A stretch of DNA of 34,574 nucleotides from Bacteroidota bacterium (GTDB lineage Bacteria; Bacteroidota; Ignavibacteria; SZUA-365): positions 1 through 34,574 of the forward strand of contig JARYLZ010000027.1 of NCBI GenBank assembly GCA_029907355.1, in the 5' to 3' direction. The notes under the pieces were generated by a model, which ran no database searches, was not told the DNA's origin, and worked only from the letters and a program-made list of their open reading frames with translations. Positions 1 through 34,574 of this stretch are shown here, in pieces. Position 1 is the stretch's first letter; every line of letters begins with the position of its first letter. Both the position numbers and the translations under genes were made by a program.

Positions 1-719
1 CTCGTGACGACTGCCGCCGCGCGGATGTTCGCTACGCCTCCATCCAATGTGCCCCATGTCCCATCCTTCCTGTTCCATACGGCGATACCCGACACGGGGG
101 ATCCCCCCGCCTCCCCGATAAACCCGCCGACGAAGACGGAATCACCCGCAACGGCCAATGCCAAAACGGTGCCGTCGACCCCCGGTTTTCCGGCACCGAG
201 TGGCGACCAGGCCGACCCGTCCCACCGTGCGATTCCCCGCGCGATGGTATTCCCTACCATGTAAAACGTCCCTGCGGCGAACACATCATCGCCGTCCACC
301 GCTATCGCGGACACGGTCCCCTTTAACCCATCGCCCAGAGGACTCCACGACCCTCTCTCCCGCATGGCGATACCTCCGCATCCGACAGTTCCGATACGCG
401 TGAAATCCCCTCCGGCGTACAGACGTTCGCGGCTTTTCGCGAGGGCATGGATGACGACATCATCGAAACCGGGGTCGGCGAAGGAACAATCCCATGCCCG
501 ATCATCCGGGTGAAAAGGGATTGCACCCGTTTTGAAAAAAACACTGTCGAGACCGTTTTTCCTCGGTGAATACACCCCATCGCGAGGACTGACGTCCACG
601 CGAGTCGGGGATACGTTCATCTGGCCGCTGACCGTGAGGAACAGACAGGGGACGAGAAAGGGTGACCACCGCAAACGGGAAGCGAAAGTACGCGTGCGAG
701 GGAAACGTCGGTGGGACAT
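1..719 (-). CDS. Secreted beta-propeller repeat protein, 3' end outside window (partial)
   Basis: An open minus-strand frame runs from an ATG at 719 to the window edge, giving 239 visible residues. The start MSHRRFPRTRTFASRLRW is strongly basic and leads into a hydrophobic stretch (PFLVPCLFLTVSG), which fits a signal peptide. The rest holds degenerate repeats of about 45-50 residues built around 'GIARWDGSAWSPLG' and 'VSAIAVDGDDVFAAG', each ending in a GG turn. This repeat type is common in exported FCB-group proteins that usually finish with a type IX sorting domain; here that end lies beyond the window. It diverges from the MFS gene at 869 across about 150 bp. The frame has no stop and codes coherently throughout, so existence is well supported. 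Function is unknown; a structural or binding role is only inferred. Confidence 0.82.
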   Translation of the reverse strand, partial: MSHRRFPRTRTFASRLRWSPFLVPCLFLTVSGQMNVSPTRVDVSPRDGVYSPRKNGLDSVFFKTGAIPFHPDDRAWDCSFADPGFDDVVIHALAKSRERLYAGGDFTRIGTVGCGGIAMRERGSWSPLGDGLKGTVSAIAVDGDDVFAAGTFYMVGNTIARGIARWDGSAWSPLGAGKPGVDGTVLALAVAGDSVFVGGFIGEAGGSPVSGIAVWNRKDGTWGTLDGGVANIRAAAVVT

Positions 720-868
720 GGTGGGGTCTCCGATGCGTGGAACGATATCATGGAAGATACGGCGTGAGATGAAAGGGATACAGGACGCCGCGGACGAGGA
801 TCGTTGCGTTTTTGGAAATGACATACCCGCCGCAATAGCTTGAAGGTTCGGAATTCTCTCATGTCCTG

Positions 869-2107
869 ATGTCATCACGCACCTATCCTATCCATCATCC
901 TGAAAAAAGACAAGGAACCGATACCGATCCTGACAGGCATCGGAGGAACAAACGCGCGCTGGCGATCGTCTTCCTGATCATTTTCATCGATCTGCTGGGT
1001 TTCGGCATCGTGATTCCGATTCTCCCCCTGTACGCGAAACGGGGATTCGGCATGCCGGATGCACTCATCGGGGTATTGGTTTCCTCGTTCCCCCTCATGC
1101 AACTCGTGTTCACGCCTTTCTGGGGGAAATGGTCGGACCGGATCGGCAGGAAACCCGTTCTTTCCATCGGGCTCCTCTTCACCATGACGGGATATGTGCT
1201 CTTCGGGCTTGCGTCTTCCGTCCCCGTACTCTTCCTCTCGAGGATGCTCGCGGGAATCGGCGGTTCGAACATCGGGGCTGCACAGGCCTTCATCGCCGAC
1301 AGCACGGGAGGTCACGAGCGCGCGAAGGGCATGGGATTGGTCGGAACGGCATTCGGTCTCGGCTTCGTTTTCGGCCCCGTCATCGGCGGACTGTTGAGCC
1401 GCTACGGGTATGCCGTCCCGGGTTTCTCTGCGGCGTGCTTGTCTTTCCTCGCGCTTCTCCTCACGTTAGGGCTTCTCCCGCAGCATCAGCGGCATGCGAC
1501 GCATGAACCGCACGCGTTCGCGCTTTCGCCGAGGGCTCTGCGTCGCACGGTGTCCCGGCTCGGCGTGCGCCGTCACATGCTCCTCTTCTTCCTGGTGACC
1601 TTCGCCTATGCCAATACACACGGGACATTGCCGCTCCTTGCGGCACGGGTGTTCGGTTACGCGGACTACCAAGTGGGGTACCTCTTCGGGTTCATGGGCA
1701 TCATCAGCGCAGCCACGCAGGGTGTCGCCCTGCGCTTCCTGTTGAGAACAACTCGAGAACGTTCGTTGTTCCTCGTGGGGTCGATCCTGACCATGATCGG
1801 GTTGATCTCCATTCCTCTCTGCGCCGGCACGATCACCCTCTATGCGGCGCTGGGCATCCTGGCATTCGGTTCCAGCCTCCTCCCGCCGACGCTCATCGCG
1901 TTCGTTTCGCGTCTTGCCGAGCCGGCGAAACAGGGGGAAACCCTCGGTGTCAATGAATCTCTCGGTGCACTCGGCCGGACCCTGGGACCCGCATGGGGGG
2001 CATTCGTTTTTCAAACCTTCGGCCCGCCCGCACCATTCTTCACGGGCGGAGCGATCATGGGAGCCGCCTTGTTCTACGCCTGGAAATCGGTGGGAAAGGA
2101 TTCGTAA
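869..2107 (+). CDS. MFS efflux transporter, TetA/multidrug type
   Basis: This 412-residue protein is an inner-membrane proton-coupled transporter of the major facilitator superfamily. After a polar basic N-terminus (about 28 residues) the hydrophobic segments fit twelve helices in two six-helix halves with a basic central loop (around residues 205-235). Motif A, GKWSDRIGRKPV, is at residues 86-97 between helices 2 and 3. The antiporter motif C is seen as GLGFVFGPVIGG in helix 5. This combination is typical of the drug:H+ antiporter family related to TetA and Bcr, and the length is normal. The substrate cannot be told from sequence. The ATG at 869 is chosen because the ATG at 861 meets a stop after two codons. 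The next gene begins 46 bp downstream on the same strand, so co-transcription is possible. Confidence 0.88.
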   Translation: MSSRTYPIHHPEKRQGTDTDPDRHRRNKRALAIVFLIIFIDLLGFGIVIPILPLYAKRGFGMPDALIGVLVSSFPLMQLVFTPFWGKWSDRIGRKPVLSIGLLFTMTGYVLFGLASSVPVLFLSRMLAGIGGSNIGAAQAFIADSTGGHERAKGMGLVGTAFGLGFVFGPVIGGLLSRYGYAVPGFSAACLSFLALLLTLGLLPQHQRHATHEPHAFALSPRALRRTVSRLGVRRHMLLFFLVTFAYANTHGTLPLLAARVFGYADYQVGYLFGFMGIISAATQGVALRFLLRTTRERSLFLVGSILTMIGLISIPLCAGTITLYAALGILAFGSSLLPPTLIAFVSRLAEPAKQGETLGVNESLGALGRTLGPAWGAFVFQTFGPPAPFFTGGAIMGAALFYAWKSVGKDS

Positions 2108-2153
2108 GTTACGGGTGCCGGAGCGGTTGACCCACATTTTCGCGTGAATTCCC

Positions 2154-3389
2154 ATGGCCATGACTCAACGCACACTGTACAAGACGATCGAAAAAGTCGC
2201 TTCCGCCGAGTTCACGACGGACGAGGACATGCTGATCGCCGTCCTCAAGGAAATCGTGACGCATAACGACATCAGCATTATCGGGGGGAGAATCTGGAAA
2301 CTCCAGCCGGAGGAACGCTCCTACGAGTTGATCTACGAGGAGGGCGCGGTCGACCTCGTCGGTGTGGGGTTCAAAATCACCATCGATGACTACGACCTCA
2401 TCGAGAAGCTCGCGAAGCGGCGTACCGTTCTCGCCGACGAAACCAATACCATCCTGCGCAGCAAAGGCATCATGAAGTACTCCGCGACGGGCATCGGTTC
2501 GACGACACGCATCGGTTCCCTCGATTGCTACGAATACATCATGGCGCTCAACGCATCGGAAACGGACCCGGAATTCCCGTACGCGCTGAATATCGCCGGG
2601 CAGGCGGTGACGCATATGCTGGCAAAACGGCGGAGCGAAGCCGAGAAGCGCACGCTCCTCACCGAGCTCGAGCATGCTGCTGCCCTCCAGCGCCAGATTC
2701 TCCCGGAACATGAACAGCAGTTCGGCCGGTACGAACTGTACGGCATCAGCATCCCCGATCGGACTGTCGGCGGGGATTTCTTCAACTACTACACCTTCCC
2801 GAGCGACAGCGGGCGTCTCGGCGTGGCCATCGGCGATGCGGCGAGCAAGGGCCTCGCCGCGGCCGTGCAAGCCCTGTTCGTGGCCGGCGCCCTCATGATG
2901 AGTGTCGAGTACGAGTCGAAGATCTCGACGGCGATCCGGCGCATCAACACGATCAACATGCGGATGTTCCCGAACGACCGCATCCTCACGCTCTTCTACT
3001 GCGAGTTGTTCGACGTCGGCGAAGGGCTCCTCCTCTACGCGAACGCGGGCCACTCCCGCCCCATTCACTACCACGCTTCCGATGGACACTGCACGATGCT
3101 CCGCTCCACGGGCCCGATCATCGGCCTCCTGAAAGATGCCGTCTTCCATGTCAGCAGCGATACCCTCAAGCCGGACGATCTCCTCGTCCTGTATACCGAC
3201 GGCATCACGGAAGCGGACGACGGGAACGAGGAATACGGGGAGCGGAGGCTGGTCGAGTTCATCCGCACCCACGCCTCCCTCGCGCCGAAAGATCTCTGCC
3301 GCGAAATCCTCCAGGACGTCCAGACATTCAACGCGGCCGGAAAATACTCGGACGACAAGACGCTCGTCGTCGTCAAACGGATCCGGTGA
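2154..3389 (+). CDS. GAF-like sensor / PP2C-type (RsbU/SpoIIE) serine phosphatase
   Basis: This 411-residue cytoplasmic protein has an N-terminal GAF-like sensory region (about 15-150), a short helical linker (about 155-185, ending in the AALQRQILP motif usual before these phosphatase domains), and a C-terminal PPM/SpoIIE phosphatase domain (about 195-408). The metal-binding motifs are present: VGGDFF with Asp208, IGDAASKG with Asp228, NAGH at 297-300, YTDGITEA with Asp349, and SDDKTL with Asp400/401. Proteins of this build usually dephosphorylate anti-anti-sigma or other STAS-type partners in response to a small-molecule or redox signal. No partner kinase or STAS gene is in the window. It leads a tight operon: yajQ starts 3 nt after its stop. 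An in-frame ATG at 2160 is an alternative start. Confidence 0.88.
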   Translation: MAMTQRTLYKTIEKVASAEFTTDEDMLIAVLKEIVTHNDISIIGGRIWKLQPEERSYELIYEEGAVDLVGVGFKITIDDYDLIEKLAKRRTVLADETNTILRSKGIMKYSATGIGSTTRIGSLDCYEYIMALNASETDPEFPYALNIAGQAVTHMLAKRRSEAEKRTLLTELEHAAALQRQILPEHEQQFGRYELYGISIPDRTVGGDFFNYYTFPSDSGRLGVAIGDAASKGLAAAVQALFVAGALMMSVEYESKISTAIRRINTINMRMFPNDRILTLFYCELFDVGEGLLLYANAGHSRPIHYHASDGHCTMLRSTGPIIGLLKDAVFHVSSDTLKPDDLLVLYTDGITEADDGNEEYGERRLVEFIRTHASLAPKDLCREILQDVQTFNAAGKYSDDKTLVVVKRIR

Positions 3390-3392
3390 CCC

Positions 3393-3890
3393 ATGGCCGA
3401 CAGGCACTCCTTCGATATCGTCTCGCTCGTGGACATGCAAGAAGTCCACAATGCCTTCAACCAAGCGTTGAAGGAGATCCGCACGCGGTACGATTTCAAA
3501 GGCTCCAAGAGCACGCTCACCTTCCTGCCGAAAGAACGCCGCATCGTCATCCTCGCCGACGACGATTTCAAGCGCAAAGCCGTCATCGATATCCTCCAGA
3601 CCAAGCTGATCCGCCGCGGCGTCCCCGTCAAGGCGATGCAGTACGGCGCCGTCGAAAACGCATCCGGGGGAATGGTGCGGCAGGCGCTGACCTTCCAGTG
3701 CGGGATCGACAAGGAACAGGCACGCCTGCTCGTACGCATGGTCAAGGAAACGAAGCGGAAAGTCCAGGCGGCGATCCAGGAAGACCAGGTTCGCGTGAGT
3801 GGGGAAAAGATCGATGACCTCCAGGCCGTCATACGGCATATCCGTGAGGCGGACTTGCCTTTCGACGTCCAATTCGTCAATTACCGATGA
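3393..3890 (+). CDS. yajQ: YajQ family nucleotide-binding protein
   Basis: The 165-residue product matches YajQ (DUF520) along its whole length, which is the usual size. It shows the N-terminal FDIVS..DMQEV start, the YDFKGSKS segment, the central ILADDDFKRKAVIDIL helix, and the C-terminal QVRVSGEKIDDLQ..I followed by LPFDVQFVNYR. Family members have two ferredoxin-like folds; some bind cyclic di-GMP and act as effectors, and binding to tRNA or other nucleotides has also been reported. The start is 3 nt after the phosphatase stop and its TGA overlaps the amidase ATG, so the three genes are very likely translated as one unit. The pairing with a PP2C phosphatase suggests a signalling context, but that is inference. 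Confidence 0.95.
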   Translation: MADRHSFDIVSLVDMQEVHNAFNQALKEIRTRYDFKGSKSTLTFLPKERRIVILADDDFKRKAVIDILQTKLIRRGVPVKAMQYGAVENASGGMVRQALTFQCGIDKEQARLLVRMVKETKRKVQAAIQEDQVRVSGEKIDDLQAVIRHIREADLPFDVQFVNYR

Positions 3891-5623
3891 TACCGTCTCC
3901 TTCATCCCGCGTGATGACATCTCGCATGAACGGCACGATGATGCTCGCCCACACCCATGCTGGCGACGGCGCTGCCTGGGCGGTTCGCCTCGCGGTCTGC
4001 CTCCTCGCGATGACCGTCCCGCTGTGTACGACCTCACCGCAACCCACCGCCGTCGAGGGCCGCTGTGGGGAAACACGCTTCACCATCCCGGCGCTCGAGG
4101 TGAACGGCAACCTCTACGTGTCCGTAAACGCTCTCGCCCGTTCCTGCGGTCTTCGCGTCTACACTGACCGGAACGCTACGAAAATGGAAGTCATCACCGG
4201 TGCGAAACGCGTGAAATTGACAGCCGGGAACCCTTTCGTCCCGATCATCGACCACGCGACCAACGTCATCGAACGCGTCGTTCAGCTGCCCCTCGAAGTC
4301 GTCAAGCGCGACACGCAACTGTACGCACCCGCCGGGTCATTCGCCCCCCTTCTCACTGCGATACTGGAACGCACGGTCACATTCACCGAATCCCCTCGAA
4401 AACCTGCTGGCGACACGGAGTCCGGCGACCCCCGTAAGACACTTCCCGACGGCGACGAACAGTCGGGTTCCGGCCAGGGTGATTCCACCACCCCGCCGGG
4501 CGGGATGCCGGGAATCTCTTCGCGCGCTTCCGCAGCCGATATCACGCACGCCGACGTCGATATCCGGCAGAACGGGACGGTTCTCCGGATCCATACGCGG
4601 AAACAGGTCTCGGAACCGGCGCGAGAAGAATCACCGGATGGGACGCTCATTCTCACATTCCGCAACGCGACGATCGACGTGGAAGAATTCCGCCAGACCC
4701 CTCTGGCCGGCGACGATATCCGTTCCATCAGCGCTGTCCAGGCGGAGCATGACGCACGCATCGAGATCGCTTGCGGGGAAGGCATCCAGGCCAGAACGGT
4801 CATGCGGGATGGGACGAGCGAGGACATCCTCGTCACCTTCTACCGGCAGGCTTCCATCGAAAGCATTCTCTCCGAAGAGGAACAGGAGAAACGACGCTCC
4901 TCCGACAAGAAGAAGTGGGCGCTGGATTGCATCGTGCTCGATCCCGGGCACGGCGGGCGCGACCCCGGCGCGGTCGGTGCGACGGGCTTGAAAGAGAAGA
5001 ACGTCGCCCTAGGGATCGCGCTCAAGGTCGGCGAATTGATCAAGAAACGCATGAAGGGCGTGCGGGTCGTTTTCACGCGGAGCGACGACATGTTCATCGA
5101 GCTGTACCGGCGTGGGAAAATCGCCAACGAGGCCGAGGGGAAACTGTTCATTTCGATCCACTGCAATTCGACGGAAAAGAAGCCTTCGACGGCAAGCGGG
5201 ACGGAAATCTACCTCCTCCGCCCGGGACGTACGGAGGATGCTATCCGGGTCGCCGAATTCGAAAACTCGGTCATCCGCCTGGAGCAGGATTACGAGAAGC
5301 GCTACCAACCGCTCACCGACGAGAATTTCATCCTCCTGACCATGGCACAGAGCGCGTTCGTGAAATACGCCGAGCGTTTCGCAGACCTTTTCGACGCGGA
5401 GATCCGAGCGAGTAAAAAGCTCCGCTCCCAGGGCGTGAAGCAGGCAGGGTTCTACGTGCTCGTCGGGGCTTCCATGCCCGGCGTGCTCATCGAGACCGGC
5501 TTCCTCTCGAACCCCAAAGAAGAAGCCTTCCTCGCTTCCCAAGCAGGACAGGCCCATATCGCCTCCCTGATCTATCAAACGATCGCGAACTTCGCCGTCG
5601 AGTACGAAAAAAGTCTCAAGTGA
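3887..5623 (+). CDS. N-acetylmuramoyl-L-alanine amidase (Amidase_3) with N-terminal binding domains
   Basis: This 578-residue exported zinc amidase cleaves the bond between muramic acid and the stem peptide in peptidoglycan. Domains in order: signal or anchor helix (about 31-48, AWAVRLAVCLLAMTVPL); a copper-amine-oxidase-N-like domain (about 60-165); a low-complexity Pro/Gly/Ser linker (about 168-215); an AMIN-like domain (about 220-320) of the type that localises amidases; a charged helical stretch (about 325-343); and the catalytic domain (about 345-575). The zinc and catalytic residues are visible: H355 in DPGHGG, E370 in KEKN, H425 in SIHCN and E536 in LIETGFLSNP. The ATG overlaps the yajQ stop (ATGA). 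A later ATG at 3914 would put the start nearer the signal helix. It could act in cell separation like AmiC. Confidence 0.93.
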   Translation: MIPSPSSRVMTSRMNGTMMLAHTHAGDGAAWAVRLAVCLLAMTVPLCTTSPQPTAVEGRCGETRFTIPALEVNGNLYVSVNALARSCGLRVYTDRNATKMEVITGAKRVKLTAGNPFVPIIDHATNVIERVVQLPLEVVKRDTQLYAPAGSFAPLLTAILERTVTFTESPRKPAGDTESGDPRKTLPDGDEQSGSGQGDSTTPPGGMPGISSRASAADITHADVDIRQNGTVLRIHTRKQVSEPAREESPDGTLILTFRNATIDVEEFRQTPLAGDDIRSISAVQAEHDARIEIACGEGIQARTVMRDGTSEDILVTFYRQASIESILSEEEQEKRRSSDKKKWALDCIVLDPGHGGRDPGAVGATGLKEKNVALGIALKVGELIKKRMKGVRVVFTRSDDMFIELYRRGKIANEAEGKLFISIHCNSTEKKPSTASGTEIYLLRPGRTEDAIRVAEFENSVIRLEQDYEKRYQPLTDENFILLTMAQSAFVKYAERFADLFDAEIRASKKLRSQGVKQAGFYVLVGASMPGVLIETGFLSNPKEEAFLASQAGQAHIASLIYQTIANFAVEYEKSLK

Positions 5624-5662
5624 GTTCGGGCGGATTGTTCTCCGGCGGAAAACCGCACGACG

Positions 5663-5704
5663 CGCAAGGCTCTTGCGGACAGGCCGCTTCTTCCCGAGCG
5701 GGAA
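5663..5704 (+). terminator. Two tandem hairpins after the amidase operon, without a U-tract
   Basis: The first hairpin pairs CGCAAG (5663-5668) with CTTGCG (5672-5677) around a 3-nt loop. The second is the near-palindrome TTCCCG-AG-CGGGAA (5691-5704). They lie between the amidase stop and the next promoter at 5723. Neither is followed by a run of T, so termination is inferred from position only. Confidence 0.4.
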
Positions 5705-5722
5705 CCTCCGTGTGGCGAGAAC

Positions 5723-5753
5723 TTTGTTTTCGACCGACCGTTCGCTATGTTCC
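5723..5753 (+). promoter_or_regulatory. Bacteroidota-type promoter of the CPXCG gene
   Basis: TTTG at 5723-5726, a 19-nt spacer and TATGTTCC at 5746-5753 match the -33/-7 consensus TTTG / TAnnTTTG (6 of 8 in the -7 box). Transcription would begin near 5760. That excludes the upstream ATG at 5747 and supports translation from 5783. Confidence 0.55.
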
Positions 5754-5782
5754 CTCGAGAATCATCATTCGGTCGAACAGCG

Positions 5783-5968
5783 ATGAAACGGAAAGTGTTC
5801 CGTTGTGCATGGTGTTTTCAGCTGAACGAGATCGATGTCGATATCTCGGAGGGGAACGACCAGGTCTTCGTAGAGGACTGCCAGGTGTGCTGCCGCCCGA
5901 ATACGGTGCATATCCGTTTTGACGAACAGACGCTCCTCGCCGAAGTGGACGTCGAGGCGGAGGGCTGA
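5783..5968 (+). CDS. CPXCG-type cysteine-rich small protein
   Basis: This 61-residue protein has two cysteine pairs: CAWC near the N-terminus (residues 8-11 of MKRKVFRCAWC) and the hallmark VEDCQVCCRP in the middle. The second block is diagnostic of the 'CPXCG motif-containing cysteine-rich protein' family, probably a small zinc ribbon of unknown role. The first knuckle reads C-A-W-C-F instead of the usual C-P-x-C-G, which is a departure from the family name-giving motif while keeping both cysteines. The start at 5783 is preferred over the in-frame ATG at 5747 because the likely promoter lies at 5723-5753 and the extra residues have no family counterpart. It is monocistronic and faces the next gene convergently. 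Confidence 0.82.
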   Translation: MKRKVFRCAWCFQLNEIDVDISEGNDQVFVEDCQVCCRPNTVHIRFDEQTLLAEVDVEAEG

Positions 5969-5985
5969 TCCCGAAGCACTCGGGA
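5969..5985. terminator. Hairpin between convergent genes
   Basis: TCCCGA (5969-5974) pairs with TCGGGA (5980-5985) around a 5-nt loop, immediately after the CPXCG stop and 49 bp before the end of the opposing gene. No T-run follows on either strand. A bidirectional terminator role is inferred from position. Confidence 0.4.
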
Positions 5986-6033
5986 GGGGAAGAGATCACG
6001 CCGCGGGGTGCGCGGGAGAGAGGTGATCGCCGC

Positions 6034-6633
6034 TCAATCCGTTACGCGGAGACTCTCGACGAAGAACAATTCGCACGAGCCGTTCCCCGTGTCATCGCGC
6101 CGGAGAGAACTCCTCCAACGGAAACCGCGGGGTCCCGTGACTTCAACGAGACATCCGTTCATCGCGACGACACTCCCGCGGACGACGCGTCCGAGTTCAT
6201 CACGAACGCGGTCGTTCGCCGGAATGATATGGACGTTTGCGCTATGCGATGAGATTTCAAGGGCCGAAATGGGAAGGCGGCGGGCTCCCCACATGTAGAA
6301 ACGGTTCGATTGGCGGATATCGAGCAGATCGATCACGGCCTGGTTCGACATGGCCCCCCAACCGAGGGCAAGATCCATCGGGGAAAGCTCCGACGCCTCA
6401 TCGCCGTATTCCTTCCTCGCGAGCACGAGCGCCTGGAGGCGGTAGGAGGCGAGCGGGGTGATGCGGTATCCGTCGTGTACGAACGGCCGCCGACCGGTGG
6501 GCGGCTCTTGGACGGGTTCCGCGGGACAGAGAATCCCCGCTTCGTGCCGAACGGCCGGTTCCGGCCATGCGATGATCACGACGCACGCGAGTGCGGCAGC
6601 GGCGAAAACCCAAGGAAGAATGTTCCTCTTCAT
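6034..6633 (-). CDS. Conserved membrane-anchored protein of unknown function
   Basis: The 199-residue product begins MKRNILPWVF with one hydrophobic helix (about 5-23), followed by a periplasmic or extracytoplasmic domain. Conserved-looking blocks are DLALGWGAMS (87-96), QSNRFYMWG (108-116), SHSANVHIIPAN (129-140) and RSSLRRDDTGNGSCE (174-188). From memory, these blocks recur in an uncharacterised protein family found in Proteobacteria and other phyla, so I treat it as real and widespread, but I know of no assigned function. The start at 6633 is chosen because the helix then sits right at the N-terminus; an in-frame ATG at 6672 would add 13 unrelated residues encoded by a repeat-bearing stretch that looks like a promoter/operator. 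The frame is otherwise intact. Confidence 0.75.
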   Translation of the reverse strand: MKRNILPWVFAAAALACVVIIAWPEPAVRHEAGILCPAEPVQEPPTGRRPFVHDGYRITPLASYRLQALVLARKEYGDEASELSPMDLALGWGAMSNQAVIDLLDIRQSNRFYMWGARRLPISALEISSHSANVHIIPANDRVRDELGRVVRGSVVAMNGCLVEVTGPRGFRWRSSLRRDDTGNGSCELFFVESLRVTD

Positions 6634-6636
6634 CGA

Positions 6637-6667
6637 ACCGTTCGAACATATCTCGACCGTTCGAACG
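6637..6667 (-). promoter_or_regulatory. Paired palindromic repeats overlapping a candidate -7 box
   Basis: ACCGTTCGAAC occurs at 6637-6647 and again at 6656-6666, exactly 19 bp apart. Its core TTCGAA is palindromic, and the right-hand copy extends to the perfect palindrome CGTTCGAACG (6658-6667). On the minus strand the left copy overlaps TATGTTCG (6643-6650), a 7-of-8 match to the -7 box seen elsewhere in this window, although no good -33 box lies above it. Two same-face repeats overlapping a promoter fit a repressor operator; this is inference. Confidence 0.4.
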
Positions 6668-6813
6668 TACATGCCTCCATTTCCCCGTTCAAGGGCCGCA
6701 GGAACAATCGTCTGAAAAATCTTCCCTCGCCGAGTACCGATCTCACGGATGCCCTGGCGGGCATGCGTGCGTCGGCCGGGCTCACATTCCCCGAAGGGGA
6801 TGCCTTGCCCCCG

Positions 6814-9717
6814 TTATTTCTCCGCTTCGCCCTGCGCGATCTCGAGATAGGTTTCCGCGGGCGGACAGGTGCACACGAGGTTCCTGTCGCCGTACGAGTT
6901 GTTCACGCGCCCTACGGCTGGCCAAAACTTGTTGAAAGCCACGTACGGCAGCGGGAAGACGGCTTGCCGGCGCGTGTACGGGTGTTGCCAGTCGTCGCGC
7001 ACCGCTTCGCGCGCCGTGTGCGGGGCATTGTGCAAGACGTTGTCCTCAGGGTCGGCCTTTCCGTCGATGACGTCCTGGATCTCGCCGCGAATCGCGATCA
7101 TGGCATCGATGAACCGATCGAGTTCCGCCTTCGATTCGCTTTCCGTCGGTTCGATCATCAACGTTCCCGGGACGGGGAACGAGACCGTCGGCGCGTGGAA
7201 ATTGTAATCCATCAGCCGTTTCGCGACGTCTTCCGCCTCGATGCCGGCGGATTTGAACGGCCGTAGATCGAGGATGAACTCGTGCGCGACGCGGCCGTTC
7301 TTCCCCGTGTAGAGAATGGGGTAATACGGTTCGAGGCGGGATTTCAGGTAATTCGCGTTCAGGATGGCCGCCTCCGATACTTCGGTGAGCCCCTCCGGAC
7401 CGAGCATTTTCATGTAGGCGTAGGAGATGGGCAGGATGCTCGCGCTCCCCCACGGCGCCGAGGCGACGGCAGTGATGGCTTTCTCTCCTCCGACGCGAAC
7501 GACCGGGTGTCCCGGCAGGTACGGGGCGAGGTGAGCGGCGACGCATATCGGTCCCATGCCGGGGCCTCCTCCCCCGTGCGGGATGGCGAACGTCTTGTGC
7601 AGGTTGATATGGCAGACATCGGCGCCGATCAGGCCCGGATTGGTCAGCCCCACCTGTGCGTTCAGGTTGGCCCCGTCCATGTACACTTGCCCGCCGTGCT
7701 CGTGGACGATCCGGCAGATCTCGCTGATCCTTTCCTCGAAGACCCCATGCGTCGAGGGGTAGGTCACCATGAGGGCGAGGAGCTCGTTCGCATGTTCCTC
7801 CGCTTTCCGGCGGAGATCGTCGACATCGATATTCCCCCCGGCATCGCAGGCGACGACGACGACGCGGCAGCCCGCCATCACGGCGCTGGCCGGGTTGGTT
7901 CCATGGGCGGATGCGGGGATGAGCGCCACATTCCTCCGGGTCTCCCCCCGTCCATGCTGGTAGGCGCGGATGACCATGAGTCCCGTGTACTCTCCCTGCG
8001 CGCCGGAGTTGGGTTGGAGGGAACAGGCGGAGAGCCCGGTGACGGCGCAGAGCATGTCTTCCAGTTCACGGAACATCGCCCGGTAGCCCGCCGCCTGAGC
8101 TTCCGGGACGAAGGGATGCAGCTCCGTGAACGCGGGCCAGGTGATCGGCTCCATAGCGGTGGTGGGGTTCAGCTTCATCGTGCACGAGCCGAGCGAGATC
8201 ATCGAATGAGCGAGCGAGAGATCACGGTTTTCGAGGCGCTTGATGTACCGTAACATCTCGGTTTCGGAGTGATACAGGCGGAACACCGGATGCGTGAGGA
8301 TATCGCCCCGGCGGCGGAGTTCCAGGGGGTACTCATCGCGGAGACCCTCGAAGAGGTCCGCGAGCGGCCCCGTCTCCTTCCCTGCAGCATCCGCGAAAAC
8401 AGCGGCGATGCGCCGGACATCCCCCTCGTCGCAGGTCTCATCCAGGGAAATACCGATGTGGGTCGCATCGACGATGCGGAAATTCATGCAAGCTTTCTCC
8501 GCACGCTCGCGGATCGCCTCGGCGTCTGGGACGCGCACCCTCAACGTGTCGAAGAACACGGCGTTTTCCTGTTCGTATCCGAGTCTCCGCAGGGCACGCT
8601 CGAGTGCCAGAGCGAGAAGGTGCACGTTCCGCGCTATGCGCCGAAGCCCATCGGGACCGTGGTACACGGCATACATGCCGGCCATCACGGCAAGGAGCGC
8701 CTGGGAAGTGCAGATGTTGGACGTGGCCTTTTCCCGCTTGATGTGCTGTTCGCGTGTCTGGAGCGTCATGCGGAACGCCGTCCGGCCCTGGGCATCGATT
8801 GAAACGCCGATGATACGACCGGGCATCTGGCGGATATACTCGCGGCGCGTTGCGAAGAACCCCGCATGCGGGCCGCCGTAGCCCATGGGAACGCCGAAGC
8901 GCTGGGCGCTCCCGATGGCGACGTCGGCGCCGATTTCTCCCGGTGGAACGAGATCGACGAGCGCGAGAAGGTCCGTCGCCACGACGGTGAGCACGCCGTG
9001 TTCGTGCGCCCGTTGGATGAAGGCACGCGGGTCGCGGACGGCACCATCTTGCGCCGGGTATTGGATGATCGCTCCGAAGAAGGAATGGTCGAGTTCCACG
9101 GTCCGTTCGTCGCCGATCACGAGTTCAATCCCGAGCGGCGCCGATCGCGTCTTGAGGACGTCGATTGTCTGGGGGAAACAGGTGTCCGACACGAAGAATT
9201 TCCTCGCCCCGGCCCGATCGGATTTCCGATGTGCGATTCCCGCCAGCATGATCATCGCTTCCGCCGCCGAGGTGCCCTCGTCGAGCAGGGAGGCGTTCGC
9301 GATCTCCATGCCGGTCAGGTCCGACACCATGGTCTGGAAGTTCAGCATCGCCTCGAGCCTGCCCTGCGCGATCTCCGCCTGGTACGGCGTATACTGGGTG
9401 TACCAGCCGGGGTTCTCGAGGATGTTGCGGAGAATGACGGAAGGGGTGATCGTCCCGTACCACCCTATGCCGATGTAGGTGGCATAGCGCTCGTTCTGAG
9501 CTGCGAGGGCGGCGAGATGTTCGAGCATCCGCCGTTCGCTCATCGGCGGCGGGAGATCGGGCGGTGCCGCCTGCCTGATGTGGGCGGGAACGGTTTCCTC
9601 GATGAGCTCATCGAGAGTACGCACGCCGCACGCGGCGAGCATGGCGTCTTTCTCCGCCTCGCGCGGTCCGATATGACGGTGGGCGAAGGATTCTTCAATC
9701 AGCGTGTTCGGGTCCAT
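6814..9717 (-). CDS. gcvP: Glycine dehydrogenase (decarboxylating), P-protein
   Basis: The 967-residue protein is a full-length homodimeric-type glycine cleavage P-protein. It decarboxylates glycine with pyridoxal phosphate and passes the aminomethyl group to lipoyl-GcvH. Both homologous halves are present on one chain: the N-terminal half with [11 protein letters not shown] and [16 protein letters not shown], and the catalytic half with [32 protein letters not shown] and the PLP-lysine motif [16 protein letters not shown] with Lys708. Many relatives split this into gcvPA and gcvPB; here it is fused. The GTGAGAA upstream of the ATG contains a Shine-Dalgarno-like AGGTGAG at 4-nt spacing. A terminator after rnc separates it from the fab operon, so it probably has its own promoter, which I could not find. 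GcvT and GcvH are not in the window. Confidence 0.97.
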
Positions 9718-9759
9718 TTCTCACCTGTGGATTGATGCGGTGGTACCGGCTCCCCTCGG

Positions 9760-9789
9760 AAAAAGCGCCTGCGGAGGAGTCTCGCGCTT
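9760..9789 (-). terminator. Intrinsic terminator at the end of the fab-rnc operon
   Basis: On the minus strand AAGCGC (9784-9789) pairs with GCGCTT (9763-9768) across a 15-nt loop and runs straight into a T-tract (complement of A at 9760-9764). The 5' arm touches the rnc stop codon. This is one of the few hairpins in the window with a proper U-tract. Confidence 0.6.
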
Positions 9790-10616
9790 CACACCCCCGT
9801 GTCGCCTGTTTCCCGTGAACGGAAATACTCCAGTGCGGCCGCCGCGGCGGTCTGTTCCGCCGCCTTCTTGCTCCCACCCGACCCGCGTCCTACGGGGATG
9901 CCGTTCACCTGGACTTCGACCGTGAAGACGGGACTGTGGTCGGGACCGCTCTCGTCGAGGGTAACGTAACGCGGCAGACCCATCCCCCGTGCCTGTGCGT
10001 ACTCGAGCAGACGGCTCTTGTAGTTGTCGTCCACCGCCAGGCGGAGGGATGTGAACTGGGAAAGGATCTGGTCTTCGATGAACGTTTTCGCTGCCTTGTA
10101 CCCGCCGTCGAGGTATATCGCGGCAATGAAGGCTTCGAGTGCATCGACGAGTATCGAATCGCTTCCCGCGCGTATCGCTTGATGTGCGCTGGGGCTCATC
10201 AGCAGAAAATCCTCCAGGCGCAACCGATGGGCGCATTCCGCGAGCGAAGCCCTGCTGACGATGCGGGCGCGGATTTTGGAAAGTTCGCCTTCCTCGGCAT
10301 CGGGGAATGCGTGGTAGATATGCTCCGCGGTGACGAGATTGAGAATGGAATCCCCCAGGAATTCCATGCGCTCGTTCGACTGCGTGACGCCCGGCGAGCA
10401 CAGCTGGAGGTAAGAACGATGGATGATCGCCTGGAGGAAATACTTCTCGTGCCGGACGTGGTACCCTGTCCGGCGGGCGAACTCGCCGCAATCGAAACTC
10501 AGCGGCGCAGATACGGCGACACGCCCTTCATCCTGGACATGTTCGGCGGAAGGGGGAGCGGAAGGCCGGGACGATGTGCTACGGGGTGCGAAGAACAGCT
10601 TGAGCAGGCGGAACAT
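9789..10616 (-). CDS. rnc: Ribonuclease III
   Basis: The 275-residue enzyme cuts double-stranded RNA in rRNA and mRNA processing. The nuclease signature NERMEFLGDSIL is at 81-92 with catalytic Glu85 and Asp89, and the second acidic cluster lies in ILVDALEAFIAAIYLDGG. A double-stranded RNA-binding domain follows, ending in GSGGSKKAAEQTAAAAALEYF. An extra N-terminal basic and low-complexity stretch of about 40 residues precedes the conserved region; MFRLLKLFF could be a short helix, or the true start could be internal, but no good internal ATG exists before the domain. It starts 19 bp after fabF and is the last gene of the fatty-acid operon, a position commonly seen in many bacteria. Confidence 0.95.
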   Translation of the reverse strand: MFRLLKLFFAPRSTSSRPSAPPSAEHVQDEGRVAVSAPLSFDCGEFARRTGYHVRHEKYFLQAIIHRSYLQLCSPGVTQSNERMEFLGDSILNLVTAEHIYHAFPDAEEGELSKIRARIVSRASLAECAHRLRLEDFLLMSPSAHQAIRAGSDSILVDALEAFIAAIYLDGGYKAAKTFIEDQILSQFTSLRLAVDDNYKSRLLEYAQARGMGLPRYVTLDESGPDHSPVFTVEVQVNGIPVGRGSGGSKKAAEQTAAAAALEYFRSRETGDTGV

Positions 10617-10635
10617 ACGGGACGGGGTGGCGGCC

Positions 10636-11886
<1,251 letters not shown>

Positions 11887-11967
11887 CGATCTCCTCCTGT
11901 TTGAAAACTGCGGGCCTTTCCGGGGTTTGCCGGCGGGTTATGACGCGGGCGTTCCAGGGGGGAGGGT

Positions 11968-12207
11968 TCAGGAAGCGGCATGTTCCTTGATGTATGCGAT
12001 CGCTTGACCGACGGTCGTGATCTTTTCCGCATCCTCGTCGGCGATCTGGAGATTGAACGCCTTTTCGAGTTCCATGACGAGTTCCACCGTGTCGAGGGAA
12101 TCCGCCCCGAGATCGTTCGTAAAGGACGCTGATTCGGTCACCTGACTCTCTTCGACACCCAGTTTGTTGACGATGATTTGTTTGACTTTCTGCTCGATAT
12201 CGGTCAT
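11968..12207 (-). CDS. acpP: Acyl carrier protein
   Basis: The 79-residue acidic helical protein carries growing acyl chains on a 4'-phosphopantetheine arm. The attachment serine is Ser37 within [16 protein letters not shown], a canonical match. The length is typical. A GGAGG Shine-Dalgarno sits 6 nt before the ATG, in keeping with the high expression expected of ACP. It lies between fabG (67 bp upstream) and fabF (81 bp downstream), the usual order. Confidence 0.97.
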
Positions 12208-12274
12208 GGGAAACCTCCGCGAAAAGTGAAGAAGGGGAAAAAGCGAATGTGAAATCTCGATCCGGGCGAATTCC

Positions 12275-13021
12275 CTACATGAGCATACCGCCGTCGATGC
12301 AGAGAACTTGACCAGTAATATACGCAGATTTATCGGAAGCGAAGAACAAGACGGCCTCGGCGACGTCCGACGGGTTCCCCGGTCGTCTCAGGGGGATGAC
12401 GCGCAGGAATGCTTCCCGTTGCTCCGCGCTGAGCACCGCGGTCATGTCGGTTTCGATGTACCCTGGGGCCACCGCGTTCACGGTGATGTTGCGGGAGGCG
12501 AGTTCCTTCGCGATCGATTTCGTGAAGCCGATCAATCCCGCTTTCGACGCCGCGTAATTCGCCTGCCCCGCGTTCCCCATGATCCCAACCACGGACGAGA
12601 TGTTGATGATGCGGCCGTACCGCTGGCGCGCCATGACCTTCGCGACTTCTCTCGTCACGAGAAACGCCCCGCGGAGATTGACCGCCAGAACGGCGTCCCA
12701 GTCCTCGTCGTTCATGCGCATGAGGAGCCGGTCGCGGGTGATGCCTGCATTATTGACGAGAACGTCGATTCGACCGAAGGTTTCTGCGATTTCCGCAACG
12801 GATTTCTGGATCGCCGTGCTATCGGTGATATCGACCGTACGGCTCTCGATGCGGCGTCCCGCAGAGCGGTACGTGTCGAAGCCCCCGTCGAAATCGTCCG
12901 GAAAGACACGGTCGAACACCGCGACATCCGCCCCTTCCCGACCGCATACGTGTGCGATTTCACGCCCTATCCCGCGGCCGCCTCCCGTCACGAGAACCGT
13001 TTTCCCTTGAAGATCATTCAT
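12275..13021 (-). CDS. fabG: 3-oxoacyl-ACP reductase
   Basis: The 248-residue short-chain dehydrogenase reduces 3-oxoacyl-ACP with NADPH. It shows the nucleotide-binding TGGGRGIG near residue 12, NNAGITRD in the middle, the catalytic serine in [11 protein letters not shown] and the YAASKAG motif supplying Tyr and Lys. The C-terminal [15 protein letters not shown] ending is characteristic of FabG. Its ATG overlaps the fabD stop by 4 nt (ATGA), indicating translational coupling. Length is normal for the family. Confidence 0.97.
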
Positions 13022-13959
13022 CGTCGATCCTCCGTATCGAGTGAAAGAGTCGCCCGTACGCGTTCGATTTCCTCGGCTGTTCCGGCGGTCTCGCAGGGGG
13101 CGTTCGGGTCGATGCGCTTGAGGAGTCCCTGGAGAACATTTCCCGGCCCGACCTCGATGAATCGCTCCATACCCTCGCGTATCATATTGCGCATGCTCTG
13201 TTCCCAGAGGACCGGCGAGGTGATCTGCCGAAAGAGCATGGTGCGAATCGTCGCTGCATCCTGAACGGGCTCGGCCGTGACATTCGTGTAGACGGGAAAG
13301 GAAGCGTCTCGGATCGGCGTCGAGTCTAAGACGCTAGCCATCTCGTCCTGGGCATACTGCATGAGCGGCGAGTGAAACGCCCCGCTGACCGGGAGTTTTT
13401 TCACGATGCGGACCCCCCGGGACTTGAGGATCTCAAGAGCGCGTTCCACGCCGGTCAGGCTGCCGGAGATGACGATTTGGCCGGGTGAGTTGAAATTTGC
13501 GGCTTGGACAACACCGGTCGCCGAAGCTTCCCGGCAAGCCTCCTCCACGAGGGAGGCTTCGGCCCCGATGACTGCCGCCATCGTCCCGGGTGACCGGGAA
13601 CCGCTCTCCTGCATCAGTTCGCCTCGTTTCTTGACGAGGCGCAAGCCGTCTTCGAAGGAGAGCGCCCCCGCGGAGACGAGGGCGGAATATTCGCCGAGCG
13701 AATGGCCCGCTGCAGAGGTGGGGCGCACGCCGAGCAACCGCGCGACGGCGATGCTGTGGAGAAAAATCGCCGGTTGCGTGTACATGGTCTGTCGGAGTTC
13801 GTCTTCCGGGCCCTCGAAACAAATGCGGGAGAGAGACGCACCCATGATCTCGTCGGCGAGGCGGTAGAGGTCACGGATTTCCGCGAAGCGGTCGGCGAGG
13901 TCCTTGCCCATGCCGACATACTGCGATGCCTGACCGGGGAAGAGAAAAGCGATGCGCAT
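13018..13959 (-). CDS. fabD: Malonyl-CoA:ACP transacylase
   Basis: This 313-residue enzyme loads malonyl groups from CoA onto ACP. The nucleophile elbow GHSLGEYSALV contains Ser87, and the later SGAFHSPLM supplies the catalytic His. FPGQASQYVGMG at the N-terminus and VGPGNVLQGLLKR near the C-terminus are family hallmarks. It starts 15 bp after fabH and overlaps fabG by 4 nt. No oddities were seen. Confidence 0.97.
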   Translation of the reverse strand: MRIAFLFPGQASQYVGMGKDLADRFAEIRDLYRLADEIMGASLSRICFEGPEDELRQTMYTQPAIFLHSIAVARLLGVRPTSAAGHSLGEYSALVSAGALSFEDGLRLVKKRGELMQESGSRSPGTMAAVIGAEASLVEEACREASATGVVQAANFNSPGQIVISGSLTGVERALEILKSRGVRIVKKLPVSGAFHSPLMQYAQDEMASVLDSTPIRDASFPVYTNVTAEPVQDAATIRTMLFRQITSPVLWEQSMRNMIREGMERFIEVGPGNVLQGLLKRIDPNAPCETAGTAEEIERVRATLSLDTEDRR

Positions 13960-13974
13960 CCGGGTGCTCCGCCG

Positions 13975-14967
13975 TCAGATCGACCAACGCACGTAAGCGG
14001 CGCCCCACGTATACCCCGCGCCGAACGCTGCCAACACGATGTTGTCGCCGCGTTTCAGCCTGCCGTCCGCATAGTATTCCGCCAGGCAGCTGGGGATCGT
14101 CGCGGCCGTCGTGTTGCCGTACCGGTCGATGTTGATCATCACCTTGTCCATACCGATCCCCATACGGTCCGCGGTGGCCTGGATGATGCGGAGGTTCGCC
14201 TGGTGCGGTACGAGCCATGCGACATCGTCGCTGCTGAGGTTATTGCGCCGCATGATCTCGACAGCCGCTTCCGCCATGCCGATGACCGCCACTTTGAAGA
14301 CCGATTTCCCGTCCTGGTAGATGTAATGCCAGCCCTTGTCCACGGTTTCATGGGTCGCCGGGTGCCTGCTTCCGCCTGCCTTCATGTGAAGCGTTTCCTC
14401 GCCGCACCCGTCCATGTAATTCACCCAGTCGAGGTAGCCGTACCCCGGTTCGTCACCCGGTTCGAGGAGGACCGCCGCCCCGCCGTCCCCGAAGAGAATG
14501 CAATTGTTGCGATCCCGGTAGTCGGTGATCGACGACATCGTGTCCGCACCGATGACGAGCACCTTGGAGTAGGTACCGGCGATGATGAACTGGGCGCCCG
14601 TAGCGAGGGCGTAGAGGAAACCGGAACACGCCCCGCTGAGGTCGAAGCCCCATGCGCGCGAGGCCCCGATCCTGTTCTGGACCAGTGCGGCCGTGCTGGG
14701 GAAGAACATGTCCGGTGTGACGGTCGCCACGATGATCAAATCGACCTGGTCGGCCCCGATGCCTCGCATGGCGAGCGTTCGGCGGGCCGCTTCCACGGCG
14801 AGGTCCGATGTGGCTTGGTTCTCGACGACGTGGCGCTCGCGGATACCGGTCCGCGTGACGATCCACTCGTCGCTCGTGTCGAGGTACGATTCGAAGTACG
14901 CGTTCGTGAGGATCTTATCCGGTGCGTAGTGACCGACGGCGGTGATGGCGGGTGTTTTCATGTGCAT
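13975..14967 (-). CDS. fabH: 3-oxoacyl-ACP synthase III
   Basis: The 330-residue enzyme starts fatty-acid synthesis by condensing acyl-CoA with malonyl-ACP. Catalytic Cys114 lies in [13 protein letters not shown], the His in [11 protein letters not shown], and the Asn in the [14 protein letters not shown] block. The N-terminal [16 protein letters not shown] is characteristic. The first two possible starts are ATGs at 14967 and 14961; both are plausible. It lies 43 bp after plsX and 15 bp before fabD. Confidence 0.97.
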
Positions 14968-15010
14968 CGTTCCGATAGGTACGAAGGATGGGAAAATGTG
15001 TGCGGCTCTG

Positions 15011-16042
15011 TCAGGTTTCCGCCGCCGTTTGAAAGGAACGCACGCTCGCAGCGATGTGTTCGCTCACCCGGCGGTCGATCATTTCTCTCGCCTTGAAAAT
15101 CATATTTCGGACGGCTTTCGGCGTGGAACGGCCGTGCCCGATGATGGCGACGCCGTTCACGCCCAGTAAGGGGACGCCGCCGTGCTCCTGGTAATCCCAT
15201 TCTCGCATGATGTTCCGTAACGTGCCGGATGCAAGACCGACGGCGAGTCGATTCCAAAGCCCTTTGCCGGCCGCATGGCGCAACTTCGTTTTCAGAAAAA
15301 GGGGCACGGACTCGGCGAACTTCAGGAGAATGTTCCCGATGAAACCGTCGCACACCACGACATCGGCTTTGCCCTTCAGGATGTCGCGCCCCTCCACGTT
15401 CCCGACGAACCGAAAGGGCGCGTTCTTCATCAGGCGGTGGGCTTCGACGACCGCTTCGTTCCCCTTACTTTCCTCTTCGCCGACGCTGAGCAGGCCGACC
15501 GCCGGGCGTTCGATCCCGAGCATCATGCCCACGAACACCGCGCCCATGACGCCGAACTGGACGAGGTGCCGCGGTGTGGAGTCGACGTTCGCACCCGCGT
15601 CGACGACCAGTACACGCCCGCGTTCCGACGGGAAGAACGTTCCGATGGTCGGTCGCGCGATCCCGGCGATTCGCCCGAGGATGAGCGTCGCCGCGGCCAT
15701 CATGGCACCGGTATTTCCGGCACCGACACACCCGTGGACTTCCCCGTCGCGATGGGACTCCAACATGCGCACGACGGAGGCATCCCGTTTCGTCTTGACG
15801 GCTGCCGTCGCCGATTCATGCATCCCGATGGTGTCGGGGGCGTGCACGATGGAAATGTCCTTCGTGCTGGCGGGATCGCCGAGGAGCGTCTGGATCCGGG
15901 CTTCATCACCGAAGAGACGGACCTGGAACTCTCCTCCGCCCTCCGTGACGGCGGCGATGGCGCCTTCGATGATCGCCTCCGGCGCATAATCCCCGCCCAT
16001 GGCGTCGACGCCGATGACGAGAGTCGCTTCGCTCACGAGCAC
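15011..16042 (-). CDS. plsX: Phosphate acyltransferase PlsX
   Basis: The 343-residue protein makes acyl-phosphate from acyl-ACP for phospholipid synthesis and is membrane-associated. The N-terminal [20 protein letters not shown], central [21 protein letters not shown], and [18 protein letters not shown] near the end are diagnostic. The assigned start at 16042 is a GTG; a second GTG two codons later (16036) would also fit, and no ATG is available close to the conserved start. It sits 88 bp after rpmF, a gap that holds a small hairpin. Confidence 0.95.
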
Positions 16043-16091
16043 ACCGGGACGCAGTTCATCGTGTCGTGTTTCTCTCCCCCGCTCGCTCGCC

Positions 16092-16107
16092 CTCTCGTTC
16101 CCGAGAG
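16092..16107. other. Small perfect hairpin in the rpmF-plsX gap
   Basis: CTCTCG (16092-16097) pairs with CGAGAG (16102-16107) around a TTCC loop. There is no U-tract. It could be a processing or stabilising element that sets ribosomal protein expression apart from the fab genes, or it may have no function. Confidence 0.3.
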
Positions 16108-16130
16108 ATGACCGAACAGGGACAGGGCGG

Positions 16131-16310
16131 TTATGCCTTCGGGGTAATGATCGATCTGCCGTTGTAATACCCGCAGTTCGGGCAGATACGGTGCTGCAGC
16201 TTCGTCTCCTGGCAGTTCGGGCAAACCATCGTCGCCGGCCTCTCCGCCTTGTAATGCGTGCGGCGTTTGCGCGTGCGCGTCTTCGAGTGGCGATGCTTGG
16301 GGTTCGGCAT
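16131..16310 (-). CDS. rpmF: Ribosomal protein L32
   Basis: A 59-residue minus-strand frame translates as the start MPNPKHRHSKTRTRKRRTHY followed by two zinc-ribbon pairs, CPNC (residues 30-33) and CPNC (43-46), and ends GRSIITPKA. This is bacterial L32 of the four-cysteine (zinc-binding) type, part of the large ribosomal subunit. It starts 20 bp after the DUF177 gene and precedes plsX, the standard bacterial order. It is too short for many ORF finders but is unambiguous. Confidence 0.96.
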   Translation of the reverse strand: MPNPKHRHSKTRTRKRRTHYKAERPATMVCPNCQETKLQHRICPNCGYYNGRSIITPKA

Positions 16311-16330
16311 CGTGAGAATCTCCTTGCTGA

Positions 16331-16855
16331 TTACACGTCGTTATCCGATTCGAAAGGAAATTTCAACCTATCCCACGGGGAATTCAACGAAATCCCCGGC
16401 GGTACCAACCGCTCCGCCAAAACGGGTGCGATGCATGTGGGGTTCCCCTCCGCATCGTCCGGGCAGACGCGACGCATCGGAATGGAAAGCAGGACGAAAT
16501 CCCGGACATCGTCCGCGAGATCGATCACCGTTTCGTCCGGGTCGATGATCCGAACGTCATCCTCGTCCACACGCCTTGCTGCTTCGGCGTCTCGCGTGTA
16601 GAACAACGTGAACGAGACGTCGATGGGGAGAGTGACTGGTTCAAGGCAGCGATCGCAGGGGTAAACGGCTTTCGTCTCCACGTGCGCCCGGAGGACGGTC
16701 TGCTCGTGCGTCTTCTCGAGATGCACGCGGATATCCAATTCCTGTTCGAATTCAGCGGGAAGCCCGATTTCACCGGGCAGGCATTTCATTCCGATATCGT
16801 GCCCCCCTTCTGGGAGACCGAGAATGCGAATCGGTATATGTACGGGATGTGCCAT
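16331..16855 (-). CDS. DUF177 / YceD family protein
   Basis: The 174-residue protein belongs to the YceD/DUF177 family, which almost always sits just before rpmF and is linked to 23S rRNA or large-subunit accumulation. Visible features are the CDRC motif in AVYPCDRCLEPVTL, the acidic middle (DEDDVRIIDPDETVIDLADDVRD), and the C-terminal pair of cysteines in RRVCPDDAEGNPTC, a reduced form of the usual C-terminal cysteine block. The start at 16855 is chosen because the operon promoter at 16879-16909 lies downstream of the alternative in-frame ATG at 16936, so the longer form would not be transcribed. It is the first gene of the operon. Confidence 0.9.
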   Translation of the reverse strand: MAHPVHIPIRILGLPEGGHDIGMKCLPGEIGLPAEFEQELDIRVHLEKTHEQTVLRAHVETKAVYPCDRCLEPVTLPIDVSFTLFYTRDAEAARRVDEDDVRIIDPDETVIDLADDVRDFVLLSIPMRRVCPDDAEGNPTCIAPVLAERLVPPGISLNSPWDRLKFPFESDNDV

Positions 16856-16878
16856 TCCTCTTTTTTCAAACGAGAAAA

Positions 16879-16909
16879 TAAATATACCGTACAATGGCTT
16901 GCTTTCAAA
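16879..16909 (-). promoter_or_regulatory. Promoter of the DUF177-rpmF-plsX-fab-rnc operon
   Basis: On the minus strand TTTG (16906-16909), a 19-nt spacer and TATATTTA (16879-16886) match the TTTG / TAnnTTTG consensus with 7 of 8 in the -7 box. Transcription would start around 16872, giving a leader of under 20 nt before the ATG at 16855. The surrounding 16820-17045 is visibly more AT-rich than the genes. Confidence 0.65.
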
Positions 16910-17007
16910 TATGATATTCGGCGACTTCATTTCCACATGATGGCCAATGCATCATCATTTCGGATCGAATCCTGCATTCGCGTACGGTAAACCGAAGAAA
17001 AGCGGAT

Positions 17008-17038
17008 TTTGAAGCTTACCGTCTATCTCGTATGTTTC
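17008..17038 (+). promoter_or_regulatory. Promoter of tRNA-His
   Basis: TTTG (17008-17011), a 19-nt spacer and TATGTTTC (17031-17038) match the consensus with 7 of 8 in the -7 box. The predicted start of transcription, near 17045, is about 5 nt before the mature tRNA end, as expected for a single tRNA gene. Confidence 0.65.
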
Positions 17039-17049
17039 TTTCAGCATAT

Positions 17050-17123
17050 GGTGAGCGTAGCTCAGCTGGTAGAGCATCAGATTGTGGCTCTGAGGGTCGC
17101 GGGTTCGAGCCCCGTCGCTCACC
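17050..17123 (+). tRNA. tRNA-His (GUG)
   Basis: The cloverleaf folds fully: acceptor GTGAGCG (17051-17057) with CGCTCAC (17116-17122); D-arm GCTC..GAGC; anticodon stem TCAGA/TCTGA with loop TTGTGGC, giving anticodon GTG at 17084-17086; and T-arm GCGGG/CCCGT with loop TTCGAGC. The base before the acceptor stem is G (17050) and the discriminator is C (17123), forming the extra G-1:C73 pair that is the hallmark of tRNA-His. The 3' CCA is not fully encoded: the sequence continues CCG. It stands alone, with its own promoter, divergent from the fab operon. Confidence 0.96.
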
Positions 17124-17431
17124 CGAAAAGGACTCCGGATACCGGTCGAGGTATCTTCGGAAATCTCCAATAAAAGGGCGGGCAAATATTTCCGGCCCTG
17201 GACGGGATGGTCGATTCTCAATCAAGGGATGCGACCCGATAGACGGGAGAGGGTACTGTATCGTCCTTGGCGATCAGAGGAGCGGATTTTTTCACGGGAA
17301 ACAGAGAATTCGCTTTCTGCGTGTCCCGGACGCGCTCGGAGGCATCGCCCTCTACCGACTCGATCACGGAAAATGATTTCCCCATGGCTTAACCCCTTGT
17401 CTCCCGGCGCCGTATGTTCCCACTACTTCGA
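17124..17431. other. Intergenic region after tRNA-His
   Basis: No gene is supported in this 308-bp stretch, which lies between tRNA-His and the 3' end of nrfA. The open frames here are continuations of tRNA readings and lack any recognisable protein. A hairpin follows the tRNA: GATACC (17138-17143) with GGTATC (17150-17155), extended by CCG/CGG over a TT bulge. It has no T-run but may mark the tRNA transcript end. Confidence 0.5.
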
Positions 17432-18919
17432 TCAAGGGGAAATGCGTTCGGTCTTGCGATACCGTGCGGCAGCGAGCGAGTCCCATGTCGGGATGACTCT
17501 CGCGAGAAAGAGGTTCTTTTTCATCCTCAGGGCGGGCATGTCCAATCCCACCAACGCCTGCGCCTTCGCTTTTGTGGAGATGTCCGGAACCGGCACCGGC
17601 CCGCGTACACCGTGCGCCGCGAGGATGCGCGCCAAGGAAAGCCTCGCTTCCTGCGCTTTCTCGATCGATGTCGCCAGCACCCGTGCCGCTTCGACCGGTG
17701 AATGGAACCCCACGCTGTTCGCTGCGGCGACCCAGTCCCACCGCCATTGCGCATGGCGGATGAGCGTGAGAACCGGTTTCATTTCCTCCTCGCCGGCACC
17801 GGCTTCCCATGCAGTTTTCGCTTCGATGTGTGCGTGCACGAGCGCATCCTCCGCCACCCGCTTCAACGCGTCGATCTTGTCCTGCCTTTCGTAGACGTTT
17901 TCACGGAGCGTTTCCTCGCTCTGTCGATGGCATACCATGCAGGAAGAGGAGATGTCGTCGAGGGGACTGCGGATTTTGTGGTCCGTGAACTTTACCCCGC
18001 CCTGGTCGATGTATACCATGTGGCAGTCGGCGCAGGACACGCCGCGCTGGGCATGGATGCCCGTGCGGAACAGCTCGTAATCCGGGTGCTGGGCCTTGAG
18101 CATGGGCGCACGGCTCAACGCGTGCACGAAATCGGTGTGGCCGATCGCGTCGTAGTACGCTTCCATCCGCTCCGCCGTGAAGCCGCTGTCCCATGGAAAC
18201 GCGAGGTACGCATCCGCCTTGCCTTTGAAGTAGTACTCGACATGACATTGCGCGCAGGTGAGGGATCGCAGTTCCTGGAATGATACCTTCCCGATGTCCT
18301 CGCCGCGCCGGCTGAGGGCTTCGCCGAGCGCAGGCCGCGTAATCCGCAGACTCGCCGTTTCCGGGTCGTGGCAATCCATGCACCCGATGTTATTGACGAT
18401 TTCCGGTCCGAGTTCGGCCCAAGGGGTCCGGTAGAAAGCAGCGATACCCCGCTCTTTCATAACCCGCGGGACGTCCGTGCTCTTGCAGGTCCAGCACGTC
18501 CCCGGCTGCGGCACGTCGGTCCGAAGCGTCTTGCGGACGTCCTCCACCGCGTGGTAATGCCCCCTGCCCTGATTGTAATCCCGTGAGAAGGCATATCCCG
18601 CCCACAGGATGACCAGCCGCGGGTCGCGCTCGAGATAATCGATCGTCGCCGAACCGCCGTGCTTGCTGGCGAATGTCGTATCCGCCGTCGCGGTATACGT
18701 TTCGAACTGGCGGGGGAAATTGTCTTTCCAAGCGATATCCCGCGGGTCTCCTTCCGGAATCGGCGTGATCATCCGGTTAATAAGGCGCGATTCGCACCGC
18801 CGTTCCATGATCGAGGCCCCGAAGAGCCCGAGGAGGAAGACAGCGACCATCGTCCCGAGAAAGAGGGCCCAACCGACCCAGGGTTTTTCTTTGACGATCT
18901 GCGTGAGGGTTTTCTCCAT
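17432..18919 (-). CDS. nrfA: Cytochrome c nitrite reductase, pentaheme catalytic subunit
   Basis: This 495-residue protein reduces nitrite to ammonium with six electrons at the outer face of the membrane. Heme sites are CWTCK at 142-146 (the lysine-ligated active-site heme that defines NrfA), CMDCH 180-184, CAQCH 222-226, CADCH 296-300 and CMVCH 327-331. Likely catalytic residues are Tyr229 or Tyr230 in VEYYF and His289 in GIHAQRGVSCADCH. The N-terminus has one hydrophobic helix (about 15-35) with no obvious cleavage site, so the enzyme is probably membrane-tethered. A GGAAAGG Shine-Dalgarno lies 5 nt before the ATG. It follows nrfH by 75 bp, the order typical of the NrfHA complex. Confidence 0.97.
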   Translation of the reverse strand: MEKTLTQIVKEKPWVGWALFLGTMVAVFLLGLFGASIMERRCESRLINRMITPIPEGDPRDIAWKDNFPRQFETYTATADTTFASKHGGSATIDYLERDPRLVILWAGYAFSRDYNQGRGHYHAVEDVRKTLRTDVPQPGTCWTCKSTDVPRVMKERGIAAFYRTPWAELGPEIVNNIGCMDCHDPETASLRITRPALGEALSRRGEDIGKVSFQELRSLTCAQCHVEYYFKGKADAYLAFPWDSGFTAERMEAYYDAIGHTDFVHALSRAPMLKAQHPDYELFRTGIHAQRGVSCADCHMVYIDQGGVKFTDHKIRSPLDDISSSCMVCHRQSEETLRENVYERQDKIDALKRVAEDALVHAHIEAKTAWEAGAGEEEMKPVLTLIRHAQWRWDWVAAANSVGFHSPVEAARVLATSIEKAQEARLSLARILAAHGVRGPVPVPDISTKAKAQALVGLDMPALRMKKNLFLARVIPTWDSLAAARYRKTERISP

Positions 18920-18994
18920 GTCGACCTTTCCATTCTCATCGGTTGAGGTGTATGCGGAAAAACGAGGCGTATCGTGTTCCGAGAAGGCGGCGTC

Positions 18995-19573
18995 TCACCA
19001 CGGCATGCCGGTCTGCCCTCCTCCTTTCCCTTTCCGATGGAATAGGGAGACCGTGATTTCGGGAATGCGTGGGACTGGGGCCGAGGGCACCGAGGCAAGA
19101 CCGTTGACACGCCCGTGGGGTACCTCGCGGTGACAATGCAGGCAATCGGTCTCCCCCTCGGCGAGGGAGACGTCGTGGATGAGCGCGGCATGGCAGCGCA
19201 TGCAATTTTTCCGGACGACGGCCTTGCCGGCCGCCCGGATGCGGATGACTTGAGGTTCCGCCCTCGCGGTGAACACGGCCGCGTGCCTGAGACCGTCCTG
19301 CGCCTTGAACAGGTATGTGGCGAGGATGTTCCCATGCGGGACATGGCAGTCGTTGCAGGTAGCCGCCTTCCCATGGCTGCCCTTTCTCCACGTCGTATAC
19401 TGGGGAGCCATGACGTGGCAATTCATGCATGTTTCCGGCTTGTCGGAGAGATAGGATGGGGCTTCGGAAACGCGGAGCACCAGCCCTCCGAGACCGGCAA
19501 ATGCAGCGAGGATGATGATCACCGGGAGTCGCCAAGAATCCGGAGGAGTCAGAAAACGGACAAGTTTGGTCAT
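18995..19573 (-). CDS. nrfH: NrfH tetraheme quinol dehydrogenase
   Basis: The 192-residue NapC/NrfH-family protein oxidises menaquinol and passes electrons to NrfA. It has one N-terminal membrane helix (about 15-35, LPVIIILAAFAGLGGLVL) and four heme motifs: CMNCH (49-53) with Met55 as the likely unusual axial ligand of heme 1, CNDCH (73-77), CMRCH (124-128) and CLHCH (144-148). A Pro- and Gly-rich tail of about 40 residues after the last heme has no obvious role. The region just upstream of the ATG is AT-rich (TATATATT near 19584), but I found no clear -33 box and no FNR-type TTGAT-N4-ATCAA site. Confidence 0.95.
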   Translation of the reverse strand: MTKLVRFLTPPDSWRLPVIIILAAFAGLGGLVLRVSEAPSYLSDKPETCMNCHVMAPQYTTWRKGSHGKAATCNDCHVPHGNILATYLFKAQDGLRHAAVFTARAEPQVIRIRAAGKAVVRKNCMRCHAALIHDVSLAEGETDCLHCHREVPHGRVNGLASVPSAPVPRIPEITVSLFHRKGKGGGQTGMPW

Positions 19574-20532
19574 ATTAATCTCGAATATATATCGCCAAAC
19601 GGAGAATTGGAACGTGAAGGTCGGAAAGAACCGAAGGGGATTTCAAAAGAAAATAGGAAATAGCCCTTGCCTATTCGCTCCAGGCGAAAGGGTTTGTGGA
19701 GCATGCGTACCGAATCCATCGGAACCATCGGGTCAAAGCCCTCCGATCGACAGGCACCGACAAGGCGAAGACGGTTCCCAGCAAGCAGTGCCTCGAACAC
19801 CACCATGCACGCTTTCCCTCTGTCCTGACGACCCGTCCGATGGATATCGCGGGTCGGCGGGTTACGATCCGGAAAACATCATCTGCCTCCGAACGGGAGC
19901 AGCGTCGATTATGAGACATGGCATTCCCTGTGTCTGTCCCGTTGTTGCGGACCCTTGAGCGCAACGACCTGCTCCCCGTTCCGCAGCAACGCATGGCGGT
20001 GCGGGATTGTCCGGACGGCTCCATGCATGTCTTGTGGCGCGAGCAGGAACAACCCCTGCTCGCCGTCCCGTTCAGGCCGCCATCCGACCGTTCCAGGTTC
20101 GAAGGCGCGATGACCATACCTGCTCCGATCCCCGATACTGGGAAAGCCACGCACATGACGACCGAGGGACTCTGTCCCAGGAAGCGATGTTCCAAAAGAC
20201 CCCACATGAGACTGCACGTGTTCGGCTTCCTTCCGTCATGCAATCGTACGACATCGCACGCAACGAAACTTGTGTTCCTCCCCCAAGCTTCTGGCTCAGC
20301 CTCTATTACCCGGAAACGTATGCCGCAGACATTTCTCCCGAGCTCGAATGGAAAAAACCGCCGGAATCCTCATCCGAAAAACTTCGGAAATACCGCTCGT
20401 GCCCTCACCCGCACGAGTCCGCTTTCCACCGCACCCTGGAAGAACGACTCGGTCTGTCTTCTCTCCCGGTGCATGGTCGTTGCTCGTCGATTCCTCGGAT
20501 ACAGCCGCATCCGGCGTTTATGGGCGTCCTTT
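19574..20532. other. Gene-poor spacer of about 1 kb upstream of nrfHA and ftcD
   Basis: No convincing gene is seen here. Open frames on both strands (for example a 190-codon minus frame at 19671-20243) have Cys/Trp/Arg-rich, low-homology translations and no recognisable domain. Two clean hairpins stand out: GCGAGCAGG (20039-20047) with CCTGCTCGC (20055-20063), 9 bp with a 7-nt loop, and CTCGTGC (20396-20402) with GCACGAG (20411-20417). It could hold a small RNA or decayed gene remnants, but nothing proves either. Confidence 0.45.
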
Positions 20533-20563
20533 TTTGGCGTTCAAGGGTTTCCTTCTATTTTTG
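20533..20563 (+). promoter_or_regulatory. Promoter of the formiminotransferase-cyclodeaminase gene
   Basis: TTTG (20533-20536), a 19-nt spacer and TATTTTTG (20556-20563) match the consensus in full, with 8 of 8 in the -7 box. Transcription would start near 20570, about 50 nt before the ATG at 20621. This shows that the long upstream extension of the reading frame is not translated. Confidence 0.7.
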
Positions 20564-20620
20564 CCTGCCGCCCGACTTCGGTCGGTGCGGACGAGTCGTT
20601 CCACAAGAAGGCATCACCCT

Positions 20621-22243
20621 ATGCGCAAAATCGTCGAATGTGTGCCGAATTTCTCCGAAGGTCGTGATGCGAAAGTCATTGAAGCGATCGCCGAGGCTAT
20701 CCGAAAAACGCCGGGTTGTACGCTTCTGGACGTCGACCCCGGGAAATCGACGAATCGGACGGTATACACATTTGTGGGTTCGCCCGAGGCGGTCGTACAA
20801 GGTGCGTTGAATTCCGCCCGCACCGCCAAGGAACTCATCGATATGCGCAAGCACAGCGGCGAGCACCCGCGGATCGGGGCGATGGACGTTTGCCCCTTCG
20901 TGCCGGTCGCAAACGTCACGATGGAAGAGTGCGTCGCGCTGGCCAAGGAATTCGGCCGTCGCGCTGGCGAGGAATTGGGCATCCCCATCTACCTCTACGA
21001 GGAAGCGTCGACGAACCCAGCCCGGAAATCTCTCCGGCAGATCAGGGCGGGGGAATACGAAGGTCTCGCGGCACGGATCGTCACACCGGAATGGAAGCCC
21101 GATTTCGGACCCGCCGAATTCATACCCACGTGGGGAGCCACCTGCGCGGGTGCACGGTTTTTCCTCATCGCATATAACGTCAATATCCTCGGGACGAAAG
21201 AACAGGCTCACCGTATCGCACTCAACATCCGCGAGCAGGGGCGCGGAGCCGGCCAGCCGGGTCGTCTCAAGGCCATCAAGGCCATCGGGTGGTACGTCGA
21301 CGAGTACAACATGGCGCAGGTCTCCATCAACCTCGACAATTACAAGATCACACCGCCGCACGTCGCTTTCGAAGAGTGCTGCAAAGACGCCCGTGCATTG
21401 AATGTGGCGGTCTGCGGCTCCGAACTCGTCGGCCTCATCCCGCTCGAAGCGATGCTGATGGCTGCCGAGTACTACATCGAGAAGGAAAACCTGTTCATCC
21501 TCGACGAACGGCAGAAGATACGCCTCGCCGTCGAGCGCCTGGGCCTGAATTCCGTCTCGCGGTTCGAACCCGAGAAACGCATCATCGAGTACATGGTCGC
21601 GGAGGAACGGAACGAGCCGCTCGCCTCGATGAGCGTGAGACGTTTCGTGGAAGTTCTCGGTTCACGGACGCCGGCGCCGGGGGGCGGCAGCGCTTCCGCT
21701 CTGATCGCGTCCATGGGAGCGGGACTCGGTGCCATGGTGGGCTGGATGACATACGGCAAACGCAAGTTCGACGACAAGGAACCCGTCATGCGCCGGTTGA
21801 TCCCACCACTCGACGCCGCCATGCGCGAATTGATCCCGATGATCGACGCGGACACCGACGCTTTCAACGACTACATCGCGGCGGCCGGGATGCCGCACGA
21901 CACGCCGGAAGCCGCCGCCGCCCGGCACAAAGCGATGCAGGCGGGCCTCCAGAAAGCCGTCGAAGTCCCGCTGACCACCATGCGTATCGCGGACCGCTGC
22001 TGGCCCGCGATGGAAGAAATGGCCGTGCACGGCAACTTCGCATCGAAATCGGACCTCGAAGTCGGTGCGAAGGCTTTGGAAACGGGCATTTGGGGAGCGT
22101 ATAAAAACGTCATGATCAACCTCGGCAATATCGAGGACGCCGATTTCCGAATGCGTATCCAAGCCGAAGCGGAATCGATCGTCGCACGCGCCAAAGAGAA
22201 ATGCATCTCCGTTCTGGCGGTGCTGGACGCTCGAAGAGAATAA
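20621..22243 (+). CDS. ftcD: Bifunctional glutamate formiminotransferase / formiminotetrahydrofolate cyclodeaminase
   Basis: The 540-residue fusion moves the formimino group from formiminoglutamate (histidine breakdown) to tetrahydrofolate and then deaminates it to 5,10-methenyl-THF. The formiminotransferase part is about 1-325, opening with KIVECVPNFSEGRD and containing the conserved GKSTNRTVYTFVG, KHSGEHPRIGAMDVCPFVP and YLYEEAS segments. The cyclodeaminase part is about 335-540, with RFVEVLGSRTPAPGGGSASAL. The total length equals that of the mammalian-type fused enzyme, whereas many bacteria encode the parts separately. The frame is open 350 bp further upstream, but the promoter at 20533-20563 and family alignment fix the start at 20621. 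No other hut gene is in the window. Confidence 0.95.
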   Translation: MRKIVECVPNFSEGRDAKVIEAIAEAIRKTPGCTLLDVDPGKSTNRTVYTFVGSPEAVVQGALNSARTAKELIDMRKHSGEHPRIGAMDVCPFVPVANVTMEECVALAKEFGRRAGEELGIPIYLYEEASTNPARKSLRQIRAGEYEGLAARIVTPEWKPDFGPAEFIPTWGATCAGARFFLIAYNVNILGTKEQAHRIALNIREQGRGAGQPGRLKAIKAIGWYVDEYNMAQVSINLDNYKITPPHVAFEECCKDARALNVAVCGSELVGLIPLEAMLMAAEYYIEKENLFILDERQKIRLAVERLGLNSVSRFEPEKRIIEYMVAEERNEPLASMSVRRFVEVLGSRTPAPGGGSASALIASMGAGLGAMVGWMTYGKRKFDDKEPVMRRLIPPLDAAMRELIPMIDADTDAFNDYIAAAGMPHDTPEAAAARHKAMQAGLQKAVEVPLTTMRIADRCWPAMEEMAVHGNFASKSDLEVGAKALETGIWGAYKNVMINLGNIEDADFRMRIQAEAESIVARAKEKCISVLAVLDARRE

Positions 22244-22550
22244 CCCCCTTGTGCGGGACACAGCGGATGTCCCTTCTCCATCCGAACCCGCCCGTGCGGA
22301 GAGGGTTCGTTTTCGACGGATCGCCGGAAATCGAAGCCGTCTCCCTCAGAGGGAAGATCCCCACGTGCATCGGTCCGATCATCCCTCACCGGTGAGAGCC
22401 AAGAAGCACATCGATCCCTCCCTGCGCGATCCTCCAGAGGTTCCCGCTGCCGCACCGGCTTGCTTTTCTTTCCGATTCCGCCGACCGAGGCGTCGTTCCA
22501 CTCGGCCCAAGCCGCAACGTGAAAGAGGTGGCCCGCACGACGAGATTCGC
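22244..22550. other. Intergenic region between ftcD and the beta-propeller gene
   Basis: This stretch has no supported gene. It contains the ftcD terminator at 22283-22313 and, near its end, the promoter of the next gene. Open frames crossing it on the minus strand (22386-22793) are shadows of the following gene. Confidence 0.5.
22283..22313 (+). terminator. Intrinsic terminator after ftcD
   Basis: CGAACCC (22283-22289) pairs with GGGTTCG (22303-22309) and is followed at once by TTTT (22310-22313), 40 nt after the ftcD stop. An alternative inner pairing CCGC/GCGG also exists. This is a classic form with a U-tract. Confidence 0.6.
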
Positions 22551-22581
22551 TTGATTGCAAGACCGTCCTTTGCTACCATTG
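22551..22581 (+). promoter_or_regulatory. Promoter of the YVTN beta-propeller gene
   Basis: TTG (22551-22553), a 20-nt spacer and TACCATTG (22574-22581) match the consensus with 7 of 8 in the -7 box. The transcription start would be near 22588, 39 nt before the ATG at 22627. Confidence 0.55.
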
Positions 22582-22626
22582 CAAGAAAGCCGAACCGGTA
22601 AACCTTCCCACAAACCCCGAATAGCC

Positions 22627-23661
22627 ATGAAAACCCCGATCACCATCTCGGCTGGGCTTGCGATCGTCGCAGGCATTTTCTTTTCCGCCTTCGTAACGGC
22701 GCCCGTCACCCATGCGCAACCGCACATGGTGTACGCCGTCCTCCAGGACGAGGGGAATCTCGCCGTCGTCGACCCGGAGAAAGGAAGACTCATCCAGCGT
22801 ATTCAGATCGGGCGGAAACCCGACATGATCGCACTCAATGAAAACGACACGAAAGTCTATATCAGCAACACCGGCGACGTCACCGTTTCCATCGTGACCC
22901 TCAGCTCGAGGTCGGTCACGCAGGTCCTCCGCCTCCCCGTGAACCGGCGCGGCATATACGCGGGTCCGCTCACACGCACCCCGGACGGTCTGAAAATTTT
23001 CGTTGCGGAACGGTCGGAAACGGCCGACGAAGACCTCCGTATCTACGTCATCGACACGAGGAAAGAGCTCATCGTCCGCCAGTTCGACGGGGGAAAGAAC
23101 ATCGCGGCCATGTCCGTCTCCTACGATGGGGGCAAACTGTTCGTGCTCAACCGCGGCGAGGGCGTTTCCGTGTACGACGCGGAAACTTGCGAAAAGCTCG
23201 GGACCGTAGAATTGATCGCCGGATTCGCAGCCGATGCCGCGGGCCTCGCGTGCAGCCCCACGGCGCCGAAAGGGTACATCACCTACGGGACCCGGAACAC
23301 CGTCCAGGCGTTCAACACGGAGAGCTACAAGAACACGGCCACGATCCCGATGCCGAAGTACAAGACGGGAAACCAGACCGACGTCGTATTCGGGCGCGAC
23401 GGCCGTTATGCGTTCGTCATCAACAGGAAAAACACGCTGAAGGAAGTGAACGGCGTCAACGTCATCGACGCCGCGAGCGACACGGTGGTCAAGCTTTTCA
23501 ACTCCGGCGTGGTGCGTCGCGGCATCATGACATCACCGGACGGGAAGATCTGTTATATCGCGGCGGAGGATCTCAAGTGGTACAACATGGAGACCCTCGA
23601 GCATATCCGTTCCATTTCCCTCCGCACGACGATTGCAGGCATCGCCGTCGTGAATAAATGA
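22627..23661 (+). CDS. Exported YVTN-family beta-propeller protein
   Basis: The 344-residue protein has a signal peptide (MKTPITISAGLAIVAG..., likely cleaved after THA at about residue 30) followed by repeated blades. Each blade reads roughly as 'xVYxVLQDEGNLAVVDPEKGRLIQRI' then 'IGRKPDMIALNENDTKVYISN', the YVTN/cytochrome-D1-heme-domain-like surface propeller pattern. About six or seven blades fit the length. Family members are periplasmic or surface binding proteins, and some act in nitrite or metal metabolism, but the heme-coordinating residues of NirF/NirS are not evident. The start at 22627 is preferred over 22555 because the promoter lies between them and the signal peptide begins there. 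It is monocistronic and its ligand is unknown. Confidence 0.85.
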   Translation: MKTPITISAGLAIVAGIFFSAFVTAPVTHAQPHMVYAVLQDEGNLAVVDPEKGRLIQRIQIGRKPDMIALNENDTKVYISNTGDVTVSIVTLSSRSVTQVLRLPVNRRGIYAGPLTRTPDGLKIFVAERSETADEDLRIYVIDTRKELIVRQFDGGKNIAAMSVSYDGGKLFVLNRGEGVSVYDAETCEKLGTVELIAGFAADAAGLACSPTAPKGYITYGTRNTVQAFNTESYKNTATIPMPKYKTGNQTDVVFGRDGRYAFVINRKNTLKEVNGVNVIDAASDTVVKLFNSGVVRRGIMTSPDGKICYIAAEDLKWYNMETLEHIRSISLRTTIAGIAVVNK

Positions 23662-23666
23662 CCCCC

Positions 23667-23737
23667 TTCCCCGGATCGCGCCGGGGGAATCGGATATGCC
23701 CGGAAGGCCGCCGGCTGTCGGCCAATGCGGCCTTCCG
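23667..23737 (+). terminator. Two tandem GC-rich hairpins after the beta-propeller gene
   Basis: TTCCCCGG (23667-23674) pairs with CCGGGGGAA (23681-23689) with one bulged G, 5 nt after the stop. Next, CGGAAGGCCGC (23701-23711) pairs perfectly over 11 bp with GCGGCCTTCCG (23727-23737) around a 15-nt loop. Neither has a U-tract. The position suggests transcript ends or protection against decay. Confidence 0.5.
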
Positions 23738-24061
23738 CAACGAAGGCATGCGGGGGCAACCTACACGCCATCGGGAATTCGCGGCCGTCCCTTCTCGACG
23801 CGCGAACGCTCACCTGTTCGGGCGGTGGTCATGAACAACGCCTGGAGAGGCCGGTGTCGCATCACCGAATGAAGTCGACCCTCATATGAGCATTTCTCCC
23901 GACCACTCCGTGTGCCGCGTCCAGCGGACACACGGAGTTTCCCGGCGGCGCGTCCATCCGCATGTCCGTGTTCCCCTCATGCCGCATGGAGCGGCATGCG
24001 AGCGGGATCGTTTTCCGCGATATCATCCCGCGGAGCTCAACGGAAACGCCCAGCGGAACAC
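23738..24061. repeat. Hairpin- and repeat-rich convergent intergenic region
   Basis: This stretch lies between two convergent genes and has no supported ORF. It contains CTCCGTGTG/CACACGGAG plus CCGC/GCGG (23906-23937, one bulge, followed by TTT), CATGCCGC/GCGGCATG (23978-23998, 8 bp, loop of 5) and GCGGGAT/ATCCCGC (24002-24031). The direct repeat CTCAACGGAAAC is at 24036-24047 and 24061-24072, and GGAAACA/TGTTTCC is at 24067-24082, running into the end of the opposing gene. Together with 23667-23737 this makes at least five hairpins in about 370 bp. Confidence 0.6.
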
Positions 24062-24607
24062 TCAACGGAAACAGATGTTTCCCCCTGCTTCCGTTTTCGC
24101 GATGCACTGCTCGATACTGGGCTCTGGCGCTTGACAGCGGGGATGGAACGGGTTGTGGAGCATGGCCGGCTGGAGAGTACAGCACCGTGTCTTCAACTCC
24201 CGCTCCTCGGTCAAAACGATGTTCCCGTCGGCGTCCCGATGCACGATTTCGCTGTTCCGCGTGACCGGAACGCAACGGCAGAGCCAGGAATACTCGTTCG
24301 ATGCCCACGTGGCGGCGAACTCGAGCGCCAGACCGCTCAAACGGCCGAGGATGGGGGACCGAGTTCTTTCCGTAACGATGAGCGTGACCGACGGGACGAC
24401 GAGATCCCGCGTCACCTTGTTGAGACCGGTGAGCGCGAAATCGAGGTAGCCGTTTTTACAGACGTCGGATCCGCCGCCGAGATACCTTTGGTACCGCTCG
24501 AACCATTCCTCGTGCGTGAGGTCATCGCCCATGCCTGCAACTCCCTTCCCCGTGAGCGTCAGCATCGTACACAGGCAGAGCAGAATCGATTTCCCGAATG
24601 TCTTCAT
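24062..24607 (-). CDS. Secreted cysteine-rich protein of unknown function
   Basis: The 181-residue product starts MKTFGKSILLCLCTMLTL, a signal-peptide-like segment ending near residue 25. The mature part has eight cysteines (50, 110, 112, 142, 143, 158, 168, 179), an even number that would suit disulfide bonding outside the cytoplasm. I do not recognise a family. No transmembrane helix is clear after the signal, although 71-100 is fairly hydrophobic. It starts 12 nt after the stop of the preceding secreted gene with an AGGGGAA Shine-Dalgarno-like site, so the two genes form a probable operon. The last codons overlap the CTCAACGGAAAC repeat and a small inverted repeat. Confidence 0.65.
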   Translation of the reverse strand: MKTFGKSILLCLCTMLTLTGKGVAGMGDDLTHEEWFERYQRYLGGGSDVCKNGYLDFALTGLNKVTRDLVVPSVTLIVTERTRSPILGRLSGLALEFAATWASNEYSWLCRCVPVTRNSEIVHRDADGNIVLTEERELKTRCCTLQPAMLHNPFHPRCQAPEPSIEQCIAKTEAGGNICFR

Positions 24608-24619
24608 GGTCGTTCCCCT

Positions 24620-25801
24620 TCATTTCATGCACCGGATGAGCGAATAATTGAAGAAGCCGTCCCAACGGACGAATGCAAAGACAAAGCCCGCCGCGAAAGC
24701 GGAACGAGGCGGGCGGAACGAGACGTTCCCTCCCGAAGAGGCTTCTTTCACCTCTTGGTGGAGGATACGCCCCGAAACGTCGGCGATCGTCAGCATGACC
24801 TCGTCCCCCACTCCCCCATCCTTGCGATGCGCGTGGATGAGGGGATCCGAGGCGGAAACCATCGCGGGGTAGATCGTGATTCCTGCGTCGCGCGGCGAGA
24901 GAACGGGCAGCCAACCGTCCCTTTCCTCCTTCCCCATCTTGGCGAGTATGTTCTCGGCCACGGCCTCAACATCCTTTTGGAACGAGTCCCAATCGTCGAT
25001 CATCAACGTCGACAACCGTTCATACGATTGAAAGCGGACATACAGGGCGCGATTTCGGTACCGGTCCCCCTCCACGGGAATGACCGACGCCGACAAACGG
25101 CATCGAACGGGTCGCCCGATAACGTTCTCTCCGGGTTCACGCATGAGGAGAAAAGGGTACTCGCCGGACGAAGGAGAGGTTTGTTCGAGTGTCCGCCGGG
25201 CGAGAACGAGAACGAAATCCTCCCAGTTCGAGCAAGGTGGGATCACGATCCGATCGAGCGTTTCGAGAAGCGTGCCGCTCTGCGCATCGATCAGTTCGAT
25301 CGAGAACAGCACGGTGTCCGTCGTGTTCATCTCCGCAGCCCCCTGCGCGATGTCCACAGCCGACCCGTCTTCCCGGACGACGGGGAAGCGGAATCCGAAA
25401 TCGCGGAACATGACGAGCCTCCTATCACGACCCAAGGTGAACGGGACGGTGACGATGGCGTTGGCGTACTCGTCGGAGTTATGGCGATAGAGCGGGAGGT
25501 ACGGTGTCTCACGCTGGGTGGAGAGGGGGTGATCCCAGCGTATCTCCTCTCGCGCTTGCCCTTTCGTCTCGACGGCCACTTCGCCGGCGAGAAGGCGAAG
25601 TGCGACGCTCGGGTAGAATTGGGCGACATCGGCATACGTCGACCATGATTCCCCCGTGGCGGTTTTCAGGCCCGTGACGTCGCTCGGGTCACCGAAAGCT
25701 TCTCGAGGCCATACCTGGGCTGTCGCGACCAGAATCGAACATGCCGAAAAAGCCGCAAGGAAAGCGAAGACCGACAATCCGCTCATTTTTCGTGTACACA
25801 T
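24620..25801 (-). CDS. Secreted protein with a divergent type IX sorting-like C-terminus
   Basis: The 393-residue protein begins with a signal peptide (MCTRKMSGLSVFAFLAAFSACSILVATAQ, cleavage near residue 28). The middle is beta-rich with no family I recognise, and holds phrases such as TVPFTLGRDRRLVMFRDFG. The last 80 residues resemble a type IX (Por) C-terminal sorting domain: IYPAMVSA in place of YPNPVS, then VMLTIADVSGRILHQ, GNVSFRPP, and AAGFVFAFVRWDGFFNYSLI. The match is imperfect, notably the missing second Pro-Asn-Pro pattern and an unusual RCMK end. The ATG at 25801 has an AGGGAGA Shine-Dalgarno about 7 nt upstream. It is probably exported together with the small cysteine-rich protein encoded next. 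Confidence 0.75.
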   Translation of the reverse strand: MCTRKMSGLSVFAFLAAFSACSILVATAQVWPREAFGDPSDVTGLKTATGESWSTYADVAQFYPSVALRLLAGEVAVETKGQAREEIRWDHPLSTQRETPYLPLYRHNSDEYANAIVTVPFTLGRDRRLVMFRDFGFRFPVVREDGSAVDIAQGAAEMNTTDTVLFSIELIDAQSGTLLETLDRIVIPPCSNWEDFVLVLARRTLEQTSPSSGEYPFLLMREPGENVIGRPVRCRLSASVIPVEGDRYRNRALYVRFQSYERLSTLMIDDWDSFQKDVEAVAENILAKMGKEERDGWLPVLSPRDAGITIYPAMVSASDPLIHAHRKDGGVGDEVMLTIADVSGRILHQEVKEASSGGNVSFRPPRSAFAAGFVFAFVRWDGFFNYSLIRCMK

Positions 25802-26060
25802 GATGGTTCTCCCTGAATTGTTTTATTGAAAAACAGGAACGAAACCGCCCGGAACCACGGGCGGCGGCCGGTGTTATTCGATGGCTTTCCCTTGAATCCC
25901 TCCCTTGCTGATGAACCCGAAATGGAACGATGACGAGCCAGCCCATGCAGCGGCGCATGGCGGGTTGCTATTACGATTGGGAACGTTCTCATGTTCCCCC
26001 ATACTCACGGGATAGTGCGGAAGAACACCGGTCCATGAGGGGAGGACTTCAGGAAAATGT
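25802..26060. other. Divergent intergenic region with a leader hairpin
   Basis: This stretch has no supported gene. On the minus strand, upstream of the secreted-protein gene, CCGCCC (25859-25864) pairs with GGGCGG (25845-25850) around an 8-nt loop and is followed by the T-rich TTTCGTTCCTGTTTTTC. That has the form of an intrinsic terminator placed about 45 nt before the ATG, which suggests a leader attenuator or the end of a small transcript. I could not find its promoter. Confidence 0.4.
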
Positions 26061-26091
26061 TTTGCGCATCCTCGGATTCTTGCTACTTTTA
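26061..26091 (+). promoter_or_regulatory. Promoter of the rmlB-wecC-wecB operon
   Basis: TTTG (26061-26064), a 19-nt spacer and TACTTTTA (26084-26091) match the consensus with 7 of 8 in the -7 box. The transcription start would be near 26098, which places the ATG at 26096 out of the message and supports 26117 as the rmlB start. Confidence 0.65.
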
Positions 26092-26116
26092 ACGATTGAA
26101 CCGCTCTGTTTCGCGG

Positions 26117-27160
26117 ATGAGCATTCACTCGAAGACCCCCACCAGGAAACTCACGAACGTACTCGTCACCGGAGGTGCCGGTTTCATCGGCAGCGCCTTC
26201 GTGCGGGCCGCCGTCGGCGAGCACTGGTTCCCGGGAAAGGTGGTTGTTCTCGACGCCTTGACGTACGCCGGGAATTTCGAGAACATCGCCGATTTCGCCG
26301 ACGCCCTCACCTTCATCCATGGGGATATCTGCGACGCAGACATGGTCGAAAAGACGATCTCGACCCACCAAATCGATACCGTCGTCCACTTCGCCGCCGA
26401 ATCCCACGTGGACCGCAGCATTCTCGGGCCCATGGTCTTCACGCGAACGAACGTGCTCGGCACGCACACATTGCTCGAGATGTCCCGGAGACTCGGCGTC
26501 CGGTTGTTCCTGCACATATCGACGGACGAGGTGTACGGGTCGCTGGGAGAAGAAGGGTCGTTCACTGAGTTGTCCCCTCTCAACCCCACGAGCCCATACG
26601 CGGCGAGCAAAGCCGCTGCCGACCTGATGGTCTTGGCGTACGCGCGGACATACGGTTTCCCCGCCATCGTGACACGCTGTTCCAACAATTACGGACCATA
26701 CCAGTTCCCGGAGAAGCTGATTCCCCTCATGATCATCCATGCCCTCCGCGGCATGGAACTGCCCGTATACGGGGACGGGATGAATATCCGCGATTGGATC
26801 CACACGCGCGATCACGTCGGCGCTTTGCGGTGTATCCTCTCGTCGGGAAGGGAGGGCGAGATCTACAACATCGGCGGGGGCAACCAGCGGCGGAACATCG
26901 ATATCGTCCGTGCCATTCTCCGGTATCTCGGGAAACCCGAGTCCCTCGTCCGCTTCGTGTCCGACCGGCCCGGGCACGACCGCCGCTACGCCGTCGATTC
27001 CGCCAAACTCGCTTCCGAACTCGGCTGGCGCCCCGTCGTCCCGTTCGAGGAAGGGCTCAGGGAAACAATCGAGTGGTACGTGCGGAACGAACCATGGTGG
27101 CGACGCGTGATGGACGGTGAATACCAGGAATACTATACACGACAGTATCTCAAGCGTTAA
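26117..27160 (+). CDS. rmlB: dTDP-glucose 4,6-dehydratase
   Basis: The 347-residue extended short-chain dehydrogenase converts dTDP-glucose to dTDP-4-keto-6-deoxyglucose. It shows the NAD-binding TGGAGFIG, the catalytic Thr-Asp-Glu in HISTDEVYGS, the Tyr-x3-Lys in SPYAASKAAAD, and the substrate-side NNYGPYQFPEKLIPLMI, GDGMNIRDWIHTRDH and GHDRRYAVDSAKL blocks. These are specific to RmlB rather than to UDP-glucose epimerases. RmlA, C and D are not nearby, so the product could feed rhamnose or another deoxysugar. It is the first gene of a surface-polysaccharide nucleotide-sugar operon. ATGs at 26096 and 26117 compete; the promoter favours 26117. Confidence 0.93.
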   Translation: MSIHSKTPTRKLTNVLVTGGAGFIGSAFVRAAVGEHWFPGKVVVLDALTYAGNFENIADFADALTFIHGDICDADMVEKTISTHQIDTVVHFAAESHVDRSILGPMVFTRTNVLGTHTLLEMSRRLGVRLFLHISTDEVYGSLGEEGSFTELSPLNPTSPYAASKAAADLMVLAYARTYGFPAIVTRCSNNYGPYQFPEKLIPLMIIHALRGMELPVYGDGMNIRDWIHTRDHVGALRCILSSGREGEIYNIGGGNQRRNIDIVRAILRYLGKPESLVRFVSDRPGHDRRYAVDSAKLASELGWRPVVPFEEGLRETIEWYVRNEPWWRRVMDGEYQEYYTRQYLKR

Positions 27161-27182
27161 CGATCTTCCCAACGAGGACAAC

Positions 27183-28505
27183 GTGAAACTCCAGGAAAAA
27201 CTCCGCTCCGGACGGTTCTCCGTCGGCGTCGTCGGGCTGGGGTATGTCGGCCTCCCCCTGGCGGTCGAGTACGCCAAAGCAGGCTTCCCCACTGTCGGTA
27301 TCGACGTGGACACGGAAAAGGTCAAAGCCGTCAACCTCGGTCGGAATTACATCGACGATGTCGACGACGACGATCTGCGCGCGGTGACATCCTCGAGGAC
27401 GCTCCGCGCGGAAGCGCATTACCGGAGCATCCCCGATCTCGACGTCGTGTTCATCTGCGTCCCGACGCCCTTTACCGAGTACAAAGACCCGGACATCCGC
27501 TACATACTCGACGCTGCCCGCGGCATCGCGTCGGGCTTGAGGAAAGGGCACGTCATCATCCTGAAGAGCACGACGTTCCCGAACACGACCGAGGGGTACG
27601 TCCTCCCTATCCTGCAGGAGCGGGGGCTTACCGTGGGCCGCGATTACCACCTCGCGTTCTCCCCCGAGCGCATCGACCCGGGAAACAAGCTGTTCACGAC
27701 GCGGAACACCCCGGTCGTCGTGGGAGGCGTCACACCGACATGCACGCGGATGGCCGCCCTGGCCAGCGGGCGTGTCATCGAAAAAGTGGTGACCGTCTCC
27801 AACCCCAAGGTCGCGGAAATGGAGAAGCTGCTCGAGAACATTTTCCGCAGCGTGAACATCGCCCTCGTGAACGAGATGGCGCTCCTCTGCGACCGTATGG
27901 GCGGCATCGATGTGTGGGAAGTGGTGGAAGCGGCGAAAACGAAACCGTTCGGATTCATGCCGTTTTACCCCGGCCCGGGGATCGGAGGGCACTGCATCCT
28001 CATCGACCCGTACTACCTATCCTGGGCAGCGCGGAAGCACGATTTCCAGACGAACTTCATCACACTCGCGGCGGAGACGAACGAGAACATGCCCTTCTAC
28101 GTGAAGAACATGATCTACCGCGTCTTCAGCATGACCGAAGTGCCCCTCCGCAATGCCCGCATCCTCATGCTCGGCGTCGCGTTCAAGCGGGACGTCGACG
28201 ACACACGCCACTCCCCGGCCCTCCGCGTCATGGAACTCCTCCTCGAGGACGGTATCCGGAACATCCGGTACAACGATCCGCACGTTCCCCAAATCACGGT
28301 GAACGGCCGCACATTCCGCTCTTCGCGCTTGACGCCGAAACTCCTCTCACACACCGACTGCGTGGTCATCACGACGGATCACAGCTCATACGATTACGGG
28401 ATGATCGTCCGACACGCACATCGCATCATCGACACGCGGAACGCGACCCGCAACGTCCGGGGATCGAAACGGCACGTCCACGTTCTCGGCAGCGGGAAAT
28501 TCTAA
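27183..28505 (+). CDS. UDP-N-acetylhexosamine 6-dehydrogenase (WbpA/WecC type)
   Basis: The 440-residue enzyme oxidises C6 of a UDP-N-acetylhexosamine to the uronic acid using NAD. It has the Rossmann motif VGVVGLGYVGLPLA, SPERIDPGN, the central helix EMEKLLENIFRSVNIALVNE, and the catalytic cysteine in GPGIGGHCILIDPYYL. The SPER-DPGN and TKPFGFMPFYPGPG blocks are closer to the WbpA (UDP-GlcNAc dehydrogenase) branch, while the adjacent epimerase would suit a WecC (UDP-ManNAc) role, so the substrate is open. The start is set at GTG 27183, with GAGGA just upstream; an ATG at 27117 would overlap rmlB by 44 nt and add 22 residues with no family match. It abuts wecB exactly. Confidence 0.88.
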   Translation: MKLQEKLRSGRFSVGVVGLGYVGLPLAVEYAKAGFPTVGIDVDTEKVKAVNLGRNYIDDVDDDDLRAVTSSRTLRAEAHYRSIPDLDVVFICVPTPFTEYKDPDIRYILDAARGIASGLRKGHVIILKSTTFPNTTEGYVLPILQERGLTVGRDYHLAFSPERIDPGNKLFTTRNTPVVVGGVTPTCTRMAALASGRVIEKVVTVSNPKVAEMEKLLENIFRSVNIALVNEMALLCDRMGGIDVWEVVEAAKTKPFGFMPFYPGPGIGGHCILIDPYYLSWAARKHDFQTNFITLAAETNENMPFYVKNMIYRVFSMTEVPLRNARILMLGVAFKRDVDDTRHSPALRVMELLLEDGIRNIRYNDPHVPQITVNGRTFRSSRLTPKLLSHTDCVVITTDHSSYDYGMIVRHAHRIIDTRNATRNVRGSKRHVHVLGSGKF

Positions 28506-29627
28506 GTGCGCACGTTCGTAACCGTCGTCGGCGCGCGGCCCAATTTCATGAAAGCCGCGCCGTTGCACCGCGCCTTCCAGGCCTACGCGGAGCACATCCG
28601 CCACCTCATCGTGCATACCGGCCAGCACTACGACACGAACATGTCCGACGTCTTCTTCACCGAGCTCGAACTGCCCGAGCCGGACCTTTACCTCGGCGTG
28701 GGTTCGGGGTCCCACGCCGAACAAACGGCCCGGATCATGACGGCCTTCGAGCGCGTGCTCCTCGAGATGCACCCGGACCTCGTCATCGTCGTGGGCGACG
28801 TCAATTCCACGCTCGCGTGCGCCGTGACGGCGGCGAAGCTCATGATCCCCATCGCCCACGTCGAAGCGGGCCTCAGGAGCTTCGACCGGAGCATGCCGGA
28901 GGAGATCAACCGCATCGTCACGGACATCCTCTCGGATTACCTCTTCGTCACGGAGAAAGCGGGCATGATCAACTTGGCGCGGGAAGGCGTCCCGGCGGAT
29001 AAGGTGCATTTCGTCGGGGATGTCATGATCGATTCCCTCGTGCGATACCGAGAACGCGCCCGCGCCACGCGCGTTCTCGAGTCGTTCGGCCTCTCCCCGC
29101 GGGGGTACGCCCTCGTCACCCTTCACCGCCCCTCGAACGTCGACGAGCCGGACCGCCTCCGCCGCGTCCTCGCGGTGTTCGAAGCCCTGGAAAACGAGAC
29201 GCGCATCGTCTTCCCCGTGCACCCACGCACGCGCACCCGCATGGACGAGTCGGGGCTCGGGAAACGCTTCGGCACTCTTCCCCACGTAACGCTCTGCGAA
29301 CCGCTGGGATACTTGCAGTTCCTCGCCCTCATGGACGACGCCGCACTGGTCATGACGGATTCCGGCGGAATACAGGAAGAAACCTCCTTCCTCGGCGTCC
29401 CATGCCTGACACTGAGGGAGAACACGGAACGCCCCGTGACGATCGAACTGGGGACCAATCGCCTCTGCGGCCTCGACGTCGACTGCATCGTTTCCCTCGC
29501 GCGGGAAATCCTCGCGGGAAAAGTCAAGCCGCATACCCTTCCTCCCCTCTGGGACGGGCATGCCGCCGAACGCATCGCCGCCGTCCTCGCTGCGGCATTC
29601 GGTGTACCACGAGCCGGCACAAACTGA
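28506..29627 (+). CDS. wecB: UDP-N-acetylglucosamine 2-epimerase (non-hydrolysing)
   Basis: The 373-residue enzyme interconverts UDP-GlcNAc and UDP-ManNAc. Family residues are visible: VVGARPNFMKAAPL at the start, HTGQHYD, Asp98 in VVGDVNSTLA, Glu120 in HVEAGLRSFD, Glu132/133 in MPEEINR, His207 in VTLHRPSNVD, and the UDP-binding TDSGGIQEET followed by RENTERPVT. It starts at a GTG that directly follows the dehydrogenase stop codon with no gap, which implies coupled translation. With the dehydrogenase upstream, the pair could make UDP-ManNAc uronic acid for a surface glycan. Confidence 0.95.
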   Translation: MRTFVTVVGARPNFMKAAPLHRAFQAYAEHIRHLIVHTGQHYDTNMSDVFFTELELPEPDLYLGVGSGSHAEQTARIMTAFERVLLEMHPDLVIVVGDVNSTLACAVTAAKLMIPIAHVEAGLRSFDRSMPEEINRIVTDILSDYLFVTEKAGMINLAREGVPADKVHFVGDVMIDSLVRYRERARATRVLESFGLSPRGYALVTLHRPSNVDEPDRLRRVLAVFEALENETRIVFPVHPRTRTRMDESGLGKRFGTLPHVTLCEPLGYLQFLALMDDAALVMTDSGGIQEETSFLGVPCLTLRENTERPVTIELGTNRLCGLDVDCIVSLAREILAGKVKPHTLPPLWDGHAAERIAAVLAAAFGVPRAGTN

Positions 29628-30711
29628 GCGCCTCCCACCGTCGAGTCCCCACTGCGATTCACCCCCTTACGGTTCTCAGGGGAATTGGAAATGCATCTCC
29701 GCATATCCGGCATTTCATCCGTCGGGCTTTCCTGGATCGGTCTCCTGGGGAATGGGAGCCGATGGCGATTTCTTTAATCCGGGCTTGATGCGAAAGGATG
29801 GGAGAGTGCTCCCGATCGGACGACGCGAGATCGTCCTTGACGAAACCGCAGTCGAGAGGAACCATGGTGTTCTTCCCGTGAAGACGCCCTTTCTCGAGTT
29901 TCGACGAAGACACCTCGCCGCTTTGCGAGCCCGTCGTAAGCCCATGACCGGCAAACGATAGACCCCTTCTCCGATGATCCCCTCCCGAGGAAACGTCCTT
30001 CGTCTCAGAAAAACGGGGAGAAGGACGGTTCGCGTCTCTCTCTTCATCCTGCGAACCATCTCCCCTTCCAGCCGGGTATATGATTCCTTTCGGCGGCGCA
30101 CGACTCTGCCGATGTTTGGGCGTCGTGATGGGATTCATTCCGTAGCAGGCTGGGAAGCAGCAACCGCCAGAAACCCATGGGTCGTCGTGTCACCCATTCC
30201 CCTGCATCATGCTCCGTCGCTCTCATGCACCTACCGATATTGAACGGAGGGTTTCCGAGCTTCCGGAGGAGCGCCAACCCGATCGTGGTGCGGCTTCACC
30301 ATGCACGGCCAATGCCGCTCTGCGATTTCGGACAAGCCGGAGGTATCCTGGTCTTTATCGGCGTTCAACAGCGGAAAGGGGGACGAAACGGCTCACCCGT
30401 GAATATCAGAACCCTCACGACCATCGAAATCTCTGCGGAGCCGAGAGCACAGATGGTCGGTCGTGGGAAAGTCTCCGCTTTCGAACCGAGGAGAACACAG
30501 GGAACTTTTCCTGTCATCACCGGCGGGTCCCGTCACTCGCCCACGGCTCGGTCGCGAATTCCGGCTGTCGAGTGTCCAAACCGTCAACAGCCGTTTCCCC
30601 GCATGTCTCACATCATGGTCCGCTCCCTTCGAGACCGTGCATCGTTCCCTTCATGCCGGACGCGGACGCGATCCCGTCCTCCCAGCACGTGCGTTGCAGG
30701 GGCTCGTCCGC
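29628..30711. other. Gene-poor spacer of about 1.1 kb
   Basis: I see no convincing gene here. A plus-strand frame ending at 29961 (from ATG 29752 or 29788, 57-69 residues, MRKDGRVLPIGRRE...) looks faintly protein-like but has no family, no Shine-Dalgarno and weak codon bias. Inverted repeats are CGTCCTTC/GAAGGACG (29994-30027, 8 bp, 18-nt loop) and CGACCATC/GATGGTCG (30418-30459, 8 bp) with an inner CTCT/AGAG pairing. No match to RNase P RNA, SRP RNA or tmRNA core motifs was noticed. Confidence 0.45.
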
Positions 30712-31269
30712 TCACGAACGACCGGGTTTCCACTTGATGCTGCAGCCCATCGACGGGACCTGCTCGATGGAGATCTCCCGCCCTGCCAAAAGATCGTCGA
30801 GGACCGTTTCCAGATCGCGTCGCGTCACCTTGTCGGGTTCCTTCCAATTGTCATCGATTCGCCCATTGTAACGCAGGCGCCTGTCGCGATCGAAAACGAA
30901 GATATCGGGGGTGCATGCCGCATTGTAGGCGCGGGCGACTTCCTGCGTCTCGTCGCGAAGGTAGGGGAATGGATACCGCTTCTTTTTCGCTCGGGCCACC
31001 ATGTTCTCGAACGAGTCCTCGGGGTACGCATCGGCATCGTTCGGGTTGATGAGCACGAAGCGAACGCGCGGCGCCTTGCGTTTTTGGAGTTCGATGAGCC
31101 GATCTTCGCTCGCCACGGCGTACGGGCAATGGTTGCACGAGAACACCACGACGAGGATGTCGGCGTCGTCGAACGACGCGAGCGAGTATGTCTTCCCGTC
31201 GACACCGGGCAGCTTGAAATCAGGGGCGGGAGTGCCCAGCGGCATGCCGAGCGAATATGCGAGTGCCAT
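30712..31269 (-). CDS. Thioredoxin-fold peroxiredoxin-like protein (PRX-like1 type)
   Basis: The 185-residue cytoplasmic protein belongs to the redoxin/AhpC-TSA-like group with a CxxC centre: FSCNHCPYAVASEDRL, with the motif C-N-H-C. It also has the opening GTPAPDFKLPGVDGK, LINPNDADAYPEDS in the middle, YNAACTPDIFVFD carrying the cis-proline, and the C-terminal SMGCSIKWK that marks this subgroup. It has no signal peptide. The role is likely thiol redox chemistry or peroxide reduction; the substrate is unknown. A strong AAGGAGGG Shine-Dalgarno precedes the ATG by 6 nt and the promoter lies just above. It is monocistronic. Confidence 0.9.
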   Translation of the reverse strand: MALAYSLGMPLGTPAPDFKLPGVDGKTYSLASFDDADILVVVFSCNHCPYAVASEDRLIELQKRKAPRVRFVLINPNDADAYPEDSFENMVARAKKKRYPFPYLRDETQEVARAYNAACTPDIFVFDRDRRLRYNGRIDDNWKEPDKVTRRDLETVLDDLLAGREISIEQVPSMGCSIKWKPGRS

Positions 31270-31290
31270 CGAATTCCCTCCTTTTCCCTG

Positions 31291-31321
31291 CGAAAATAAC
31301 CATGCCGAAGGGGTGCTCCAA
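31291..31321 (-). promoter_or_regulatory. Promoter of the peroxiredoxin-like gene
   Basis: On the minus strand TTG (31319-31321), a 20-nt spacer and TATTTTCG (31291-31298) match the consensus with 7 of 8 in the -7 box. The leader before the ATG at 31269 would be about 15 nt and contains the Shine-Dalgarno site. Confidence 0.55.
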
Positions 31322-31432
31322 CGAGTGGTCGACCGAACCGCGACCGCTCCTTCCTGCCGCCGCTATGGAAAAGCTTCCCACATCGGCACGGCTGTGATCC
31401 GGCTCGGTCCGTGTTTTCATGTTGTGCCGGCG

Positions 31433-31440
31433 TATTTTTA
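31433..31440 (+). promoter_or_regulatory. Candidate -7 box for the pterin-binding protein gene
   Basis: TATTTTTA is a 7-of-8 match to TAnnTTTG, but the base pattern 19 nt upstream (CGTG) is a poor -33 box. If it is used, transcription begins near 31447. Confidence 0.3.
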
Positions 31441-31511
31441 TTCATGCGCCTCACAGAGGAAAAAGAAAGACATCACCGGCCGGGAAATTCAACAGCTGAC
31501 GGCGCAACGGC

Positions 31512-32594
31512 ATGTCGGTATCCCCCCAACATACGGTATACGGCGGCGAGACTTCGCCATCGATGATGATCCCCCGGACCTATCACCACCCTCGGCGCAA
31601 GGGCGACGAGTGCAAGGCTGAAGAATCGGCGAGGACGGACTCTCCGGCCGCTCCGGCAGCGGAATGGCCGGGTGTGCACCGAGGACGACTGTCGGAAATG
31701 GAAGATCCGCGGAACCTGCCTTTCCCGTCACACGGCGCCGACGACCATACGCTCCTCGTCGGCGAGCGATGCAACACCGACGGCTCGAAGCGTTTTCGCG
31801 CGCTTTTCCTTGCAAGGGATTTCGAGGGGATTGCGGAGATCTCCGCCCGACAGGTTCGGGAAGGTGCGCAGATGCTCGACGTGCGCGTATCCATCCCCGG
31901 CCGCAACGAACGGGAGGATGTGTCGGAAATCGTCCGCTTCCTCCGCACCCGTGTCGGTGTCCCGCTGATGATCGACACGACGGAGCCCGAAGCAGCGGAG
32001 GCAGCGCTCGCCGACGAGGGGGAGAACATGATCATCAATTCGGTGGATTTCGCCGACGGGGAAAAGCGCGTGGAGGAATTCCTGCGGCTCTGCCGCCGTT
32101 ACGGTTCTTCGCTCGTAACACTGACTATCGACGAGGACGGGCCCGCCGTGACCGTGGAGCGGAAACGTTCCATCGTACGCCGCATGCGTGAGCATGCGCG
32201 GCGCCTGGGGGTCGACGACGATCGGCTCATCTTCGACCCTCTCGTTTTCGCTCTCGTGTCCTTTAGCGAACAGGCAGACGCGGCGGCGACCGAGACGTTG
32301 GAAGCCGTGAGGTGGATCAAGGAGCGGTTTCCCCGATGCCGGACCTGCCTCGGCGTCTCGAATGTTTCCCACGGTCTCGCGCCCCAGGTACGTGGAGTTT
32401 TCGAAACCGTTTTCCTCCGGCATGCCTCCGCGGCGGGACTCGATCTCGCGATCGTGAACACCCGGAGGCTTAAGACCGCCCCATGGGTCGGGGAGCGCGT
32501 TCGCGAGACGGCGGAGCATATCCTCTTCGGCGGCATGGACCGGACGGAAGCGCTCCCGCTTCTCAGAAGCCCCGATCTCTTTACGGCAGGGTGA
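31512..32594 (+). CDS. Stand-alone pterin-binding domain protein (MetH/MtrH-like)
   Basis: The conserved part (residues about 78-345) matches the pterin-binding TIM-barrel domain of cobalamin-dependent methionine synthase and related methyltetrahydrofolate methyltransferases: LLVGERCNTDGSKRF, the barrel strand with GAQMLDVRVSIPGRNE, VPLMIDTTEPEAAEAAL, NMIINSVDFADGEKR, DRLIFDPLVFAL, and CLGVSNVSHGLAPQVR. The homocysteine-binding, B12-binding and reactivation domains of MetH are all missing, so it probably passes a methyl group between a pterin and a separate corrinoid protein, as MtrH or AcsE do. No corrinoid protein is nearby. The first 62 residues have no family match; an ATG at 31698 would remove them and is a serious alternative start. 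Confidence 0.8.
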   Translation: MSVSPQHTVYGGETSPSMMIPRTYHHPRRKGDECKAEESARTDSPAAPAAEWPGVHRGRLSEMEDPRNLPFPSHGADDHTLLVGERCNTDGSKRFRALFLARDFEGIAEISARQVREGAQMLDVRVSIPGRNEREDVSEIVRFLRTRVGVPLMIDTTEPEAAEAALADEGENMIINSVDFADGEKRVEEFLRLCRRYGSSLVTLTIDEDGPAVTVERKRSIVRRMREHARRLGVDDDRLIFDPLVFALVSFSEQADAAATETLEAVRWIKERFPRCRTCLGVSNVSHGLAPQVRGVFETVFLRHASAAGLDLAIVNTRRLKTAPWVGERVRETAEHILFGGMDRTEALPLLRSPDLFTAG

Positions 32595-32787
32595 CCACCG
32601 TGTATGCGCGCACTCCGTCCCGATACCCCTCTCCCGCTACCCCTTATCCCGACGAGGCCTGCACGTTCGCCCAAATCTGTCCTCGACGATGTTTCCCTTT
32701 CTTTGCATGCAATTCTTCCTTTCATTTCGTATGTTCACGGGTGATCCATCACGCGCCCATCCATCATTGCACGAGCGGAATCCCGTC

Positions 32788-33327
32788 ATGAACTCTCCGG
32801 CAACTCTCCTCGAGGAAACGCTCGAGTACTGGTATGAGGTTCGGAAAGGCCTCATCAAGGAATTGCAGGTTATCCCCGCTTCGCGCATCGGTTTTCGCGC
32901 CACACTCGAAACACGTTCCGTCTGTGAGATTCTTCAGCATGTGCTGGAAGTGGCCATTGCGACGGTGGAAGAACTGCTCCGCGAGGACACGAATTTCCAC
33001 CGTGCGCCCTACCCTCAACTCCTCCACCATTACGCGCCGAACATCTCGAAAGCCGACACGCAGGAAAAACTCGTCGACCTCCTCGTCGAGCAGTACAAGG
33101 ATGCGACGCAGCGGCTCCGCAGCGCGGGTTCTCTCTTCATGATGCAGTTCATCACGAAGCCGGACGGGACGAAAGGGACGCGATTCGCCATACTGACGGA
33201 CGCCATCGCGCACGAGATGTACCACCGGGGTCAGTTGACCGTCTACAGCCGCCTTCTGGGACTCGAACCCGCGCTCACGAAACTGGAACACCAGCCCTCT
33301 GTGCCACCGCTGGAATCCACCGAGTGA
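32788..33327 (+). CDS. DinB-superfamily four-helix-bundle protein
   Basis: The 179-residue protein fits the DinB/YfiT-like fold. The three metal-binding histidines are present: one in EILQHVLEVA, and two in the C-terminal IAHEMYHRGQLTVYSRLLG (H-x3-H spacing). Some relatives are thiol-dependent transferases (for example with bacillithiol or mycothiol), but many have no known substrate. The start at 32788 is chosen over 32689 because the extra residues do not resemble the family and a candidate -7 box, TATGTTCA (32730-32737), lies between them; its -33 TTTG is 24 nt away, longer than elsewhere. It is convergent with the next gene. Confidence 0.85.
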   Translation: MNSPATLLEETLEYWYEVRKGLIKELQVIPASRIGFRATLETRSVCEILQHVLEVAIATVEELLREDTNFHRAPYPQLLHHYAPNISKADTQEKLVDLLVEQYKDATQRLRSAGSLFMMQFITKPDGTKGTRFAILTDAIAHEMYHRGQLTVYSRLLGLEPALTKLEHQPSVPPLESTE

Positions 33328-33647
33328 CGGGACCGGCGGGGTCCGTCCCACCTGAGAGAAACAACACGCTGCCAGGAATAGCGGAGCACCCATCGGTCCC
33401 CCGAACGACCGAGGGTTCATGAAGGGATCTTCATCCGGTCGAAGTGTTCGTCGCTTCGTCGCTCATTCCGTGAAAGCGAATACCGTGATCAGGGAAATGA
33501 GAATGGGTGGTGTGGAACGCGGTTCGGAGAACGACCGGTGATGGGAAAAGATCGAACAGCACCCCCTTCCTGAAAAAGGTGCTCTTTCCCCATGCCCGAA
33601 TGGGCTTCGCCCGACTGCTGTTCTCCGGAGGTGGCTGTCGTGCCGGC
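33328..33647. terminator. Convergent intergenic region with terminator hairpins
   Basis: No gene is supported. GGACC (33330-33334) pairs with GGTCC (33340-33344) right after the DinB stop. Nearer the opposing gene, AGCACC (33558-33563) pairs with GGTGCT (33578-33583), the stem extended by inner CCTT/AAGG-type pairing, with short T-runs on both strands (CTTTCC after it on the plus strand, ATCTTTTCCC on the minus). The second is a likely bidirectional terminator. Confidence 0.45.
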
Positions 33648-34574
33648 TCATCGGACGACGAAGGGAACGAAACGTCGACCGCCACTGCTCGTCGTCACGC
33701 GGCACATGTACATGCCGGCCGGTAAACCGCCCAACCCGATGTTCGCCTCGTACACTCCGGGCTCACGCATCCCCGACACGGGACCGACCACCGTCCGACC
33801 GAGGAGATCGCAAACCGCCAGTTCCGCTTCACCGCGGCACCCGACGTCGTAGCGGAGCGTGATGACACCGCCTGCTGAGACGGGGTTAGGGAAGACGGCC
33901 CATGTCACCGGCATCACGGCCGTTTCGATGCTGCCGGTCCCGAGGACGACGGCCGCCGTTCCCCCCGCGTCGCGGTAGCGTTTATACCACTCCTGGATGT
34001 ACTGGCGGGCGATGTTCGCGCTGTGTATGCCGACCGTGTTCTCGTTGTTCCAGAATTCCGCCGCGTTCGACCAGTTGTGGGACCCCGTGACGACGACGGC
34101 CGACGTCGATGCGTCCGGGGCATCCGCATCCACGATGAGGTATTTGTGATGGAGCAGCCCCGAAATGTTCTTTTTCAGGAGCACATCGGCGCCCGCGGCG
34201 CGGAGAGCCGGATACTCCGTACCTTGATCGGTATCATTGTCGAATACGCCGCGCACGGTCTTCCCCGCGCGCACGAGACCGATGAAAACGTCCGCCAGGT
34301 CGTCGCGCGTGAACGTGAGGATGCAGAAGTACGCCGACCTCCCGGCAGAGGCGATCGTACGCCGGAGGTAATCCGTCGTGCGGTCGCTCGGGCTGAAATG
34401 GACATCCACGAGCGTGCCGGCAACGTTCACGCGGTGCGGGGTGTCGTCACGTTTGCGCGCCCCGAAGCGCGATGTTCCACTGGCGGGCGTGTCGGCCGAA
34501 CTCCCCCACATTTCCTCGAACTCGGCGGTGAATACCGTCGCGAGCGCCTGGTCCTGGATCTCGACGACGTTCTG
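33648..34574 (-). CDS. Secreted phospholipase-D-like protein with type IX sorting domain, 5' end outside window (partial)
   Basis: The frame is open from the window edge (QNVVEIQDQALATVF...) to a stop at 33648, giving 308 visible residues. The PLD active-site motif is HHKYLIVD (H-x-K-x4-D, near 34130-34155), followed by TGSHNWSNAAEFWNNEN, typical of PLD-family nucleases and phospholipases. Only this HKD motif is visible; a second may lie upstream, outside the window. The final 80 residues are a clear type IX (Por) C-terminal sorting domain: VFPNPVSAGGVITLRY, LAVCDLLGRTVV, GVYEANIGLGGLPAGMYMCRV and a short charged end. This points to secretion across the outer membrane. The target (DNA, lipid) is unknown. 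Confidence 0.88.
   Translation of the reverse strand, partial: QNVVEIQDQALATVFTAEFEEMWGSSADTPASGTSRFGARKRDDTPHRVNVAGTLVDVHFSPSDRTTDYLRRTIASAGRSAYFCILTFTRDDLADVFIGLVRAGKTVRGVFDNDTDQGTEYPALRAAGADVLLKKNISGLLHHKYLIVDADAPDASTSAVVVTGSHNWSNAAEFWNNENTVGIHSANIARQYIQEWYKRYRDAGGTAAVVLGTGSIETAVMPVTWAVFPNPVSAGGVITLRYDVGCRGEAELAVCDLLGRTVVGPVSGMREPGVYEANIGLGGLPAGMYMCRVTTSSGGRRFVPFVVR

Follow-up and report, generated by a model that had tools for sequence, protein, structure and literature searches.

The gene pair and its frames

The stretch of DNA analysed here, designated the window, covers the 34,574 nucleotides of contig JARYLZ010000027.1 (assembly GCA_029907355.1) from a Bacteroidota bacterium of the class Ignavibacteria, order SZUA-365, and carries on its reverse strand, at positions 24062-25801, two consecutive genes for putative exported proteins, the export of both being judged from their hydrophobic N-termini. 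Gene A (24620..25801) starts with the ATG at 25801, ends with the stop codon at 24620-24622 and encodes 393 residues. These comprise a probable signal peptide (residues 1-29, 25715..25801, its boundary set by eye), an N-domain (residues 30-300, 24902..25714), which is the portion common to the class-wide family described below, and a T9SS-type C-terminal sorting domain (residues 306-393, 24623..24886), predicted as a seven-strand sandwich. Gene B (24062..24607) starts with the ATG at 24607, 12 nt past the stop of A, ends with the stop codon at 24062-24064 and encodes 181 residues, including eight cysteines in the mature part. This layout is the one given by the first-pass annotation and is confirmed by the frames.

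A long antisense frame (23912-25648, forward strand) is also present. The frames of A and B are supported, since in the genome G006 conserved homologues of both stand side by side with their order kept, sharing with the window proteins 34% (A; E 2.3e-69) and 36% (B; E 1.8e-25) identity. As had been stated before, neither protein resembles a known family, no Pfam or NCBIfam match having been obtained for A or B of the window at E<=10; a clear resemblance to an unrelated family already described was looked for and found for neither of them. Sequence searches of the PDB with the profiles of A and B gave one match each, with E-values of 0.55 and 2.2, respectively, neither of which is credible, and no description of such a pair was found in the open-access literature, as far as titles and opening parts of abstracts are concerned.

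The C-terminal domain of protein A

The end of A had been called sorting-domain-like, a description that stands with regard to profile-profile comparison and predicted fold and fails with regard to the curated models. The model TIGR04183 has no match in A at E<=10, and A is absent from the 129 places found by this model at E<=0.01 in its own genome, where T9SS cargo is thus numerous; there is likewise no match of PF18962 for A itself. Among the A relatives scanned, two of six match TIGR04183, and two A proteins of the wider set match Por_Secre_tail, in all these cases below the cut-off, which is a curated one for TIGR04183. Because the curated models miss A itself, its filing as a member of TIGR04183 was rejected.

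When compared by hhalign with 17 sorting domains found by TIGR04183 in the same genome, the tails of A scored 93.3% (E 2.7e-7) with two rows and 95.5% (E 1.6e-8) with five rows, the A N-domain used as a control scoring 0.2%. The values were 96.9% for the tails of the four A proteins paired with the framework Bs described below (control 0.1%), 96.8% for those of 14 of the 15 other A proteins with a downstream B (control 0.7%) and 97.7% for those of 19 of the 23 with an upstream B (control 0.3%). The AF2 model of A, built from a 3-row alignment only, shows seven strands at residues 308-390, with pLDDT blocks of 57-79 at residues 321-390, about 50 at 301-320 and mostly below 50 elsewhere, this being the case almost throughout the N-domain. 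Fold searches with this model inform on the C-terminal domain only; PorU (6za2) was matched with a Z-score of 9.1, a value at which many unrelated Ig-like chains tie.

Protein A thus combines homology to sorting domains of its own genome with a predicted seven-stranded Ig-like sandwich at the extreme C-terminus, i.e. both features of a T9SS domain in the broad sense, and these two lines of evidence identify its C-terminus as a divergent sorting domain of the T9SS. Like the T9SS type A sorting domain proteins (TIGR04183/PF18962), it has a signal-like N-terminus and a C-terminal Ig-like domain profile-related to the sorting domains of its genome; it differs from them in being missed by the curated models and in having an N-domain that matched no named family. 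Solved T9SS domains are Ig-like 3+4 sandwiches (seven strands) of very low mutual sequence identity, and secretion failed in a point mutant in which the contact between one such domain and the domain before it was disturbed (PMC11285876), so that a divergent tail such as that of A may still work. The genome of the window also encodes the PorU sortase (NF033707, 943 bits against a cut-off of 420). It should be noted that the profile of the full-length A family matches in 124 of 197 genomes of the class and that, outside the order, most of the matches listed cover only the last ~100 positions and represent the ends of other proteins.

The cysteine framework of protein B

The mature cysteines of B (residues 50, 110, 112, 142, 143, 158, 168 and 179) form a framework, C-x59-CxC-x29-CC-x14-C-x9-C-x10-C, encoded at 24071..24460 on the reverse strand; they would presumably form disulfides in the periplasm. 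The stretch from CxC to CC (24179..24280, reverse strand) may be a beta-hairpin, at very low model confidence, the structure model of B being unusable (mean pLDDT 35). Four Bs, namely those of the window, of its paralogue in the same genome, of G006 and of G007, follow the common pattern C-x(39-59)-CxC-x(19-29)-C-x(0-2)-C-x(12-16)-C-x(8-9)-C-x(9-13)-C, with one extra cysteine in the first framework gap in G007, and start at -44 to +12 nt relative to the stop of A, the two distant ones sharing just 13-17% identity with the window B. The pattern was written from these four proteins themselves, and matched nothing else in the 1401 frames of 77 partly overlapping loci, which documents its specificity and is not independent support.

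No Pfam match was found for the Bs of G006, the paralogue and G007, and NCBIfam gave one match for them, far below the cut-off (E 0.16); seven Bs of the wider set had a single Pfam match, also below the cut-off (E 0.3). A profile of B, searched in 197 genomes, recovered only its own four input rows, and further Bs were therefore located by position.

Two kinds of known proteins invite comparison. Concerning the T9SS pairs of the SprB/SprF type, the likeness consists in a cargo, here A, being encoded beside a dedicated exported partner. The SprF/PorP-like adaptor is, however, an outer-membrane beta-barrel of about 300 residues, whereas B is small and cysteine-rich (181 residues, eight mature cysteines) and has no Pfam or NCBIfam match, so B was not identified as such an adaptor. 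With the small disulfide-rich secreted proteins, such as toxins, defensins and knottins, B shares the short exported chain and a conserved cysteine framework with little else kept, but it is tied to a T9SS-type gene and has no Pfam match.

Occurrence of the pair within the order

Matches of A were found in six of the 16 genomes of the order (nine places) and those of B, by plain sequence, in two of the 16. In G006 both genes have the same order and strand as in the window and are flanked by the same neighbours, i.e. a gene for a dTDP-glucose dehydratase on the upstream side and one for a YVTN-repeat protein on the downstream side (named by eye). A second pair is present in the window's own genome, on contig 110, and one more in G007. 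The pair, regarded in the first-pass annotation as an orphan, is therefore not one: it adjoins in G006, G007 and the own-genome paralogue, as was to be checked, homologues always encoded apart were looked for and not encountered, and the A family is class-wide.

Other A-like genes of the order are accompanied by differently built Bs, with six cysteines at loci L170 (G006) and L177 (G009) and four at L071 (G006), and G010, G012, G013 and G014 contain A copies that have, despite sufficient room, no B by the rule given below. In a scan of genome contigs, A was located in the Bacteroidetes MAG Dive96_bin3.154 and the Chlorobiota MAG M_MetaBat.140, on contigs equal in length to G014:C353 and G013:C230, respectively. 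At L012 of G010 (9774-10640, reverse strand), an A without B overlaps by 4 nt an upstream 288-residue exported protein, perhaps a different partner, and two further loci of this genome, L065 and L066, hold shortened, decayed-looking A-like copies.

Class-wide family and cysteine-rich neighbours

Of seven weak N-domain relatives viewed, four were seen at once to have a small cysteine-rich neighbour and two more, L074 and L073, later. A 17-row profile of the N-domain matched in 64 of 391 genomes of the class at E<=1e-4, and when 395 genomes were drawn from the whole phylum, the 23 with a match all belonged to this same class. The scan scored at most six candidates per genome, and the copy numbers of A are therefore lower bounds; the weakest matches, many of them in frames of ~1000 residues, may be other T9SS proteins. 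The match in G003, a 330-residue frame (L006/L015), was dropped as spurious.

The neighbours were counted for 99 distinct A-like frames (E<=1e-6) from 187 loci that had been gathered by searching for A. A neighbour was taken as a B if it was encoded on the same strand, had 50-260 residues, a hydrophobic N-terminus, at least six cysteines and a cysteine content of at least 4%, the cysteine thresholds having been set after Bs had already been seen. By this rule, a cysteine-rich exported neighbour lies downstream of 19 of 91 A-like genes, upstream of 23 of 88 and on either side of 37 of the 80 with room on both sides, compared with 0/50, 0/20 and 0/17, respectively, for other frames with T9SS domains (the upstream controls being few) and 3/378, 3/356 and 4/262 for other frames of at least 250 residues; the last control includes shadow frames, and two of its six listed matches are Bs that were counted from a frame lying next to them. 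The downstream excess persists both under a stricter rule with CxC (17/91 against 0/50 and 1/384 for T9SS and other frames, respectively) and under a looser one with four cysteines and 3.5% (21/91 against 0/50 and 7/384). Excluded from the 80 are 19 of the 99 A-like genes, which lack room on one or both sides; with all of them counted, 42/99 have a B beside them. Since 43 of the 80 have none by the rule, including copies in G010, G012 and G013 of the order, B is not needed by every A. The rule itself misses some candidates, i.e. those of L129 (upstream, 17 cysteines), L161 (16) and L071 (4) and, by eye, the Bs of L114, apparently split by a frame change, and L147, apparently cut short.

The tight coupling of the two genes had been taken to suggest a partnership between a surface protein and a disulfide-rich partner. 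With the T9SS-type tail and the excess of neighbours (37/80 versus 0/17 and 4/262) this idea is supported, a physical partnership being what these data would suggest. An ordinary T9SS cargo lying by chance beside an unrelated small exported gene could be imagined in a genome so rich in such cargos (129 TIGR04183 places at E<=0.01); the explanation is, however, largely contradicted and very improbable, given that the cysteine-rich neighbour recurs across the A tree and was seen beside none of the other T9SS-domain frames examined. Judging from the sequence comparisons, the window pair is one case of a class-wide, fast-changing two-gene unit.

An all-against-all comparison of the neighbours, made without any cysteine rule, also had families of B among the recurrent ones. 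No third shared gene stood out, the 14 largest neighbour clusters spanning at most six loci each; the largest of them stems from near-identical genomes, and the flanks are short in many loci. Genome G072 has at least six A-like matches, and its locus L173 contains a tandem array of three A-like genes within 5 kb, with small CxC-bearing frames between some of them.

A small, disulfide-rich, secreted and fast-varying B, together with several A copies in some genomes (such as the six or more of G072, with the three in tandem at L173), could also fit a competition or toxin-like system, in which B or A would act on other cells and its partner would carry or neutralise it. Such a role seems improbable, as no Pfam toxin domain was found in seven Bs and three As of the wider set or in the window pair, nor any immunity-like third gene among the neighbour clusters examined.

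Two types of partner and the evolutionary tree of A

Downstream Bs follow A frames shorter than 425 residues (19 of 48 with room) and none of the 43 longer ones; of these 19 Bs, 17 have CxC, 14 have C-x5-C and 12 have both, the two motifs occurring together in 762 of 9500 shuffled versions of the same sequences. Upstream Bs precede mainly the A frames of at least 425 residues (19 of 40 with room, against 4 of 48 for shorter frames), 21 of the 23 having 10-20 cysteines and 13 having C-x3-CC. By its CxC and spacing, the window B resembles the short, i.e. downstream, type, to which it may be related.

The evolutionary tree, based on 93 A-like N-domains, reflects this division. A well-supported clade of 43 contains 21 upstream and no downstream partners, a clade of 29 contains 13 downstream and two upstream ones, and a weak grouping (66/51) of 21 rows, including the window, contains six downstream and no upstream ones. 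The labels of partner position require three changes on the tree versus about 14 in shuffles, none of 500 shuffles being as low. The similarities among As and among Bs are correlated as well, with rho of 0.58 (0/2000 permutations as high) and 0.49 (1/2000), a correlated divergence that could be expected also from shared descent alone.

In 10 of the 19 As with a downstream B (L072, L075, L124, L127, L130, L137, L150, L169, L171 and L180), the mature protein starts near a cysteine (AQCDS-like) that might be linked to B by a disulfide; the A of the window has no such cysteine.

Possible roles of the two proteins

Four computed results, namely the domain of T9SS type in A, the gene for the sortase, the recurrence of the pair and the framework of B, lead us to infer, as the most likely explanation, the binding, the joint export, the surface location and the function outlined as follows, with a probability of about one half. 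Protein A would be exported by Sec and taken by its Ig-like C-terminal domain to the T9SS translocon, where the PorU sortase would remove this domain and then either anchor A on the surface or release it. Protein B would be a small protein dedicated to A: it would likewise pass through Sec, fold with the help of disulfides in the periplasm and carry no sorting domain. It would bind the N-domain of A in the periplasm, the pair would leave the cell together, and A would in this way display a fast-evolving disulfide-rich module outside the cell. Against B as a passenger it can be held that, without a sorting domain, it may stay in the periplasm.

This objection leads to the main rival explanation, according to which B assists A in the periplasm, as a folding helper or as an adaptor for export: it would keep hold of the N-domain of A until this is translocated and would itself be left behind, in the manner of dedicated chaperones and of SprF-type T9SS adaptors. 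It would agree with the putative Sec export of B, its lack of a sorting domain, the close pairing with A and the correlated divergence; many A genes are, however, without B, and dedicated chaperones are rarely so cysteine-rich or so divergent. Such a helper role is considered rather unlikely.

Usually, each T9SS cargo is recognised individually, by its C-terminal domain. If B is carried out and displayed by A, one may tentatively, and with the odds against it, think of a display or delivery platform across the class, in which disulfide-rich Bs without such a domain would leave the cell bound to a T9SS cargo, with A as carrier and B as the variable part that does the work. A widespread cargo family with its own small disulfide-rich partner would suggest, if true, that the T9SS can export a passenger without a sorting signal of its own, or that certain cargos depend on a helper specific to them, and two sets of nameless reading frames would become one recognisable unit with a searchable signature.

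Hairpins and neighbouring genes

The hairpins had been thought to make the locus more unusual; they add little. The leader hairpin, 43 nt upstream of A (25845..25864, reverse strand), has a perfect 7-bp stem and a 6-nt loop, and is not clearly a terminator: a scan of 23600-26200 found three terminator-like sites versus 2.8 in shuffles, and the 99-nt leader of A folds no better than shuffles (z -0.25). A hairpin of equal stem and loop length lies in the G006 leader at -55 (-63 in the window), three of the seven pairs being changed on both sides in this comparison of two sequences only. Stems of at least 7 bp number 25 as listed in the window (four of them twice with another loop) versus 16.4 in base shuffles; those of the 7-bp type occur about once per 1.4-1.6 kb, so that the probability of meeting one by chance within about 40 nt is estimated at a few per cent. 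Four other A leaders have no stem of at least 6 bp (the starts there being uncertain), and that of G007, also with an uncertain start, has one only within the coding part. The hairpins were therefore set aside as part of the A-B system, that of the leader being left as a minor lead.

The hairpins at 23701..23998, which separate B from the YVTN gene converging on it, are probably terminators, as expected between convergent genes; the fold predicted for 23900-24049 is better than those of shuffles (z -2.91, 1/200 as good). Rfam matched only a tRNA in the window.

An exported YVTN-repeat (beta-propeller) protein is encoded near A in four genomes from two families of the order (window 22555-23661, forward strand; L010 7676-8782; L019 2929-4014; L020 2480-3559), the gene lying beyond B in convergent orientation in two genomes and, in the other two, on the upstream side with its strand shared. 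At 17432-19535 (reverse strand) of the window, a small NrfH-like protein with four CxxCH motifs, which is one of the other-frames control matches under the B rule, precedes a frame of 495 residues that may, judged by eye, encode the nitrite reductase NrfA. Divergently from A, the segment 26096-29627 (forward strand) encodes, by eye, a dTDP-glucose dehydratase, a UDP-sugar dehydrogenase and a UDP-GlcNAc 2-epimerase, the order of the first two being kept in G006.
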